64,000 nt of DNA from Acidobacteriota bacterium (GCA_026393675.1 JAPKZQ010000015.1:62001-126000); one strand, 5' to 3'. Positions 1 through 64,000 are shown, counted from the stretch's first letter. Program-made: numbers and translations. The notes: generated by a model not told the origin, from the sequence alone.

Positions 1-466
1 TGAGCGGCGTGTAGAACACGGTGTAGGTGAGCAGCGTCGCTGTCGCGACGCCTGAGGCGAGCAGGTTGACGCCGAACGCGAGCTCGACAATGCCAGAGAG
101 CGAGAGCACGAGCCCAAAGATGCTCGCCTGCCGCGGCGTCAGCCGGCCTGTCGGCAGCGGCCGCAGCCTCGTGCGGCGCATCAGGCCGTCAGCCTCGATC
201 TCCATCAACTGGTTGAAGGCGGAAGCCCCGCTCGCCACCAGCGTCGTACCGACCAGCGTGTGAACCAGCACCATCCAGTCGGCTCGTGCGGGCCCGGCCA
301 TGTAGTAACCGGCGAGCGTCGTGGCGACCACCAGCATGTTCAAGCGGGGCTTGGCGAGCGTGACGTAGTCGCCCGTCCGGCCTCGCGCGGGGGCGGTAGA
401 CGCCGGCACCGTCCCATCTGGCATCGCGCGGTCCGGCCGAGGTGCGTCGGTGGACGGGTCGGTCAT
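1..466 (-). CDS. ctaB: Protoheme IX farnesyltransferase (heme O synthase), C-terminus cut by window edge
   Basis: This is a membrane UbiA-type prenyltransferase that adds farnesyl to heme b to give heme O, needed for heme-copper terminal oxidases. About 155 N-terminal codons are visible. After a Pro-rich leader of about 35 residues comes a first membrane segment containing LAKPRLNMLVVATTLAGYY. The diagnostic prenyl-diphosphate site follows: an Asn (AFNQLME), then IEADGLMRRTRLRPLPTGRL. The ATG at 464-466 starts 20 bp downstream of the M23 peptidase stop on the same strand, so the two may be co-transcribed. The rest of the gene lies to the left of the window. Identification rests on the family motif and is firm; the choice of CtaB over another UbiA enzyme rests on the RTRxRPLP signature. 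Confidence 0.9.
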   Translation of the reverse strand, partial: MTDPSTDAPRPDRAMPDGTVPASTAPARGRTGDYVTLAKPRLNMLVVATTLAGYYMAGPARADWMVLVHTLVGTTLVASGASAFNQLMEIEADGLMRRTRLRPLPTGRLTPRQASIFGLVLSLSGIVELAFGVNLLASGVATATLLTYTVFYTPL

Positions 467-486
467 TGGGCCCTGATGATGCCGCG

Positions 487-1995
487 TCAGCGCTTGCGAC
501 GCGGTTTGACCGGGGGACGAGGTTTGGGCTTTGGCTTTGGCTTCGCCTTCACACGCGCGGGTGCCGGTTTGTCTTCGGTCGTTGCGGCCGCCACCTTCGG
601 TGCTTCAGGTATGAGGCCAGCCTCGAACAACTTGCGATCAATACGGTCAGCGATCCAGTGCGGATCCCACCATTCGACAGGATTGACCGGACGTCCCGCC
701 ACAAGCGTCGTAAAGTGCACGTGATCGCCGCCGGCCAGGCCCGTCATGCCACTGCGGCCGATGGTCTCTCCGCCCTTCACGCTGTCGCCCTTTTCGACAT
801 CCATCGCCGACAGGTGGGCATAAAGCGTCTGGACGCCCATACCGTGGTCGATGATGACGCAATTGCCGTAGATGCCGAGGTACCCCGTATACATCACGCG
901 TCCCGTATTCGCCGCGGTGACCTCCGCACCACGGACCGAGGCGAGATCCACGCCGAGGTGCACTTGCCGATCCACTTCGCGGTCGCCGTAGAAGTAGGTA
1001 CGGTGATCCGCGAACACCGCCGCCGACGCCGCGCGCGCCATCCGAAGGAACGGGCCGCGCCACAGCATTTCTGGCCCACTCTCCTTGGCGATCGCTTCGA
1101 TCTGCTGCGCGTTCTTGCGACGGACATCGCTGTTGATGGCCAGGAAGGCCGCCAGCCGCTCTTCGGGCTTGCCGGTTGGCATCTTCAGTTCCGGCGTGGC
1201 CTGCAGAATCGGCGGCACCACGCGGCTGACGAACGTGTCGTCGATCGGCACGCGGCTCCGCTCAAACTTGCCGGGAAACGTCTTGTGATCGAAGTCGGCC
1301 AACACCATGTTGCCCGCTTCGTCACGCGCGACCAGCGTCATGCGCGTGTCGACATCCTGATCGAAGGCCAGCGAGAAGAACGCCAGACGCAGGGTCGGAT
1401 CGGGGCTCTTGCTGCCGCCGACGCCAGCAGCGGGAAAGCCCGGATAGTAGCGGTCGCCCACCTGCACACCCGACGAAACATCGGGGGGCGCGACCCGGTA
1501 CACGATCATCTCTGCCCCGCCGAGCTTCACGTAGTGGTGAGTCGAGACGACCGTGATTGCAGGGGGCGTCAGCCGCACTTTCACGTCGCGGGACGTGGTG
1601 GATTCCGCCTTGCGGAGACCGAGGAGCACCAATCGCTCCGCCGTAATTACCAGGCGCGCCGTGCCGTCCTTCAAGCCGCCGAACTGGCTCGACGCTACCG
1701 CTCGCGTCAGCCGCATGCGATCGGGCGTTTCCTGCACAAATCGCGCATCGCCTGGCGATGCCAGCGAAAACACCGGAAACTGTTTATCTGCTTGTTCGAG
1801 CCTCGCCTCGACCCGTGTGAGGCGGGTGCCCATCACGTCGACCGACGCGTCAAACGTGACGCTGGCACTGCCCATGACCGACGGCCCGTGTATCGTCACG
1901 ATCGGCCCGGGCTCCTGGCCAGCAAGGTAATAGGTCACGCCCCCAGCCACGACCAGCAGGACGGCGACGGAAAGCAGAATCGTCTTGAGGGACAT
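487..1995 (-). CDS. M23 family (LytM-type) zinc metallopeptidase
   Basis: This 502-residue envelope protein probably cleaves peptidoglycan cross-links, or has become a non-hydrolytic activator of amidases. It begins with a single N-terminal membrane segment (about residues 4-24), followed by a long periplasmic region of about 300 residues with no motif I recognise. The C-terminal M23 domain carries the expected zinc and catalytic residues: His346 and Asp350 in HLGVDLA, His394 in YAHL, and His425/His427 in GGDHVHF. All are present, so activity is plausible. The last 40 or so residues form a Lys/Pro/Arg-rich basic tail (KAKPKPKPKPRPP) that could bind cell wall or anionic polymers. It sits just upstream of ctaB on the same strand. 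The substrate is not deducible. Confidence 0.88.
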   Translation of the reverse strand: MSLKTILLSVAVLLVVAGGVTYYLAGQEPGPIVTIHGPSVMGSASVTFDASVDVMGTRLTRVEARLEQADKQFPVFSLASPGDARFVQETPDRMRLTRAVASSQFGGLKDGTARLVITAERLVLLGLRKAESTTSRDVKVRLTPPAITVVSTHHYVKLGGAEMIVYRVAPPDVSSGVQVGDRYYPGFPAAGVGGSKSPDPTLRLAFFSLAFDQDVDTRMTLVARDEAGNMVLADFDHKTFPGKFERSRVPIDDTFVSRVVPPILQATPELKMPTGKPEERLAAFLAINSDVRRKNAQQIEAIAKESGPEMLWRGPFLRMARAASAAVFADHRTYFYGDREVDRQVHLGVDLASVRGAEVTAANTGRVMYTGYLGIYGNCVIIDHGMGVQTLYAHLSAMDVEKGDSVKGGETIGRSGMTGLAGGDHVHFTTLVAGRPVNPVEWWDPHWIADRIDRKLFEAGLIPEAPKVAAATTEDKPAPARVKAKPKPKPKPRPPVKPRRKR

Positions 1996-2023
1996 GCGGT
2001 GTACGAGTAAAATAGAAAGTTAC

Positions 2024-2097
2024 GAGAGACGGTTTCAAAACCTGCGTGAGCGGCCAGTTCTGCGGCCGCAAGAACGGGTTTTAAAACCGGTTCCAGG
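2024..2097. repeat. Palindromic intergenic repeat, copy A
   Basis: The gap between the M23 gene start and the tRNA holds a long imperfect palindrome. The outer arms are GGTTTCAAAACC (2031-2042) and GGTTTTAAAACC (2077-2088), and the inner stem is GCGGCC/GGCCGC. The same layout (GAGACGGTTTCA, CCTGCGT, an inner CGGC stem, AGAACGGG, GAAACCGGTTTCAG) recurs at 3379-3521 and, inverted, at 4464-4560. It is not coding. It could be a REP-like or miniature mobile element, or a structured transcript. Confidence 0.75.
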
Positions 2098-2105
2098 CGG
2101 CGAGT

Positions 2106-2180
2106 GCCGGTATCGTCTAGGGGTTAGGACACGTGGTTCTCAGCCACGGGACCGGGGTTCGAATCCCCGTACCGGTACCA
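2106..2180 (+). tRNA. tRNA-Glu (anticodon CTC)
   Basis: A complete cloverleaf can be drawn. The acceptor stem GCCGGTA pairs with TACCGGT (first pair G-U). The D-arm includes TCGTCTAGGGG. The anticodon stem CGTGG/CCACG encloses loop TTCTCAG, giving anticodon CTC. The T-arm is CGGGG-TTCGAAT-CCCCG. The CCA end is encoded (2178-2180). TCGTCTAG after the acceptor is typical of glutamate tRNAs. The gene ends 4 bp before the stop codon of the convergent ornithine cyclodeaminase-family gene. Confidence 0.96.
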
Positions 2181-2184
2181 TCCA

Positions 2185-3189
2185 TCATACATCTCCCATG
2201 ACAACAGACCTCGCGGCCGACGCGAGGCCTGTTACTTGTGCACGCTCCCAGGCGAGCGCCGCGATCGCGGTGTCCTGAAAGCCCACGCCGGTCAGATCGC
2301 AGATGGTGATCTGATCGTCGCCGGTCCGGCCCGGTTTCTGGCCGGCGACAATCTCGCCGAGTTGAGCCCACACGTCGGATTCCTGCAGCAGGCCCAATCG
2401 CAGCGCATGCGACAGTTCACCGAAGCGGGCGCACTGAGACAGTCGATCAACAACCACGAGATCCGCACGCCGGAGACAGGCCGCCTCGAGTTCCTGCTTG
2501 CCCGGTGTGTCGGCCCCGAGCGCCGTGATGTGAAGTCCCGGCTTCAGCCACTCGGCACGCACGATGGGTTCACGCGCCGGCGTGGCCGTGATGAGCACGT
2601 CGGCTTCGCGACAGACCTCGGCTGCCCCGGCCGCCACCGTCGCCGTGATGCCCAGCGCCGCGCGCATCTCGGCGCAGTAGCTCTCGAGGCCGACCCCGTC
2701 CGGGCTCCACGCCAGCAGGCGCCTGAAGGGCCTGACTTCCTTGAGACACCGCACCTGGTGCCGGGCCTGCACGCCCGATCCAATCACGCCCACCGTGGTG
2801 ATCTCACGCCTGGCGAGACACTCGGCCGCGACCGCGCCGGCCGCGCCCGTGCGAATGTCGGTAAGAAACCCGTTGTCGAAGAGCAGGGCCACCGGCATCC
2901 CCGTCTGTGCATCGAACAGGGCCATCAGCCCGGACCCGGTTGGCAACCCGAGGGCCGGATTGTCGTAGAATCCTGAGGCCACCTTTACCGCCACCACTGG
3001 TACGCCCTCCACCCAGGCCGTCTTGACGTGGAATTCTCCATTGGTGCCGGGGATGGAAAGATTGATGACGGCCGGCACGCTGGTGCGGCCCTCGCCATCG
3101 GCGCGAAACGCCGCGCGCACAGCGGTGATGGCGTCGGCGGGAGAGACGCAGGCGCGAAGGGCCTGTTCGTCGATGATGGGGAATGCCAT
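2185..3189 (-). CDS. Ornithine cyclodeaminase / mu-crystallin family NAD(P)-dependent enzyme
   Basis: This 334-residue protein belongs to the family that includes ornithine cyclodeaminase, alanine dehydrogenase (archaeal type), ketimine reductases and lysine cyclodeaminase. The substrate-binding half contains VKVASGFYDNPALGLP and the glycine-rich dinucleotide site is VGVIGSGVQARHQ, followed by DLVVVD and a conserved C-terminal ICDLTGVGFQDTAIA. The start MAFPIID at 3189 is chosen because homologous sequence begins there; the open frame continues 68 residues upstream, but that stretch is low-complexity and antisense to a small signal-peptide ORF. Because arginine/ornithine genes are 20 kb away and not linked, the substrate cannot be assigned. 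It converges on the tRNA gene. Confidence 0.85.
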   Translation of the reverse strand: MAFPIIDEQALRACVSPADAITAVRAAFRADGEGRTSVPAVINLSIPGTNGEFHVKTAWVEGVPVVAVKVASGFYDNPALGLPTGSGLMALFDAQTGMPVALLFDNGFLTDIRTGAAGAVAAECLARREITTVGVIGSGVQARHQVRCLKEVRPFRRLLAWSPDGVGLESYCAEMRAALGITATVAAGAAEVCREADVLITATPAREPIVRAEWLKPGLHITALGADTPGKQELEAACLRRADLVVVDRLSQCARFGELSHALRLGLLQESDVWAQLGEIVAGQKPGRTGDDQITICDLTGVGFQDTAIAALAWERAQVTGLASAARSVVMGDV

Positions 3190-3244
3190 TTGCCTATTGT
3201 CCGGCCGAAACCTCGGCGGTGGCAAGGAGCAAGGAGTGATACTC

Positions 3245-3361
3245 ATGATCCGGGAACGTCTGATCCGCGTGATTGCCATCACAACGCTCGCCGCCGTGGC
3301 CGTTATCGGACTTGCTGCGCAGCAGGCCGCGCCGGCCGGCGACGCGACCTGCGTGCCATAA
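3245..3361 (+). CDS. Possible 38-residue secreted leader-like peptide or gene remnant
   Basis: A short frame encodes Met-Ile-Arg-Glu-Arg followed by a hydrophobic stretch (VIAITTLAAVAVIGLAAQQ) that looks like a signal peptide ending at an Ala-Gln cleavage site, then stops after about 12 more residues. A good ribosome-binding sequence, AAGGAGCAAGGAG, lies upstream. It looks like the 5' end of a secreted-protein gene whose body is missing, cut off near the palindromic repeat. It could equally be a chance frame. I recognise no family. Confidence 0.3.
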   Translation: MIRERLIRVIAITTLAAVAVIGLAAQQAAPAGDATCVP

Positions 3362-3378
3362 TGATGGGGACGGTTATC

Positions 3379-3521
3379 TGGAGACGATTTCATGACCTGC
3401 GTATCGCGGCCTGATTTCGCCGCAAGAACGGGTCATGAAACCGGTTGTCATCTGCGTACCGCGGCGTAATCTCGCCGTCAGAACGGGTTTTGAAACCGGT
3501 TTCAGGGACGGTTTCGACCTG
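3379..3521. repeat. Palindromic intergenic repeat, copies B1, B2 and a partial third
   Basis: Tandem copies of the repeat described at 2024-2097. Unit B1 has arms GATTTCATGACC (3386-3397) and GGTCATGAAACC (3431-3442). Unit B2 reuses B1's right end as its degenerate left arm and ends in GAAACCGGTTTCAG near 3505. A further left half, GGACGGTTTCGACCTGCC, follows at 3506-3523. The arm sequence differs from copy A (TCATGA instead of TCAAAA) but still pairs, which suggests that the fold is kept. Confidence 0.75.
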
Positions 3522-3544
3522 CCACACGGGATGATCGCAATCAA

Positions 3545-4465
3545 ATGAAACGGATCTGTTTTATCGCGCTCATGGCGCTTTGTGCCTGGCCGCGCATCGA
3601 CGCCGCGGTGGCCCTGATGTGTGGCGTCGTGTTCAGCCTGGCCGTTGGCAACCCGTTCGCGCGCGAATCTGGCGCCTGGGCCAGGAAGCTCTTGCAAACC
3701 TCCGTCGTCGGCCTCGGCTTCGGCGTGGGCATCAGCCAGGTGCTGCGTGAAAGCCAGCACTCAATCCTCTACACGATGATCGGCATCACGCTGACCCTGC
3801 TGATGGGCGCGGCGATCGGAAAGTGGCTCCGTGTGGAGGCGCGCACGTCGCAACTGATCTCGTTTGGCACCGCGATTTGCGGAGGAAGCGCGATTGCGGC
3901 GATGGCGCCCGTGATCAAGGCCCGGAGCGAGGAAGTCGCCGTGGCGCTGGCGACGGTGTTCATGCTGAACGCCGTGGCGCTCCTGATTTTTCCGGCCATC
4001 GGCCATCTCCTCTCCCTCAGTCCGGGTGCGTTCGGGCTGTGGTCGGCGCTGGCGATTCACGACACGAGCAGCGTGGTTGGCGCCGCGTCTTCCTTCGGGC
4101 CGGCGGCCTTGGCCACGGCCACCACGGTCAAGCTGACGCGGGCGTTGTGGATCATGCCGTGCGTTCTGGTGTACGCGCTCATCAGGAAGTCGGACCAGCG
4201 TGTCACGGTCCCGCTGTTCATCGTCGGATTTATCGCGGCAGCGGTCATCCGGTCAGTCCTGCCGCAGTATCTTGGCACCTGGGACGGGATCGCGTTTGTG
4301 GCGCGGCGGCTCCTCGTGGTGACCCTGTTCCTGATTGGCGCTGGAGTCAGCCGCGAGACCCTGAAGAAGGTTGGATTCCGCCCGATGCTGCAGGGCGTGA
4401 CGCTCTGGGTGATCGTCAGCTCGGTGACGCTCGCCGCGATCTTTTATCACCTGATCGGAGACTAG
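3545..4465 (+). CDS. YeiH/UPF0324 family putative sulfate (anion) exporter
   Basis: A 306-residue polytopic inner-membrane protein with about ten hydrophobic segments. It carries family signatures: GTAICGGSAIAAMAPVI near residue 110, AIHDTSSVVGAA near residue 170, and a C-terminal LFLIGAGVSRETL. Members of this family (E. coli YeiH) are annotated as putative sulfate exporters; the substrate has little experimental basis. The start at 3545 overlaps a membrane segment directly, so a slightly earlier start is possible. The gene is flanked on both sides by the palindromic repeat, and its stop codon (4463-4465) touches the downstream copy. It has no obvious operon partner. Confidence 0.85.
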   Translation: MKRICFIALMALCAWPRIDAAVALMCGVVFSLAVGNPFARESGAWARKLLQTSVVGLGFGVGISQVLRESQHSILYTMIGITLTLLMGAAIGKWLRVEARTSQLISFGTAICGGSAIAAMAPVIKARSEEVAVALATVFMLNAVALLIFPAIGHLLSLSPGAFGLWSALAIHDTSSVVGAASSFGPAALATATTVKLTRALWIMPCVLVYALIRKSDQRVTVPLFIVGFIAAAVIRSVLPQYLGTWDGIAFVARRLLVVTLFLIGAGVSRETLKKVGFRPMLQGVTLWVIVSSVTLAAIFYHLIGD

Positions 4466-4560
4466 AACCGGTTTCAAATCCCGTTCTGTCGGCCACAAGA
4501 TGAGCCGTTCACGCAGGTTCTGAAACCGTCTCCAGAACGATCCGCCGTTTTCAGAACCGG
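4464..4560. repeat. Palindromic intergenic repeat, copy C (inverted) plus partial unit
   Basis: The gap between the YeiH gene and the TonB receptor holds an inverted copy of the repeat (GAACCGGTTTCA at the left, CAGGTTCTGAAACCGTCTCC at the right, 4464-4534). A second partial arm, GTTTTCAGAACCGG, ends at 4560. The stop codon of the TonB receptor (4551-4553) lies within this last arm. Confidence 0.75.
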
Positions 4561-7055
4561 TAGCGGACACCCACCGACGGCAGCAGCGGAAGACCTCCGG
4601 ATGCCGTATAGGTCAGAAGAGGCCGGTCGCCGACCGGGTTGTACTGAAGAACCGTGTCGAAACCGCCGACGTTCGATCGGTTCAACGCGTTGATCACCTC
4701 AACATAGAATTGCCAGCGGTTTCCCGACCACCTCGGCTTGAAGGTCGTCCTGAAGTCGAGACGCACGAACACCGGCAGTCGTCCAGCGTTCAGGTTTTCG
4801 ACGCCACCCGGATCTGTGGTCCAGACGTAGAGTCCATTCACGTCAACCTGCGGCACGTACCGCACGACCGCACCAGTCGCGTCCGTCTCTGCGACCGCTG
4901 CCACGCGCAGACCAACCGCGGGCGTGTAGGGAAAACCCGAGGCAATCCGCAGCGTCGCGGCCAGCTCAAGGCCGCGCATCATGCGATACGTGCCAACCAG
5001 GCTAAGGGCGTGGCGGCGATCGTAGTCGAAGGCATAACGGCGGCCGTAACTGTCGATGTCCGCCTTGCCGAAGGTGTACGAAGCCCAGCCAGCCAGCCGT
5101 TCGGCCGAATCGGTCGGTTGGTGCGCGACGAACACGTCGATGCCGTAGGCGCGTCCCGTTGCGCCATTCACGGGAGTGCTGGTGATTTGCGCGGCGGTTG
5201 GTACGCTGGCGGCAAGCGCTGGGGGGAATGCGTACGGGGCTATGCGCGCCGCCGTCTCGGCGGGCATTTCGAGGCGGCCGACGATGAGGCGGTCGAACGA
5301 CTTGTAATAGCCTTCCACGCGGGCGACGAGCCCAGGGGCAAACCGGTGCTCGAGGGAGCCGAGCACGTGCACGGATTGCTCGCTCTTGAGCCCACGGGCG
5401 CCGGCCCCGCTGAGATCGACGAAGTAATCGGACTGCAGGAGCTTCTCGTAGCCAGGGCTCTGGGCGAATCGCCCGACCGACCCGCGCAGCCGGTTGCCGC
5501 CGCCAAGATCGACGCTGACCGCGAAACGAGGCGACACGACGGTCTCGCGGGCGAGGCCGCTCCAGTCGATCCTGAGGCCCGGTTCCAGCGTCACGCGCCC
5601 GAAAGGCTGATAACGATCGACTAGCCACAGCCCGGCCCGCGTCGCGTCGTTGGTTGACTCGAGCACCGCGGGCAGGCTGGTGCCCCCCCGGGCGCTGGAG
5701 CCATTCGCCTCGCTGGTGTTGCGATCGCCGCTGATGTTCCAGTTCCAGCCCGTGCTGAGCACGTGCGCCTCGAATCCGGCTTCCACGAAATGCCTCGCCG
5801 ACGCGGTGAGCCCGAGCTCCTGCCGAAGCGAGATATCGCGCACGGATGTCTGGCGCGTGAAGGCCAGGGTGGACCGAGCAAACGCGGCATCACCAGGGGC
5901 ATTCGAACGCGCCGCCTCGTTGCGCAGGTTGCCGATGGCGCCAAGCTCGTCGGTGTAGCTGTACCAGGAGGCTATCGTCCGCGACGTTGCGCGCCGACCG
6001 ATCGTCGAAAAGAACGACAGGGAGACCAGATCGTTGCTCCCTGCATTGGTAAAACCGAAACGGTTGTTCTTCGCCGTGTCGGTAAAGTTGGCGTCGGTGG
6101 ATTCGCGGCTCCGCAGCGCGAACACCGAGACACGCTGGCCGGCACGGACTTCCCAGACGCCCTTCGCCTGGATGTCGCCGAACGACGGGAGGGTGGTCCC
6201 AGTGATGCGGTTGGCAATCAGGTCATAGTAGGTCCGGCGTCCGGACACCAACCACGAGCCCTTCATCTTCCCAGGCAGCGCGCCCTCGACGATCACGTTC
6301 GCATCAGTAAGGCTGAGGGATGCCGAGCCTGCCAGCTTCTGCCTCTGCGTGCCCTGGCGATTCTCAATCAACAGCAGCGACGAGAGCCGATCGCCGTACT
6401 TGGGGCTGAAACCGCCAGACGTGAGTTCGAACGCCTGGACCGTTTCCGGGTTGAACGCGCTTGTCAGCCCGAACAAGCGGTACGGGTTGTGGATCTCGAC
6501 GCCGTCCATGATCGTGAGATTTTGATCCGGCCCGCCTCCGCGGACCGACAGGCGGCTGCCGAAGTCCTCGGTCGCATTGACGCCCGGGAGCGTCTGGAGC
6601 ACCCGGAACACGTTCTCCGCCGCGCCCGCGACGCTCCTGACCTCGAGCGGGCTCACCTCGGTGGATATGGGTGCCTGGGCATCGCGGGTCTTGCCGGCGA
6701 TGACGACAATCTCCTCTTTGAACTGCGCCCTGTTGAGCAGCAGCACTTCGATGGTGACCAACTGCGCGCCCACCGTCACGTCAACTTGTTCCGGGAGATA
6801 GCCCTCCGCAACGATCCTGACGCGCGTCGCGCCCCGCGGTACAGTGAGTCGGAAGCGGCCGTCTCGGTCGGTCACGACGCGCAGCTCGTTCCACTCAACC
6901 GTCGCGCCGATGACGGGCCGCCTGGAGTAGGCGTCCAGGACGATCCCCGAGATGGCCGGCAACTGCTGGGCCCAGGCCGGCGCAATTCCGCCAGCCATCA
7001 GCATGAGCACGACAACAGCTTTTCCCCTCAACATGTGTGACCAGCGTACCATCAT
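4551..7055 (-). CDS. TonB-dependent receptor with N-terminal carboxypeptidase-regulatory-like domain
   Basis: An 834-residue outer-membrane active transporter. A signal peptide (LRGKAVVVLMLMAGGIAPAWA) is followed by a carboxypeptidase-regulatory-like beta-sandwich (about residues 33-115, with GIVLDAYSRRPVIGATV and TDRDGRFRL). The plug domain (about 130-240) contains LQTLPGVN, FGSRLSVRGG and IMDGVEIHNPYRL, and the rest is a long beta-barrel. The last residues are VGVRYRF with a terminal Phe, the usual outer-membrane insertion signal. The first Met (7055) has no clear ribosome-binding site; Met8 at 7034 starts the signal peptide neatly and is equally likely. Such receptors in this phylum usually import oligosaccharides, peptides or siderophores. 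No linked gene reveals the substrate. Confidence 0.9.
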   Translation of the reverse strand: MMVRWSHMLRGKAVVVLMLMAGGIAPAWAQQLPAISGIVLDAYSRRPVIGATVEWNELRVVTDRDGRFRLTVPRGATRVRIVAEGYLPEQVDVTVGAQLVTIEVLLLNRAQFKEEIVVIAGKTRDAQAPISTEVSPLEVRSVAGAAENVFRVLQTLPGVNATEDFGSRLSVRGGGPDQNLTIMDGVEIHNPYRLFGLTSAFNPETVQAFELTSGGFSPKYGDRLSSLLLIENRQGTQRQKLAGSASLSLTDANVIVEGALPGKMKGSWLVSGRRTYYDLIANRITGTTLPSFGDIQAKGVWEVRAGQRVSVFALRSRESTDANFTDTAKNNRFGFTNAGSNDLVSLSFFSTIGRRATSRTIASWYSYTDELGAIGNLRNEAARSNAPGDAAFARSTLAFTRQTSVRDISLRQELGLTASARHFVEAGFEAHVLSTGWNWNISGDRNTSEANGSSARGGTSLPAVLESTNDATRAGLWLVDRYQPFGRVTLEPGLRIDWSGLARETVVSPRFAVSVDLGGGNRLRGSVGRFAQSPGYEKLLQSDYFVDLSGAGARGLKSEQSVHVLGSLEHRFAPGLVARVEGYYKSFDRLIVGRLEMPAETAARIAPYAFPPALAASVPTAAQITSTPVNGATGRAYGIDVFVAHQPTDSAERLAGWASYTFGKADIDSYGRRYAFDYDRRHALSLVGTYRMMRGLELAATLRIASGFPYTPAVGLRVAAVAETDATGAVVRYVPQVDVNGLYVWTTDPGGVENLNAGRLPVFVRLDFRTTFKPRWSGNRWQFYVEVINALNRSNVGGFDTVLQYNPVGDRPLLTYTASGGLPLLPSVGVRYRF

Positions 7056-7439
7056 GCAACAGTGGATTGACGCCGAAGGAACACTTTGCGGAACCGCTGT
7101 CGGTGGGACGCCGTGCGGCCGGCGCGGGATCCCGCTTGCTTAGCCTGCGGCAGGCCTCATAAACAAGAACCGGATGCCCAGCATTTGCTTGGCACCCGGC
7201 CCACCCTGAATCCCGGATCGCGATATCCGGTCTCGAGACCCAGAAGCCCGAACCTCCTACCAGCGGCGCGGCGGATATTGCCGGTCGCCCCCGAGTATCG
7301 CGGCCGCGGTTGTGGCGCCCGTCTCGGCTGTCGCAGGCACATAGTGCAAAGACGGGGCCAGCGGTCAGATGCGAAAACGGCCGGAAGAACCAGCAAGGGT
7401 TGGGGCCGAAGGCTCTTTCGTGAGGACAGAGCGCCTGAT
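7056..7439. other. Intergenic region, no gene recognised
   Basis: About 380 bp separate the TonB receptor start from the next minus-strand gene. The open frames here are Arg/Pro-rich and look like chance frames in GC-rich DNA. I see no tRNA, clear terminator or repeat. It presumably holds the promoter of the TonB receptor gene. Confidence 0.4.
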
Positions 7440-7952
7440 TTACTGCGCCCAGACCAGGACACGGTCGCCGCCGGCGTTCTTGTGGTCCATCACCAGTCCC
7501 GGGCCATATCGCTCGAGATCCTCGGCCGTAACGTTGAGGCGAACCGGATCGATCTCACCGCCATCCCGGTGACCCGACAGTCTGATGGGCCGGCCCTTGG
7601 TCATGCGGAGCAGCCAGAATGGAATATTGAGCTTGACGAGTTTCCGCTCGTCGGGCTGCCACACCATGATGTGGAGGGCTTCGATGGGCTGTGCCTTGCC
7701 GCTCGGCCGCGGGCGTTGCTTGTTGAGGACCGGTTCGCCGTCGCGAATTTCGAGCAGCGGCTTCTGATCGGCAAACCGCGCAGCCACCTGCGTGAACTCG
7801 TCCTCGGCAGACGAGGCCGACGTGGTCGTCGCCTGGAAGGCGAACTGTTGATAGATGATGTAGCCCGCGACGGCGACAAGCCCCGCCCCGACGATCACGA
7901 CCAGCGCCGCGATCCCAACGATGATGAGGCCCCACGAGGGTTTCTTCGCCAT
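7440..7952 (-). CDS. Hypothetical single-pass membrane protein
   Basis: A 170-residue protein I do not recognise. Residues 6-32 form one strong membrane segment (GLIIVGIAALVVIVGAGLVAV). The rest, about 135 residues, is soluble and probably periplasmic, with the sequence IEALHIMVWQPDERKLVKLNIPFWLLRM and a C-terminal VTAEDLERYGPGLVMDHKN. The start MAKKPSW at 7952 is preferred over the upstream Met because GGAGAG lies 6 bases upstream on the minus strand. The gene is divergent from the proline racemase-family gene, but nothing links the two functionally. Confidence 0.65.
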   Translation of the reverse strand: MAKKPSWGLIIVGIAALVVIVGAGLVAVAGYIIYQQFAFQATTTSASSAEDEFTQVAARFADQKPLLEIRDGEPVLNKQRPRPSGKAQPIEALHIMVWQPDERKLVKLNIPFWLLRMTKGRPIRLSGHRDGGEIDPVRLNVTAEDLERYGPGLVMDHKNAGGDRVLVWAQ

Positions 7953-8143
7953 CAATTGCTCTCCAGGCCGCCAATCCACTCGATCCGGTAGACCATATTC
8001 TGCACCAGGAAGGCGCCCTGTTCATCCTTAACTGACGTCGCGGGCGCACATTTGTTCCCCCGGGGCGGCAGGAGCCGGTCGTGGCAGCCCGCGAGACGGG
8101 CGGAGTATACTCGCGCGGATTACGGACCCGGAAGGAAATAGCT

Positions 8144-9202
8144 ATGCCGGGTGCTAACCTGAATCACGGAATAGAGACGATGCGCTGTTACAAGACCATC
8201 GACGCCCACGCGGCTGGCGAGCCGCTCAGACTGATTGTCGAAGGCTTCCCGACGCCGAAAGGCCGCACGATGCTCGAGAAGCGTGCGTGGGTCAAGGCGC
8301 ACGCCGATCGGATCCGGCGGAGTCTGATGCAGGAGCCGCGCGGTCACCTCGACATGTACGGCGCGGTGCTGACCGAACCGGTGTCGCCAGAGGCCGATGC
8401 CGGCGTGTTGTTCATGCACAACGAAGGCTACAGCACGATGTGCGGCCACGGCATCATCGCGGTGACGACCATGGCGATCGAGCGGGGCCTGATTCACCCG
8501 CGGCAACCAGGGCGTGTCATTTTCGACGCGCCTGCCGGATTGGTGCGGGCGACGGCGCACATGGCGCCGCGCCAAGGATCGAAGCGTGAAGGTGGGCCGG
8601 AGACTCGCGTCAGCAGTGTGAGCTTCCTGAACGTGCCGTCGTTCGTGCTTCATCCGGGGCTCGCGACAGAGGTGGGCGGGCGGAAGATTCGCGTGGATGT
8701 CGCGTTTGGCGGTGCCTTCTACGCCATCGTTGATGCCGAAGCCGTGGGCATCCCCGTGCTGCCGGCGCGGCTCGCCGACTTGCGTCGCGTGGGTATGGAG
8801 ATCAAGCACGCGGTCGAGGCGGCCGTGACCGTTGAACATCCCGACGATCGCGGGCTCAAGGGCATCTACGGGACCATCTTCACCGGACCTCCGGATTGCG
8901 AGGAGGCCGACCTGAAAAACGTCACGGTGTTCGCCGACGCGGAGGTCGACCGGTCGCCTTGCGGAACCGGAACCTGCGCCGTGATGGCCGTGGTGGATGC
9001 GATGGGGTTGCTGGCGCCCGACCGGCCGTTCCGCCACGAGAGCATTATCGGCACGGTGTTTTCCGGACGCGTCGTCTCACGCACCCGCGTGGGCGACCAC
9101 GACGCGATCGTGCCCGAACTGGAAGGCTCAGCGTGGGTGACCGGTGAGCACACGTTCATCGTGGATGACGACGATCCACTCGCCGAAGGGTTTCGGCTGT
9201 AA
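8144..9202 (+). CDS. Proline racemase family enzyme (proline racemase / 4-hydroxyproline 2-epimerase)
   Basis: A 352-residue cofactor-independent racemase or epimerase using two active-site thiols. Both catalytic cysteines are present: Cys100 in STMCGHGI and Cys273 in DRSPCGTGTCA. This argues for a racemase or epimerase rather than trans-3-hydroxyproline dehydratase, in which one Cys is replaced. The preserved Cys pair does not separate proline from 4-hydroxyproline. The start MPGANL at 8144 follows GGAAGGAAATAGCT; the open frame continues 21 codons upstream without homology. It could act in degrading proline or hydroxyproline from protein, which fits the peptidase-rich setting. It stands alone, with no amino-acid oxidase beside it. 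Confidence 0.88.
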   Translation: MPGANLNHGIETMRCYKTIDAHAAGEPLRLIVEGFPTPKGRTMLEKRAWVKAHADRIRRSLMQEPRGHLDMYGAVLTEPVSPEADAGVLFMHNEGYSTMCGHGIIAVTTMAIERGLIHPRQPGRVIFDAPAGLVRATAHMAPRQGSKREGGPETRVSSVSFLNVPSFVLHPGLATEVGGRKIRVDVAFGGAFYAIVDAEAVGIPVLPARLADLRRVGMEIKHAVEAAVTVEHPDDRGLKGIYGTIFTGPPDCEEADLKNVTVFADAEVDRSPCGTGTCAVMAVVDAMGLLAPDRPFRHESIIGTVFSGRVVSRTRVGDHDAIVPELEGSAWVTGEHTFIVDDDDPLAEGFRL

Positions 9203-9253
9203 GGGCGCGATTCCCCGCGTCCCTATCAGCGGAGGGAACCGTCCTCCCGCCGG

Positions 9254-9580
9254 TCAGACGCCGAGGTGCTGGCGCGTGAGGCGATCGAGGAGCGCGACGA
9301 GTGTCTCACCGTTGAGCGCGAAGGCGCCGAGGTCGGGTGACCACGAGAGCTTGAAGCTGCGCACCAGCGCCGACACCCAGATCTGGCGGACCGGCGCATT
9401 GGGGCTGACCACGAAGCGCGCCGCGGCCGGCTCTTCGAACAGCACATTGAGCACGCCGCCCTGAATTTCGAGATCGAACCCTTCGGCCTCCGCCAGCCCC
9501 AACAGCGCGTGTTGGGCCGTTTCGATGGCCTGGTCGGCCTTGACGCGAAACTCCTGCTCCGACAACACCTCGTCTGCCAT
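9254..9580 (-). CDS. cyaY: Frataxin-like iron-sulfur assembly protein (CyaY family)
   Basis: A 108-residue cytoplasmic protein resembling frataxin. It has an acidic N-terminal helix (DEVLSEQEFRVKADQAIE), the beta-sheet core LDIQ-type strand (LEIQGGVLNVLFE), and the conserved PVRQIWVSAL equivalent to the frataxin N/P-x-x-QIW motif, ending with LVALLDRLTRQHLGV. Frataxin binds iron and modulates cysteine desulfurase IscS in Fe-S cluster assembly. The partners IscS and IscU are encoded 51 kb away in this window. The start MADEVL is chosen because family sequence begins there; the frame extends 18 unlikely codons upstream. Confidence 0.82.
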   Translation of the reverse strand: MADEVLSEQEFRVKADQAIETAQHALLGLAEAEGFDLEIQGGVLNVLFEEPAAARFVVSPNAPVRQIWVSALVRSFKLSWSPDLGAFALNGETLVALLDRLTRQHLGV

Positions 9581-9716
9581 GCGGCGATGATACCAAAACC
9601 CGCCAGTGCGGTAGGATAAGAAGAGCGGGATCAACGCTGAGCGAGCATTTTCACCGGATCGCCTCGCATGAACACGCGACCATCATTGCGAGTCGAAGCA
9701 CTGAGGAGGGTGCCCC

Positions 9717-10277
9717 ATGACTGCATCCGCGTATGTCGTCATTGCCCTCGGGATTGCGGTGGCCACCTACCTGCTGCTGCGCAAACCAGTCCGCCATTAC
9801 TTTGCGCTGCGGGGCGACCGTGTCGTGTCGTGTCCGGAGAACGACCAGACGGTCGCCGTCCGGGTCGACGCGGCCCGTGCGGCGCTGGGTTCGGTGATTG
9901 GGGGCGGCCAATGGTGGCTCGAGAGCTGCACGCGCTGGCCGGAGAAGGCCGGATGCGGGCAGGAGTGCCTCAAGCAGATCGAGGCCGCGCCCACCGACTG
10001 CCTGGTCAGGACGCAGATCACTCGTTGGTACACCGACAAGACGTGCGCACTGTGTGGGAAACCACTCGGATCGATTGATTGGACCGAGCGCCAACCTGCC
10101 GTTATGACGCCTTCAGGCCGCACGCTCGAATGGCGCGACATCCGGCCCGAGCGGTTGCCCGACGTGCTGAGCACGCACACGGGTGTCTGCTGGGACTGTC
10201 ACGTGGCCGAAGAATTCCGGCGTGCCCGGCCGGATCTGGTGATCGATAACCCGCATCCCGGCCAGCCGCATCACTAA
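9717..10277 (+). CDS. Hypothetical membrane-anchored cysteine-rich protein with two CxxC pairs
   Basis: A 186-residue protein of unknown function. It has one N-terminal membrane segment (residues 5-22, YVVIALGIAVATYLLLR), then a soluble domain with nine cysteines. These include ESC, GCGQEC, the pair CALCGKPLG and a terminal pair CWDCH. The CALCGKP and CWDCH pairs could bind a metal as a zinc ribbon; CWDCH does not match the CxxCH heme-binding motif only if its context is ignored, so covalent heme attachment at this one site is possible but unproven. A strong ribosome-binding site (GAGGAGGG) precedes the ATG. It overlaps the VWA gene, on the other strand, by 4 bp at the 3' ends. Confidence 0.65.
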   Translation: MTASAYVVIALGIAVATYLLLRKPVRHYFALRGDRVVSCPENDQTVAVRVDAARAALGSVIGGGQWWLESCTRWPEKAGCGQECLKQIEAAPTDCLVRTQITRWYTDKTCALCGKPLGSIDWTERQPAVMTPSGRTLEWRDIRPERLPDVLSTHTGVCWDCHVAEEFRRARPDLVIDNPHPGQPHH

Positions 10278-11221
10278 CGCGGCCGCCCGGCCGGAACGTC
10301 CCCAACCGCGACGTACGACTTCCGCGCCCGGGCCTTCATGCCAGGGCGTTTCACATTCACCGTGAGCTTGTGCACCTTGCCATCGAAGGTCGCCGGCGAG
10401 AATCCGAGCACGTACTGGCTGTGTAGTTCGAGCGCGATGCGGGCGAAGACGCTGCTGAGTTCGGGCGTCGCGGCCAGCCGGTAGTACCCGCCGCCGGTTT
10501 CCTCGGCCATCTTCTTCAGCACCTTGTCGGGACTCGTGCGTACCTGGCGCTGGCCGTTGAAGTACAGCGATTCGAGGCCGATCCCGTAGATCATCACCTC
10601 TTCCTGCCTCGCCCGATCGAGCACCTCGCCCTGGCCCTTCTTGCTGCTGGTATCCTCGCCGTCAGTGAGCAGCACGATGACCCGTCGGCCCTCGATGTCG
10701 ATGAGGCGATCGACGGATTGATCGATGGCGTCGTAGAGCCGCGTCGGATATCCGAAGTCGATGTCCTTGAGCGCCGCCACCAGATCGTCTCGATCCGAGG
10801 TGAACGTGCCACTGAACTGGATCTTGTCGTTGAAGGCGCCCACCTGGGCCTTGTCCTGAGGCAGCAGCCGCTCCAGAAACTGTTCGGCCCCGGCCTTCAC
10901 CAGTTTCAGCGAGTTGGTCATGCTGCCGCTCGTGTCCAGCATGACGATCGATGTGATGGGCTGCGACTGGTTCTCGAATACCGAGATGTCCTGCCGCACG
11001 TTGTTATCGAGGATCTCGAAGTCGGCCTTCGTCAGATCGGGAATCAGCCGATCCTGATCGTCGGTCACCGTTGCGTAGACCGGAACGACCTTCGCGCTCG
11101 ACTTGAACACCGTCGCCTGCGGCGGCGAGGCCTGACGCGCGGCCGACACGGAGGACGAGACGACAATGACGCCGCCAACGACCATGACGAGACCAACCAG
11201 GCTTGCACGTCGATACGTCAT
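10274..11221 (-). CDS. VWA domain protein of the VWFA-related acidobacterial type
   Basis: A 315-residue secreted protein. A signal peptide (about residues 8-28) is followed by VVPVYATVTDDQDRLIPDL and a short DFEILDNN segment, which together mark the acidobacterial VWFA-related family (TIGR03436-like). The von Willebrand A domain has an intact metal-ion-dependent adhesion site, DTSGS at residues 96-100, and the later LLTDGED. It probably mediates protein-protein contacts in the periplasm or at the surface; no ligand is known for the family. The start at 11221 is preferred because AGGAGGAG lies just upstream and it leaves 10 bp to the M19 gene stop. It likely forms a pair with the upstream dipeptidase. 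Confidence 0.88.
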   Translation of the reverse strand: MTYRRASLVGLVMVVGGVIVVSSSVSAARQASPPQATVFKSSAKVVPVYATVTDDQDRLIPDLTKADFEILDNNVRQDISVFENQSQPITSIVMLDTSGSMTNSLKLVKAGAEQFLERLLPQDKAQVGAFNDKIQFSGTFTSDRDDLVAALKDIDFGYPTRLYDAIDQSVDRLIDIEGRRVIVLLTDGEDTSSKKGQGEVLDRARQEEVMIYGIGLESLYFNGQRQVRTSPDKVLKKMAEETGGGYYRLAATPELSSVFARIALELHSQYVLGFSPATFDGKVHKLTVNVKRPGMKARARKSYVAVGDVPAGRPR

Positions 11222-11231
11222 CTGGCTCCTC

Positions 11232-12446
11232 CTAACCACCCTTCGCCGTGGTTTCCACGGCCCGCATGACGCGCAGCAGATTGAGTCCGAGAACTTTCTT
11301 GATGTCGCCGTCCGAGTAGCCGCGCCGAAGCAGTTCGGCGGTCAGTGCCGGAAACGTCGACACATCCTCAAGTCCCTTCGGCGCCGACGAGATGCCGTCG
11401 AAATCGCTTCCATAGCCCACGTGGTCGATCCCGGCGACCTTGCGCACGTGATCAATGTGATCGGCCACCTGCGCGAGCGTCGCGACAGGCTGCCGATGCA
11501 CCGCCTTCCAGGCCTCGAGTCCTGCTGTGACCGCCGCCGCGTCGTTGGGTGTCACCTTCTCGAGCCGGGCCTGTTCCGCCTCCTGCGCCACCTCCCACGT
11601 CATTACCTCGGACGACGTGAACCCGGGCACAAACGACACCATCACGACACCACCATTGGCGGGGAGTTTCTTCAAGACCGCATCTGGGACGTTGCGCGGG
11701 TGATCGACGAGCGCCCGGGCGGACGAGTGCGAAAAGATCACCGGCGACCGCGTGATCCGCAGCACCGCGTCCATCACGGCCGGAGACACATGGCTCAAGT
11801 CGATGATCATGCCGAGGCGGTTCATCTCGCGAATGACATCTTCGCCAAACGGCGTCAGACCGTTGTGCTCGGGCGTGTCGGTGGCCGAGTCGGCCCACGG
11901 CACGTTCTTCGAGTGGGTCAGCGTCATGCACCGCGCGCCAAGCCGGTAAAACATGCGCAACGCCCCGAGCGAGTTATCGATCGAGTGGCCGCCTTCAATG
12001 TCGATCAGCGACGCAATTCTGCCCGCCTTGAAGATGCGTTCGACGTCATCGGCGGTCCGGGCAATTTCGAAGGTCTCCGGATACCGGTCGGCCATGCGGT
12101 AGACGATGTCGATCTGTTCGAGCGTCGCGGTGACGGCCGTTGTGCCGGCAAGACTGGCTGGCACGTACACGGACCAGAACTGCGCGCCGACGCCGCCCTT
12201 GCGCATCCGGGGGATGTCGGTCATCGTCGCCGGCTGCGGCCCCCGGATGTCGAGTTTTGCCGGATCGCTGCCGCCCTTCTGGCGGACCTCCCACGGGAAA
12301 TCGTTGTGGCCGTCGAACATGGGCACGGCGCGATGCAGCGCCCGGGCGCGCTCCAGCAGGTCGTCCTGCTGGACGGCGGCCGCGGACACCACCACCATGG
12401 CCGCCGATACGCATGACACGACAAAGACGAGGCTCTTTCCGTCCAC
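11232..12446 (-). CDS. Membrane (renal-type) dipeptidase, peptidase family M19
   Basis: A 404-residue secreted zinc dipeptidase. Residues 1-24 form a signal peptide. The binuclear zinc ligands of the family are visible: His47 and Asp49 in DGHNDF, Glu151 in DIEGGHS, His219 in DLSHVS and His240 in FSHSS. The conserved YGSDFDG near the C-terminus is also present. It should hydrolyse dipeptides released by other secreted peptidases, possibly including D-amino-acid dipeptides. The gene ends 10 bp before the VWA gene start on the same strand, suggesting an operon. A GGATCA sequence precedes the ATG. Confidence 0.92.
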   Translation of the reverse strand: MDGKSLVFVVSCVSAAMVVVSAAAVQQDDLLERARALHRAVPMFDGHNDFPWEVRQKGGSDPAKLDIRGPQPATMTDIPRMRKGGVGAQFWSVYVPASLAGTTAVTATLEQIDIVYRMADRYPETFEIARTADDVERIFKAGRIASLIDIEGGHSIDNSLGALRMFYRLGARCMTLTHSKNVPWADSATDTPEHNGLTPFGEDVIREMNRLGMIIDLSHVSPAVMDAVLRITRSPVIFSHSSARALVDHPRNVPDAVLKKLPANGGVVMVSFVPGFTSSEVMTWEVAQEAEQARLEKVTPNDAAAVTAGLEAWKAVHRQPVATLAQVADHIDHVRKVAGIDHVGYGSDFDGISSAPKGLEDVSTFPALTAELLRRGYSDGDIKKVLGLNLLRVMRAVETTAKGG

Positions 12447-12685
12447 GGTGTGATCCTTTCAGCCCGGCGGCCTGTCGGGCGTCGTCAGGGCCAGGCCATT
12501 CCAATAGCTGCTGATATCCTTGCAGTATCGGAGGGAATCCCCCGTCAACGCAAGCGGGAATGCCCCGAATCCGGAATACGGAGGCAAGACTTCGGAATCA
12601 CGGCGCTGAGTTCCGCCATCACACCCGCATCACTGGACCGGAGGCTCTCCGCGGCAGGTCCCCATCGGGTAGAATCGTCGGTACC

Positions 12686-13105
12686 ATGGCCGACACCAAA
12701 CCTCCTGCCATTGTCGATCTGACCTGGGATAGCGGACTGGCCTTCACGGCACGCGACAGCACACACGCGTGGGTGCTCGATGGACGCAACCAGGCCGGCC
12801 CCTCGCCGGTCATCGCGCTGGGGTCCGCCCTTGCCGGTTGCATGAGCATCGACCTGGTGGCCATACTCACCAAGGGGCGGCACACCGTGCGCGCGCTCGC
12901 CACGCACCTGGTCGGTCACCGGGCCGATGACGACCCGCGCCGATTCCTTCGGATGGAGATGCGCTTCACCCTCGACACCGACGCGTCACCCGAACACATC
13001 CAACGCGCCATCGATCTGTCGCGCGAGAAATACTGCTCGGTGTGGCATTCCCTGCGCCAGGACATCGAGCTCGTCACAAGCTTTGTCACCCAGGCGGACC
13101 GATGA
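12686..13105 (+). CDS. OsmC/Ohr family protein
   Basis: A 139-residue protein of the OsmC superfamily. The two redox cysteines that define thiol peroxidase members are present, one in GSALAGCMSIDLV and one in SREKYCSVWHSL. They would reduce organic hydroperoxides in the cytoplasm. The start MADTKPP is chosen over a longer frame because the preceding 42 codons are not conserved in character. The stop codon is followed after 2 bp by a strong inverted repeat. The next gene, an acylase, has its own signal peptide, so the two are probably not functionally coupled. Confidence 0.85.
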   Translation: MADTKPPAIVDLTWDSGLAFTARDSTHAWVLDGRNQAGPSPVIALGSALAGCMSIDLVAILTKGRHTVRALATHLVGHRADDDPRRFLRMEMRFTLDTDASPEHIQRAIDLSREKYCSVWHSLRQDIELVTSFVTQADR

Positions 13106-13107
13106 AC

Positions 13108-13169
13108 CACTCCCGGAGTGATTGCGCCGGCAATCACTCCGGCGCGCCGGCACAATCACTCCGGGAGTG
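13108..13169. repeat. Perfect 17-bp inverted repeat between osmC-like and acylase genes
   Basis: CACTCCCGGAGTGATTG (13108-13124) and CAATCACTCCGGGAGTG (13153-13169) are exact reverse complements. Between them lies a third CAATCACTCCGG copy and CGCCGG/CCGGCG pairs. Each arm is itself nearly palindromic (CACTCC-C-GGAGTG). No T-run follows, so it is not a standard terminator on the + strand. It may be an operator for the acylase gene or an RNA structure. Confidence 0.7.
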
Positions 13170-13201
13170 TTCAGCCTGCTTCCGGAGAAAGGTATCGTGA
13201 C

Positions 13202-15739
13202 ATGAGGACCCGACGTCTAGCCGCCGTCATGGCGTTGGTGTGCGTGGCGGTGCTTGGTCTGTCCGCCACCAGGCCCAAAGACGAGGATGCGCGCGATCTT
13301 GAACGGCGCGCGCACACCGCTCTCGCGCAGATTGACGGCGAGGCGCCCGTGTCCGGTCTGCAGCAGATGGTCGAGGTCATCCGCGATCGGTGGGGCGTGC
13401 CCCACATCTACGCGAAGACCGTCCACGATCTGTTTTTCGCCCAGGGGTACGTCGCGGCCCAGGACCGCTTGTGGCAGCTCGACCTCTGGCGGCGCAACGC
13501 AGAAGGGAAGCTCGCCGAAGTCGTGGGCCCATCGGCCGTCAAACGCGATACGTTCGCGCGCCTCCTGCGCTACCGCGGCGATCCTGAAGCCGAGTGGCGC
13601 AGCTACGGTCCCGATGCCAGGGCGATTATTGCCGCCTTCGTCGCGGGCATCAACGCGCAGATCGCGTTTGTCACCGAGCACCCCGAAAAACTGCCGATCG
13701 AGTTCCAGTTGCTCGACGCGAAGCCCGAGCCCTGGACGCCGGAAGTGGTGATTGGCCGGATGGCCGGCTACGTGATGACCCGCAACGCCCGCAGCGAAGT
13801 GCAGCGCGCCCGACTGGCGCGCGATGTCGGCGCGGCGCGGGTGGCTGAGTTCATGCCGGTCGACCCACCAACGCCCATCGTCGTTCCCGACGGCCTTGAC
13901 CTTGCCGATATTGTCGATGGCGTGCTGGATATCGCCAGCGACGCGAGCGAGACGGTTCGCTTTCCGGCCGAGCGTCTGAAGGTGGCGGGTCTTCCAAGCC
14001 TGTTCGGATTCGATCGCGGCGTGACGATCGCCGCCGAGCGCCGGCCGATGGCGTCCGACCGACTACGCGACGCCGAGGAACCCTCCTGGGCGGACGCCGC
14101 ATGGCGCTACGGCTCCAACAACTGGGTGATGGCCGGATCGATGACGGCGACCGGCAAGCCGGTGCTTGCGAACGACCCGCACCGGGTGATCGCGCTGCCG
14201 TCGCTTCGCTACAGCACTCATCTGGTGGGACCGGGGTGGAACGTGATCGGGGCGGGGGAGCCCGCACTGCCCGGCATCGCGGCCGGCCACAATGAACGCA
14301 TCGCCTTCGGCTTCACTATCGTCGGCATGGACCAGCAGGATCTGTATGTTGAGCGGCTCGATCCCGCCAATGCCGACCGCTACCTCTACCGCGGCGCATC
14401 GGAAGCGATGCGGGTCGAGCGCGAACAGATTGCGGTGCGCGAAGAATCGCCGCGGGTTGTCGAGCTCCGTTTTACCCGCCATGGACCCGTGCTCCACATC
14501 GATCGCGCGAAGGGGCTGGCGTACGCGCTCCGGTGGGTGGGTACCGAGCCGGGTTCGGCGGGGTATCTGCGGTCGATGGCGCTCAATCGTGCGCAGAACT
14601 GGACCGAGTTTCGCGAGGCCGTGGCGGGCTGGAAAGTCCCGTCCGAGAACATCATCTACGCGGATGTCGCGGGCAACATCGGGTGGATTGCCGCCGGCGC
14701 GGCGCCCATACGACCAGGGTGGAATGGGCTGCTGCCCGTCCCGGGCGAGAGCGGCAAGTACGAATGGAACGGGTTCCTGACGATCGACGATCTGCCACAG
14801 TCGTTCAATCCAGCCAGTGGGTACATCGCCACCGCCAACCACAACATCCTTCCGCCGGGCTACAGCAAGGTGCTCGGGTACGAATGGGGCGCGCCGCATC
14901 GCTTCAATCGCATCGACGAAGTGCTGCGAGGTGCGAAAGCGGCCGGCAGAAAACTCACGGTGAGCGACTCCGAACGCCTTCAGCACGACGCGACGTCGGT
15001 GGTCGCGCGCGCGGTGTGCAACGCCTTGCGCACCGCAGCGCGGGTCGCCGGACCGCGACCCGCGCAGGCGGGTGGTGATGCGCCGGCCGCCAAGGCGCTC
15101 GCGATGTTGAGTGCGTGGGATCACGTACTCAGCAAGGACTCGGCGGCCGCGGCGCTGTACGAACTCTGGATGCCGCGGTTGTCGGCGGCGGCGGCGAAGA
15201 CGCTGGTTCCGCCGGCCGACCAGCGTTACGCGGGAGCCTCGATGTCATCCGACCGCCTGCTCGCACACCTGGCCCGTGTGGAGACAGACGCTCGCGTGCG
15301 GGAGGTGCTGTTGGGCGCTCCGCTTGATGAAGCCTGGCGCGAGGCGACTCGCCAGATGGGAGCCGACGCCGGCACGTGGGCCTGGGGAACGATCCACCGC
15401 GCCTCCCTGGAGCATCCGCTTGCCTCGACGCCCGCAAGGCGGGAGATCTTCAACCTTCCCGATGCGCCCCGCAGCGGTGATGGCAACACGCCGTTTGCCA
15501 CCGGGGCCGGAAGCCGTCAGACCAGCGGCGCGTCGTTTCGCGAGGTGATCGACCTGGCCGATTGGGACTTGTCGACAACCATCAACGTGCCGGGCGAATC
15601 GGCACAGCCCACCAGCCGGTTCTATGGAAACCTCCTGCCGCTATGGGCGGCGGAGCAGTACCACCCGATGGTGTACTCGAGGGCGGCCGTGCTGGCGAAT
15701 GCCGCCGCCACGCTGGTGCTGAGGCCACCGAAAAAGTAG
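13202..15739 (+). CDS. Penicillin acylase family (Ntn) hydrolase, secreted
   Basis: An 845-residue precursor of the S45 family. The signal peptide (about residues 1-22) is followed by the alpha chain with VIRDRWGVPHIYA and DRLWQLDLWRR. Autoprocessing would expose Ser305 in YGSNNWVMAG as the catalytic N-terminal nucleophile of the beta chain. The downstream FTRHGP and the Asn-containing TANHN motif are also present. Members hydrolyse amides such as beta-lactam side chains or acyl-homoserine lactones; which one applies here is not deducible. The start MRTRRLA at 13202 follows GGAGAAAGG and begins a signal peptide. The longer upstream frame would cross the inverted repeat and is rejected. Confidence 0.92.
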   Translation: MRTRRLAAVMALVCVAVLGLSATRPKDEDARDLERRAHTALAQIDGEAPVSGLQQMVEVIRDRWGVPHIYAKTVHDLFFAQGYVAAQDRLWQLDLWRRNAEGKLAEVVGPSAVKRDTFARLLRYRGDPEAEWRSYGPDARAIIAAFVAGINAQIAFVTEHPEKLPIEFQLLDAKPEPWTPEVVIGRMAGYVMTRNARSEVQRARLARDVGAARVAEFMPVDPPTPIVVPDGLDLADIVDGVLDIASDASETVRFPAERLKVAGLPSLFGFDRGVTIAAERRPMASDRLRDAEEPSWADAAWRYGSNNWVMAGSMTATGKPVLANDPHRVIALPSLRYSTHLVGPGWNVIGAGEPALPGIAAGHNERIAFGFTIVGMDQQDLYVERLDPANADRYLYRGASEAMRVEREQIAVREESPRVVELRFTRHGPVLHIDRAKGLAYALRWVGTEPGSAGYLRSMALNRAQNWTEFREAVAGWKVPSENIIYADVAGNIGWIAAGAAPIRPGWNGLLPVPGESGKYEWNGFLTIDDLPQSFNPASGYIATANHNILPPGYSKVLGYEWGAPHRFNRIDEVLRGAKAAGRKLTVSDSERLQHDATSVVARAVCNALRTAARVAGPRPAQAGGDAPAAKALAMLSAWDHVLSKDSAAAALYELWMPRLSAAAAKTLVPPADQRYAGASMSSDRLLAHLARVETDARVREVLLGAPLDEAWREATRQMGADAGTWAWGTIHRASLEHPLASTPARREIFNLPDAPRSGDGNTPFATGAGSRQTSGASFREVIDLADWDLSTTINVPGESAQPTSRFYGNLLPLWAAEQYHPMVYSRAAVLANAAATLVLRPPKK

Positions 15740-16146
15740 AATCGCCGCGCCTGGTCGCCTCCTGGCGAGCCCGGCAAACCACCCCCACAGAACGCCTGAT
15801 CCGGTCCACTGACGTTCAATTGGTTGGATTGATGTTTGCCGGTTCACTGCCACGACCGACCGACTACTGCCGGAAGTTCGGCAAAAACGGTGAGACCCTA
15901 CAGGCCGTGTCAAGAAAAACAACGCATAAAACCTAGCAACAATCCAACCCGACGACATATTCAACGGTTGGTTCTTGCCGGTATCGGTCTTGCTCCTAGT
16001 ACTGCGAATCGCCCGGTTGACAGATCTTCATAGACAGGCCATCCCTCAGGCTTCCCCCCTTAGAAGCTCGTCTTGTCCGCCGGAGTTTTCATTTTTCATA
16101 CAGGCCTCGCCGTTCCGGAGGGGTCGTCACCGAAAGGGTAGTCCTG
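15740..16146. other. Intergenic region upstream of the porin-cytochrome genes
   Basis: About 400 bp, noticeably less GC-rich at 15890-15965 than its surroundings, with no gene recognised. It must contain the promoter for the decaheme cytochrome gene. A TTGACA at 16017-16022 lacks a good -10 partner at normal spacing. GGAGGGGTCGTC and GAAAGGG precede the cytochrome start. I found no match to a cyclic-di-GMP riboswitch of the kind known upstream of some multiheme cytochromes. Confidence 0.4.
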
Positions 16147-17070
16147 ATGCGTCGAGGAATGTTGGTCCTGACGCTCGCGGCGGTGTTCGTCGTGCTCGGG
16201 AGCGGAATGGCTCTTGCGCAGAAATCGACGCCCGCAGCCGCATGGAGCGTCACGGATTGCCAGGGATGCCACGAGAAGGCCCTTGGCACAAGCTTCCAAA
16301 ACACCAAGCACGCCAAGCTCGACCAGAGCTGCGTGCAGTGCCACGTCAACGTGGCCGAACATGCCAAGGCGCAGATGAATGGCGACAAGAACGCGCCGTC
16401 GCCCGCGCTGAAGAATCTCACGGCCCAGCAGATCAACGAGAAGTGCCTGACCTGCCATGAGAAGGCCAAGCAGTCGAACTATCTGAGCAGCATGCATGCG
16501 CGGCGCAACGTGGCCTGCACGTCGTGCCACAGCGCGCACTCGGCCAAGTCGGTGAAGGCGCAGCTCAAGACGAAGATGGACTCCGACACGTGCTACACGT
16601 GCCACAAGTCCGAGCGCGCCAAGTCGATGCGCACCTCGCACCACCCGGTGCGTGAAGGCAAGATGGGCTGCTCGAGCTGCCACAACCCGCACGACGGCAG
16701 CACCCCGAAGATGATCCAGGGCGAGTCGGTCAACGAGCTCTGCTACAAGTGCCACACGGAGAAGCGCGGTCCGTTCCTCTTCGAGCACGCGCCGGTCCGC
16801 GAGGAGTGCGTGTCGTGCCACGATCCGCACGGCTCGAACCACAAGCGGCTGCTGCTCAACAAGCTGCCGAACCTCTGCTGGAACTGCCACCTCACGGGCT
16901 CGGGCCACTTCGGATCGCTCGACAACCTCATCACCGAGAAGGGGTTCACGACCGCGCCGGTCACCGGCTTCCCGACTGCGGGCTCGCGCGGCGTCGAGAA
17001 GAGCTGCAAGAACTGCCACGTCAATCTCCACGGCTCCAACTCGCCTTCGGGCGCAGCGTTTTTGAGGTAA
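16147..17070 (+). CDS. Periplasmic decaheme c-type cytochrome, MtrA/DmsE/PioA family
   Basis: A 307-residue secreted cytochrome. After a signal peptide (residues 1-24, ending ALA) there are exactly ten CxxCH heme-attachment motifs: CQGCH, CVQCH, CLTCH, CTSCH, CYTCH, CSSCH, CYKCH, CVSCH, CWNCH and CKNCH. Distal His residues lie in KHAKL, SMHARR, TSHHPV and EHAPV. Length, heme number and pairing with a barrel gene 3 bp downstream match MtrA/DmsE. In that system the cytochrome inserts into the outer-membrane barrel and conducts electrons across the membrane. A separate cell-surface partner (MtrC/OmcA) is not encoded here, so direction (metal reduction or iron oxidation) is open. Confidence 0.93.
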   Translation: MRRGMLVLTLAAVFVVLGSGMALAQKSTPAAAWSVTDCQGCHEKALGTSFQNTKHAKLDQSCVQCHVNVAEHAKAQMNGDKNAPSPALKNLTAQQINEKCLTCHEKAKQSNYLSSMHARRNVACTSCHSAHSAKSVKAQLKTKMDSDTCYTCHKSERAKSMRTSHHPVREGKMGCSSCHNPHDGSTPKMIQGESVNELCYKCHTEKRGPFLFEHAPVREECVSCHDPHGSNHKRLLLNKLPNLCWNCHLTGSGHFGSLDNLITEKGFTTAPVTGFPTAGSRGVEKSCKNCHVNLHGSNSPSGAAFLR

Positions 17071-17073
17071 CCC

Positions 17074-19338
17074 ATGAAGCGAACGATGATTATTGCAGCG
17101 TTCTTCGCCATGGGACTCCTCGTGGCGAATTCCTTCGCGGCGGCGCAGGACGCGCCGCCCACTACGAGCGGCGGCCAGGTGACTCTGGGCCTGCTCGGTG
17201 CCGGCGACATCTCCTCGTCGAAGTTCCAGGAGTACCGCGAGGTCCCGAAGGGCGTGTCGATCCCCTTCATGAATCTGTTCTCCAAGAGCAGCACGCTCGA
17301 CTTCAACCTGGTCGGGTACAACGTGCGGCAGGGAGACCAGCGCTACATGGGCTGGGCGAACCTCAGCTGGATGGATGTCGCGTTCGACTACAACCAGATC
17401 CCGCACAACATGGGCAATAACGCGCACATGATCTGGTCCGAAACGGCGCCTGGTGTGTGGAGCATGAGTCCGACGCTTCGCAAGACGTTAGCCGACGCGT
17501 CTGAATTGGTGCCGAGTGCGTCACGCACCTACGACTTCTACAATGCGCTGCTGACTCCGACATTCAACGATGCCAACCTCATCGACCTCTCGTCCCTGCG
17601 CAAGCGGGGCGACGCGGAATTCGATGTCAGCAAGGCGCTGCCCTTCGACCTGAAGTTCACCTACATGCGCGAGGTCAAGTCGGGCACGCGCGGACAGGGC
17701 GGCGGGGACATCCTCGGCGTCGTCGCTCCGGTGGTCGACGTGCCGGAGCCGCTGAACGACCTGATCCAGGACTTTGGCGTGCGCGCGGCGTACAACTTCA
17801 ACAACAAGATGGGCAACGTGCACGCCGCGTTCAACCGCAACCTGTACAACAACCGGGCCGAGACCCTCGTGCTCGACAACCCGTTCCGCCCGGCGGACGT
17901 GGTCTATACGACGACTTCGGTCCCGGGCGGCCCCGGAAGCGTCCGGTTCACCACTGCCCCCGACAACGAGGCCAGCACGTTTACGACGGGCGTCCTGTTG
18001 AAGTTCGCGCACCAGACCCGGCTCACCGGCGACGTTGCGATGGCGTCGTGGACGCAGAACGCGCAGTTCTATCCCTACACCATCAATTCGGTCGTTCTGA
18101 CGCCGGCCGGCGCGCGCGCAGACAGCACCTCGTCGCTCCAGCAGCAGTCGTTCAACGGAAAGATCAACACCACGACGCTGAACTTCGGGTTCTCGTCGCG
18201 GCCGGTCGAGGGCTTGGGCCTCCGGATGCGCTACCGCAGCTACGAGCTCAAGAACAAGACGAACCGGTTCGTGATTACCGGCGACCTGTCCCCCACGCCT
18301 GATCGAAGCTGGGGGGCCGCCGACGCTCCGAGCGTGGACGCTCCTTACGGCCACCCGACGGCACTCAACTACGACACCAAGTCGGATCGGTTCGACGCCT
18401 CGGTCAGCTACGACGTCAAGGCCCTCACCCTCGAGGGCGCATACCGTTACGCGAAGCTGACGCGCACCTACCGTGAAGCCGCGTCTGGCAAGGACAACGG
18501 CTACTCGTTCTCCGCGTTGTTCCATGCCAGCGACTGGCTGGGCTTCCGCGGCACCTACGACGAGCTCAAGCGCACGGCCAGCGACTACCCGTCGACGACG
18601 ATCGGGCTGATGGCGGACGAAGCCGAGCGCAAGACGAAGCGCACGGGCGTCGATATCGAGCTGACGCCGATGGATAGTCTCAGCTTCACCTTCGCGTACT
18701 TCCGCAAGAACGACGACTACCCGAACCGGCCTGGCCGCGTCGCCGGGAATCTCGATACCACCAGCGGTCTGCTCTTCGCGAAGTACGACACCTACACGGG
18801 CGAGTTTGAGTTCACCCCGAACGAGCGGGTCGAACTGAGCGCCTACTACACGTACGAGAAGAACCTGCAGACCAATCGATGGACCACGCTCACCAACGGC
18901 GCGATCAACAACTCGCTCCGCTACGATGGCAGCGACAAGACCAACACGTTTGGCTTGAACGCGGTCTTCCACTTTGTTCCCGAGAAGTGGACCTGCACGC
19001 TGATGGCGCGCCACCAGAAGGTGGACGGCCTCATGGGCGTCACCGCCAATCCGTCTGGCTCGTTCTATACGTCCCGCGCAACGGCGAATCCCCCGGGACC
19101 CCAGGCCATCACGGACTGGGACGACACGGAATTGACGACCATCGGGGCGCAGCTCGACTACGCGGTCGCCAAGGCATGGACGCTCGGCGCGGGCTACATG
19201 TACGAGAAGTACGACTACGCCGACGCCTACACGAGCGGCACCACGCTCATGCCGTTCAGTGTCTCTGTGTTCATGAAGGCTGACAGCGGGCCGTACAAGG
19301 CGAACGTCGTCTACACCAAGCTGACTGTCCGCTTCTAG
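17074..19338 (+). CDS. MtrB/PioB family decaheme-associated outer-membrane beta-barrel
   Basis: A 754-residue outer-membrane barrel. The signal peptide spans residues 1-24. The body consists of alternating amphipathic strands, with LDFNLVGYNVRQGDQRYMGW near residue 75 and TFNDANLIDLSSLRKRGD, resembling MtrB/PioB. The C-terminus is VVYTKLTVRF, ending in Phe as expected for BAM-dependent insertion. It would sheath the decaheme cytochrome. Shewanella MtrB carries an N-terminal CxxC; none is visible here, where only one Cys (near residue 650, WTCTL) is seen. The gene starts 3 bp after the cytochrome stop and is followed by a strong terminator, so the pair forms a complete transcription unit. Confidence 0.9.
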   Translation: MKRTMIIAAFFAMGLLVANSFAAAQDAPPTTSGGQVTLGLLGAGDISSSKFQEYREVPKGVSIPFMNLFSKSSTLDFNLVGYNVRQGDQRYMGWANLSWMDVAFDYNQIPHNMGNNAHMIWSETAPGVWSMSPTLRKTLADASELVPSASRTYDFYNALLTPTFNDANLIDLSSLRKRGDAEFDVSKALPFDLKFTYMREVKSGTRGQGGGDILGVVAPVVDVPEPLNDLIQDFGVRAAYNFNNKMGNVHAAFNRNLYNNRAETLVLDNPFRPADVVYTTTSVPGGPGSVRFTTAPDNEASTFTTGVLLKFAHQTRLTGDVAMASWTQNAQFYPYTINSVVLTPAGARADSTSSLQQQSFNGKINTTTLNFGFSSRPVEGLGLRMRYRSYELKNKTNRFVITGDLSPTPDRSWGAADAPSVDAPYGHPTALNYDTKSDRFDASVSYDVKALTLEGAYRYAKLTRTYREAASGKDNGYSFSALFHASDWLGFRGTYDELKRTASDYPSTTIGLMADEAERKTKRTGVDIELTPMDSLSFTFAYFRKNDDYPNRPGRVAGNLDTTSGLLFAKYDTYTGEFEFTPNERVELSAYYTYEKNLQTNRWTTLTNGAINNSLRYDGSDKTNTFGLNAVFHFVPEKWTCTLMARHQKVDGLMGVTANPSGSFYTSRATANPPGPQAITDWDDTELTTIGAQLDYAVAKAWTLGAGYMYEKYDYADAYTSGTTLMPFSVSVFMKADSGPYKANVVYTKLTVRF

Positions 19339-19412
19339 AATCCTGAGCTCGCGTGCGTTGCGGACCGTGTGGTTCGCAACGCTACTCGAGCCGAAGGGTA
19401 AGCAGCATCATG

Positions 19413-19452
19413 TTGAGGGCCGGCATGCGCGCCGGCCCTCAACGGTTTTTTT
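19413..19452 (+). terminator. Rho-independent terminator after the porin-cytochrome pair
   Basis: A perfect 12-bp stem, TTGAGGGCCGGC/GCCGGCCCTCAA, with loop ATGCGC is followed by CGG and seven T residues. It closes the decaheme cytochrome-barrel unit. Confidence 0.9.
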
Positions 19453-19758
19453 CCCGCGCTCCGCGGTTCCCCGCCCGCATCCCGGACAATTTTCCTCCAA
19501 TGTAGGCCGGGTCTTCAGACTCGGCACTCAGATTCTCGGAGTGCTAGTAATGTCCGTAAGTTATTGTGTAGAAACGAGATGACGGCAAACAGTATCGTCT
19601 GCCGACAGCCCTGGCACCGGGCAACAATACGATTCCGGCCAGAAAACCATTGAGATTGGGCCGTACGGGCCATAGAATCGCGCCCGGAGCCTTGAGTCCC
19701 GGGGCGGTTTGTCTGTGATCTGTCTGATTCCCCGGGCGATTTCCTGTGGTGATTGTCC
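19453..19758. other. Intergenic region upstream of the DGQHR gene, with two hairpins
   Basis: No gene recognised in about 300 bp. One small hairpin, GCACTC/GAGTGC, lies at 19524-19544. A second pairs CCCGGGG (19698-19704) with CCCCGGG (19730-19736) around a 25-base loop containing TCTGT repeats, ending 22 bp before the DGQHR start. It presumably holds that gene's promoter and leader. Confidence 0.45.
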
Positions 19759-20892
19759 ATGATCAATGTCTCTGCTATCCGGATGCAGCAGTTTGGCGTG
19801 CAGTTCTACCAGGCGTCGCTCACGGCGAAGGACATCGACAAGCTGGTGCGGTTTGAAGTGCTGACCTATGGCGAACAGCACCACCCGGCGGTGCGGGGCA
19901 AGAAGCGCGCGATCTCGACGACCAAGGTGAACTGGGATCTGCTCGAACGCCGCATCGGCGCGAGCGACAAGGCCTACCAGCGACAGATCATCCGCCGCAA
20001 GATCGACGAGCTGGTTCAGTACTTCGAGCAGTGCCGGCAGGCGCGTGATCTGCCGTCGATTCCAGGCGCCGTCATCATCTCGTGCGACGAGAAGCTCTCA
20101 TTTATCCCGGTCGAGGATGGATCGCCTCTCGGCGTTCTCAAGGTGCCCGAGCGCGAAGGCATCCTGCGCGCCATCGACGGCCAGCACCGCCTGCTGGCAA
20201 TGCACGCCGACATCGAGCGCTTTGGTCAGGAGATGTTCACGGTGCCGGCCGTGATCTTCGACCAGCTCCCCGAAGACCACATCGTGCAGATGTTCGTCAC
20301 CATCAACGCCAAGCACACGCGGCTGAACTCGTCGCACCTGGTCAGCCTGTCGGGGCGCCAACTCTACCGCGACGACAACCTTGCGGCGGCGCACGACATC
20401 GTGCGCGCGCTCAACGAACGGGACCAGTCGCCCCTTTTCATGGACATCAAACTGCTGGGTGTGGGCAAAGGCCACATCGCGCAGGCGCCGATCGCCCAGG
20501 AATTGAAGCGGCTGTTCCAGTCGGACGCCTTCGGCGGTTCCCGCAAGACGCAGGACTTCCAGGAAGAATCAAAGCGGTTCTTCGTGAACTACTTCAAGCA
20601 GATCGCGCTCGTGTTCGGCGCGGCGTGGAACGGGCGGAAGTACGCCATCAAGTCGTCCACCGCACTTCGGGCCTTCATCCGTGTCGCGCCAGACGTGGTC
20701 CGCCGCCTCGACCAGGAACACGTCGATCGGACCGACTTCCGGGCCATCGGGCGCGTGATCTCGCCATGGGGCCACCGCATCGGCGACCTCCGGTTCGAAA
20801 CCGACGGGGCCTGGAAGAAAAGCACCTCGGTCGACTCGCTCACCAAGGAATTGCGGCTGGCGCTGCAGTACCCCGAAGGCGCAATGGTGTGA
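19759..20892 (+). CDS. DGQHR domain protein (DndB-like), solitary
   Basis: A 377-residue protein with the DGQHR motif (RAIDGQHRLLAMH, residues 138-149) that defines a family including DndB, the transcriptional regulator of phosphorothioate DNA-modification genes. The following IVQMFVTINAKHTRLNSSHLVSL matches the family's second conserved block. The N-terminus (TYGEQHHPAVRGKKRAISTTKV) and the C-terminal half look like a complete protein. No dndC/D/E, dptFGH, HerA or nuclease gene lies beside it, so a DNA-modification role is not supported by context. A TTG start 2 codons earlier is possible; ATG 19759 is preferred. Its 3' end converges on the DUF2339 gene across a hairpin repeat. Confidence 0.8.
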   Translation: MINVSAIRMQQFGVQFYQASLTAKDIDKLVRFEVLTYGEQHHPAVRGKKRAISTTKVNWDLLERRIGASDKAYQRQIIRRKIDELVQYFEQCRQARDLPSIPGAVIISCDEKLSFIPVEDGSPLGVLKVPEREGILRAIDGQHRLLAMHADIERFGQEMFTVPAVIFDQLPEDHIVQMFVTINAKHTRLNSSHLVSLSGRQLYRDDNLAAAHDIVRALNERDQSPLFMDIKLLGVGKGHIAQAPIAQELKRLFQSDAFGGSRKTQDFQEESKRFFVNYFKQIALVFGAAWNGRKYAIKSSTALRAFIRVAPDVVRRLDQEHVDRTDFRAIGRVISPWGHRIGDLRFETDGAWKKSTSVDSLTKELRLALQYPEGAMV

Positions 20893-20893
20893 G

Positions 20894-20971
20894 GGAAGGG
20901 ATTGGGGATTAGGGATTGGGGATTGGTTTCCGTCGTCGCTAACCCCTAATCGCTAACCCCTAATCCCTTCC
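20894..20971. repeat. Heptamer-repeat hairpin between convergent genes
   Basis: Starting 2 bp after the DGQHR stop, the left arm (20894-20926) is built from 7-bp units GGATTRG. The right arm (20939-20971) consists of CTAACCC/CTAATCG units. The arms are equal in length (33 bp) and imperfectly complementary, around a 12-base loop. It probably serves as a bidirectional terminator. A close relative lies at 50958-51039. Confidence 0.75.
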
Positions 20972-20982
20972 GCCGAGGCCTC

Positions 20983-23298
20983 CTACGTGTCATTCTCGAG
21001 AATCAGGCCTCGGTACCGCTGGTACAGCCATGCACCGAGCAGGAGCGCCAGCCCCAGGCCGATAAAGCCGATGATGCGGTAGATACCGCCAAGCACCGAC
21101 AGGTCAAACAGGAACACCTTGCCTATGGTGAGCGCCAGAAGTGCGATGGCCAGGTAGCGCACCGGCGCGTACCGGCGGTTGATCCCGACGATGATGAGCG
21201 CCGTCCCGTAGAGGGCCCACGCAATCGAGAGTGAGGCGAGCCGCGCCAGGTCGGCCGTGGCGTCCTCGGCCGCCCGTGTCCGCCAGTAGAAGCTGATCTC
21301 GGTCGAGATGAGGAGCACCGTCAACACGTTGGCCGCGATAATCGACATGCCGATCTCGGGCGCCGCGTGATCGCTCATGTCGGCACCTCCACGCTTGTGA
21401 ATGTAGGCCAGCGCGTAGCAGGCGGCCACCACCACGAGCGTAACGCCAAATCGGGAGTTGAAGACCGGAGTGAACCCGGCCGCAGCATCGAAGAACCCAA
21501 GCGACATCAGCCGGACCGTCGTGCCCGCCAGCAGCAGTACTCCGCCCAGGCGCATCCAGTCGCGTCTGGCCCGCAACCCGACCCACACCACCGCCACCGA
21601 TTCCACGGTCCAGCCAACAATCTTCATCCAGTCGTCGAACTCCAGGCCGATGGCGAAGCCGACAAAGGCGAATCCGAGCGCCAGGCTGTTGGGGCCGGCA
21701 TCACCGGTGAGCGCGCCGAAGTACCACGCCATGCCGAAATGCCACAGCGCGAGACCGAGCGCTAGAGACGAAGTCATTTGCGGAGCGAAGGCGTTGACAA
21801 TCAGATACGCCCCGCCAAACAGCGCCAAGCCGTTGGCGTGGAACAGCACCAGATCGGCGATCGGCCACGGTTCTTCGCCCTTTCGGCTGATCCGCTCGCC
21901 CTGCGCAATCAAGTGCATGCTGTACATCGCCAGCAGCACCACGACGCTGCCGAGGCGCCAGCCCGGCGTCGTGTGCCCTGCTACCCAGTACAGGAACACC
22001 GGTGCCGTCGCGGCAAACACCGCCAGCCTGACCCACGCCCTGTTGAGCTTCACGCTGGCGAGCACGCCGGCCAGCGTCACCAGCATCAGGTAGACGAGCA
22101 GCGGCAATGAGTGCGGCAGCAGGTTGTTGAGCGACGCCACGTGATAAGCAATCGGCGCCGTCCACAGCACCGTCGCGACGACGTCGCTGTTCTCGGTGCG
22201 CGCGCGCTCCGATACCCGAAGCATGTAGGCGAACATCCCGCAGAAGAGCGTCAGGAACACCTCGGTCGTCACGTACTTGTCGGGCGTGTAGTACCGCGCC
22301 GCCCAGGCGCCAAACGTGAGAAACGTCAGCAGGTAGCTCGCTAGATTCACGATCGGCCACTGCCGGCGTTGGGCCAGGAACATGGCCCCGGCGACCAGGA
22401 TCGCGTCGTAGGTGAGCAGCACCACCTGCGCATCCTCGTTGCGGCCGACCAGGAAGGGCGTCAGAAAACCGCCCAGCACGGCCACAAATGCGAGGCCCTG
22501 TGAACTCTTGCGATCCGCAACGAGAGCGGCGCCGGCGGTGATGGCGACCATCAACCCGAACGCCACTGGTTGCACGATGAGACCGTAGAAGTTGAACGCC
22601 GCGTAGGTCGAGAAGTACAGCGCGACAAACCCGCCGCCCGCCACGATCTCCCCGTAGAGGCGGTATCCCCTGCGCGAGATCGCCAGCCCGCCAACGACCA
22701 TGCCGACCCCGATCACGCCTCCCAACACGACGCGCGTCGTCTCGTTGATCCACTCGTTGTCGAAGGCGTACTTGATGAAGAACCCCAGCCCCAGCAATAG
22801 CGCGGCCATGCCCACGTACAGCAGCCAGTGTCCGCCGATCCTGGTTTCAAGCGTGTCGCGTGCACTGTCGGCCTCGGCCGAGGGTGCCGGGCGCGCGGCG
22901 TCAGCCTCAGGCGCGGAGCCGCCGGGCGGCAGAATCGAACCGCCCGACGTTGAGGGCTCGGCCGACGACGCATAGGCGCGGACGGCCACTGAGGCTTCGG
23001 CGAAGGGATCGTGCACGACAACAGGCGATGCGACGGCCGTGGGCCCCGACGGAAGTGCAGTGGACGCTGCGCCGGCCAGTTCCGTCTTGAGCTGGTGCAG
23101 CATGGAGCGAATCCGCTCCACAGCGGAGCCGGTACGCGTCAGCTCGGCGCGCAGTTCATTCAGTTCGTTCCTCAGGCGCTGCGTTCTGAGAAAGGTCAGC
23201 ACGGGCACGACAAGCGTGATGAAAGCGAGAATAGCGACGAAGATCAGCCCGGTCAGCGCGCGCATCACTTGGTCCATAGTGGGGGCATCCAGCCCCAT
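20983..23298 (-). CDS. DUF2339 polytopic membrane protein
   Basis: A 771-residue inner-membrane protein of the DUF2339 family. Residues 11-35 form a first membrane segment, followed by a predicted coiled coil (RTQRLRNELNELRAELTRT), and a disordered Pro/Ser/Ala stretch (about residues 85-145). The family hallmark IGGHWLLYVGMAALLLGLGFF leads into some 25 further transmembrane helices ending near YQRYRGLILENDT. Function is unknown; some authors suspect transport or cell-envelope roles. Met1 at 23298 and Met8 at 23277 are both possible starts. No operon partner: the upstream neighbour is separated by a terminator. Confidence 0.87.
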   Translation of the reverse strand: MGLDAPTMDQVMRALTGLIFVAILAFITLVVPVLTFLRTQRLRNELNELRAELTRTGSAVERIRSMLHQLKTELAGAASTALPSGPTAVASPVVVHDPFAEASVAVRAYASSAEPSTSGGSILPPGGSAPEADAARPAPSAEADSARDTLETRIGGHWLLYVGMAALLLGLGFFIKYAFDNEWINETTRVVLGGVIGVGMVVGGLAISRRGYRLYGEIVAGGGFVALYFSTYAAFNFYGLIVQPVAFGLMVAITAGAALVADRKSSQGLAFVAVLGGFLTPFLVGRNEDAQVVLLTYDAILVAGAMFLAQRRQWPIVNLASYLLTFLTFGAWAARYYTPDKYVTTEVFLTLFCGMFAYMLRVSERARTENSDVVATVLWTAPIAYHVASLNNLLPHSLPLLVYLMLVTLAGVLASVKLNRAWVRLAVFAATAPVFLYWVAGHTTPGWRLGSVVVLLAMYSMHLIAQGERISRKGEEPWPIADLVLFHANGLALFGGAYLIVNAFAPQMTSSLALGLALWHFGMAWYFGALTGDAGPNSLALGFAFVGFAIGLEFDDWMKIVGWTVESVAVVWVGLRARRDWMRLGGVLLLAGTTVRLMSLGFFDAAAGFTPVFNSRFGVTLVVVAACYALAYIHKRGGADMSDHAAPEIGMSIIAANVLTVLLISTEISFYWRTRAAEDATADLARLASLSIAWALYGTALIIVGINRRYAPVRYLAIALLALTIGKVFLFDLSVLGGIYRIIGFIGLGLALLLGAWLYQRYRGLILENDT

Positions 23299-23419
23299 TC
23301 GGGCGTGTTCAGCGTAGACGATACGCTTCTGGATCGTGAATGTCGTGGGCCAACTGTGAAGAAGGGTGAAAAAAGATACGGCGGGGAAGTAGACGGGATT
23401 CGGGGTTCGGAAATCAGAG

Positions 23420-23478
23420 GCAAGGAGTAAGAAGCAAGAAAGAGAGAAAGGCAGGGGCGCGGTTCGTCACGCCCCTGC
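23420..23478 (-). terminator. Terminator for the coiled-coil protein gene, with heptamer repeats
   Basis: On the minus strand a perfect 9-bp stem (GCAGGGGCG/CGCCCCTGC, 23451-23478) follows the stop of the gene ending at 23490. It is succeeded by a pyrimidine-rich tract that on the + strand reads GAAAGAGAGAAAG and then 7-bp units GCAAGGA, GTAAGAA, GCAAGAA (23420-23440). The heptamer recurs near 54.5 and 57.9 kb. Confidence 0.6.
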
Positions 23479-23489
23479 ACGATCGTCAC

Positions 23490-24311
23490 CTATCGTTTCG
23501 TGAGTTCCCCGAGCCAGGTCTTCGCAAACGCCCGCGTGGCCTCTACCGTTTCGCGGCCGGCGCGGTAGCAGAGCTTCCATTCCGACGGCTTCTCTTCGTA
23601 CCGCTGGTCGGAAAAAGTCATCCTGCCTATCGGGTTTTTCGTGAGTTTCGCCGCGTAGTCCACGTCGGCGGACACGTCGAGAAACTGCTGAAGCCGACGG
23701 GCGACCAGCACGGATCCGTCGGCGGGGTAGTCCTTTTCCCACTCGGCGAGGCGTGCCTTGTACTGGTCCTGGGTGTTCTTGTCTTCCGCCGCGACCCTCT
23801 CCTTGACCATTGCCTGCGCATCCGGGTCCGTTGAGAATCTTTGGAGATCCCCCTCCAGTTGCTTGATGTACACTTCCTGGTCCTTGCGCTCATCCGGTGG
23901 CAGCAGCGCGAGCTTCTTCTTCTCCTCCTCGATATTTCGGCGCTGCTCGTCCATCTGCGCCTTGACCTGCTGATCGGGGGTCCCCTTCGATGCGGGGGCG
24001 CCGGGTTTGGTATTTTGGCGCGCCGCTGCGTAAGTCGTCTTGAACTCCGCCGAGCCGACGAAGCTCTTCACCCACGTGAGCCCTTCAACCACGAGCGCCG
24101 CGCGCGCGGCGGGCGGTGCCGCCATCACGGCCTTGGCGGCCAGGTAGAACGGGACGTTCCCTCCGACGAAGGCCTGCACCGACTCGGTCTTCGCTTGCGC
24201 CTGTGTGACACCCAACCGGGTCCACAGGTCGGCGGCCCAGGCCACGCCGACCCACACCGCGACGACCACCGCGCCGCCAGCCAGCCATTTCACTATTCGA
24301 CCCTGCGTCAT
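23490..24311 (-). CDS. Hypothetical membrane-anchored coiled-coil protein
   Basis: A 273-residue protein that I do not recognise. It has an N-terminal membrane segment or uncleaved signal (residues 8-26, WLAGGAVVVAVWVGVAWAA). The middle, about residues 105-185, is charged and helical (QMDEQRRNIEEEKKKLALL, DKNTQDQYKARLAEWEKDY), probably a coiled coil. A small C-terminal globular part has TFSDQRYEEKPSEWKLCYRAGRE. GGAGAACCGC precedes the ATG, a good ribosome-binding site. It lies downstream of argJ on the same strand but 183 bp away. Nothing links it to arginine synthesis. It may be lineage-specific. Confidence 0.65.
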   Translation of the reverse strand: MTQGRIVKWLAGGAVVVAVWVGVAWAADLWTRLGVTQAQAKTESVQAFVGGNVPFYLAAKAVMAAPPAARAALVVEGLTWVKSFVGSAEFKTTYAAARQNTKPGAPASKGTPDQQVKAQMDEQRRNIEEEKKKLALLPPDERKDQEVYIKQLEGDLQRFSTDPDAQAMVKERVAAEDKNTQDQYKARLAEWEKDYPADGSVLVARRLQQFLDVSADVDYAAKLTKNPIGRMTFSDQRYEEKPSEWKLCYRAGRETVEATRAFAKTWLGELTKR

Positions 24312-24494
24312 GTGCGGTTCTCCTCTTGCATGTTGCAGCCGGAAGCTAATGCCTCACCAGTTCCACACGGCGGTTCTTCGCCCGACCATCTTCGATGTCG
24401 TTCGATGCGACTGGGGCGCGACGGCGGCTGTCCGCCTAGTGTAAACGATGAGGTGGGCCTGCGACAGGGGCGAACGCGATGAATCGCGCGGGGG

Positions 24495-25727
24495 CTACGT
24501 CCGATACTCCGCATTGATCTTGACGTATTCCGCGCTGAGGTCGCACGTCCAGACGGTGGCCGTGAAGGGCCCTCCGCCGCCGAGGTTGACCTCGATCTCG
24601 ATCTCGCTGCCCGTCAGGTAGGTGGCCGCCTCCGGCGCGCGGTCGTCGTACGGGACGCCGTCGCTGAAAAGCACAATTGGCCCAACGCGGACCTGCGCGC
24701 GCTCGATGTCGAATGCGACACCGGCCCGGCCCGCCGCCGCGACCAACCGGCCCCAATTCGGATCGCCTCCGTGGATCGCGGTTTTCACGAGCAGCGAATT
24801 GGCGATCACCTGGGCCGCCCGTTTGGCGTCCTCCGGGCTTGCGGCCCCGCTCGCGGTGATCGACACCAGCTTGGTGGCGCCCTCGCCTCCGCGCACGATC
24901 GCGCGCGCCAGCGTGCCGCATACCTCGATGAGCCCGGCCACGAGCGCCTGATACAAACCGTCATCGACGACAACCGTGCTACTCCCGCTCGCGAGCAGGA
25001 AGACGGTGTCATTGGTCGATGTGTCACCGTCGACGCTGATCGCGTTGAACGTGACCTCGACCGCGTCTACCAGTGCACGTCGCAGGACTGACGGATCGAC
25101 CAGGGCATCGGTCGTCACAAATCCGAGCATCGTCGCCATGTGCGGCTCGATCATGCCGGCGCCCTTCGCGATCCCGCCGACATGAAACGCACCAGCGGGC
25201 GTGGTCACCCTGACCGCGGTTTCCTTCGGCTCGCGATCCGTCGTCATGATGGCAAGCGCCGCCTCATGATGGGCGCCACGGGAGAGCGCCCCGGCGGCCC
25301 TCGCCGCGCCTTTTCTGATCTTATCGACATCGAGTTGCACGCCGATCACGCCCGTCGAGGCGACCAGCACCTGCTCGGCCCGACAGCCGATCGCCGAAGC
25401 GACGAAATCGGCCGAGCTGCGGGCGACGGCCAGCCCTTCAGGCCCGGTGCAGGCGTTCGCGCATCCGCTATTGACGATGATGGCCGAGGCGTAGCCGCCG
25501 GATGCGGCGAGATGCTCGCGCGACACCAGCACGGGAGCGGCCTGGGCCTTGTTGGTCGTAAAGACACCGGCGGCCGATGCCTCGGCGTCCGAAACGATCA
25601 GCGCGAGATCAAGCCCCCCGGCCTTCTTGATGCCGGACGCGCAGGCCGCGACGCGAAAGCCAGCGGGCGCGGTGACGCCGCCCGGAACGTGGTTGATGGT
25701 GACACCGGGCGGGACGACGCTCTTCAC
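24495..25727 (-). CDS. argJ: Bifunctional glutamate N-acetyltransferase / amino-acid acetyltransferase ArgJ
   Basis: This 410-residue enzyme transfers acetyl from N-acetylornithine to glutamate (and may also use acetyl-CoA), recycling the acetyl group in arginine synthesis. Start: GTG at 25725-25727, overlapping the upstream TGA as GTGA; the conserved protein begins there (VPGGVTAPAGF). The autoprocessing site is in GMIEPHMATMLGFVTTDA; cleavage would occur between the Ala and Thr of MAT. The conserved DGDTSTNDT and C-terminal GGDPNWGR follow. It is the last gene of the argC-B-D-NAGS-J cluster, translationally coupled to the GNAT gene. Members that make N-acetylglutamate themselves would overlap in function with the adjacent acetyltransferase. 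Confidence 0.93.
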   Translation of the reverse strand: MKSVVPPGVTINHVPGGVTAPAGFRVAACASGIKKAGGLDLALIVSDAEASAAGVFTTNKAQAAPVLVSREHLAASGGYASAIIVNSGCANACTGPEGLAVARSSADFVASAIGCRAEQVLVASTGVIGVQLDVDKIRKGAARAAGALSRGAHHEAALAIMTTDREPKETAVRVTTPAGAFHVGGIAKGAGMIEPHMATMLGFVTTDALVDPSVLRRALVDAVEVTFNAISVDGDTSTNDTVFLLASGSSTVVVDDGLYQALVAGLIEVCGTLARAIVRGGEGATKLVSITASGAASPEDAKRAAQVIANSLLVKTAIHGGDPNWGRLVAAAGRAGVAFDIERAQVRVGPIVLFSDGVPYDDRAPEAATYLTGSEIEIEVNLGGGGPFTATVWTCDLSAEYVKINAEYRT

Positions 25728-26299
25728 GAGAAGATCTCCGTCGTGGTCGCGGGCGTGGGAAACCGGCCGACCTGCGTATCGACCATCGCGTACTGGCCAC
25801 ACTTCTGAAAGAGCGCGCAACTCCAGCAATCGGCCGACACCTTCTCGGGCAACCAGAAGTGCGGCACGATTGAGAATCCCAGCCTGACGAAGAAACGCGG
25901 GTCGTGTGTAAACGCGCACAGCGTCCTGTAGTGACCCCCACGCGCACGGCGGCGCAGCTCGTCGATGACCATCCGGCCCACACCAAGCCCGCGCGCCGCC
26001 TCGTCGACGACAAGTGACCGTACTTCGGCGACGCTGCGGCTGAGCGGGGCCAGTTCGGCGCAGGCGAGCACGGTGCCATCCTTGATGGCGACGACGAAGC
26101 GGGAGGCGTGCGTCGCGATGTCGCCGAGCGAGCGGGGCAGCAGGTGTCCGGCCTGCTGGTAGCGCGCGATCAGATCGTGGATGAACGGCGCATCAGTCGC
26201 CACGGCCCGGCGCCCGTCGAGCGTGTCGGTCTTCGGAAGCGGTTGCATCCCGGGCGTCGCGGCCTGCAGCACAGGGACGTGGATGGGAAGCATGATCAT
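25724..26299 (-). CDS. GNAT acetyltransferase, probable N-acetylglutamate synthase (short ArgA-like)
   Basis: A 191-residue GNAT-fold protein. The acetyl-CoA site is visible as VRSLVVDEAARGLGVGRMVIDEL; the C-terminal part has FFVRLGFSIVPHFWLPEKV, then a cysteine group DCWSCALFQKC. Position and length fit short N-acetylglutamate synthases, which make the first intermediate of arginine synthesis from acetyl-CoA and glutamate. The start MIMLPIH at 26299 follows AAGGAGACGGC; the upstream frame is not GNAT-like. It lies between argD (119-bp gap) and argJ (4-bp overlap). The Cys group (CxxCx5C) may bind zinc; I see this as inference. It could also act on another amino acid. Confidence 0.8.
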   Translation of the reverse strand: MIMLPIHVPVLQAATPGMQPLPKTDTLDGRRAVATDAPFIHDLIARYQQAGHLLPRSLGDIATHASRFVVAIKDGTVLACAELAPLSRSVAEVRSLVVDEAARGLGVGRMVIDELRRRARGGHYRTLCAFTHDPRFFVRLGFSIVPHFWLPEKVSADCWSCALFQKCGQYAMVDTQVGRFPTPATTTEIFS

Positions 26300-26418
26300 G
26301 ACGCAGCCGTCTCCTTGGTGCTTCGACTCGCCATTACGATTCCGTGTTCTTGCGAGGCGATCCAATTACAACTGCTCGCTCAGCACCACGTCCTGAGTGA
26401 ATGAACTCGTCGCCGAAC

Positions 26419-27657
26419 TTATGAATCGAAGGACTTGGCGACATCCGTGAACACGCCGTCCAGCAATGTCAGGGCTTCGTCCACTTCGGCATGGGTGATC
26501 ACAAACGGGGGCAGCATGCGAACCACCGTGTTGGCCGTGCGATTGACGAGCAGGCCGCGCTTGAGCGCCGCGTCGATGTAGGGCGTTGCGTCGACAATCA
26601 GATCAAGACCCCACATCAGGCCGGCGCCACGAACCTCGCGGATCACTGGGTGCCTCGCGGCCAGCGCGAGCAGGCCCTCTCCGAACCGTCCGCCGACCTC
26701 GCGCACGTGCTCCTGCAGACCGCCGTTTGTGAGCGCCTCGAGAAAGACCAGCGCCGCCCGGCACGCCAGGAGGTTGCCGCCGTACGTGGTGCCGTGGTCA
26801 CCAAACGAGATAGCCGCCGCCACCGGCTGCGATACGAGCGCGGCACCGACCGGCACGCCAGCCCCAAGGGCTTTGCCGATGGCCGCGAGATCAGGCTGGA
26901 TGCCCAGGCGCTGGTACCCGAACGCGGTGCCCGTCCGCCCGAGACCGCATTGGACCTCGTCTGCGATGAGCAGCGCGCCGTTGCGTTGACGCGCTCGTTC
27001 CATGGCCGCGGCCATCTCCGGGCTGAGCGGCCGGATGCCGCCTTCTCCCTGCACGGCTTCCGCGATGATGGCGGCCGTCGTCGACGACACCGCCGCTTCG
27101 AGCGCGTCCGGATCGTTGGCCGGGACCCACGTCACGTCGTCGAGCAGCGGCTCGAAGGGCGCACGGTAGTGCTCGTCCCAGGTCACAGACAGCGAACCCA
27201 TGGTCCGGCCGTGAAACCCGTGCTCGAGCGCCACGAATCCGGTTCGATGGCGATCGCCCGACGTGTACCAGAACCGGCGCGCGAACTTCAGGCACGCCTC
27301 GACCGCTTCGGTGCCGCTGTTGCAGATGAAGACGCGCGAGAGACCCGAGAGCGCGGTGAGCAAGGCTGCAACCTGACCCTGAAGCTCGTGGTAGTAGAGG
27401 TTCGAGGTGTGGATGAGTGTCCGGGCCTGATCCGCCAGCGCGGCAGCCAGCGCGGGATTGGCGTGACCAAGCGACGCGACGCCGATGCCGGAGATCAGAT
27501 CGAGATAGCGCCGCCCGCTGTCGTCATACAGGTAGACGCCTTCGCCCCGCGTGAAGACCACCGGGGTGCGGCGGTAGGTCTGAAGGAGGTGCTGGCTTTC
27601 GAGCGCCTTCACCGGAGAAGGCTGCGCGCCTGATGCAACCGGCGTCTGAGACGTCAT
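26419..27657 (-). CDS. argD: Acetylornithine aminotransferase
   Basis: A 412-residue class III PLP aminotransferase that converts N-acetylglutamate semialdehyde to N-acetylornithine. Conserved features are GEGVYLYDDSGRRYLDLISG, ICNSGTEAVEACLKFAR, the metal/PLP region LLIADEVQCGLGRTGT and the PLP lysine in IGKALGAGVPVG. The start ATG at 27655-27657 overlaps the argB stop by 4 bp (ATGA), indicating translational coupling. It sits between argB and the GNAT gene in the minus-strand arginine operon. Related enzymes (4-aminobutyrate transaminase) share this fold, but the operon makes argD clear. Confidence 0.92.
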   Translation of the reverse strand: MTSQTPVASGAQPSPVKALESQHLLQTYRRTPVVFTRGEGVYLYDDSGRRYLDLISGIGVASLGHANPALAAALADQARTLIHTSNLYYHELQGQVAALLTALSGLSRVFICNSGTEAVEACLKFARRFWYTSGDRHRTGFVALEHGFHGRTMGSLSVTWDEHYRAPFEPLLDDVTWVPANDPDALEAAVSSTTAAIIAEAVQGEGGIRPLSPEMAAAMERARQRNGALLIADEVQCGLGRTGTAFGYQRLGIQPDLAAIGKALGAGVPVGAALVSQPVAAAISFGDHGTTYGGNLLACRAALVFLEALTNGGLQEHVREVGGRFGEGLLALAARHPVIREVRGAGLMWGLDLIVDATPYIDAALKRGLLVNRTANTVVRMLPPFVITHAEVDEALTLLDGVFTDVAKSFDS

Positions 27658-28465
27658 GGAATCACCCTCGTCATGGAGCCGTCGGCGGATTCGCCCCGAA
27701 CCACCGCCGATTCGAGGCGCGAGATGTCGCGGCCGTTGACGATCAGCACCGAGCCCACGCCGGCTCTGAGCGCCGCGCGGCACGCCTGCAACTTGGCGAG
27801 CATGCCGGCATTGGCGGTGCCCGATTCGATGATCTGCCGTTCCGCCGACCCGCTGAGTTCGACGATGGTGTGCGCGTGTGCGTCGACGACACCTGGCGTG
27901 GTGCCCGCGATGACCAGCCGTTCGGCCCAGAGACGTTCCGCCAGCGCGCCGGCAATGGTGTCGGCATTGACGTTGTAGAGCGCACCGGTCTTGTCGGCGC
28001 CAATGCTGGCGACCACCGGCACATAGCGCCCGGCCAGCAGGTGGTGCAGCAGGTGAGGGACACCATCGTTGACGGGACGTCCCACGTGGCCTAGCGACAC
28101 GGTCTCTCCGGCCGCGGTGCGCATGGGCGGCGCCGCTTCGACGGTGGCCACCCCCGCATCCGCGCCCGTCAACCCGACAGCCTGACCGCCCGCGGCCGTG
28201 ATAGCCGCCACCAACCTCGTGTTGATCGTCCCGGCGAGCACCGGCACCACAACCGCCAGCGTCGCCTCGTCGGTCACGCGGATGCCGTCGACCAGGCGTT
28301 TTGGAATGCCGGCTTTCACCAGTTCGGCATCGATTTCCCTGCCGCCGCCGTGAATGACGACCAGGGGGACGCGCCGGGCGATCGACGCAATCGTGCGCGC
28401 GATGGCCTGGACGGCGCCGGCATCTTCGATCAGTTCGCCGCCGAGTTTGAGAATGGTCGGCCGGC

Positions 28466-28469
<4 letters not shown>
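27654..28469 (-). CDS. argB: Acetylglutamate kinase
   Basis: A 271-residue amino-acid kinase that phosphorylates N-acetylglutamate with ATP. The N-terminal phosphate-binding segment is TILKLGGELIED, and VVIHGGGREIDAEL binds the substrate. The usual Gly-rich ADAGVATV and NVNADTIAGALAERL are present. The start ATG at 28467-28469 overlaps the argC stop by 4 bp, and its own stop overlaps argD by 4 bp, so three genes are tightly coupled. Whether the enzyme is arginine-feedback inhibited is not clear: the N-terminal helix characteristic of the inhibited type appears short or absent. Confidence 0.94.
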
Positions 28470-29470
<1,001 letters not shown>

Positions 29471-29485
29471 CAACGCGTCCTTGAA

Positions 29486-29499
29486 TGCATAAGTATGCA
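29486..29499. promoter_or_regulatory. ARG-box-like operator and promoter for argC
   Basis: TGCATAAGTATGCA is a perfect palindrome with a 5-4-5 layout (TGCAT-AAGT-ATGCA), close to the ArgR consensus TGAAT-N4-ATTCA. On the minus strand it overlaps a candidate -10 (CATACT) placed 18 bp from TTGACT. It lies 16 bp upstream of the argC start, so bound ArgR would block transcription. Confidence 0.65.
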
Positions 29500-29550
29500 G
29501 TCTGCGGATTGGCGGAGTCAAGAATATTCACGCAATAGAGGTCTTGTTGG

Positions 29551-29585
29551 TTGCGTTGCTATGCATAAAAATGTATATTTATACT
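29551..29585 (+). promoter_or_regulatory. argR promoter with overlapping ARG-box-like sites
   Basis: TTGCGT (29551-29556) and TATATT (29574-29579) are separated by 17 bp, a plausible housekeeping promoter. Two overlapping 5-4-5 sites, TGCATAAAAATGTA (29562-29575) and TGTATATTTATACT (29572-29585), cover the spacer and -10. This suggests autoregulation of argR and control of argGH. The region is much more AT-rich than its surroundings. Confidence 0.6.
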
Positions 29586-29594
29586 GTTTGGTGC

Positions 29595-30053
29595 ATGGCC
29601 ATGAAGACACAGCGACAAGCCGCCATTCTCTCCCTGATCGATCATCGGTCGATCTCAAGCCAGGAGGACCTGCGGAAGAGACTCCGCGGAAGCGGGTTCT
29701 CCGTCACGCAGGCCACCTTGTCGCGTGATCTCAAGGATCTGGGGCTGGTCAAGAACGCCGCCGACGGGGCGTACCATCGCCCGGGTAGCGACATCGCCAA
29801 CCCGGGTCTCGCCGCCGCGCGTCTGCAGCACGCCGTCGCGGAGTTCCTGATTGGCGTGGACCGCGCCATGCAACTGGTGGTGCTCAAGACCAACCTCGCG
29901 CAGGCGCAGCCGTTGGCCGCCGCCATCGACGCCGCCGCGCTCGATGGCATCGTCGGATCGATCGCGGGCGAGGACACGGTGTTGCTGGTGTGCCGGGACA
30001 CCCGTGCCGCCACCAGCGTTGCGGGGAGCCTCCAACGGATGGCGCGGGGATAA
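29595..30053 (+). CDS. argR: Arginine repressor
   Basis: A 152-residue transcription factor. The N-terminal winged helix has LIDHRSISSQEDLRKRL and the recognition segment VTQATLSRDLKDLGLVK. The C-terminal oligomerisation and arginine-binding domain contains the hallmark GSIAGEDTVLLVCRD. With arginine it forms hexamers that bind ARG boxes. Start choice: ATG 29595 or ATG 29601 (MKTQRQ); the upstream frame would include the operator. The gene is divergent from argC and precedes argG by 48 bp, placing the regulator at the centre of the regulon. Confidence 0.93.
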   Translation: MAMKTQRQAAILSLIDHRSISSQEDLRKRLRGSGFSVTQATLSRDLKDLGLVKNAADGAYHRPGSDIANPGLAAARLQHAVAEFLIGVDRAMQLVVLKTNLAQAQPLAAAIDAAALDGIVGSIAGEDTVLLVCRDTRAATSVAGSLQRMARG

Positions 30054-30101
30054 GACCAGGAAACGACGTCGCGCAATGGCGGTGAAAGAGGGGAGAGGGT
30101 G

Positions 30102-31331
30102 ATGGCGAAGGAACGGGTCGTCTTGGCGTATTCGGGCGGGTTGGACACGTCGGTGGCTGTCCCGTGGCTGGCGGACAAGTACAACGCCGAGGTCGTCTGC
30201 GTCACGATGGATCTTGGGCAGGGCAAGGAACTCGAATCGATCCGCGAGCGCGCGCTGGCCGCCGGTGCCGTGCGGGCTCACGTGCTCGATGTGCGCGAGG
30301 AATTCGCCAACCAGTACATCCTTCCGGCGCTGCAGGCCGGTGCGGTCTACGAAGGCAGCTACCCGCTCGCCACCGCGCTCGGGCGGCCGCTCATCGCGCG
30401 GAAACTCGTCGAGATCGCCCGTATCGAGGGCGCCGCATCCATCGCCCACGGCTGCACTGGCAAGGGCAACGACCAGGTGCGCCTCGATGTGTCCGCGCGT
30501 GCGCTCGAGCCCGGCATCCGCGTGATCGCGCCGGCCCGCGAGTGGGGCATGACGCGTCCCGACGAGATCGAGTACGCTCGCACGCGCGGGATTCCGGTGC
30601 CGGTGACCGTCGCCAGCCCCTACAGCACCGACGCCAACCTCTGGGGGCGGTCGATTGAATGCGGCGTGCTCGAGGACCCGTGGGTGGAGCCGCCAGACGA
30701 TGTCTACACGCTCACGAAAGACCCATCGGAGTGTCCCAACGAGCCGGCCTACATCGAACTCACCTTCGAGCAGGGCGTGCCCGTCGCGGTCAACGGCGTG
30801 TCGATGCCGTTAACGGAGATCATCGCCAGTGTCGCGACCATCGCAGGCGCCCATGGCGTGGGTCGGATCGACATGGTCGAGAATCGGCTGGTCGGTATCA
30901 AGTCGCGTGAGATCTACGAGGCTCCCGCCGCCGTCGTCCTGCACTCGGCGCACCGCGAGCTCGAGAACTTCGTAAGCCCGCGCGATCTCTCCCGGATCAA
31001 ACAGGATCTGGGGCTCAAGTACGCGGACCTTGTGTACAACGGGCTCTGGTTTTCGCCGGTGCGCGAGGCCATCGACGCGTTCGTGGCCACGATCCAGCAG
31101 CGCGTGACTGGCACGATTCGCCTCAAGCTCTTCAAGGGTGCCTGCCGCGTGGTCGGCCGCCAGTCGCCCTTTGCGCTCTACGATCACGGGTTGGCGACCT
31201 ATGACGAGGGCGACACGTTCGATCACAACGCCGCAGTGGGCTTTATCAAGCTCTATGGCCTGCCTGTCGAGACGGTCTCCCGCAAGTGGGGACTCGCCGG
31301 CAGAGCCGTGGAACAGCCGAAAGCGGTCTGA
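30102..31331 (+). CDS. argG: Argininosuccinate synthase
   Basis: A 409-residue enzyme that joins citrulline and aspartate using ATP. The N-type ATP pyrophosphatase loop is LAYSGGLDTSV. HGCTGKGNDQVR binds citrulline/aspartate, and the conserved APAREWGMTRPDEIEYA and SPYSTDANLWGRS follow. A GTG codon precedes the ATG; the ATG at 30102 is chosen because GGAGAGGG is 3-10 bp upstream. Its stop overlaps the argH start by one base (TGATG), so argG and argH are coupled. Citrulline must be made by an ornithine carbamoyltransferase (argF), which this window does not contain. Confidence 0.95.
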   Translation: MAKERVVLAYSGGLDTSVAVPWLADKYNAEVVCVTMDLGQGKELESIRERALAAGAVRAHVLDVREEFANQYILPALQAGAVYEGSYPLATALGRPLIARKLVEIARIEGAASIAHGCTGKGNDQVRLDVSARALEPGIRVIAPAREWGMTRPDEIEYARTRGIPVPVTVASPYSTDANLWGRSIECGVLEDPWVEPPDDVYTLTKDPSECPNEPAYIELTFEQGVPVAVNGVSMPLTEIIASVATIAGAHGVGRIDMVENRLVGIKSREIYEAPAAVVLHSAHRELENFVSPRDLSRIKQDLGLKYADLVYNGLWFSPVREAIDAFVATIQQRVTGTIRLKLFKGACRVVGRQSPFALYDHGLATYDEGDTFDHNAAVGFIKLYGLPVETVSRKWGLAGRAVEQPKAV

Positions 31332-32701
31332 TGTCGCACCTGTGGTCCGGCCGGTTCGACGCGGATCCCGATCCCGACGTCTTCTCGTACGGCGTGTCGC
31401 TGTCGTTTGATCGGCACCTGTTCGAAGACGATGTGACCGGCAGTCTGGCATGGGCCGAGGCGCTCGCCAACGCCGGGGCCATGTCAGCAGACGCCGCCCT
31501 CGCGATTGATGGCGCCTTGCGAGACATTCTCGAAACGGGCCGTCGCGACCCGGCGCTTGTGGCCGGCCCGGACGAAGACGTCCACGCCTTCGTCGAACGT
31601 CAACTGATCGAGCGTATCGGTGATGCCGGTCGGCGCCTGCACACAGGCCGGTCGCGCAATGAACAGGTCTCGCTCGATCTGCGACTCTATTTCAAACGGC
31701 GGATTCCACTGCTCATCAATCGATTGCGCCGGCTCGTCACCGCGCTGGCTGATCAGGCGCAGGCGTCGGCGTTGCACACGATGCCGTCCTACACGCATCT
31801 GCGTCGGGCGCAGCCCATCCTGGTCGCGCACTTCTTTCTGGCGCATGCGGCGGCCTTCCGGCGCGATTGCCAGCGCTTTGAGCAGGTGCTGCACGAAACC
31901 GACGAGATGCCGCTGGGATCGGGCGCCATTGCCGGCACGACGTACGCCGTCGACACGCGAGCACTGGCCGACCGGCTCGGCTTCTCGCGCATCGTCACCA
32001 ACAGTCTCGACGCCGTTTCCGACCGCGACTTCGTCGCGAGCTTCCTCTTCGCGTCTTCGCTCACGATGGTGCACCTGAGCCGGATGGCCGAAGACATCAT
32101 TATCTTCACGTCCGAGGAATTCGCGTTCTTCGATTTGCCCGACAGGTTCGCGACCGGCAGCAGTCTCATGCCGCAGAAGAAGAACCCCGATCCGCTGGAA
32201 CTGATGCGCGGCAAGTCGGGCCGCGTGCTCGGGCGATTGTCGGGGTGGCTCACGACCATGAAGGGCCTGCCGAGCGGCTACAACCGGGACCTGCAGGAAG
32301 ACAAGGAAGCCGCCTTCGAGGTCGAGGCCACGCTCGCGCCCTCGCTTGACGTCGCGGCGGCCGTGATGGCGGGATTACGCCTGAACGCTGCGCGCGCCGA
32401 GGCGGCCGCGTCGGGCCTCCTGCTGGCGACTGACGTCGCGGACTATCTCGTCGCGCACGAGGTGCCATTCCGCGAGGCCCACGCGGCTGTCGGGGCCATC
32501 GTCCGGGAGTTGGTCGCCGAGGGGCGCGATTTTTCGGAACTCACCGACGATGAGTGGCGCCGCTTCAGTCCGCACTTCGCGCCGGATATCGCGGCCGTCA
32601 TCACCGCCGGCGCCTCTGTCGCCGCCAAGCAGACGCCTCAATCAACCAGCCCGGTCGCGGTTGCCGCCGCGCTCGCCGAACTGCGCGCCTGGCTCCAGTA
32701 G
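31331..32701 (+). CDS. argH: Argininosuccinate lyase
   Basis: A 456-residue fumarase/aspartase superfamily enzyme that splits argininosuccinate into arginine and fumarate. It begins LWSGRFDADPDPDVF, as is usual. It contains HTGRSRNEQVSLDLR, the conserved YTHLRRAQPI, and the superfamily signature GSSLMPQKKNPDP, whose Ser is the catalytic base. The start ATG overlaps the argG stop by one base. The frame reported upstream of this ATG belongs to argG antisense composition and is not part of the gene. It ends the plus-strand argR-G-H unit; a zinc-ribbon protein gene follows after 86 bp. Confidence 0.95.
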   Translation: MSHLWSGRFDADPDPDVFSYGVSLSFDRHLFEDDVTGSLAWAEALANAGAMSADAALAIDGALRDILETGRRDPALVAGPDEDVHAFVERQLIERIGDAGRRLHTGRSRNEQVSLDLRLYFKRRIPLLINRLRRLVTALADQAQASALHTMPSYTHLRRAQPILVAHFFLAHAAAFRRDCQRFEQVLHETDEMPLGSGAIAGTTYAVDTRALADRLGFSRIVTNSLDAVSDRDFVASFLFASSLTMVHLSRMAEDIIIFTSEEFAFFDLPDRFATGSSLMPQKKNPDPLELMRGKSGRVLGRLSGWLTTMKGLPSGYNRDLQEDKEAAFEVEATLAPSLDVAAAVMAGLRLNAARAEAAASGLLLATDVADYLVAHEVPFREAHAAVGAIVRELVAEGRDFSELTDDEWRRFSPHFAPDIAAVITAGASVAAKQTPQSTSPVAVAAALAELRAWLQ

Positions 32702-32787
32702 CATTTGCCCTTCTATTCGTAGCTTTGCTAAAATCAGACGTCCTTCAGCCTCTCCCTTTCCCGCCCGAGTTTCCGGGGGATCTTTTA

Positions 32788-33474
32788 ATGGTGAAGCGCA
32801 AGCTTCGAGTTGGTGAGTTAGTGGATGACTACTGTCCGCGCGAGCGGCGTGTCAGCGATCACGCAATCGTGGCGATGGTGGATGACGACATCCGCCAGGT
32901 GCGCTGCGCGACGTGCGACACGGAACACGACTATCGCGCGGCGAAGGTGCCGCCGACGCGGAAGAAGAAGCCCGCGGCCGGCCCACCTCCGCTGCCCCCG
33001 GCCGGCATGGTCGTGACGCCGGCCGCGCCGCCAGTCATCGTGGCCGTGCCTGACGTATCGAGCGATCTCGAAGCCCGAAAGAGCCAGGCCGAACCTCCCG
33101 CCGAGGCTGGCGACGGGCAGCCTGCGGGCGCGGCGCCTGTTGACGGCCCGGTTCATCGCCAACTGATCCGGGCGACGCTGCCGCGGATCGAGGGTCAGGT
33201 GCCCGAGCGGCGGATTCCCGAGTTCACGATGCACAACACCGGCGGCCGAGGCGCTGGTGGGCACGGCAAGTCGTTTCGGGCGGGGCATGGCGGACCGCAC
33301 CGGCCGGGCGGTGGCGGCAAGTCCGCGCCGGGTCACGCGCGGCCGGGCGGAGGTCGTCAAGGGGGCGGGTTTTCGCCGCAAGGCGGCAGACCGGGCCCGG
33401 GCGGCGCGCAAGGGGGAGGGCCCAATCGCTCGTCCCGACATTCCTTCGGCGGCCGTACCGGCAAGAAGAACTGA
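32788..33474 (+). CDS. Hypothetical zinc-ribbon-like protein with Gly/Arg-rich C-terminal tail
   Basis: A 228-residue protein that I do not recognise by name. The N-terminal 60 residues look folded: VGELVDDYCPRERRVSDHAIVAMVDDDIRQVRCATCDTEHDYR. One Cys in DYCPRE plus a CATC pair could make a zinc site. A Pro/Ala-rich linker follows (about 62-115), then a conserved-looking LIRATLPRIEGQVPER, and finally about 75 residues rich in Gly, Arg, His and Pro (GGRGAGGHGKS, GGPHRPGGGG). Such tails often bind RNA. The start MVKRKL at 32788 follows GGGGGATC; the upstream frame overlaps argH antisense. It lies 11 bp upstream of fabI, so the two may be co-transcribed. Confidence 0.7.
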   Translation: MVKRKLRVGELVDDYCPRERRVSDHAIVAMVDDDIRQVRCATCDTEHDYRAAKVPPTRKKKPAAGPPPLPPAGMVVTPAAPPVIVAVPDVSSDLEARKSQAEPPAEAGDGQPAGAAPVDGPVHRQLIRATLPRIEGQVPERRIPEFTMHNTGGRGAGGHGKSFRAGHGGPHRPGGGGKSAPGHARPGGGRQGGGFSPQGGRPGPGGAQGGGPNRSSRHSFGGRTGKKN

Positions 33475-33485
33475 CACCCGCATCG

Positions 33486-34259
33486 ATGAGCGACCTTTCC
33501 GGCACGTTCGGCCTGATCACCGGCATCGCCAACAAACGATCCATCGCGTGGTCCATCGCGAAGGCGCTCGCGCAGGATGGTGCCCGGCTGGCGTTGGCGT
33601 ACCAGGGAGAACGATTTGCCGAGACCGTCGAGGAACTGGCGGCGGAGTTGAACAGCCCGCTGCTCCTGCAGTGCGACGTGACATCCGACGCGCAGATCAC
33701 CGACGTCTACACGACCATCGGCAAGGAGTTCGGCGGACTCGACTTCCTGCTCCATGGCACGGCGTTCGCCCCGCGCGAGGAATTGTCGCGGCCGTTTGTG
33801 GAGACCAGTCGCGAAGGCTTCCGCATCGCGCTCGATGTCAGCGCCTATTCGCTCATCGCGCTCGCGCGAGGCGCCGCGCCGTTGATGGCGGCGCGCGGCG
33901 GAGGCAGCATGCTCACCCTGACTTACCTGGGCAGTGAGCGCGTGTTTCCGAACTACAACGTCATGGGCGTGGCCAAGGCCGCGCTCGAAGCGTCCGTGCG
34001 CTACCTGGCCGCCGACCTGGGTCCGCGCAACATCCGGGTCAATGCGATCTCGGCCGGGCCGATCCGCACGCTGGCCTCGTCGGGGATCTCCGGCTTCACG
34101 AGCATCCTGCAGGTCTACCGCGATCGGGCACCGCTGCGCCGGAACATCGAGCTGGACGAAGTCGGCCAGACGGGTCGTTTTCTGCTGGGACCAGAAAGCG
34201 CAGCCATTACCGGCGAAGTGCTGATGGTGGATGCCGGCTTCCACATGATGGGATTGTAG
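33486..34259 (+). CDS. fabI: Enoyl-[acyl-carrier-protein] reductase (NADH), FabI type
   Basis: A 257-residue short-chain dehydrogenase family enzyme that performs the last step of each fatty-acid elongation cycle. The N-terminal NADH site is LITGIANKRSIAWSIAKAL. Active-site residues fall at the expected FabI positions: Tyr147, Tyr157 and Lys164 (TYLGSERV, PNYNVMGVAKAALE), one residue offset from E. coli. The C-terminal VNAISAGPIRTLA and GEVLMVDAGFHMMG are typical. The gene starts 11 bp after the zinc-ribbon protein gene, converges with the GGDEF/HD gene, and is a well-known target class of triclosan-like inhibitors. Confidence 0.94.
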   Translation: MSDLSGTFGLITGIANKRSIAWSIAKALAQDGARLALAYQGERFAETVEELAAELNSPLLLQCDVTSDAQITDVYTTIGKEFGGLDFLLHGTAFAPREELSRPFVETSREGFRIALDVSAYSLIALARGAAPLMAARGGGSMLTLTYLGSERVFPNYNVMGVAKAALEASVRYLAADLGPRNIRVNAISAGPIRTLASSGISGFTSILQVYRDRAPLRRNIELDEVGQTGRFLLGPESAAITGEVLMVDAGFHMMGL

Positions 34260-34280
34260 AACGTCCCGCGACGCCCTCAC

Positions 34281-36251
34281 CTATAGCACGCCTTCCGCCG
34301 CCCTCCGCAGGTCCACGTCCGCGATGGACCCGCTCTCGAACGCGGTCGGGATGCCGGTTGGTGCCGGCGTGAGGCGCTTGCGCTGGCTCTTGTCCCGGTA
34401 CATCTGCTGATCCGCCACGGCCAGCAACGCCTCGTACGTGCCGCCATCTCTGGGAAACACGGCGGCGCCGATGCTGACGGCCAGGCGCACCCGCTGCGTG
34501 CCGCGCACGACAAATGGCAACGCGTCGACCACCTGCTGAAGCTCCACGCGTTTGGCCTCGGCGTCCTCGATGCCGCAATCTGACAGCAGCACGATAAACT
34601 CGTCGCCGCCGTATCGAGAGACGACGTCGTACGGACGGATGGCGCGGCGCAGGACCGACGCCACTTCGCGCAGTGCGCGGTCACCGGCCGGATGCCCGTA
34701 GCTGTCGTTGATGTCTTTGAGGTTGTCCAGGTCCAGCAGCAGCACGGCGACCGACGAGGTCAGTCGCCGCGCTCGGGCCAGCTCGCGCGTGAGATGCAGG
34801 ATTAGAAAGCGATTATTCGGAAGCCCGGTCAACTGGTCGGTGACCGCTTCCTCGTGCGTCCGTTCGAAGAGCACCGAGTTGTGGATCACCGCCGACACCT
34901 GCGCCGTCACGCGCAGCGCGAGACGGTGGTGGTCCTCGGTGAAGAACCGCGGCTCGGTGTGGTACATCGCCAGGGCACCAATCATGCGCTCGGCCACGAT
35001 GAGCGGGCAGACGAGCGCCGATTTCAGGACCTGGCCGTCGGCCGGCACGCCAATCGAGAGGAAGTCGTCGCCCGGATCCTCATTGACGCGGCACTCGCGT
35101 GTCGCGATTACGCGGCCAATCAATCCCGAGCCGACGCGCAGCTCCATCTGCCGCAGGTGCGCGGCACCCGTGCCGATCGCAAACCGGCAGCGGGCCACGC
35201 CTTCGGCCGTATCGTACAGGAAGAGCGCGCAACTGGCGAACGGCACGAGATCGCGGAGCTTTCCGGCAACGACACCCATCGAATCGGCCACGCCGAGGCT
35301 GGTTCCCAGTCCCTGCGCGACCTCGTACAACGCGTACAGTTCCTTTTGCGCCAGCGCGATCTCGTCAAAGACAGACGCATGGGATTCGGAGATCCCGGCG
35401 TGATGCGGATGCTCGCGTGTGGCTCCAGTGGCGTGCAGTCGCATGCCCGCCGGCGCGGCCGTCTCGAACGCGGCATCGAGCGACGGCAGCAGTTCGACAA
35501 AGCGCGCCACGACCACCGGATCGAGCGCGCCCCCGGCTTCCCGCCACAACGCCTCGATCGCGTCGCCGCGCGAGACCGCCTTGCGGAATGGGCGATCCGA
35601 GGTCAGCGACACGAAGTGATCGACCACCGATAGAATGCGCGCGCCGAGCGGAATGTCGCTGCCACTGAGGCCCGCGGGGTAGCCCGATCCGTCCCACCGT
35701 TCATGGTGGCAAAGCACGAGCGAGGCGACAGGATAGGGAAACGGCACGTGCGCAATGATGTCGGCGCCAAGCTGCGAATGGATGCGGACCTTGCCGATTT
35801 CCTCGGGCGTGAGCGGTCCCTTCTTCGTCAGGATGTGGTCGGGCACACCGAGCTTGCCGACATCGTGCAGCAGCGCCGCCATCCGGACGCCTTCGACCTC
35901 CTGGGCCGGTATGCCAAATGCCTTCGCCATCTCGACCGCGTACGCCTGTTCGCGGCGGATGTCGGTGCGCGACGAGCGTGCCCTCGCTTCAATCGCCCGC
36001 GCGAGGGCTTCGACTGTGGCCAGCCAGGTGTCCGAGGCCCGCTGATGCTGGCGCTGCGTGTCGGCAAGTGCCGTCCGGCCCCTCACGTGGAGGTGATACG
36101 CGAGAGCCACAGCGCCCGCAGCGAGGCATGCCAGCAGGAAGGCGACCCAGGCGGGCACCGACGTGCCGCGGACGAGCCAGAAACCAGCGCCGATGACGCC
36201 GGCGCCAACCAGGCCCGCCAGCACGCGCCGTTCCGTGAACGTACTCCGCAT
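34281..36251 (-). CDS. HD-GYP - GAF - GGDEF cyclic-di-GMP signalling protein
   Basis: A 656-residue membrane-anchored signalling protein with opposing enzymatic domains. Two N-terminal membrane segments (about residues 10-28 and 34-54) lead into an HD-GYP domain. It has the metal-binding His129-Asp130 in LLHDVGKLGVPDHIL and HHERWDGSGYP (182-192), as in c-di-GMP phosphodiesterases. A GAF domain (about 310-460) follows, then a GGDEF cyclase with intact RYGGDEF (548-552). The I-site R539PYD542 sits five residues before GGDEF, allowing product inhibition. It could make and break c-di-GMP in response to a GAF ligand. The 36261-36722 gene starts upstream on the same strand. Confidence 0.9.
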   Translation of the reverse strand: MRSTFTERRVLAGLVGAGVIGAGFWLVRGTSVPAWVAFLLACLAAGAVALAYHLHVRGRTALADTQRQHQRASDTWLATVEALARAIEARARSSRTDIRREQAYAVEMAKAFGIPAQEVEGVRMAALLHDVGKLGVPDHILTKKGPLTPEEIGKVRIHSQLGADIIAHVPFPYPVASLVLCHHERWDGSGYPAGLSGSDIPLGARILSVVDHFVSLTSDRPFRKAVSRGDAIEALWREAGGALDPVVVARFVELLPSLDAAFETAAPAGMRLHATGATREHPHHAGISESHASVFDEIALAQKELYALYEVAQGLGTSLGVADSMGVVAGKLRDLVPFASCALFLYDTAEGVARCRFAIGTGAAHLRQMELRVGSGLIGRVIATRECRVNEDPGDDFLSIGVPADGQVLKSALVCPLIVAERMIGALAMYHTEPRFFTEDHHRLALRVTAQVSAVIHNSVLFERTHEEAVTDQLTGLPNNRFLILHLTRELARARRLTSSVAVLLLDLDNLKDINDSYGHPAGDRALREVASVLRRAIRPYDVVSRYGGDEFIVLLSDCGIEDAEAKRVELQQVVDALPFVVRGTQRVRLAVSIGAAVFPRDGGTYEALLAVADQQMYRDKSQRKRLTPAPTGIPTAFESGSIADVDLRRAAEGVL

Positions 36252-36260
36252 GGGAATCTT

Positions 36261-36722
36261 CTAGCTTCGGATCGCGCCCCCTGGGGCCGCTGGCGACGGA
36301 GCAGGTTTTGATCCGCCACCCGCGAAATACGCCGTCTGGTAGCCCTCGATCAGTTCCTTCATCCTGACGGCGTCTTTCTTGTAGTGACCCTTGCAGTGAA
36401 TCGGCGCGGCGCCGCCGGAGGTCTCGATGTAGACATCAGAAAAGATGATGTGGGTGTCGATGCCCACCGACGCGATATGTGCGATGTGAATCGAGTGCTC
36501 GTACCTCCCGAACCACTGCGGCGTGTAGTGGACGACGTTCGACGTGGTGATGAGCACCTGGGTCGGCAGCAGGCGGTTGCCCCTGCTGAGGCGGCTGGCG
36601 CGGAACACGTCGCCTGCCGCGAACGGTTTGCCCTTGAGCCAGACGATCCAGATTCCGATCACCAGAAGCCCGGCGACGACGAGCACGGCATAGAGACCCC
36701 ACGACTGCCAGAAGCTGTTCAT
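36261..36722 (-). CDS. Hypothetical membrane protein with PH-like domain
   Basis: A 153-residue protein with one N-terminal membrane segment (LYAVLVVAGLLVIGIWIVWL). The soluble part resembles a bacterial PH-type fold: LLPTQVLITTSNVVHYTPQ, then IHIAHIASVGIDTHIIFSDVYI and KDAVRMKELIEGYQTAY. The resemblance is one of pattern and not certain. The C-terminal end is Pro/Ala/Gly-rich and likely disordered. Its stop is 9 bp upstream of the HD-GYP/GGDEF gene, suggesting an operon. No catalytic residues are visible. It could tether or regulate the c-di-GMP enzyme, but that is inference. Confidence 0.68.
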   Translation of the reverse strand: MNSFWQSWGLYAVLVVAGLLVIGIWIVWLKGKPFAAGDVFRASRLSRGNRLLPTQVLITTSNVVHYTPQWFGRYEHSIHIAHIASVGIDTHIIFSDVYIETSGGAAPIHCKGHYKKDAVRMKELIEGYQTAYFAGGGSKPAPSPAAPGGAIRS

Positions 36723-36870
36723 GATGGTACCCTCGCTCCGTCAGCCGCCGGTGTCAAGAACGGATTCAGTGCTAAGCTGACCTCGGTTGTCCGGGCGGTC
36801 TGCCGGCCGCAGGCCAGCCGCCAGAAGCCCGGCGCGAATGGGACGCCTGTTCCCGCGACCTGACACTCGC

Positions 36871-38109
36871 ATGACGCAGACACTGGTTCTTGCCGGCGCC
36901 GACATTGTGCTTCCCGACCGCGTGATCGCCGGGGGCACCATCATCATCGAAAACGGCCGGATCGCCGACATCGTCTCTCGTGTTGTGCCGACCGCGTCCG
37001 ATGTTGCGCACGTCGATCTGCAGGGCCTTACCGTGGTTCCCGGTTTCATTGACGTGCACGTGCACGGTGTCGAGGGGATCGACTCGCTCGATGGGCCGAA
37101 CGCGGTGCGGGATCTGGCCGCGCGGATGCCGAAATACGGCGTGACGGCCTTCTCGCCCACGACCGTGGCGTGTCCGCCTGCAGAGCTTCGCATGGTGGTG
37201 GACGGCGTGCGCGCGTGTCGTGAAGCGCCGGCGGCCCGCTCGGCGCGCGTGCTGCCCGCGCACCTCGAGAGCAACTTCATCAACCCCGACTACAAGGGCG
37301 CCCAGCCGATCTCGTGCCTCAGGACGCCCGCCTCGGCGCTCGCGGCGGGTGGCGACGATCACCGATCAAGGCGCGATGAGGAGTTCTCCGGCGCCGACAT
37401 CCTGCGCGTCATAGACGAGGCGGGTCCGGACGTGGGCATCGTCACGTTGGCGCCGGAACTAGATGAGGCGATGGCGCTCATCCGGCGTCTGGTGGCATCC
37501 GGACGCATCGTGTCGCTCGGCCACTCAGCCGCCACATTCGACATCGCCATTGACGCCATCCGCGCAGGGGCACGCCAGGCCACGCACCTGTTCAACCGGA
37601 TGCCGCCGGTCGGCCACCGCGAGCCCGGTCTTGCCGGAGCCGTTCTGCAAGCACCGGAGGTCGCGGCCGAGATCGTGTGCGACGGCTATCACGTGCATCC
37701 CGGGATGTTGAGAATGGCGATTGCCGCGAAGGGCGCCGACCGGATCATGGCTATCACCGATGGCAGCGCCGGTGCCGGCCTTCCACCCGGCACGCGCGCC
37801 AGGCTTGGAGGACGCGCCATCGACGTCCGCGAACAGGGCGCTTTTCTTGAAGACAACACCCTGGCCGGCAGCACGGCCACGATGGACCGCGTGTTCCGGG
37901 TGTTGACGGGCGTCGGCGGACTCGGGCTTGTCGACGCCGCTACGCTCTGCGCCACCACACCCGCACGCGAACTGGGGCTTACCGGGCACGGCGTCATCGT
38001 GGCGGGCGCGGTGGCCGACCTTGTCGTGCTCAGTCCGAAGTTGACTGTGGTTGAAACCTACATCGCCGGCCAGCCCTGCCTCTACCCTGAGCTCACTTCT
38101 GGGGCGTGA
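36871..38109 (+). CDS. nagA: N-acetylglucosamine-6-phosphate deacetylase
   Basis: A 412-residue amidohydrolase that deacetylates GlcNAc-6-phosphate, in use of chitin or recycled cell-wall sugars. Features: VPGFIDVHVHGVEGID (first metal site), LPAHLESNFINPDYKGAQ (metal-binding Glu), LGHSAATFD, ATHLFNRMPP and the catalytic Asp in AITDGSAG. The start MTQTLVL at 36871 is preferred; the upstream frame extends 28 codons without homology. The neighbouring genes are not sugar genes, so it is a single-gene unit as far as the window shows. N-acetylgalactosamine deacetylases share the fold, so substrate is probable rather than certain. Confidence 0.88.
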   Translation: MTQTLVLAGADIVLPDRVIAGGTIIIENGRIADIVSRVVPTASDVAHVDLQGLTVVPGFIDVHVHGVEGIDSLDGPNAVRDLAARMPKYGVTAFSPTTVACPPAELRMVVDGVRACREAPAARSARVLPAHLESNFINPDYKGAQPISCLRTPASALAAGGDDHRSRRDEEFSGADILRVIDEAGPDVGIVTLAPELDEAMALIRRLVASGRIVSLGHSAATFDIAIDAIRAGARQATHLFNRMPPVGHREPGLAGAVLQAPEVAAEIVCDGYHVHPGMLRMAIAAKGADRIMAITDGSAGAGLPPGTRARLGGRAIDVREQGAFLEDNTLAGSTATMDRVFRVLTGVGGLGLVDAATLCATTPARELGLTGHGVIVAGAVADLVVLSPKLTVVETYIAGQPCLYPELTSGA

Positions 38110-38242
38110 CGGCAGGCTTGATGTCGCGGGCCGTGCTCTGGTTGACACTTCCCCGTCGTGCCCCACCTAACTGAGTCGAAGGGTCTGTCGCCACTGAACT
38201 TCGCCCGCTCGGAATCCGTCCTATTTCCCGGAGGGACAATGT

Positions 38243-39154
38243 ATGCGCACGTGGAGTCTCCGGCGAACGGTCAACGCGGTGAGCCTTGCTGCCCTGGCAG
38301 CGACGCTGGCAGGCTGCGACATCACGGTGGGCGCGGCCCAGTTCAGCACACGGGAAGAAAAGAAGTTCACCGTCACAGGGACGCCGCAGGTCGAGTTGAC
38401 GACCTTTGACGGTTCCATCGAGGTCCGGGGCTGGGACAAGCCGGAGGTGCTGGTCGAAATCGAGAAGCGCGGCAACAACCAGGCGGCGGTAGACAAAATC
38501 CTGGTGAAGGCCACGCAAACCGGCAACACGATCACCGTTGACATCCCGAAAATCGCGTCCACTACCCACATCACGTTCGGCCAGTCGCCGAGCGCCAGCC
38601 TGGTGGTGTCGGTGCCAATGCAGTCCGTCCTAAAGCTGGACAGTGGCGACGGTTCGGTGACCATCAAGCGCGTCAACGGAAAGATCAATATTCACACCGG
38701 CGACGGCAGCGTGCATGTCACGGAGGCGAAGGGTGACCTGTTCGTGCGCACCGGCGACGGTTCGATCCAGGCCGCCGAGATTGACGGGCACGTGGATGTC
38801 GAGACGCGCGATGGCAGCATCACCATCGAGGGCACACTCCGCGCCGTGCGCGCCGATTCGGGCGACGGCTCGATCAAGCTGACGGCGCAAAAGGGCAGCG
38901 CGATGGACGCCGACTGGGTCGCGACCACCGGCGACGGCTCGATCAAGGTGCGCGTCCCGGACGGGTTCGGCGCGAACGTTGACGCCGAGAGCGGTGACGG
39001 CGGTGTGCGCATCGACAAACTCGCGGGCCAGACCGACCAACGCGCCGAGGGAGAGAAGCACGACCGCAAATCGGTGCGAGGCACGATCGGTGGCGGCGGA
39101 AAGATCCTGAAACTGCGGAGCGGCTCCGGATCGATCAGTCTGAAGAGCTGGTAG
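38243..39154 (+). CDS. DUF4097 family lipoprotein with repeated beta-strand motifs
   Basis: A 303-residue protein. The signal peptide ends in a lipobox ([10 protein letters not shown]), so the Cys should be lipidated and the protein membrane-anchored. The body is a right-handed beta-solenoid built of about nine repeats with a DGSI/DGSV turn: [88 protein letters not shown]4097 proteins are secreted or envelope proteins, often near sigma-factor systems; no exact function is known. GGAGGGAC precedes the ATG. It is followed by a terminator at 39188. Confidence 0.85.
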
Positions 39155-39187
39155 AGACGGTTGCCGCCGGCGTTGAGAGGCAGGCCA

Positions 39188-39213
39188 GGGGCGCCCGAGT
39201 GGGCGCCCCTTTT
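39188..39213 (+). terminator. Rho-independent terminator after the DUF4097 gene
   Basis: A perfect 9-bp stem, GGGGCGCCC/GGGCGCCCC, with loop GAGT is followed by TTTT. It lies directly upstream of a TATAAT element for the next operon. Confidence 0.85.
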
Positions 39214-39216
39214 CGC

Positions 39217-39222
39217 TATAAT
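39217..39222 (+). promoter_or_regulatory. Candidate -10 element for the polyamine operon
   Basis: TATAAT is an exact consensus -10 hexamer, rare in this GC-rich DNA, 40 bp upstream of the next start codon. The -35 position falls in the terminator stem (CCCGAG) and does not match TTGACA, so this is a -10-dominated promoter at best. Confidence 0.45.
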
Positions 39223-39261
39223 GCTGAGATTCACCTCGTTAGACCGGAGCGATTTACTCAC

Positions 39262-40473
39262 ATGGCCAAGACACCGACCGCGCAGAGCCGATATCGCAAG
39301 GACCTGTCCGAAATGCCGGACTGGATGAAGAAGAAATCCTGTCCCAATCGGCACAAGTTCATGTCCGGCAAGCGCGTGCTTCCGAAGAACCTCACCGGCA
39401 AAGAGAAGCTGGAAGACATCGTCGACGATGCGTTTCTGGCGTACAACTCGGGCCGGCTGCGTGAAGCCTGCCAGTTGTTTACCGAGAAGATGCTCGAGCC
39501 GGATGTCACTATCGGCATGAGCCTGTCCGGGGCGCTGACACCCGCCGGCCTGGGATGCTCGTCCATAGTGCCGCTCATCAAGGCGGGATTCGTGGACTGG
39601 ATTGTCGCCACCGGCGCGATTCTCTATCACGACCTGCACTTCGCGCTGAACTATCCCATCCGGATGGGCAGCTTCACGATGGACGACACCGAACTGCGCG
39701 ACAACGACATCGTCCGCGTCTACGACGTGTTGATGGGCTATAGCGACTGCCTGATGGCCACCGACGAGACGCTGCGTAACATCCTGGTCCAGTCCGAATT
39801 CCAGAAGGAGATGGGCACCGGCGAGTTGCACCATCTGCTGGGCAAGTACGCCGCCGAGTGGGAGCGCAAGGCTGGCCTCAAGGACGTGTCGGTGCTGGCG
39901 GCCGCGTACCGCGCTGGCGTGCCGTGCTACACCTCGTCGCCGGGCGACTCGACTATCGGCATGAACGTTGCGGGCGTGGAGCTGCGTGGCAACAAACTTC
40001 GGCTGAACCCGTCCATCGATGTCAACGAAACGACCGCAATCGTGCTGGCGGCCAAACGCGGCGGCGGCCGGAGTGCCGTGGTGCTGTGGGGCGGCGGCAG
40101 CCCGAAGAACTTCATGCTGCAGACCGAACCACAGATCCAGGAGGTGCTCCGCATCAAGGAGTTCGGCCAGGACTTCTTCCTGCAGGTGACCGACGCTCGC
40201 CCCGACACCGGGGGACTGAGCGGCGCGACCCCGAGCGAGGCGGTGAGCTGGGGCAAGGTGGATCCGGACCGGTTGCCTGATGCCGTCGTGTGCTATACGG
40301 ACACGACCATCGCGATGCCAATCCTCACGCACTACGCGCTGGCAAGGCACAAGAAGCGGAAGTTGCGCCGGCTGTACCAGGCGCGCCTGGGCCTGCTGAA
40401 GGCCCTGACGAAGGAGTACTTCACGCACAATAAAGTCAAAATGCTCGACGGCACAGATCCGGTGCTCGGCTGA
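39262..40473 (+). CDS. Deoxyhypusine synthase-like family protein
   Basis: A 403-residue homologue of eukaryotic/archaeal deoxyhypusine synthase. The catalytic lysine is conserved: Lys332 in [13 protein letters not shown], and [13 protein letters not shown] is the preceding NAD/substrate block. The early [12 protein letters not shown] is also typical. Bacteria lack the eIF5A substrate; bacterial relatives act in polyamine synthesis (homospermidine or aminopropyl transfer from spermidine). It lies 5 bp upstream of an ornithine decarboxylase gene, which supplies putrescine, supporting a polyamine role. It could make homospermidine from putrescine and spermidine. The start MAKTPT at 39262 is preferred to the longer frame. 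Confidence 0.88.
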
Positions 40474-40478
40474 CGCCC

Positions 40479-41621
40479 ATGGCCAAGACGACTCCTGCCC
40501 AACTCAAGACGCTGGCGGCGCAGCACGGCACGCCGCTCGTCGTGGTCAACCACGATATCCTCCGGCAGAACTACGAGCAGTTCAGGAAGTACCTGCCGCG
40601 CGTGCAGGCGTACTTCGCTGTCAAGGCGAATCCGGCGCCCGAGATCGTGCGGACGCTGTTTCGCGTCGGGGCGAGCTTTGACGTAGCGTCGTTTCCCGAG
40701 TTCATGCTCGTGTACGACTTCATCAAGAAACGGCCGGCCGCCGAGCGGCAGGCGTTCGTGTGGGACAAGATCGTCTACGCAAATCCCATCAAACCGAAGG
40801 ACACGCTGCACGCGCTCGACAAGTACAAACCGCTCGTCACCTTCGACAACCGCACCGAAATTGGCAAGGTCCGCGATTTCGCGCCGCATGCCGGGTTGCT
40901 GCTGCGCATCCGGGTGCCGAACACTGGATCGATGGTCGAGTTGTCCTCCAAGTTCGGCTGCGAGCCGGGCGAGGCTGTTGCCCTGATTGAAGAAGCACAC
41001 AACGCCGGGCTGGTCGTGGAAGGCCTGAGCTTCCACGTGGGCAGCCAGTGCACAAACTTCGAGAACTTCGTCCAGGCGCTCAACATGTCGGCGGCGGTGC
41101 GGCACGAAGCGCTCTCGCGCGGCTTCGACATGAAAATCCTCGACATCGGCGGCGGATTTCCCGTGCGCTACAACCGCCACGTCCAGCCGTTCAGCCAGCT
41201 GGCGAGGATCATCAACGCCGAGATCAACAGGCTGTTTCCCAAGGAGATGGAGATCATTGCCGAACCGGGCCGCTTCTTCGTGGCCACGGCGGTGATCTCG
41301 ATCGCCAAGGTCATCGGCAAGGCCGTCCGTGACGGCAAGCCGTGCTACTACATCGACGACAGCGTCTATCACACGTTTTCGGGGCTCATCTTCGACCACT
41401 GCCCGTATCACTTCAAGGCGTTCAGGAAAGGCCCGACCGAGGTGTGTGCGGTGTTTGGGCAGACGTGCGATGGTCTCGACACGATCTCGCAGTCGGAGGC
41501 GCTTCCGGAACTCCAGCTCGACGACCTGGTCTACTCCGAGGACATCGGCGCATACAGCAACGCATCAGCGACCTGGTTCAACGGCTTCCCGCCAGCGAAG
41601 GTCGTGCACATCAACGAATAG
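40479..41621 (+). CDS. Ornithine/lysine-type PLP decarboxylase (fold type III)
   Basis: A 380-residue enzyme of the alanine-racemase-fold decarboxylases (ornithine decarboxylase of eukaryotic type, which also includes diaminopimelate and lysine/ornithine enzymes). PLP Lys49 is in QAYFAVKANPAP; SFHVGSQ and IAEPGRFFVA are the glycine-rich and phosphate-binding parts. Cys330 in TCDGLDTI is the catalytic residue that distinguishes ODC-type enzymes. It makes putrescine from ornithine. The gene follows the deoxyhypusine-synthase-like gene by 5 bp and precedes queD by 4 bp. Specificity for ornithine over lysine is inferred and not proven. Confidence 0.88.
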   Translation: MAKTTPAQLKTLAAQHGTPLVVVNHDILRQNYEQFRKYLPRVQAYFAVKANPAPEIVRTLFRVGASFDVASFPEFMLVYDFIKKRPAAERQAFVWDKIVYANPIKPKDTLHALDKYKPLVTFDNRTEIGKVRDFAPHAGLLLRIRVPNTGSMVELSSKFGCEPGEAVALIEEAHNAGLVVEGLSFHVGSQCTNFENFVQALNMSAAVRHEALSRGFDMKILDIGGGFPVRYNRHVQPFSQLARIINAEINRLFPKEMEIIAEPGRFFVATAVISIAKVIGKAVRDGKPCYYIDDSVYHTFSGLIFDHCPYHFKAFRKGPTEVCAVFGQTCDGLDTISQSEALPELQLDDLVYSEDIGAYSNASATWFNGFPPAKVVHINE

Positions 41622-41625
41622 GCCT

Positions 41626-42030
41626 ATGTACTCCGTCACCAAGCGCATCGACTTCTGCTACGGCCACCGGTTGCTCGACTACGACGGGATCTGCAAGCAT
41701 CCGCATGGCCACAATGCGACCGCCGAGATCGAAGTGCGGAGCGGGCAACTCGACAGCCGCTGCATGGTCTGCGACTTCGGCGACATCAAGCGCGTCGTGA
41801 AGTCCTGGATCGACGAGCATATCGATCACAAGATGGTCCTGCGCCGGGACGACCCGCTCGTCAAACCGCTGCAGGAGCAGAACGAACCGCTGTTCCTCGT
41901 GGACGCCAATCCCACCGTCGAACACATCGCGAAGATCATCTACGACTACGCGAGGTCGCAGGGCTTCCCGGTCGAGGCCGTGCGTGTCTGGGAAACGCCT
42001 ACGTCGTGTGCCACCTATAGCGGCGAGTAA
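41626..42030 (+). CDS. queD: 6-carboxy-5,6,7,8-tetrahydropterin synthase family (QueD)
   Basis: A 134-residue member of the 6-pyruvoyl-tetrahydropterin synthase/QueD family. The catalytic and zinc signature GICKHPHGHN has Cys followed by HGH (CxxxHGH, the QueD pattern). The first zinc His is in CYGHRLLDY, and DFGDIKRVVKSWID and a C-terminal VWETPTSCA complete the domain. QueD converts dihydroneopterin triphosphate to the queuosine/7-deazaguanine precursor. No queC, queE or queF is seen here. It starts 4 bp after the decarboxylase stop and is 17 bp upstream of the HAD phosphatase gene, so it is in the same operon. Confidence 0.9.
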   Translation: MYSVTKRIDFCYGHRLLDYDGICKHPHGHNATAEIEVRSGQLDSRCMVCDFGDIKRVVKSWIDEHIDHKMVLRRDDPLVKPLQEQNEPLFLVDANPTVEHIAKIIYDYARSQGFPVEAVRVWETPTSCATYSGE

Positions 42031-42047
42031 GGCCCGGAACCTCTGCC

Positions 42048-42695
42048 ATGCTGCTGGTCTTTGATTTCGACGGAACGCTCGTGGATTCCATCCGCGATCT
42101 GGCCGAGTCGGCCAGCGATCTCTCGGCGGAGTATGGCGGGTGCCGGCTCGACGACCAGACCGTCACCATGATGGTTGGCGAGGGCGCGCAGACGCTGGTC
42201 GAACGCATCCTCGCCCAGGCCGGCGTCGCCGGCCCGCAGCCAGGCGCGCTCAGCCGCTTCCTTGAGATCTACGATCGACGGATGCTCGATCACACCATCC
42301 CATACGCGGGGATGATCGAGACTCTCACAACGGTGAGCCGCTCTCACCAACTGGCGATACTGACCAACAAGCCCGAGCAGGCCACTCGCCGCATCATGAG
42401 CCACACGGGTCTCGATCGGTTCTTCCACGACTGCGTGTTCGGCGACGGGTCGCTTCCGCGCAAGCCGGATCCAGAAGGCCTCGGGTGGTTGATGGGTCGG
42501 AACGGAGCGTCGGCGGCGCAGACCTTGCTCGTTGGCGATTCGGACGTCGACGTGGCCACGGCCCGTGCGGCCGGCGTGCAACTGTGCATCGCGCGTTACG
42601 GATTCGGTTTTGATCGCGTTGACGTGGCGACACTTCGAGACGACGACGTGATCATCGACCGGCCAGAGGAATTGCTGACGGCACTGCTGACGTAG
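42048..42695 (+). CDS. gph: HAD family phosphatase, phosphoglycolate phosphatase-like
   Basis: A 215-residue HAD-superfamily hydrolase. The catalytic DFDGTLVDS (first Asp is the nucleophile) is at residues 6-14. A helical cap follows, ILTNKPEQATRRI carries motif II (the TN), and RKPDPEGLGW and the terminal VGDSDVDVATARAAG carry motifs III and IV. The length and motifs fit Gph, which removes phosphate from 2-phosphoglycolate, but HAD substrate calls from sequence alone are weak. It is the last gene of the operon with the DHS-like protein, ODC and QueD, and a hairpin with a T-run follows at 42705. Confidence 0.78.
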   Translation: MLLVFDFDGTLVDSIRDLAESASDLSAEYGGCRLDDQTVTMMVGEGAQTLVERILAQAGVAGPQPGALSRFLEIYDRRMLDHTIPYAGMIETLTTVSRSHQLAILTNKPEQATRRIMSHTGLDRFFHDCVFGDGSLPRKPDPEGLGWLMGRNGASAAQTLLVGDSDVDVATARAAGVQLCIARYGFGFDRVDVATLRDDDVIIDRPEELLTALLT

Positions 42696-42704
42696 ACACG
42701 AATT

Positions 42705-42721
42705 GGGGCCTGGCCCCTTTT
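42705..42721 (+). terminator. Probable terminator after the phosphatase gene
   Basis: GGGGCC-T-GGCCCC is a 6-bp stem with a one-base loop followed by TTTT and CTC. The tight loop makes it less typical, but the stem and T-run placement 10 bp after the stop fit a terminator. Confidence 0.6.
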
Positions 42722-43028
42722 CTCACATTGGCTGCGGGAGAACGTTTCCCTCCGCGTCCCCGCTCACGCAAGCCGGCAAAACGCGCCTTGCCGGGACACG
42801 TCGCCGACCTCACGATCGGGGCCCCTATCCCCGTGCCTGTCTTGGCCCTCACGGCGCATTTTGCAGACTGACGCTATCGACTTGGTTCGAGGGGCCGCTC
42901 CGAGAACCGTCCTTCCGCTCAGCGGTCGCAGAAGGGGTGGGCCCCCGGCCCCGTTCAATACGTACCAGATTAGGGCGCGCTCGGTTGAATCGCCGGGTTA
43001 GAATTGACCACAACGAGGAGGGACCATC
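42722..43028. other. Intergenic region, no gene recognised
   Basis: About 300 bp of GC-rich sequence with several short hairpins (GGGGCCCC runs) but no convincing coding frame. GAGGAGGGACC at its right edge is the ribosome-binding site of the next gene. Confidence 0.45.
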
Positions 43029-43460
43029 ATGTCCATCGCAACCGATCTGGCCGCACTGGGACAGAGCCTTAACGCCGAGGTCACCGACAAGAAAGGCGTC
43101 ATCAAGCTCGAAATCGTCGTGGCCGAGCGCAAGTCGTTCCTGTCGAAAAAGAAGCTGACGTACACGATTAAGTGCAAGCCAGACGACGGATCGAAAGAGC
43201 TGAACTACTCCGAGATGCTGAAGGAAAGCGGCTTCGGCGTGTCCAGTGGCAGTGACGACAGCGAGGCGGGTTTCGGCTTCAAGGCTGGCACGTACAAGAC
43301 CGGTTTCGGCAGCCCCACGCAGGGTACCATCCAGGAGCAGTCGACCCTGTTCGGCAAGCAGTACACCTACAGCTTCGACTGGTCGAAGATCCGCGGCCAG
43401 GTCGAGGACATCGCGAGGAAGAACGGGTACGTGCCCAAGTACCATGTGATCATGTTCTGA
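43029..43460 (+). CDS. Hypothetical small soluble protein
   Basis: A 143-residue protein of unknown function with no signal peptide. The N-terminal half is charged (VTDKKGVIKLEIVVAERKSFLSKKKLTYTIKCKPDD). The middle is Gly/Ser-rich (FGVSSGSDDSEAGFGFKAG), and the C-terminus has YTYSFDWSKIRGQVEDIARKNGYVPKYHVIMF. A very good ribosome-binding site, GAGGAGGGACC, supports expression. It has no operon partner: a terminator-like hairpin lies upstream and a repeat element downstream. The composition matches normal coding bias of the window. Confidence 0.65.
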   Translation: MSIATDLAALGQSLNAEVTDKKGVIKLEIVVAERKSFLSKKKLTYTIKCKPDDGSKELNYSEMLKESGFGVSSGSDDSEAGFGFKAGTYKTGFGSPTQGTIQEQSTLFGKQYTYSFDWSKIRGQVEDIARKNGYVPKYHVIMF

Positions 43461-43507
43461 CGCGCCCTCTCCACCCGACCCGCGCTTCTGGGCATCATCT
43501 ATGCGCC

Positions 43508-43596
43508 TCATCTTGCGGAATGGAGCAAGATCTCGTCACCCCGGCGAAAGCCGGGGTCCAGCCGTGGATTCCCGCGTTCGCGCGAATGACGGATTA
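43508..43596. repeat. REP-like dispersed repeat, copy 1
   Basis: The element starts CTCATCTTGCGGAATG and contains the hairpin CACCCCGGCGAAAGCCGGGG followed by TCCAG and a second hairpin GATTCCCGCGTTCGCGCGAAT-GACGG. The same order and sequence recur at 59989-60158. This family (CACCCCGGCGAAAGCCGGGG) is known from several GC-rich bacteria as an intergenic repeat. Confidence 0.8.
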
Positions 43597-43634
43597 GCAC
43601 TGCCTATTCCGGCGCCGGTTGCCGGCCTGTGGAC

Positions 43635-46373
43635 CTATCGCACGTAGATCGCCGAGTTGAAGACAACGCGGAACGTCGCAAACGGCTGGCCGCGCCACTG
43701 GGGACGGAAGCCGAGCAGCACCACGTGCCCCTTGTCGAGCTCAATGTCGAGCGCCGCTGCTTTGCCCTGAAGGTACTTCTCGCCAATCAGGTAGCCGGAC
43801 TGCAACGGCGACCCGGTGTCGGCGTACTTGGCGAGAATCGTGCCCTTAAATCCAACCTGGGGCTCGTACACTGGGCTGCCGTCGACAAACACCGCAGAGG
43901 TCTCGGCCATGCCGGCCATCACCGGGTGGGTCGGGTCGGTCTTCACGTTGACAATTGATCCACGCAGGAAGAACTCCTCGGGCTTCAGGCCCTCGACGAC
44001 GTTTTTCACGGGCAGCTTGAACTGCTGAATCGCGAACCTGCAGGCCGAGTTGAAGCAGACCACGGTGCCGCCGTCTCGGACGAACGTCTCGAATGACTGC
44101 AGGTCGGCCTGCGTCAGAGCGTAGGCGTACTCGGGACGCACCGCCCGGCCCGACCCGCCGCCGCGCCCGCCCTGGCCGCGGCCGCCACCCTGCCCACCGC
44201 CCGCTGCTGGCGCGGCTGCTCCGGCCTCTCCGCGCGCGCCGGTCTGGCCGCCGCCCTCAACCGGGATCCGCGCATCGTCAGCGAGGATGATGCTGTCGAC
44301 CTTGTCGCGAAGCGGCGCGTGGAAGTCCTCCGGATGGAGGCTGACGAATTCGAAGCCGTACTGCTCGAGGAGCCACCGTGTCCACCCTTCGTCCATGCTG
44401 CCGGCCCACGGCTGATAGAGCCCGATGCGCGGCTTCTTCAACGCCACGCCTGAGGCTGCCGTGCGTTCGGCGACCAGCGCGAGCGACTTGACCAGGTCGG
44501 ATTGGGCGGCATCGGAAAGTCCGGTGATGATGTAACGCGCACCAGCCCCCGGGGCGCCGGCGGCGAACTGGACGCTGGCGCCGAGCTTCCAGGCGCGCGT
44601 GATGGCTCGAAAGGCGTTGTTCTGCGCGGGATCCACGGCAAGTGCCGGGCCGCTGCCAGACGTTCTGCCTGCCGGCGGAACAATGGCTGCGGCTGCGGAA
44701 TTCGAATCGAACCCGATGCCCGGCACGCTGTCAAACGGCGCCGGGTCGGCGGAGGTTGTCATGTTGTACGGCGTGGGTCTGGCCGTCGGCGTCGGCATCG
44801 CGCCAAGCACCTTCATCTTCCCGCGCATCTCGTCTGTGAGTGGGCTGGCAACCGTGGTGATCTTCACGCCCATCTGCAACGGCAGCGTCCAACCGGCCGC
44901 GTCGTAGGGCCTGAGGGGCGGGCCGCCCGGGTACTGGCGCAAGTCCGGGTACTTCTGCGCATTGAACAATTCGCGCGCCATCGCGCCGAATTCCTGATCG
45001 GTCGGCACCACCCATGTGCCGGTCGCATAGGTGACCTTGTCAAGCGTGACCGGTGCCGTCAGTTGCGACACGCGCACGCCGCCGAAGGCGAGGCGACGGA
45101 GCATCTCGACTGCCGCGACGGGGTCGCGCTGATCCTGCGGAATCATGTAGGCGTACGGCGCTGTCTTTCTGCCCGCGGCAATCTGATCCCGGCCCGCCTG
45201 GTAGCGGTTGTAGAGCAGCGATTCCCGGTACTTGGCCGCGAACTCGAGCGTCGAGATCGCCGCCGTCTCGTTGTAGGCCACCGCATCACCCAATCGCCAC
45301 CACCCGCCCGGCCACGGGCTCGAGTAGAGGCTCTGCGGTCTCAGGTCGCGATAGCTCTCGGGAAGATCGTTGAGGGTGTACTCGCGAGGCGCGGCCATGT
45401 TGCCTGCCGTCTCGGTCCAGAACGCCGGGATGTTCTTGAACGCCGGCGCGTAGTCGACGTAACCCGGGTACCATGCGTCAAAGGCGATGCCCATGTGTGT
45501 GGCGCCGACCTGTCCCCGTTCCTCGAGGCTTTTCGCGATAGCCATGCCAATCATGTTGATCTCGCGCGACACGAGATACGGTGCGTCGAGGCCGACCGGC
45601 TCGGAGAAGGGCGGCAGCCAGATGCGCGTCGGGAACGGCGCCGACTGGTGGAACACATAAATGATGTTCGGCTCCCACTGGCGCCAAAAGTGTTCCATCA
45701 CGCGCGACTCGATCATGTTCAGCATGTACGCGTCGCGGTTGTTGTCGTGACCGACATACTCCTGATACAGGCGGGGCAGGCCCGACTGTTCATAGGGCGT
45801 CCCTGCGTTCTTCGCGAGCCACTCGCCCACCATCTGCTGGCCGTCGGGGTTCATCGTCGGCCACAACATGACGATGTCGTTGTCGAGGATTTCCTTGATG
45901 GCGGGATCGGCCGCGCGGTTGACGAGGTCGTAGGCGAGCTGCAGCGTCATCTGCGCGCCAGCCACTTCGGTGGCGTGACAGCCGCCATCGAGGTGCACGA
46001 ACGCCTTGCCTTCGCGCGCGAACCGGCGTGCATCATCTTCGGAGAGACCCTGGGGATGCGCGAGGCGCTGGGCGATCTCGCGGTACCGATCTACTTTGTC
46101 GAGATTCTTCGGGTTCGAGATGAGGGCGAAATACATGACGCGCCCATTCGTCGTCTTTCCGGCCTCCACGAGCCTGATTGACGAGCTGGCTGCGGCGAGT
46201 TTCTTCAGGTAGCTGATGGCCTGGTCGTAGGTTGCCAGTTTGTTGTCGGCACCGGGTTTGAATCCCAGGACCGACTCCGGCGTGGGCAACGCCCGGGACG
46301 CCGCCACCAGGACGGCCTGGCTTGCGAGCACCACGACAACAAGCAGAGTCGCTACCTTACGCATCATCGTCAT
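43635..46373 (-). CDS. M14 family zinc carboxypeptidase-like protein, secreted, with GR-rich insert
   Basis: A 912-residue secreted protein. The signal peptide (residues 5-25) precedes the M14 domain, in which zinc ligands His133 and Glu136 (GGCHATEV, HxxE) are visible, with NPDGQQM downstream and the later HQSAPF and TETAGN as candidates for the third ligand and catalytic Glu. The middle part (residues 400-800) has a class I glutamine-amidotransferase-like look (RIGLYQPW, FVRDGGTVVCFN) and a Gly/Arg/Gln-rich insert (GGQGGGRGQGGRGGG). It probably cleaves C-terminal residues from peptides. It is divergent from the S9-M1 fusion gene and shares its promoter region. Confidence 0.87.
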   Translation of the reverse strand: MTMMRKVATLLVVVVLASQAVLVAASRALPTPESVLGFKPGADNKLATYDQAISYLKKLAAASSSIRLVEAGKTTNGRVMYFALISNPKNLDKVDRYREIAQRLAHPQGLSEDDARRFAREGKAFVHLDGGCHATEVAGAQMTLQLAYDLVNRAADPAIKEILDNDIVMLWPTMNPDGQQMVGEWLAKNAGTPYEQSGLPRLYQEYVGHDNNRDAYMLNMIESRVMEHFWRQWEPNIIYVFHQSAPFPTRIWLPPFSEPVGLDAPYLVSREINMIGMAIAKSLEERGQVGATHMGIAFDAWYPGYVDYAPAFKNIPAFWTETAGNMAAPREYTLNDLPESYRDLRPQSLYSSPWPGGWWRLGDAVAYNETAAISTLEFAAKYRESLLYNRYQAGRDQIAAGRKTAPYAYMIPQDQRDPVAAVEMLRRLAFGGVRVSQLTAPVTLDKVTYATGTWVVPTDQEFGAMARELFNAQKYPDLRQYPGGPPLRPYDAAGWTLPLQMGVKITTVASPLTDEMRGKMKVLGAMPTPTARPTPYNMTTSADPAPFDSVPGIGFDSNSAAAAIVPPAGRTSGSGPALAVDPAQNNAFRAITRAWKLGASVQFAAGAPGAGARYIITGLSDAAQSDLVKSLALVAERTAASGVALKKPRIGLYQPWAGSMDEGWTRWLLEQYGFEFVSLHPEDFHAPLRDKVDSIILADDARIPVEGGGQTGARGEAGAAAPAAGGGQGGGRGQGGRGGGSGRAVRPEYAYALTQADLQSFETFVRDGGTVVCFNSACRFAIQQFKLPVKNVVEGLKPEEFFLRGSIVNVKTDPTHPVMAGMAETSAVFVDGSPVYEPQVGFKGTILAKYADTGSPLQSGYLIGEKYLQGKAAALDIELDKGHVVLLGFRPQWRGQPFATFRVVFNSAIYVR

Positions 46374-46493
46374 TCCCCCTGCGCGGTACCCTATCGTCGA
46401 GCGGCCTCAACTGCAAGCCGGTTTGTCGGCTTCCCTGCATTTCGACCCCGAAAACACGGGTATGATGGCGGGGCCAAATTGGGGAGATCGTCC

Positions 46494-49400
46494 ATGTCAT
46501 CACCTGCTCATCGAAGGCTTGTGCCCGCGCTTGTTGTCCTGTTTTGTGGATGTGTTGCTGTCGCGCCGGGGATGGCGCAGCCGGCCGGGCCAGCGGCGCA
46601 GCGGCAGATCACGGCCGCCGACTACGCGCGCGCCGAGAAGTTCCTCGGACCCTCCGTCAACCCACTCGTGATAGGGGGAACCGTCGCGGCCACATGGCTG
46701 CCCGCCGAGCGGTTCTGGTACCGGAGCACCACGGCAACCGGATTCGAGTACGTGCTGGTGGATCCGGCGAACCGGACGCGGACGCCGTTGTTTGACCATG
46801 CAAAGGTGGCTGCGGCACTGTCGACCGCGGCCGGCGGCAAGTACGACCCGCAGCGTCTGGCGTTGGACTCGCTTGAACTCTCAGAGGATGGCAAGACCAT
46901 CTCGTTCAACGTGGATGCGCGCCGCTGGTCGTGCGACGTGATGGGCACGGCCTGCAGCGCGACGGGAGCCGCCACGACAGGACGGGGGGTTGGTGGTGGA
47001 GGAAGAGGTGCAGGTGGTCGCGGAGGCCGCGGCGGCACGGGCAGCGCAGCCAACAACGCAGTGGCATCGCCGGACGGGAAGCGGGCAGTCTTCATCCGCG
47101 ATTGGAACCTGTGGGTGCGCGACGTGGCGACCGGCCAGGAGCGCCAGCTCACCACCGACGGCGTGAAGTACTTCGGCTACGCCACCGACAACGCCGGCTG
47201 GAGCAGCAGCGATCGCGCGGTCGTGCTGTGGTCTCCCGACTCGACGAAGGTCGCCACCTTCCAGCAGGACGAGCGCGAGGTCGGTGAGATGTACCTCGTC
47301 AACACGCCCACCAATCCGGTCGGTCACCCGACGCTGCGCGTCTCGAAGTTCCCGCTGCCCGGCGATCCCGTGATGGCCATGATCCACCGGGTGATCATCG
47401 ACGTGGACTCGGGAAAGGTTACGCGCTTCCAGATGCCGCCCGACTATCATCGCGCCACCCTCGGCGACGACCTCTCGCTGCGCGACATGCAGTGGAGCCC
47501 GGACGCCTCGCAACTGGCCTTCGCGTCGGTGTCACGCGATCACAAGCAGGCGGTCGTGCGTGTGGCCGATGTCGCAACCGGCGCGGTGCGCACGGTGTTC
47601 GACGAGACGGTCAAGACGCAGCACGAGGCACGGGCGGGATGGCACGTGCTCTGGGCCAGCAGGGAAGTGATCTGGTATTCCGAGCGTGACAACTGGGGAC
47701 ACCTTTATCTCTACGACCTGACGACAGGCGCGCTGAAGCACCAGATCACGCGGGGCGAAGGCCCCGTGATGCAACTGCTCAGGATCGACGAGAAGGCCAG
47801 AATCGTCTGGTTCGTCGCGCAAGGACGCGACAAAGGGGAGGACCCGTACTTCAGGCATGTGTACCGCATCGGTCTGGACGGGACCAATGACACCGCGCTC
47901 ACTCCGGACTCTGGAGACCATTCCGTCCAGCTGTCGCCATCGGGCCGCTACTTGATCGATACAATGTCGACGCCCGAACGCGAACCGGCGGTGACACTGC
48001 GCGATGGCGACGGCAAGCCCGTCATGCCGGTCGAGAAAGCGGATATCTCCAGACTGCTCGCCACCGGCTGGAAGCCGCCGATCCCCATCACGATGACCGC
48101 GCACGACGGCAAGACCGACATCTACGGCCTGATGTTCCGCCCGACCAATTTCGATCCCACGAAGAAGTACCCGATCGTCAACAACGTCTATCCCGGGCCG
48201 CAGACCGGCAGCACGGGCAGTCGCGCCTTTGCCGCCGCCAGAGGCGACCGGCAGGCCCTCGCCGAACTCGGCTTCATTGTCGTCACCATTGATGGAATGG
48301 GCACGCCGGGCCGATCCAAGGCGTTTCAGGATGCGTATTACGGCGCGATGGGGCGCGACAACACGATTCCGGACCAGATTGCCGGCATGACGCAGCTCGC
48401 GCAGAAGTACCCGTGGATCGATCTCGACCGGGCCGGGATCTGGGGGCATTCCGGCGGCGGATTCGCCACGACCACGGCGATGTTCCGGTTCCCGGACTTC
48501 TTCAAAGTGGGCATCGCGGAGTCGGGCAATCACGACCAGCGGTTGAACGAAGACGACTGGGGCGAGCGCTATCAGGGGCTCGTCGTGCACAACCCAGACG
48601 GCACCGACAACTACGACGCCGAGGCGAACCAGAACTTCGCGAAAAGCCTCAAGGGGCACCTGCTGCTGGCGCACGGCACGATGGATACCAACGTGCCGCC
48701 GTACCAGACGATGCTCATCGCAGATGCGCTCATCAAGGCGAACAAGGACTTCGATCTGCTGATGCTGCCAAACCAGAACCACGGGTACGGCAGTGCGTCG
48801 GCATACATGATGCGACGCCGGTGGGATTACTTCGTCAGGTGGCTTCACGGCACCGAGCCGCCAAAGGAATACCAGATGCAGGGGCAGGCACAAGCGCAGG
48901 CGCCGCCATCACCACAGACGCCGCCGCAACCTGCCGCACCGACGCGATCCGACATCCTCCGGGGCGAATATGGGCCGTATCGCGCCAACAACGACCTGCT
49001 GTCGTACAACCTGGACGTGCGCGTCGATCCAGAGAAGAAATTCATCAGCGGGAAGAACACGATCCGGTTCCGGATGCTCCGCGACGATACCCGCATCCAG
49101 CTCGATCTGTTCGCGAACCTGAACGTCGACAAGATTCTGCTCGGCAACGTTGAGCTCAAGTACCAGCGCGAGTTGAACGCGGTGTTCGTGGACTTCCCGG
49201 AGACGCTCAGGAAGAACCGTGTGTACGCGGTCGAGTTCTACTATTCCGGTTCGCCAGTCGAGACCGGGCGATTCGGCGGCTTCACGTTCCGGAAGGACCC
49301 GGCGGGCCGTCATTGGATCACCACCTCGTGCCAGGGCCCTGGCGCGAGCGTCTGGTGGCCCAACAAGGATCAGCAGCGCGACGAAGTGGAGAACATGCGC

Positions 49401-50486
49401 CTGAGCGTGTCGGTGCCGACCGATCTGGTCGACGCGTCCAACGGGCAGTTGCTGGGCAAGACCGACCTGGGAGATGGCTACACGCGCTACGACTGGCAGA
49501 TTCATTACCCGATCAACAGCTACAGCGTGTCGCTCAACATCGGCGCCTACGTGCACTTCAGTGACACGCTCGGCGGGCTTCCGCTCGATTTCTACGCGCT
49601 GCCCGAGGATCTGGACAAGGCGAAGCGCCAGTTCGCGCAGGCGAAGGGAATGCTGGAGGCCTTCCAGAAGTACTTCGGCCCCTATCCGTTCCCCAAGGAC
49701 GGTTACAAGCTGATCCAGGTGCCCTACTCAGGGATGGAGCATCAGAGCGCCGTCACCTACGGCAACCGTTTCGCCAATGGATATCTCGAGCGCGACTGGA
49801 CGGGCGTCGGCATCAGCACGAGATTCGACTTCATCATCATCCACGAGAGCGCGCACGAGTGGTTTGGCAACAGCATCACGGCAGCCGACGTGTGCGACGA
49901 ATGGATCCATGAGGGGTGGGCGACGTACCTCGAAGGCGTGTACGTAGAGCACATGTTCGGCAAGGCGGACGCCTTGAAGTACGTGAATGGCTACAAGACG
50001 AAGGTCAAAAACCGCGAGCCGATCATCACGGCGTGCGGCATCAACAGGACGCCGTCGCAGGACATGTATTTCAAGGGCGCGCTCTTCATCAACACGCTCC
50101 GCAGCATCGTTAATGACGATGGGCGATGGTGGAAGCTGATGCGCGAGTTCTACGGACGCTTCAAGTACCAGAACATCACTACCGGTGACGTGGTGGCGTT
50201 CTTCAACAAGAACACCGGCAGGGACCTGACGCCGATCTTCGACCAGTACCTCCGGCGCACCGATCTGCCGACACTGGAGTTGCAATTTGAGGAGAGCGCT
50301 GGCAAGGTGTCGTATCGGTGGAAAGTCGACGAGAAGGCGTTCGCGATGCCGGTGAAAGTCGGCAGGAAGGACGCGTGGCAGCTCATCGAGCCCACCACGG
50401 AGTGGAAGACCATCGCCCTGGGGATGAAGATAGTGGAGTTCGACGTGGCGACCGATCTGTATTACATCAATGTCTCCAGGAAGTGA
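46494..50486 (+). CDS. Secreted S9 (DPP-IV-like) - M1 aminopeptidase fusion protein
   Basis: A 1330-residue secreted double protease. The signal peptide (about residues 6-28) leads into a DPP-IV-type beta-propeller with a Gly/Arg-rich insert at about 160-180, then an alpha/beta hydrolase with catalytic Ser653 (GHSGGG), Asp731 (GTMDTNV) and His763 (QNHGYG). A Gln/Ala/Pro linker (about 795-820) joins an M1 metalloprotease with HESAHE (His1117, Glu1118, His1121) and Glu1140, exactly 18 residues further on. The exopeptidase motif is GMEH instead of GAMEN. Both active sites are complete. The fusion could remove dipeptides and single residues from one peptide. GGGGAG precedes the ATG at 46494. Confidence 0.9.
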   Translation: MSSPAHRRLVPALVVLFCGCVAVAPGMAQPAGPAAQRQITAADYARAEKFLGPSVNPLVIGGTVAATWLPAERFWYRSTTATGFEYVLVDPANRTRTPLFDHAKVAAALSTAAGGKYDPQRLALDSLELSEDGKTISFNVDARRWSCDVMGTACSATGAATTGRGVGGGGRGAGGRGGRGGTGSAANNAVASPDGKRAVFIRDWNLWVRDVATGQERQLTTDGVKYFGYATDNAGWSSSDRAVVLWSPDSTKVATFQQDEREVGEMYLVNTPTNPVGHPTLRVSKFPLPGDPVMAMIHRVIIDVDSGKVTRFQMPPDYHRATLGDDLSLRDMQWSPDASQLAFASVSRDHKQAVVRVADVATGAVRTVFDETVKTQHEARAGWHVLWASREVIWYSERDNWGHLYLYDLTTGALKHQITRGEGPVMQLLRIDEKARIVWFVAQGRDKGEDPYFRHVYRIGLDGTNDTALTPDSGDHSVQLSPSGRYLIDTMSTPEREPAVTLRDGDGKPVMPVEKADISRLLATGWKPPIPITMTAHDGKTDIYGLMFRPTNFDPTKKYPIVNNVYPGPQTGSTGSRAFAAARGDRQALAELGFIVVTIDGMGTPGRSKAFQDAYYGAMGRDNTIPDQIAGMTQLAQKYPWIDLDRAGIWGHSGGGFATTTAMFRFPDFFKVGIAESGNHDQRLNEDDWGERYQGLVVHNPDGTDNYDAEANQNFAKSLKGHLLLAHGTMDTNVPPYQTMLIADALIKANKDFDLLMLPNQNHGYGSASAYMMRRRWDYFVRWLHGTEPPKEYQMQGQAQAQAPPSPQTPPQPAAPTRSDILRGEYGPYRANNDLLSYNLDVRVDPEKKFISGKNTIRFRMLRDDTRIQLDLFANLNVDKILLGNVELKYQRELNAVFVDFPETLRKNRVYAVEFYYSGSPVETGRFGGFTFRKDPAGRHWITTSCQGPGASVWWPNKDQQRDEVENMRLSVSVPTDLVDASNGQLLGKTDLGDGYTRYDWQIHYPINSYSVSLNIGAYVHFSDTLGGLPLDFYALPEDLDKAKRQFAQAKGMLEAFQKYFGPYPFPKDGYKLIQVPYSGMEHQSAVTYGNRFANGYLERDWTGVGISTRFDFIIIHESAHEWFGNSITAADVCDEWIHEGWATYLEGVYVEHMFGKADALKYVNGYKTKVKNREPIITACGINRTPSQDMYFKGALFINTLRSIVNDDGRWWKLMREFYGRFKYQNITTGDVVAFFNKNTGRDLTPIFDQYLRRTDLPTLELQFEESAGKVSYRWKVDEKAFAMPVKVGRKDAWQLIEPTTEWKTIALGMKIVEFDVATDLYYINVSRK

Positions 50487-50511
50487 TGGCCGCGCCGGAC
50501 GGCATGGTGTG

Positions 50512-50937
50512 ATGGACATCGACACATCAGGGTGGACGAAGGAAGGCACCTTCACGGCAACGCTGATCGAGGCCCTCAAGGCGATAGACGCCGTCGCCTC
50601 CCTCAGGGTCGAGGACGCGCCGTCGAGCCGCGCGGACGCCGGCTACGCGTTCATCAGCAACGAAGTGTTCGTGAGGTTCCAGACCCACAACCGATGGGAG
50701 ACCGTGCGGCGGTTCGGGATCCCGTGGCGGCGGATCGTTCAGGCCGACCGGATGACGCTCGAGGAGCTTGGAAGGGCCCTGGGAGCAATCGAGAACGTAG
50801 GTCAGCCGGACTTCGGGGATGCCGGTATGCTTCAGTACCTGAGAGCCGAACGAATCGTGCCGCCGTACCAGACCAAGGGCATCAAGGTCGTCGAAATGGT
50901 GCGCATCTACCTGGCGGGCGCACAATCGAGGCAGTGA
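50512..50937 (+). CDS. Hypothetical small protein
   Basis: A 141-residue protein of unknown function. It starts MDIDTSGW at 50512, 25 bp after the S9-M1 fusion stop. It has the pattern of a soluble protein: EALKAIDAVASLRVEDAPSS, FVRFQTHNRWETVRRFGIPWRR and a C-terminal KVVEMVRIYLAG. The segment MTLEELGRALGAIENV is helical. I see no signal peptide, metal site or known catalytic motif. A heptamer-repeat hairpin starts 20 bp after its stop, so it is the end of a transcript. The link to the protease gene is by position only. Confidence 0.6.
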   Translation: MDIDTSGWTKEGTFTATLIEALKAIDAVASLRVEDAPSSRADAGYAFISNEVFVRFQTHNRWETVRRFGIPWRRIVQADRMTLEELGRALGAIENVGQPDFGDAGMLQYLRAERIVPPYQTKGIKVVEMVRIYLAGAQSRQ

Positions 50938-50957
50938 TAATCCCCACTCCCCGGTTC

Positions 50958-51039
50958 GGGATCAGGGGTTAGGGGTTAGCGATTAGGGGTTAGCTTCCGG
51001 ACTGAACCAATCCCTAATCCCTAATCCCGAATCCCTAAT
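50958..51039. repeat. Heptamer-repeat hairpin (GGGGTTA / AATCCCT type)
   Basis: The left arm (50958-50993) has 7-bp units GGGGTTA, GGGGTTA, GCGATTA, GGGGTTA. The right arm (51009-51039) has AATCCCT, AATCCCT, AATCCCG, AATCCCT. It resembles 20894-20971 in unit and architecture, and again starts shortly after a stop codon. Confidence 0.75.
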
Positions 51040-51099
51040 GTTGGCACCACGTTCGGCCGACAACCGGGGGGAGTAGGCCCTATTGGCCGGGAACGACAC

Positions 51100-52824
51100 G
51101 TGTCGCTTATCGAATCTCTGATCGCGGCAGTCCTCAGGACGAACGGAAACGGGCTCGTCATGCACGTCGGCGAGCGGCCGTTCGTGTTGTCGCCGTCGGG
51201 TCCCTCGAATCTCTCCGAGCGCCCGCTGAGCGTCGAGGCCATGGGCAACGTCCTGACCGACCTCTTGTCGGTGGAGGACCAGCGCGCACTGAATGAGGTC
51301 GGGGCGGTCGAGAAGGAACTGACGATTCCCGAAGCGCCCGGCGACCGGTTCATGCTGGTGGCCGCTCGTGGCGGCGATGACATCTGGATTGAGCTGCGCC
51401 GTCAGCGGGGCAGCACCCAGCCTCGACGCGATCAACCCGCGGCCTCGGCCTCGGCCGCCGCCGCTCCGCCGTTGCCGCCGGCGCAGCCAGAGGCACAGGC
51501 CGAGACGATCCCAACGCCCCGGCCTCGGATGGCACCCACGCATTCCCCGCTTGAGCCTCCGCAGTCAACCTCGGCTCCGCGCGAGCCGGAAGCGGTTCTT
51601 TCGGATCCCGTTGCGGGCAGGCGGCGCGTGACATCGACGCGCGATCCGCAGCCCGGCGTGGTGCTGCCGCTTGCGCGCAGTCCGATTCGGACCGACTCTT
51701 CGCGTCTGACGCCAACGCCATCGCCAAAGTACCTGGGTATTGGCCGGCTGCTGCGCACCGCCGCCGCCCGGGGCGCCTCGTCGCTCTACCTGATGGCCGA
51801 GGCAAGACCCAAGATTCGGATCGATGACGAGATCTTGCCGCTTGAAACCGAGCCGCCGCTTGGCACGGCCGAAGTGGAATCGCTCATTCTCGAGCTGGCG
51901 CCGGGCGCCAACCGCGAGGCCCTCGTCGGCGGGACCAACGCCGAGTGGGTCTGCGAGCTCCCGGATGTAGGGCGCGTGCGGTGCCTGAGCTTCCGCGATC
52001 AGCACGGTCCGGGCGCGGTGTTCCGCTTGATTCCGACGCGCCTGATCTCGGCCGATCAGTTGGGCCTCTCCCGCGACATCCAGGCGTTGTGCGCGGAAGG
52101 CGACGGCTTGATCCTGGTGGCGGGCCCGCGCCTGAGCGGCAAGTCGACGCTCACCTCCGCGCTGGTCGACCTGATCAACCGGACGCGGACCGACTACCTC
52201 ATCAGCCTCGAGAGTGAAATCAAGTTCCTCCACGAGAACCGGAAGGCCATCGTCAGCCAGCGCGAAGTGCGCAGCGATCCCGACGTCATGCTGGCGCACG
52301 CACGCGCCGCACTGCGCGAGAATCCGGATGTGCTCGTGATCGACGACCTGAAGACGCCGGAACTGGTAGCGCTTGCGCTCGACGCCGCCGATTCGGGCCA
52401 CCTCGTCATTGCGACGATGACCGCACCCACGACAAGTGCGGCACTGGCGCGGCTGATCGAGTCGGCACCCTTCGATCGACAGGCGCAGGTGGCGCTGGCG
52501 CTCTCGGAATCCCTGCGCGGTGCGATCGCGCAGGTGCTGCTTCGCAAGTCCGGTGGCGGCCGCGTGGCGGCCCGCGAAGTGCTCTTCAACTCCTCGTCGA
52601 TGGCTGCGCTCATTGCCGAGGGCAAGGTGTCGCAGTTGCCGCTCGCGATTGATTCGGGCCGGAAATACGGCATGGTGCCGATGAACGACGCGTTGCTGGC
52701 GTTTGTCCAGAGCGGCGCCGTGGACGCGCGCGAGGCCTACCGGAAGGCCCATGACCGCGTCGCGTTTGTCGAGCAGTTGCGCCGCGAGGGAATCGACACG
52801 TCGTTTGTGGAACGTCTCGCCTGA
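51100..52824 (+). CDS. PilT/PilB-like secretion ATPase with N-terminal extension and altered motifs
   Basis: A 574-residue protein. The first 110 residues have no recognised fold; then comes a Pro/Ala-rich linker (110-210), then a PilT/type-II-secretion ATPase domain. Walker A is GPRLSGKST with Lys348. The usual motif LEDPIEYVH reads LESEIKFLH, QREV is intact, and the His box HTSSA is replaced by TMTAPTTSA. Walker B is VLVIDDLKT, with Asp in place of the usual Glu. It may bind but poorly hydrolyse ATP, or act as a regulatory paralogue of a pilus motor. The GTG start at 51100 has only a weak ribosome-binding site. No other pilus genes are near. Confidence 0.8.
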   Translation: MSLIESLIAAVLRTNGNGLVMHVGERPFVLSPSGPSNLSERPLSVEAMGNVLTDLLSVEDQRALNEVGAVEKELTIPEAPGDRFMLVAARGGDDIWIELRRQRGSTQPRRDQPAASASAAAAPPLPPAQPEAQAETIPTPRPRMAPTHSPLEPPQSTSAPREPEAVLSDPVAGRRRVTSTRDPQPGVVLPLARSPIRTDSSRLTPTPSPKYLGIGRLLRTAAARGASSLYLMAEARPKIRIDDEILPLETEPPLGTAEVESLILELAPGANREALVGGTNAEWVCELPDVGRVRCLSFRDQHGPGAVFRLIPTRLISADQLGLSRDIQALCAEGDGLILVAGPRLSGKSTLTSALVDLINRTRTDYLISLESEIKFLHENRKAIVSQREVRSDPDVMLAHARAALRENPDVLVIDDLKTPELVALALDAADSGHLVIATMTAPTTSAALARLIESAPFDRQAQVALALSESLRGAIAQVLLRKSGGGRVAAREVLFNSSSMAALIAEGKVSQLPLAIDSGRKYGMVPMNDALLAFVQSGAVDAREAYRKAHDRVAFVEQLRREGIDTSFVERLA

Positions 52825-52830
52825 TTGGCT

Positions 52831-53265
52831 CTATCGCTCAATCACGTCCGCCATCAGTTCCAGCAGGAATTCCAGCACGTGTTCGTCGGTCGTCGCCTCG
52901 ATCGCCACGCCCTCGGCGACGAGGCGGTCGTCGGTCGTGACCCGGCTGCCGCGCTCGCGGCTCACTTCGGCGACCACGGCGGGAGTTGGCAGGGACGTGT
53001 CGAGGCGGAGATCGATAAACGTCCGGTTCGATCGTTCCGACACCAGGCGCACGGTGTCTCCAGGCGTGATCACCTTGTACGGGTAGTTCTCGGCTGTCAG
53101 CGTCTGGGCAAACGTCGTGAAGACCGGCACGGCGACTCCCGACAGGAAGGTGGCGTAGACCCGCTCGGCGGCGGCGACCCGCTCGCGCCGCGCGCCGGCA
53201 GCCCGTTTCAGGTCGGTGAGGCGCAACTGGACACGGCGGCGAATCTGCGCAACTTCGAGCGACAT
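52831..53265 (-). CDS. Hypothetical cytoplasmic protein
   Basis: A 144-residue protein of unknown function. The N-terminus is a basic helix (LEVAQIRRRVQLRLTDLKRAAGARRERVAAAERVY), and the remainder has alternating strands (PYKVITPGDTVRLVSERSNRTFIDLRL) and ends in an acidic helix (TDEHVLEFLLELMADVIER). There is no signal peptide. The start MSLEVA at 53265 is chosen; a longer frame extends past the CoA-transferase stop. It is 4 bp downstream of the CoA transferase gene on the same strand and so likely co-transcribed. It converges with the PilT-like gene. Confidence 0.6.
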   Translation of the reverse strand: MSLEVAQIRRRVQLRLTDLKRAAGARRERVAAAERVYATFLSGVAVPVFTTFAQTLTAENYPYKVITPGDTVRLVSERSNRTFIDLRLDTSLPTPAVVAEVSRERGSRVTTDDRLVAEGVAIEATTDEHVLEFLLELMADVIER

Positions 53266-53269
53266 GGGA

Positions 53270-54496
53270 TCATCTCCTGATGGTGTGACCTGATAGTGGC
53301 GGCGCGATCTCAATAACCGCGTCGCGGCCAAGGCGCGCAATATCGGCCGGCAGCATTCCCAGATCGTGTTCCAGGACGCTCACGGTGTGTTCGCCCAGAC
53401 GGGGCGGCGGTGCCGACACGCGGCCCGGGGTGGCCGAGAGTTTGATGGGCAGGCCGAGCAGGTCGATCGGCCCGGCCGACGGGTGCTCCACGTGCTCAAT
53501 CATCTCACGGGCCAGCAGTTGGGGGTCCGTCATCACTTCATCAAGCGTTTTGACTGCGGCACACGGCACGCCGGCCGGCACCAGTCGGTCGATCCACGAC
53601 TGGCGGCTGCCCTGGCCAAGCACACGGGCAATCCGAGGTTGCAATAGGTCGTAGTGCTCGACACGCGCCGCATTGGTGGCAAAGACCGGATCAGTTACGA
53701 AATCGTCCAATCCGACCACCGCGCAGAACGTCTTCCATTGTTCGTCGTTTCCCACCGCCAGCACCAGCGTCCCATCGGCGGCCGCGAAGGTGTCGTACGG
53801 CGCGATGCTCGGATGGCGATTGCCCGTTCGAACCGGCGCGGTTCCCGTCCGGAAGTAGATACCGGCCTGGTAGGTGAGTAGCGCGGCCACCGAATCGAGC
53901 AAGCTCACGTCCACCAGTTGTCCCTCGCCTGTTCGCGCACGCGCGAGCATGGCCAGCGTGATGCCTTGCGCGGCGAACAACCCGGCGGCGATATCGGCGA
54001 TGGCCACTCCGAGGCGGTACGGATCGCCACCCTCAGGGCCAGTGAGGCTCATCAGGCCGCCTTCCGCCTGCGCGACGGCGTCGTAGCCGGGCCGATCGCG
54101 TTGCGGACCAGTCAGGCCGTACCCGGTGATGCTGCAGTAGATGAGGCGGGGATGACGTGCGGCGAGGTCCCTGTAACCAAGCCCGATCGCGTCGAGCGTG
54201 CCCGGCTGAAAGTTCTCGACCAGCACATCCGCACGCGCCAGAAGCTGGTCGAGAATGCGGCGGCCTTCCGGGCGCTTGAAGTCAACCGCGACACTCTCCT
54301 TATTGCGATTGATGGTAAGGAAGTACGAGCTTTCGCCACCGACAAATGGCGGCCCCCACGCGCGGGTGTCGTCGCCGCGGCCAGGGCGCTCGATCTTGAT
54401 GACGCGCGCGCCCATGTCGGCCAGCATCATGGTGCAGTACGGGCCGGACAGGACCCGCGTCAGATCGAGAACGGTGGTGCCGTCGAGGGGACGCAT
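53270..54496 (-). CDS. Family III CoA transferase (CaiB/BaiF type)
   Basis: A 408-residue family III acyl-CoA transferase. It begins LDGTTVLDLTRVLSGPYCTMMLADMGA, the typical start of the family, then IKIERPGRGDDTR, NKESVAVDFK and GLGYRDL. The catalytic Asp should lie in the GYDAVAQAEGG segment. Family members move CoA between carboxylic acids (formyl, oxalate, carnitine, succinate). No linked dehydrogenase or hydratase gene tells the substrate here. The start ATG at 54494-54496 is chosen; the ORF continues upstream but the sequence is not family-like. The upstream gap contains heptamer repeats. Confidence 0.87.
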   Translation of the reverse strand: MRPLDGTTVLDLTRVLSGPYCTMMLADMGARVIKIERPGRGDDTRAWGPPFVGGESSYFLTINRNKESVAVDFKRPEGRRILDQLLARADVLVENFQPGTLDAIGLGYRDLAARHPRLIYCSITGYGLTGPQRDRPGYDAVAQAEGGLMSLTGPEGGDPYRLGVAIADIAAGLFAAQGITLAMLARARTGEGQLVDVSLLDSVAALLTYQAGIYFRTGTAPVRTGNRHPSIAPYDTFAAADGTLVLAVGNDEQWKTFCAVVGLDDFVTDPVFATNAARVEHYDLLQPRIARVLGQGSRQSWIDRLVPAGVPCAAVKTLDEVMTDPQLLAREMIEHVEHPSAGPIDLLGLPIKLSATPGRVSAPPPRLGEHTVSVLEHDLGMLPADIARLGRDAVIEIAPPLSGHTIRR

Positions 54497-54523
54497 CGGA
54501 AGAAGAATACAGGAGAACGTAGT

Positions 54524-54571
54524 CGGTAGACGGTAGGCAAGAGACAGAAGCAAGAAGCAAGAAGCAAGAAG
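54524..54571. repeat. Heptamer-repeat cluster (CGGTAGA / GCAAGAA)
   Basis: Two CGGTAGR units and GCAAGAG, ACAGAA, then three perfect GCAAGAA units lie between the divergently arranged CoA-transferase and DUF5666-like genes. The same GCAAGAA unit occurs at 23420-23440 and 57908-57928. Confidence 0.65.
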
Positions 54572-54767
54572 TTCTGCTGGTTGTGCGTGCACCAACGCCG
54601 CGTGCCGGCGCGCCAATCGTCTCGTGCCATAATGTCGCCGCGGCGCGCGGCTCATTCGGAGGCGTTGGGCCGAGCAGATCGAACTGGAAGATGCGGCGGG
54701 ATTCAGATGGTTTGGGGCCTTCTGCGATAGACTGATGCGGGCGCCTGTTTCTGAGTAGGAGACTGCC

Positions 54768-55460
54768 ATGGCTCTCCCGTCTCTGTTCGTCGGCCTCCTC
54801 GTCTTGGCTGGCGGTTCGTGGCAGCAGGCGCAGCCTGCCGTCGCACCGATCCCCGGCAATCTCCGCTGGGTACGTGGCATCGCGACCGCCGTGTCGCCCG
54901 GCTCCCTGACGCTGAAGCTGCGAGAGAACACCCTCACGCTGACAATCGATCCGACGACCGAGGTGATCCGGGCCTCTCCCGCGGACCGCGCGACTCGCGC
55001 GCCCGTTGACCCGCTCACCGTCGGATCCCTGATTGAAGCCCACTACACCGACCTCAAGGCGATTCGTCGCGCGGTGCTGATCGTCGATGGCGTGTCGGGC
55101 GGCTCCGCCGCATCATCGAAACGGCCGGGACGAAGCTATCGAGGCCTTGTCAAAGAGACAAAGCGCGGGACGCTGTCGATGCGGGTCGAAACCCGGACGC
55201 GCAGTGTGAAGCTGGACTCCCGCACGAAGCTGACCGACACCGATGGGCGCCCGCTCGCGATCGGGTGGAAGGCGATCGCCAGCCAGTTGTGGACCGGCGA
55301 GGAAGTGCTCGTCACGTACGATGAACAGTCGGACGACATGCAGGTCAACGACATGACCATCTTTTCGACTTCCCAGAGAGCCCTCGAGATCCGCAAGCTG
55401 CGCCATGTGACTCCAGTCTCGGGACCGCCTGCCGCGGGCTTCGCGGGGTCGTTGCGGTGA
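54768..55460 (+). CDS. Secreted protein with two DUF5666-like repeats
   Basis: A 230-residue exported protein. A hydrophobic leader (LPSLFVGLLVLAGGSWQQA) is followed by two related beta-rich units: GIATAVSPGSLTLKLRENTLTLTIDPTTEV and, about 90 residues later, GLVKETKRGTLSMRVETRTRSVKLDSRTKL. The pattern resembles the DUF5666-type domains, whose function is unknown. The ATG has GAGTAGGAGAC upstream. Immediately downstream lies an open coding-like stretch in another frame (55411-55641). It is divergent from the CoA transferase; no functional link is visible. Confidence 0.7.
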   Translation: MALPSLFVGLLVLAGGSWQQAQPAVAPIPGNLRWVRGIATAVSPGSLTLKLRENTLTLTIDPTTEVIRASPADRATRAPVDPLTVGSLIEAHYTDLKAIRRAVLIVDGVSGGSAASSKRPGRSYRGLVKETKRGTLSMRVETRTRSVKLDSRTKLTDTDGRPLAIGWKAIASQLWTGEEVLVTYDEQSDDMQVNDMTIFSTSQRALEIRKLRHVTPVSGPPAAGFAGSLR

Positions 55461-55641
55461 GCGTCCCGGGGTCCTGTCGGCCCCGCTGATCACCCTCGGC
55501 TGCACGCCAGGCGTCGGCGCGCTGCAGGTCCGGCCGCTGACGCGCGATCTCTATCTGCCTAAGGAGTGGCTGGCCGAACTGGCGCCAGCGAACACGGTCG
55601 CCCGCCCCGTCATGCCTGTGCGGACCCTCGCGCAATGGTGA
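55411..55641 (+). pseudogene. Coding-like open stretch without a start, possible gene remnant
   Basis: Reading +1 relative to the preceding gene, 76 codons stay open from 55411 to TGA at 55639-55641. From about 55471 the third positions are strongly G/C-biased and the translation looks protein-like (RPLTRDLYLPKEWLAEL, ARPVMPVRTLAQW). No ATG or GTG is available upstream in frame except a late Met. It overlaps the 3' end of the homoserine dehydrogenase gene on the other strand. It may be the tail of a decayed or frameshifted gene, or mere bias from the opposite strand. Confidence 0.28.
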
Positions 55642-56695
55642 TCAGGTCGGTCAGCAGCGCGTACGCGGTCTGAGTCAGGCCGCCATCGAGTTGGTGGATG
55701 CCGACATCGCCCAGCACATCCGTTTGAAGGACGAGCAGATTCTGCATGCCTGTCAATTGCGCGAGTGGGTCGCCAGCGTCCAGTTCAATGGGGGCCACTC
55801 GCCCAACCGGGTGTCCGTCGCGCCGTTCAGCCGTGGCGACCAGACGCAACCGCTTGCCCCGACCGATCGCCTCCAGCACGTGGTCCATTGTGATCCCGCC
55901 AATGCCCGTCCGATCGATCGCGTGCGGCGTCACCGAGCCGTGCATCAGCACGTTGATGAGCGCGGCAGTCTTGGCTGCCGCGTCCCAGCCATCGACGTCG
56001 AACGACGGATCGGCCTCGGCGATGCCCGCCTGCTGCATCTCCGCCAGCGCGTCCTGATAGCTCCTGCCCGCTTCCATCGCGGTGAGGATGAAGTTGGTCG
56101 TGCTGTTGATGACGCCCCGGAACCCTTCGATGTCCGCGGCCGGCAGCGTTTCGCGAACAAGATTGAAGATGGGTATGCCGTCCATCACGGCGCCTTCAAA
56201 CAGGAACCGGCGACGCGCGAGCGCGGCAGCCGCATCGAGTTCGCGGTAGGCGAACGCCACGGGTCCCTTGTTGGTCGTGACGACGTGGGCGCCGCCGCGC
56301 AGAGCGGTGGCCACATGATCGGTTGCCGGCTGCCCGGCCTTGATGTCGAGCAGCGTCGTCTCGACTACGACGAGCTGTTGCACCTGCCGGCGACGCGTTT
56401 CGGCCGTTGCGTGCTTGATGAGTGCCAGGCCCGTCGCGTCAGGCCCGAGTGCGCTGACGGCGTCCGGCTGTGTCAGTTGGCCAAGAAACAGACCGGCGTC
56501 CGCCAACTTGAGTGCCTTCTCGAGGTCGAGGCCGCGCGCGTCGAACACCGTGCCGTGGCGGCGCGTACTGATGCCGATCACGCGCCAGCTCATCTCGTAA
56601 TCGCCGCGCAGCCGGACGTGCTTCTCCTGCAGCAGGCGCGCGAAACGTCGGCCGACATGGCCGAATCCGACGAGCACGAGATCGAGATAAACCAC
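55610..56695 (-). CDS. hom: Homoserine dehydrogenase
   Basis: A 361-residue NAD(P)-dependent enzyme that reduces aspartate semialdehyde to homoserine for threonine and methionine synthesis. Evidence: LVLVGFGHVGRRFARLL (nucleotide fold), VVTTNKGPVA, GIPIFNLVRETLPAADIEGFRGVINSTTNFIL (family signature) and EMQQAGIAEADPSFDVDGWDAAAK, which carries the catalytic Lys. No C-terminal ACT domain is present, so feedback control by threonine through ACT is unlikely. The start is GTG at 56693-56695 with GAGGAGAC upstream. It follows the aminotransferase gene by 10 bp, same strand. Confidence 0.91.
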   Translation of the reverse strand: MVYLDLVLVGFGHVGRRFARLLQEKHVRLRGDYEMSWRVIGISTRRHGTVFDARGLDLEKALKLADAGLFLGQLTQPDAVSALGPDATGLALIKHATAETRRRQVQQLVVVETTLLDIKAGQPATDHVATALRGGAHVVTTNKGPVAFAYRELDAAAALARRRFLFEGAVMDGIPIFNLVRETLPAADIEGFRGVINSTTNFILTAMEAGRSYQDALAEMQQAGIAEADPSFDVDGWDAAAKTAALINVLMHGSVTPHAIDRTGIGGITMDHVLEAIGRGKRLRLVATAERRDGHPVGRVAPIELDAGDPLAQLTGMQNLLVLQTDVLGDVGIHQLDGGLTQTAYALLTDLITIARGSAQA

Positions 56696-56705
56696 CGTCT
56701 CCTCG

Positions 56706-57845
56706 TCACCGGGTCGTGTCGGTCGGTAACCCGCGAAGCAGGTCGGCTAGCCGATCGAGCCCGTCGCGCAGGTACCTGACTTCGCTGCCGAAGCCAATCC
56801 GGAGGTAGCCGTCCATGCCGAAATGATCGCCCGGCACGATCAGTACGCTCTTTTCCTCGCGCAGCCGATCGACCAGGTCCACGGAGTTGATCGCGTCGCG
56901 ATACTTCACATACACAATCGCACCCGCCTCGGGTAGGGCATACGTGAACCTGTCGCGATGCGCATCGAGCCAGTCGGTCATCACCGGCAGGTTGGCCGTC
57001 AGGATGCGCCGCGTGCGCTGCAGGATGCGCGCGCGCACGGCCGGCTGCAGCGCGTGCCGCGCCAGCCGATCGCTGAGCGCACCGGGCCCGATGGTCGTGT
57101 AGTCGTGATGCGCCCATGTCGCGGCGACCAGGGGCGGTGCGCTGACGATCCAGCCGATGCGCAGCCCGGGTAGACCGTAGGCTTTTGACAGGCCGCTCGT
57201 GACGATGACGCGATCGTAGCGGCCCCACACCGAGGCCGTCTCGACGCCGTCGAACTCGGCGCCCCGGTAGATTTCGTCGGCCAGGACCCAGGCGCCGTAC
57301 TTCGCGGCAATCTGACAGATGCCGTCGAGATCCGCCGCGCCGATCCGGGCGCCGGTCGGGTTGTTCGGGTTGCAGATCACAATCATCCGCGTCCGGGGCG
57401 TGACCAGCGTGCGCAGATGATCAAGATCGACCACCCAGCGTCGGCCGTCCACCGTCATGCGCAGCGGCCATGGCCGCATTTCGCCGCCAAACCCCTCAAC
57501 CAGCCCAAGTGTCTGGCCGTAGTTCGGCACCATCATCACCACGTGGTCGCCCGGTTCGATCAGGTGCCACATCGTGACGAAGTTGGCTTCGGAACCGCCG
57601 TTGGTCACCTCGACATGGTCGGCGGTCGCGCCCGGATAGAGCGCGGCAATCCGCTCGCGCAATTCGATGGTGCCGTTCGACTGCGTGTAGAGGAGTTCCT
57701 GGGCGAGCAGTGCCGCGCGATCGGCGGGATCGTCAATCAGTTCCTCCACCCGCATCGGGTGGACACCACTTTCCGACAGGTTGTAGTCCACCAGGTTCTC
57801 ATAGGTGGACTGCATCCGTTCCATCGCGAAACGGGGAATACGCAT
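56706..57845 (-). CDS. Class I/II PLP-dependent aminotransferase
   Basis: A 379-residue fold-type-I aminotransferase. It begins MRIPRFAMERMQSTYENLVDYNLSESGV; the conserved ICNPNNPTGA contains the Asn that contacts PLP, VLADEIYRG the Asp/Tyr, and the PLP lysine is in SGLSKAYGLPGLRIGW. It has the overall look of capreomycidine-synthase/aspartate-type aminotransferases, so amino-group donor and acceptor are unknown. AGGAGGCCGTC precedes the ATG at 57845. It is the first gene of a pair with homoserine dehydrogenase; the pairing suggests amino-acid metabolism around aspartate or threonine. Confidence 0.87.
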   Translation of the reverse strand: MRIPRFAMERMQSTYENLVDYNLSESGVHPMRVEELIDDPADRAALLAQELLYTQSNGTIELRERIAALYPGATADHVEVTNGGSEANFVTMWHLIEPGDHVVMMVPNYGQTLGLVEGFGGEMRPWPLRMTVDGRRWVVDLDHLRTLVTPRTRMIVICNPNNPTGARIGAADLDGICQIAAKYGAWVLADEIYRGAEFDGVETASVWGRYDRVIVTSGLSKAYGLPGLRIGWIVSAPPLVAATWAHHDYTTIGPGALSDRLARHALQPAVRARILQRTRRILTANLPVMTDWLDAHRDRFTYALPEAGAIVYVKYRDAINSVDLVDRLREEKSVLIVPGDHFGMDGYLRIGFGSEVRYLRDGLDRLADLLRGLPTDTTR

Positions 57846-57907
57846 GACGGCCTCCTGAAGCGACCTAGAGCAAGGGGGGATGAAGCGATTCAGTGTACCT
57901 GACAGGA

Positions 57908-57939
57908 GCAAGAAGTAAGAAGCAAGAAGAGGCTATACT
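57908..57939 (+). promoter_or_regulatory. Heptamer repeat and candidate -10 upstream of the SUMF1-like gene
   Basis: Three tandem 7-bp units (GCAAGAA, GTAAGAA, GCAAGAA, 57908-57928) are followed by TATACT (57934-57939), 11 bp before the ATG. If used as -10, the transcript would begin within about 5 bases of the start codon, i.e. almost leaderless. No ribosome-binding site is seen, in agreement with that. Confidence 0.4.
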
Positions 57940-57950
57940 TTTCGGCGCGA

Positions 57951-58742
57951 ATGACAGATCTCCTTCCGGAACTGGTGCGGATACCATCGGGTCCCTTTCT
58001 CATGGGATCCGACGAGGGCGACGCCCACGAACGGCCCGCCCATGTCATCACGCTCGACGAGTTCCTGATTGGCGCGTGTTCGGTGACCAACGCCGAGTAC
58101 GCCCGGTTCGTCCGTGCGACCGCGCGCCGTTCCCCAGGCGTCTGGGAACTGCCCGCGATCTCGCAGTTCGCACCCGGCGACAGCTTTCGCGAGTTGGCCG
58201 CGCCGTACTGCTGGAACGGAACCGAGCCGCCGGCTGGCAAGATGGATCACCCGGTCGTGCTCGTGACCTACGAGGATGCCAGCGAGTACTGCCGATGGCT
58301 CAAGCACGAAACGGGTTGGCCGTTCAGGCTCCCGACGGAGGCCGAGTCGGAGAAGGCGGCACGCGGGGGACTCGAGGGGCATCGGTATCCGTGGGGCGAC
58401 CGCCTCGATCGGTCCAACGCCGCGTTCCTCGCTGATCTGTCGCTCAAAGCCAGGGTGGGCACACGTGCGGCGAAATCGTTTTCGCCGAACGGGTACGGCG
58501 TGTTCGATGCGGCTGGCAATGTGTGGACGTGGGTGGCCGACTGGTACCGCGCCGACTACTACACCGTCAGCGATCCCCGGAATCCGCGTGGCCCAGCCTC
58601 CGGTTCGCTGCGATTGCTTCGGGGCGGCGCGTGGACCAATGCCGATGAGCGGTACTTGCGGTGCGCGTGCCGGCATGCCGTTCCGCCCGACACATATGGC
58701 TACAGCATCGGGTTCAGGGTCGCCTGCGCGGCCCAGGCGTGA
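57951..58742 (+). CDS. SUMF1/formylglycine-generating-enzyme family protein lacking the catalytic Cys pair
   Basis: A 263-residue protein of the FGE-sulfatase-modifying superfamily. Signatures: IPSGPFLMGSDEGDAHERPAH, SVTNAEYARFV, PVVLVTYEDASEYCRWL, FRLPTEAESEKAARGG, YPWGD, NGYGVFDAAGNVWTWVADWY and LLRGGAW plus GFRVA. In true FGE the region after RGGS contains the copper-binding cysteine pair; here RGGAWTNADERYLRCACRH has two Cys in different places. It is probably not an FGE, but a carrier or enzyme of another role (EgtB-like or lectin-like). It has no signal peptide and is followed 53 bp later by moeB-rhodanese. Confidence 0.82.
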   Translation: MTDLLPELVRIPSGPFLMGSDEGDAHERPAHVITLDEFLIGACSVTNAEYARFVRATARRSPGVWELPAISQFAPGDSFRELAAPYCWNGTEPPAGKMDHPVVLVTYEDASEYCRWLKHETGWPFRLPTEAESEKAARGGLEGHRYPWGDRLDRSNAAFLADLSLKARVGTRAAKSFSPNGYGVFDAAGNVWTWVADWYRADYYTVSDPRNPRGPASGSLRLLRGGAWTNADERYLRCACRHAVPPDTYGYSIGFRVACAAQA

Positions 58743-58795
58743 TGTGGAAGTGATGCGTGCTTCGATCAATTCCCAACTCGGCGCACAATAGAGAT

Positions 58796-59971
58796 ATGCG
58801 TCCGCTTCCTGAACTGAGTCGACACGAGATCGCCAGGTACGGCCGTCAATTGATCCTCCCCGAGGTCGGTGTCGACGGCCAACGGCGGCTCAAGGCCGGC
58901 CGGGTGCTGATTGTTGGTGCCGGCGGCCTCGGGTCGCCGGTCGCGCTGTATCTGGCGGCTGCTGGAGTCGGCACGCTCGGCCTGGTCGATTTCGATGCCG
59001 TCGAGCTCAGCAACCTGCATCGGCAGATTCTGCACGGCACCCCCGATGTTGGGCGCTCGAAGCTCGCGTCGGCGAGCGACCGGATCACGGCCATCAATCC
59101 GGAGGTCGAGGTTCGACTGCACGAAGGCGCGCTCACGTCGAAAAACGCATTCGACGTCGTTCGCGACTACGACGTTATTGTCGATGGCACCGACAACTTC
59201 CAGACGCGGTACCTGGTCAACGACGCGTGCGTGCTCACCGGGAAACCCAACGCCTACGGCGCGATCTTCCGGTTCGAAGGGCAGGCCTCCGTGTTCGCCG
59301 CCAAAGATGGCCCATGCTATCGGTGCCTGTATCCTGAACCGCCGCCGCCAGGCCTCGTGCCTTCGTGCGCCGAAGCCGGCGTCTTCGGCGTGTTGCCGGG
59401 ACTCATCGGGACGATCCAGGCCACCGAGGCGATCAAGCTGCTTATCGGGATAGGCGAACCGCTCATCGGCCGGTTGCTGGTCTACGACGCGCTGCGCCTG
59501 CGATTCCAGGAACTGACCTTGCGAAAGGACCCCGACTGTCCGGTGTGCGGCACGCACCCGACGATTCGTGAGCTCATCGACTACGAGGCGTTCTGCGGGT
59601 TCAAGCCAGCTGCAGTCGGGCCAGATCCATCGCCCGCCCGCCCCGGTGATGTCGAGTTCAACATCAGCCCGGCCGATCTCAAAGCACGCATGGACCGGGG
59701 CGATGTGCCGTTTCTGCTCGATGTGCGCGAGCCGCAGGAGTACCAGATTGCCCGGCTCCCGGGCGGTGTCCTCGTTCCGCCCGGAGACCTGGTGGCGCGG
59801 CAGGGCGAGCTCGATCCCGACGTCGAGATCATCGTGTATTGCCACCACGGCGTTCGGAGCGCCAACGCCACCGCGTATCTCAGGAGCGCGGGCTTCCCGC
59901 TGACCCGTAATCTGGTCGGCGGGGTCGACGCCTGGAGCCTCGAGATCGACCCGACAGTGCCGCGGTACTGA
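58796..59971 (+). CDS. moeB: MoeB/ThiF-type adenylyltransferase with C-terminal rhodanese domain
   Basis: A 391-residue E1-like sulfur-activating enzyme. The adenylation domain has RYGRQLILPEVG, the nucleotide-binding GAGGLGSPVALYLAAAG, then VDFDAVELSNLHRQ; zinc Cys pairs are CYRCLYP and CPVCGTHP. A linker leads to a rhodanese domain (about 290-391) with active-site Cys in VYCHHGVRS. This order is that of MOCS3/Uba4 and many bacterial MoeB-like enzymes. It activates a small ubiquitin-like sulfur carrier (MoaD/ThiS); the carrier and its pathway are not in this window. The cysteine desulfurase gene iscS is 740 bp downstream and could supply its sulfur. Confidence 0.9.
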   Translation: MRPLPELSRHEIARYGRQLILPEVGVDGQRRLKAGRVLIVGAGGLGSPVALYLAAAGVGTLGLVDFDAVELSNLHRQILHGTPDVGRSKLASASDRITAINPEVEVRLHEGALTSKNAFDVVRDYDVIVDGTDNFQTRYLVNDACVLTGKPNAYGAIFRFEGQASVFAAKDGPCYRCLYPEPPPPGLVPSCAEAGVFGVLPGLIGTIQATEAIKLLIGIGEPLIGRLLVYDALRLRFQELTLRKDPDCPVCGTHPTIRELIDYEAFCGFKPAAVGPDPSPARPGDVEFNISPADLKARMDRGDVPFLLDVREPQEYQIARLPGGVLVPPGDLVARQGELDPDVEIIVYCHHGVRSANATAYLRSAGFPLTRNLVGGVDAWSLEIDPTVPRY

Positions 59972-59988
59972 ACCACTTCTTTCAACCT

Positions 59989-60158
59989 CATCTTGCCGAA
60001 TGAAACAGGTTTGCGTCACCCCGGCGAAAGCCGGGGCCCCCAACGCGGCAACCGCGTTGGGGTGGCAGCCGGGGTCCCCAACGCGGCAGCCGCGTTGGGG
60101 TGGCAGCCGGGGTCCAGAGAGGCACACGGCTGGATTCCGGCGTACGCCGGAATGACGA
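59989..60158. repeat. REP-like dispersed repeat, copy 2, with 38-bp tandem duplication
   Basis: The element shares with 43508-43596 the opening CTCATCTTGC-GAATG and CACCCCGGCGAAAGCCGGGG hairpin. It has an insertion of two 38-bp units, each a perfect 11-bp hairpin CCCCAACGCGG/CCGCGTTGGGG (60038-60062 and 60076-60100). It ends in ATTCCGGCG/CGCCGGAAT and GACG (60133-60152). Confidence 0.8.
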
Positions 60159-60178
60159 GTCACTCTTGGATATAGGCC

Positions 60179-60207
60179 TTGACTGGTCGGATATGCCGTT
60201 CTAATAT
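60179..60207 (+). promoter_or_regulatory. Promoter of the isc operon
   Basis: TTGACT (60179-60184) and TAATAT (60202-60207) are separated by exactly 17 bp, an excellent sigma-70-type promoter rare in this GC-rich DNA. It lies 33 bp upstream of the Rrf2 regulator start. Such promoters are normally repressed by the [2Fe-2S] form of IscR; a site could overlap the -10, but I cannot identify it with confidence. Confidence 0.65.
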
Positions 60208-60239
60208 AGGACTGTCGAGGTCGTATTTGGGCCATTGCC

Positions 60240-60698
60240 ATGTTGAGACTGTCAAAGAAAGCGGATTACGCGCTGATCGCCATCACGCACCTGACGCTCA
60301 AGTCGGGCTCGTCGAGCGCCCGGGAGATCGCGGAACAGTTCGATATTCCCATCGAGCTGATGGCGAAAGTGCTGCAGCGGCTGACCCGCCGCGGCCTGCT
60401 GACGTCTCAGCAGGGCACGCGCGGAGGCTACCAGTTGGCCCGGGCGGCCTCCGGCATCTCGATCGCCGATGTCATCCAGGCCATCGACGGCCCGGTCGCG
60501 GTGACGGCCTGTTCGGCGCACGCCGATCGGTGCGGCCAGTTTGCCAAGTGCAACGTGCGGGACCCGCTGTGGAAGATCCGCGAAATCATCGTGTCGGCGT
60601 TGAAGGCGACGACCGTGTCGGAACTGGCGAAGGACGTCATTGTCCCGGAGGTCGTGGCACCGCCGGCACGGATGTTCGTTCAGGCCAGTCGTTCGTAA
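60240..60698 (+). CDS. iscR: Rrf2 family Fe-S-sensing regulator (IscR-like)
   Basis: A 152-residue transcription factor, first gene of the isc operon. The winged helix holds [23 protein letters not shown] and the recognition helix [22 protein letters not shown], then RGGYQLARA. Three cysteines likely bind a [2Fe-2S] cluster: Cys91, Cys98 and Cys104 ([14 protein letters not shown]). As in other Rrf2 regulators it would repress the operon when clusters are abundant. Start ATG 60240 is the only one upstream of the fold. The gene is 13 bp upstream of iscS, so co-transcribed. Confidence 0.9.
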
Positions 60699-60711
60699 GG
60701 TGGACCTGCGT

Positions 60712-61929
60712 ATGCTGAAGTTCCCGATCTATTTTGATAATCATGCGACCACGCCGGTCGACCCGCGCGTGCTGGACATGATGCTGCCATATTTCAGCGA
60801 GCACTTCGGCAACGCGGCCAGCCGCAACCACAAGTACGGCTGGGAGGCCGAAGAGGCCGTCGAGATTGCGCGCAAGCAGATTGCCGATCTGATTGGTGCG
60901 AGCGCCAAGGAAATCGTGTTCACCAGTGGCGCCACCGAATCGGACAACCTCGCCATCCGGGGCGCGGCGTACATGTACCGCGAGAAGGGCGACCACATCA
61001 TCACGGCGGTCACCGAGCACAAGGCGGTCATCGACACCTGCAAGCGACTTGAGAAAGAGGGCTTCCGGATGACGTACCTGCCGGTCCGGAAAGACGGCCT
61101 CATCGACCTCGACCGTCTGCGCGAGGCCATCACCGACAAGACGACGCTCATCTCGATCATGACCGCCAACAACGAGATTGGCGTGCTGCAGCCGATTGCC
61201 GAGATTGGTGCGATCGCGAAAGAGCGCGGTGTGCTGTTCCACACCGACGCCGTGCAGGCGGTCGGCAAGGTGCCCTTCGACGTCAATGCGGCGAATGTCC
61301 ACATGGCGTCGATCAGTGCGCACAAGATGTACGGGCCGAAGGGCGTGGGCGCGCTCTACGTGCGGCGGCGAAACCCGCGCGTCCTGCTGACGCCCATCAT
61401 CGAGGGCGGCGGCCATGAACGCGGCATGCGGTCAGGGACGTTGAATGTGCCCGGCATCGTGGGCTTTGGCAAGGCGGCTGAACTGTGCCGACTCGAGATG
61501 GCGGCCGATGCGGCGCACACGCGGGCGCTACGCGACCGGCTCAACCAGAAGCTCCACCAGAACCTCGACGAGTTGTACATCAACGGCTCGATGGAGCACC
61601 GGCTGCCGGGCAGCCTGAACATCAGCTTCGCCTACGTGGAAGGCGAATCGCTGCTGATGGGCATCAATGACGTGGCGGTGTCGTCGGGATCGGCCTGCAC
61701 GTCGGCCAGCCTCGAGCCGTCCTACGTGCTCAAGGCGCTCGGCACGGGCGACGAACTGGCGCACTCGTCAATCCGGTTCGGGATTGGCCGGTTCAATACC
61801 GAGGAAGAAGTCGATTACGTGGCCGACAAGCTCGTGGGCGTCGTCAGGAAACTGCGAGAGATGTCGCCGTTGTACGAAATGGCCAAAGAAGGTGTCGACC
61901 TGTCGAAGATGCAGTGGCAGGCGCATTAG
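60712..61929 (+). CDS. iscS: Cysteine desulfurase IscS
   Basis: A 405-residue PLP enzyme that removes sulfur from cysteine and hands it to IscU and other acceptors. PLP Lys205 is in [12 protein letters not shown]; Cys329, in the flexible [10 protein letters not shown] loop, carries the persulfide. [13 protein letters not shown] opens the protein as in E. coli IscS. The start ATG 60712 is preferred; a GTG four codons earlier is possible. It follows the regulator by 13 bp; 118 bp with a heptamer-repeat hairpin separate it from iscU. Partners present in this window are iscU, iscA, hscB, hscA and frataxin. Confidence 0.96.
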
Positions 61930-61930
61930 G

Positions 61931-62036
61931 AAGGCGTTAGGCGTTAGGCGAGAGGCGAGAGGCGTTAGGGGTCGGACAGCAACAGTGTTTCAGCGTTCTT
62001 CCCTCGCGCCTACCGCCTCGCGCCACGCGCCTGAGG
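61931..62036. repeat. Heptamer-repeat hairpin between iscS and iscU
   Basis: Starting 2 bp after the iscS stop, 7-bp units GGCGTTA, GGCGTTA, GGCGAGA, GGCGAGA, GGCGTTA make the left arm. The right arm (61998-62036) has the complementary type (CGCGCCT, CCGCCTC, GCGCCAC). It resembles 20894-20971 and 50958-51039 in architecture, but not in unit sequence. It lies inside an operon, so it may trim or attenuate rather than stop transcription. Confidence 0.7.
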
Positions 62037-62047
62037 GAGTCGCAGAC

Positions 62048-62440
62048 ATGGCGTATTCAGACAAGGTCGTCGATCACTTCAATCATCCGCGCAATGTAGG
62101 ATCAATGCCCAAAGACGATCCCAGCGTGGGCACGGGGCTGGTCGGCGCGCCTGAATGTGGCGACGTCATGAAGCTGCAGGTGCGGGTGAATCCGTCGACC
62201 GGCGTGATCGACGAAGCGAAATTCAAGACGTTCGGCTGCGGGTCGGCCATTGCCAGCTCCAGCCTGGCCACCGAGTGGCTCAAGGGCAAGACGGTTGACG
62301 AGGCGCTGTCGATCAAGAATACCGACATCGTTGCCGAGCTGGCGTTGCCGCCCGTCAAGGTGCATTGCTCGGTGCTGGCGGAGGACGCCATCAAGGCGGC
62401 CATCGCCGATTTCAAGAAGAAGCAAGAGGCAGGGCTGTAG
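62048..62440 (+). CDS. iscU: Fe-S cluster assembly scaffold IscU
   Basis: A 130-residue scaffold on which [2Fe-2S] clusters are built. Three cluster-ligand cysteines are conserved: Cys37 (PECGDVMKL), Cys64 (FGCGSAIAS) and Cys107 (HCSVLAEDA), with Asp39 beside Cys37. The HscA-binding motif (LPPVK) is present at residues 100-104. Sulfur comes from IscS, iron possibly with help from frataxin (9254-9580). It lies 3 bp upstream of iscA and downstream of the heptamer-repeat hairpin, in the isc operon. Confidence 0.97.
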   Translation: MAYSDKVVDHFNHPRNVGSMPKDDPSVGTGLVGAPECGDVMKLQVRVNPSTGVIDEAKFKTFGCGSAIASSSLATEWLKGKTVDEALSIKNTDIVAELALPPVKVHCSVLAEDAIKAAIADFKKKQEAGL

Positions 62441-62442
62441 AC

Positions 62443-62784
62443 ATGGCGACTCAACTTGCTATTCAAATCTCGGATGCCGCGGCCCGGCACATCCAGAAGC
62501 TGATGGCCAAGCAGGGCATCACCGAGGGTGGTTTGCGCGTGGGCATCAAGGGCGGCGGCTGTTCGGGTCTGAGCTATACGTTCAATTGGGAGAAGGAAGC
62601 CCGCACCGGCGACGAAGTGTTCGATGGGCCTGGGGCGGCGAAGGTCTTTGTGGACAAGAAGAGCCTCATCTACCTCGCCGGCACCACACTCGACTACGAC
62701 TCGGCGCTGATGGGCAAGGGGCTGCACTTCATCAATCCCAACGCGAAGAGCAAATGCGGTTGCGGCAGTTCCTTCACCGTCTAG
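62443..62784 (+). CDS. iscA: A-type Fe-S carrier IscA/ErpA family
   Basis: A 113-residue A-type carrier that delivers clusters to target proteins. The three conserved cysteines are Cys40 (GGGCSGLSY), Cys105 and Cys107 (KCGCGSSF) near the C-terminus. The start ATG lies 3 bp after the iscU stop. It is too short to separate IscA from ErpA by itself; the position after iscU favours IscA. The next gene, hscB, starts 7 bp later. Confidence 0.95.
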   Translation: MATQLAIQISDAAARHIQKLMAKQGITEGGLRVGIKGGGCSGLSYTFNWEKEARTGDEVFDGPGAAKVFVDKKSLIYLAGTTLDYDSALMGKGLHFINPNAKSKCGCGSSFTV

Positions 62785-62790
62785 TCTGGT

Positions 62791-63501
62791 ATGCAGCCCG
62801 ACACATCAGCGGTGACGATTCAGCCCTGCAAACACTGCGGCACGCAGGCGCCGGTCGACGTGCATTTCTGCCCGCGCTGCGACAGGATCCTCACGCTCGG
62901 CCGCCACGGCGACTACTTCACGTTTTTCGGCTTGCCGCGACGGCTGCACGTGGACGTGCACGATCTGGAGCAACGCTTTCGCGCGCTCAGCCGGCAGTTC
63001 CATCCGGACTACTTCTACAACTCCAGTTCAACGGAGCGACTGGCCAGCCTGGAACGATCGTCGTATCTCAACGACGGGTTCCGCACGCTGCGCGAGCCGG
63101 TCGATCGGCTCGAGTACCTGCTGAAGCTGGAAGGCTTCGCGCCCAAGGAAGCGCACGAGGCCACGTCGCAGGTGCCGCCGGAACTGCTCGAGGAAGTCTT
63201 CGAGCTCAACGAGCAGCTCGAGGCAATCCAGCAGATGCGCGCCGACGGGGCAGCCGAGGCCGAGGTGGCCGCGAAGCTCGAAGCGGCGAGGCTGCCGATC
63301 CAGGCTAACCTCGATGCGCACGAGCGCCAATTGAACACGTTGATGGCGCAGCACGACGCGCAGTGGGAGCGCGGCGATGTCGCAGGCCGCAGGGTGACAC
63401 TGGAAACATTGCGCGCCTTGCTCGTCGAACGCACGTATCTGACCAATCTGCTCGCGACGGTCCGGCGGGAACTGGGCGGCGACCAGGCGGCGCGCGTATG
63501 A
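62791..63501 (+). CDS. hscB: Fe-S co-chaperone HscB with N-terminal zinc-ribbon
   Basis: A 236-residue J-domain co-chaperone that delivers IscU to HscA. The J-domain contains the HPD motif at 71-73 (RQFHPDYFYNSSS), preceded by DYFTFFGLP. Before it stands a two-CxxC zinc ribbon (Cys13, Cys16, Cys27, Cys30: CKHCG and CPRC), as in human HSC20/HSCB but not in E. coli HscB. The C-terminal half is the helical IscU-binding part, with ELLEEVFELNEQLEAI. Its stop overlaps the hscA start by 4 bp (ATGA). The zinc-ribbon form is found in eukaryotes and some bacteria; its purpose is not settled. Confidence 0.9.
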   Translation: MQPDTSAVTIQPCKHCGTQAPVDVHFCPRCDRILTLGRHGDYFTFFGLPRRLHVDVHDLEQRFRALSRQFHPDYFYNSSSTERLASLERSSYLNDGFRTLREPVDRLEYLLKLEGFAPKEAHEATSQVPPELLEEVFELNEQLEAIQQMRADGAAEAEVAAKLEAARLPIQANLDAHERQLNTLMAQHDAQWERGDVAGRRVTLETLRALLVERTYLTNLLATVRRELGGDQAARV

Positions 63502-64000
63502 GCAAGGTCGTCGGCATCGATCTCGGCACCACTAACAGCCTCGTGGCAATCGTGCGCGAAGGCGCGCCGGTCGTGCTGGCCGACGAGTCCGGCGACACGC
63601 TGCTGCCCTCAATCGTGTCGGCCGGCGACCACGATACCGTCTACGTCGGCCGCGAGGCGCAGCGGCGGCTGCTCACCGATCCGACGCGCACGGTCTACTC
63701 GGTGAAGCGCTTTATGGGCCGCGGCATCGAAGACGTGGCCGGCGAGTCGCGCTGGTTCCCCTTCAAGGTCAGCGGCCAGACCGGGGGCGTCGTCCACATC
63801 CACCTGGGCGAGCGCGAACTGACGCCGCCAGAGGTCTCCGGCTTTATTCTGCGAGAGCTCAAGCGGCGCGCCGAAACCGTGTTCGCCCGCGAGGGTGATT
63901 TCGATCCCGAGGTGGACCGCGCGGTCATCACGGTGCCGGCGTATTTCAACGACGCTCAGCGGACGGCCACGCGCGACGCAAGTCGGTTCGCGGGCCTTGA
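63498..64000 (+). CDS. hscA: Hsp70-type chaperone HscA, cut by window edge
   Basis: The first 167 codons of an Hsp70 protein. The ATPase start is VVGIDLGTTNSLVAIV, followed by SIVSAGD, VYSVKRFMGRG and a later AVITVPAYFNDAQRTATRDA, all standard for Hsp70. Position directly after hscB (4-bp overlap) in the isc operon makes this HscA rather than DnaK. HscA uses ATP to release the cluster from IscU. The rest, and probably ferredoxin, lie to the right. Confidence 0.92.
   Translation, partial: MSKVVGIDLGTTNSLVAIVREGAPVVLADESGDTLLPSIVSAGDHDTVYVGREAQRRLLTDPTRTVYSVKRFMGRGIEDVAGESRWFPFKVSGQTGGVVHIHLGERELTPPEVSGFILRELKRRAETVFAREGDFDPEVDRAVITVPAYFNDAQRTATRDASRFAGL

Follow-up and report, generated by a model that had tools for sequence, protein, structure and literature searches.

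A gene joining an S9 serine peptidase and an M1 metallopeptidase in an Acidobacteriota bacterium and other Vicinamibacterales

The fusion gene and its junction

An uninterrupted open frame was found at 46494-50486 (+) of the window, the 64,000-nucleotide stretch of DNA from an Acidobacteriota bacterium that was analyzed in this work. The gene begins with an ATG at 46494, ends with a stop codon at 50484-50486 and comprises 1330 codons; a Shine-Dalgarno-like GGGGAG (46481-46486, +) is located 7 nt 5′ of the ATG. Based on Pfam annotation, four domains follow one another from the N- to the C-terminus of the single 1330-residue chain: DPPIV_N (residues 186-495; 47049-47978, +; 2e-62), Peptidase_S9 (residues 586-785; 48249-48848, +; 2e-44), Peptidase_M1_N (residues 837-1010; 49002-49523, +; 9e-9) and Peptidase_M1 (residues 1048-1252; 49635-50249, +; 6e-21). 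All four matches exceed the curated cut-offs. An earlier sequence-only reading had described the product as a secreted S9-M1 fusion, and the open frame, the order of the four domains and the same architecture in six genomes establish that the fusion is genuine. The claim of secretion agrees with the single signal-peptide-like N-terminus (residues 1-29; 46494-46580, +), judged by eye from its basic start, hydrophobic core and final ...GMAQ; this leader varies among orthologues.

The Pro/Gln/Ala linker proposed in the same reading was located at about residues 794-816 (48873-48941, +) and corresponds to the start of the mature protein in standalone M1 relatives. It is short, of low complexity and fast-evolving, being 42% identical to that of the related genome G034. 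The sequences of the leader and of the linker are less well conserved than those of the S9 core and the M1 half. As read from the sequences, standalone S9 relatives end just past PPKEY, and standalone M1 relatives begin with a leader of their own, after which come a Pro/Ala stretch and '..APTRADILRG'. At the junction of the fusion, the S9 end PPKEY.. continues straight into the Pro/Ala stretch of the M1 mature N-terminus. By this comparison, fusion removed the stop codon of S9, the DNA between the two genes and the leader of M1, a putative signal peptide.

Catalytic centers of the two halves

The AlphaFold model of the S9 half (pLDDT 89) has the dipeptidyl peptidase IV (DPP IV) fold, in which a beta-propeller (the DPPIV_N region) is combined with an alpha/beta-hydrolase carrying a Ser-Asp-His triad, and matches prolyl tripeptidyl aminopeptidase (2eep). 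The nucleophile Ser653 (GHSGGG; 48450-48452, +), Asp731 (48684-48686, +) and His763 (48780-48782, +) make up this triad. Together with Y566, N733 and E686, they are invariant in the 52 S9 orthologues. It should be noted that the N-terminal part of this half contains a Gly/Arg-rich low-complexity insert (residues 161-187; 46974-47054, +), predicted to be disordered, which is common to the window gene and G001 and is reduced in G034 and G089.

The closest known relative of the S9 half, by both sequence and structure (E 5e-82; TM 0.71/0.82), is the prolyl tripeptidyl aminopeptidase (PTP) of Porphyromonas gingivalis (MEROPS S09.017; 2d5l, 2eep, 2z3w). The two share the fold and the triad at about 25% identity, but the Porphyromonas enzyme has no M1 part, and the window S9 half has Ser at the Glu205 position and Gln and Asn in place of the S1-pocket Trp and Tyr. 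The bacterial dipeptidyl peptidases IV (PmDAP IV, 5yp1; SmDAP IV, 2ecf) likewise have the same fold, triad, oxyanion Tyr and P2-carbonyl Asn, whereas the window protein lacks their double-Glu motif, differs at four of six proline-pocket residues and has the M1 part added.

In the M1 half, the AlphaFold model (pLDDT 92.7) contains domains I and II, to which the two Pfam M1 domains correspond, and a C-terminal beta domain (50259-50483, +) similar to domain III of ERAP1/IRAP, after which the chain ends. The zinc site HESAH-x18-E (residues 1117-1140; 49842-49913, +) has the HExxH-x18-E form expected of M1 enzymes. Tyr1192 (50067-50069, +) occupies the position of the conserved M1 catalytic tyrosine and aligns with that of ERAP1. 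The residues H1117, E1118, H1121, E1140 and Y1192 are invariant in the 42 M1 orthologues. Thus, both catalytic centers are complete and conserved (the S9 triad in 52/52 rows, the M1 zinc site in 42/42), as the sequence-only reading had claimed, and its residue numbers (S653, D731, H763, GMEH 1080-1083, HESAH 1117-1121 and E1140) are exact.

At the place of the GxMEN motif, the M1 half has SGMEH (GMEH at residues 1080-1083; 49731-49742, +), in which Met and Glu are kept and Asn is replaced by His. The sequence-only reading was right that GMEH stands here instead of GAMEN, but overstated its importance. GMEHQ is found in 42/42 M1 rows, fused or unfused, from three phyla; the motif therefore marks a subfamily, not a novelty of the fusion, and was ruled out as a fusion-specific property. 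Two other M1 genes of the window genome have GGMEY, and a partial loss of GxMEN is known in other M1 sub-groups (PMC2241622).

Many M1 aminopeptidases are built of four domains, I-IV (PMC10343166). Domain IV was looked for in the M1 model and was absent. The idea that the S9 half substitutes for it was dropped, as standalone M1 orthologues of equal length also lack domain IV. The top profile match of the M1 half was Deinococcus M1dr (6a8z) and the top fold match was IRAP/ERAP1; all of these share the zinc site, the catalytic Tyr position, domains I and II and the III-like C-terminal beta domain. Compared with IRAP/ERAP1, the M1 half is only about 17-19% identical, has GMEH for GAMEN, lacks the C-terminal helical domain IV and is located behind an S9 peptidase. 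It likely acts as a single-residue aminopeptidase.

Fused and unfused relatives

The S9-M1 architecture was found in six Vicinamibacterales genomes representing three genera and two families of this one order. Intact fusions are present in G001, which belongs to the same genus as the window genome (87-88% identity), in G034 (73%) and in G089 (record JARKSS010000030.1, labelled Vicinamibacterales; 67%). The fusion of G014 (L060:364-3762, -) lacks about 180 propeller residues in-frame, and that of G051 is interrupted by the contig end. The gap in G014 is located between two similar short stretches and may be a real deletion or an assembly collapse. A search of 396 genomes of the phylum revealed no further fusions, the other listed M1 relatives being encoded in frames of 406-682 residues. 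In the samples searched, the fusion is thus rare and confined to two families of a single order. The gene context around it is conserved only within the genus (G001); G034 and G089 do not share it.

Between the window gene and that of G001, dN/dS was 0.08 for the S9 core and 0.10 for the M1 half. Strong purifying selection acts on both halves, which are therefore maintained.

Standalone orthologues of both halves were found in Acidobacteriota, Gemmatimonadota and Bacteroidota, with about 46-78% (S9) and 42-77% (M1) identity and the same invariant motifs. They differ from the fusion in being separate genes, in the leader of the M1 protein and, outside the clade holding the fusions, in the Tyr at S9 position 685. 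In some genomes the two genes are adjacent. In Polaribacter (L068), S9 (51-2381) is followed by M1 (2400-4049) after a gap of 18 nt; this locus was considered as a distant fusion (match 31-1323 in a frame of 1338) and rejected, given the TAA at 2379 and the separate ATG at 2400. Tandem S9-then-M1 genes are also present in the Gemmatimonadota G558, G773 and G822, and the flavobacterial G568 has the reverse order. In one Gemmatimonadota contig, a second, different M1-like gene (L132:3828-5909) is located immediately 5′ of the S9-M1 tandem.

Adjacency concerns a minority of genomes, namely 3 of the 40 Gemmatimonadota genomes with M1 and 2 of the 9 flavobacterial genomes with S9. Among 60 relatives of the window genome, S9 was present in 13/14 genomes with M1 and in 15/46 without it (Fisher p 1e-4, a statistic that ignores relatedness). 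The link between the two genes is not strict, since most genomes having both carry them on separate contigs or at a large distance from each other.

In the S9 tree, all the fusions tested fall into one fully supported clade of seven members, together with the unfused L066 and L007. The fusions do not group together in the M1 tree, but a single clade was not rejected (p-AU 0.066). The fusion may have arisen once, with subsequent splitting or transfer, or it may have arisen twice. It is worth noting that the unfused S9 gene L066 ends in a linker-like Pro/Gly-rich tail (L066:7230-7322, QPATGRGGNPPPSGVRIP). This tail may be a leftover linker from a later splitting of the fusion, a reading that is suggestive only.

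Proposed role of the fusion and its alternatives

On balance, we favor an inherited fusion of two exported N-terminal peptidases, in which an S9 step would precede trimming by M1 and the benefit would lie in co-export. Judging by the sequences, the protein is best read as a bifunctional enzyme, periplasmic or secreted, that trims peptides from the N-terminus. The gene could have been born when separately exported, functionally linked S9 and M1 genes, elsewhere arranged in tandem, lost the intervening stop codon and signal peptide. The signal-peptide-like leader would direct export, probably into the periplasm. A peptide would then be held in the cleft between the propeller and the hydrolase, where the S9 half may clip a di- or tripeptide from the N-terminus, preferring residues other than proline, and the M1 half may take single N-terminal residues from the remaining peptide or from the fragments set free. 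The advantage probably lies in fixed 1:1 co-export and co-localization, with amino-acid scavenging as the putative nutritional role. The 'efficient peptide digestor' of the sequence-only reading is plausible in this respect.

It is also conceivable, but rather unlikely, that two independent enzymes merely share a transcript and a signal peptide, the linker being cut after export, with no mechanistic consequence. This would suit a linker so short, simple and changeable, the existence of standalone forms of each half that are commoner than the fusion, and the unfused S9 genes L066 and L007 within the clade holding the fusions. However, the join is kept in six genomes, down to 67% identity, and a join without function should have been lost more frequently.

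The other alternatives concern the specificity of the S9 half. In PmDAP IV, Glu208-Glu209 (human Glu205-Glu206) form the double-Glu motif, which grips the substrate N-terminus (PMC5807507). In the window protein this place is taken by Ser237-Ser238 of the NAGW-SS segment (residues 233-238; 47190-47207, +), in which NAGW is invariant, and no Glu was found among the residues tallied there in the 52 orthologues. The P1-proline pocket of PmDAP IV consists of Asn614, Val639, Trp642, Tyr645, Tyr649 and Val692 (PMC5807507). The window S9 half has Gly654, Asn679, Gln682, Asn685, Trp689 and Val734 at these positions, so that four of the six residues are replaced (V639 to N679, W642 to Q682, Y645 to N685 and N614 to G654). 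Asn685 is shared by the whole S9 clade holding the fusions, while 47 of the 52 aligned orthologues have Tyr.

Both the S1 pocket and the N-terminus pocket include residues of the GNHDQRLNEDDWGE motif (residues 678-691; 48525-48566, +). Its E686 aligns with Glu636 of PTP, and the E636A structures 2z3w/2z3z carry Ala precisely there. We take Glu636 and Glu205 to be the N-terminus anchors of that enzyme (S09.017); in the S9 half, the equivalent of the first is invariant and the position of the second is Ser. E686 is also the counterpart of human DPP IV Asp663, and D687 and D688 leave the pocket acidic. Since the Glu636 equivalent is kept and the double-Glu motif and most of the proline pocket are absent, the S9 half is probably an N-terminal peptidase that binds the free amino group and has a polar pocket, not a proline pocket, with a non-proline preference.

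Somewhat less probable than the independent enzymes is an S9 half working as an endopeptidase or oligopeptidase that creates new N-termini for trimming by M1. The loss of the double-Glu anchor is consistent with it, and FAP offers a precedent, in which a less acidic N-terminus pocket (DPP IV Asp663 replaced) is accompanied by a gain of endopeptidase activity (PMC5807507). On the other hand, the invariance of E686 in all 52 orthologues and the acidic pocket with D687 and D688 favor a substrate with a free amino group. An ordinary DPP IV cutting after Pro or Ala is very unlikely. The top sequence and structure matches (bacterial DPP IV and PTP) and the retained triad, oxyanion Tyr and P2-carbonyl Asn would fit such an enzyme, but DPP IV specificity was rejected on the Ser-Ser at the double-Glu place and the four altered S1-pocket positions (PmDAP IV numbers, PMC5807507). 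The same residues speak against the 'dipeptide remover' of the sequence-only reading. Finally, an assembly or sequencing error merging two genes, a risk raised in that reading, is practically untenable and refuted by the orthologues, in which the same junction is intact and free of stop codons in independent assemblies.

Within the favored reading of two co-exported N-terminal peptidases, a closer cooperation of the two sites can be imagined, but we consider it doubtful. The M1 half, tethered by the linker, would finish S9-released peptides to amino acids, and the clade-only change of Tyr to Asn at 685 would retune the S9 pocket toward fragments preferred by M1.

A search of the open-access full-text literature for papers describing a fusion of S9 and M1 peptidases found none. 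Within this scope, the protein is a new arrangement of known parts, each half coming from a well-known enzyme family. It couples a serine and a zinc peptidase, which belong to unrelated catalytic classes, within a single exported chain. The tandem genes and the co-occurrence point to a functional partnership of a poorly characterized S9 subfamily (NAGW...GNHD..R..E.DW.E) with the GMEHQ M1 subfamily, both of which occur in several phyla. This gives a lead toward the substrates of both groups, for which the database names DPP IV and aminopeptidase N are probably misleading.

Members of the M1 subfamily were also found in other arrangements. In G003 (L057:4897-8226, -), the M1 orthologue is preceded by about 560 N-terminal residues without a Pfam match. 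In G091, G092 and G093 (L050:1842-5093 (+), L043 and L051), it is followed in-frame by a TPR-like and a DUF1223 / thioredoxin-like (CPPC) region. The domain of the GMEHQ M1 subfamily has entered fusions on more than one occasion.

Upstream of the fusion gene, a divergent gene (43635-46373, -; 912 aa) encodes a Peptidase_M14 carboxypeptidase-like protein, with 120 nt between the two start codons. With such a neighbor, peptides could be attacked at both ends. G001 retains the M14 gene, and in G014 a homologue (L060 6888-9407) is located about 3 kb away from the fusion.
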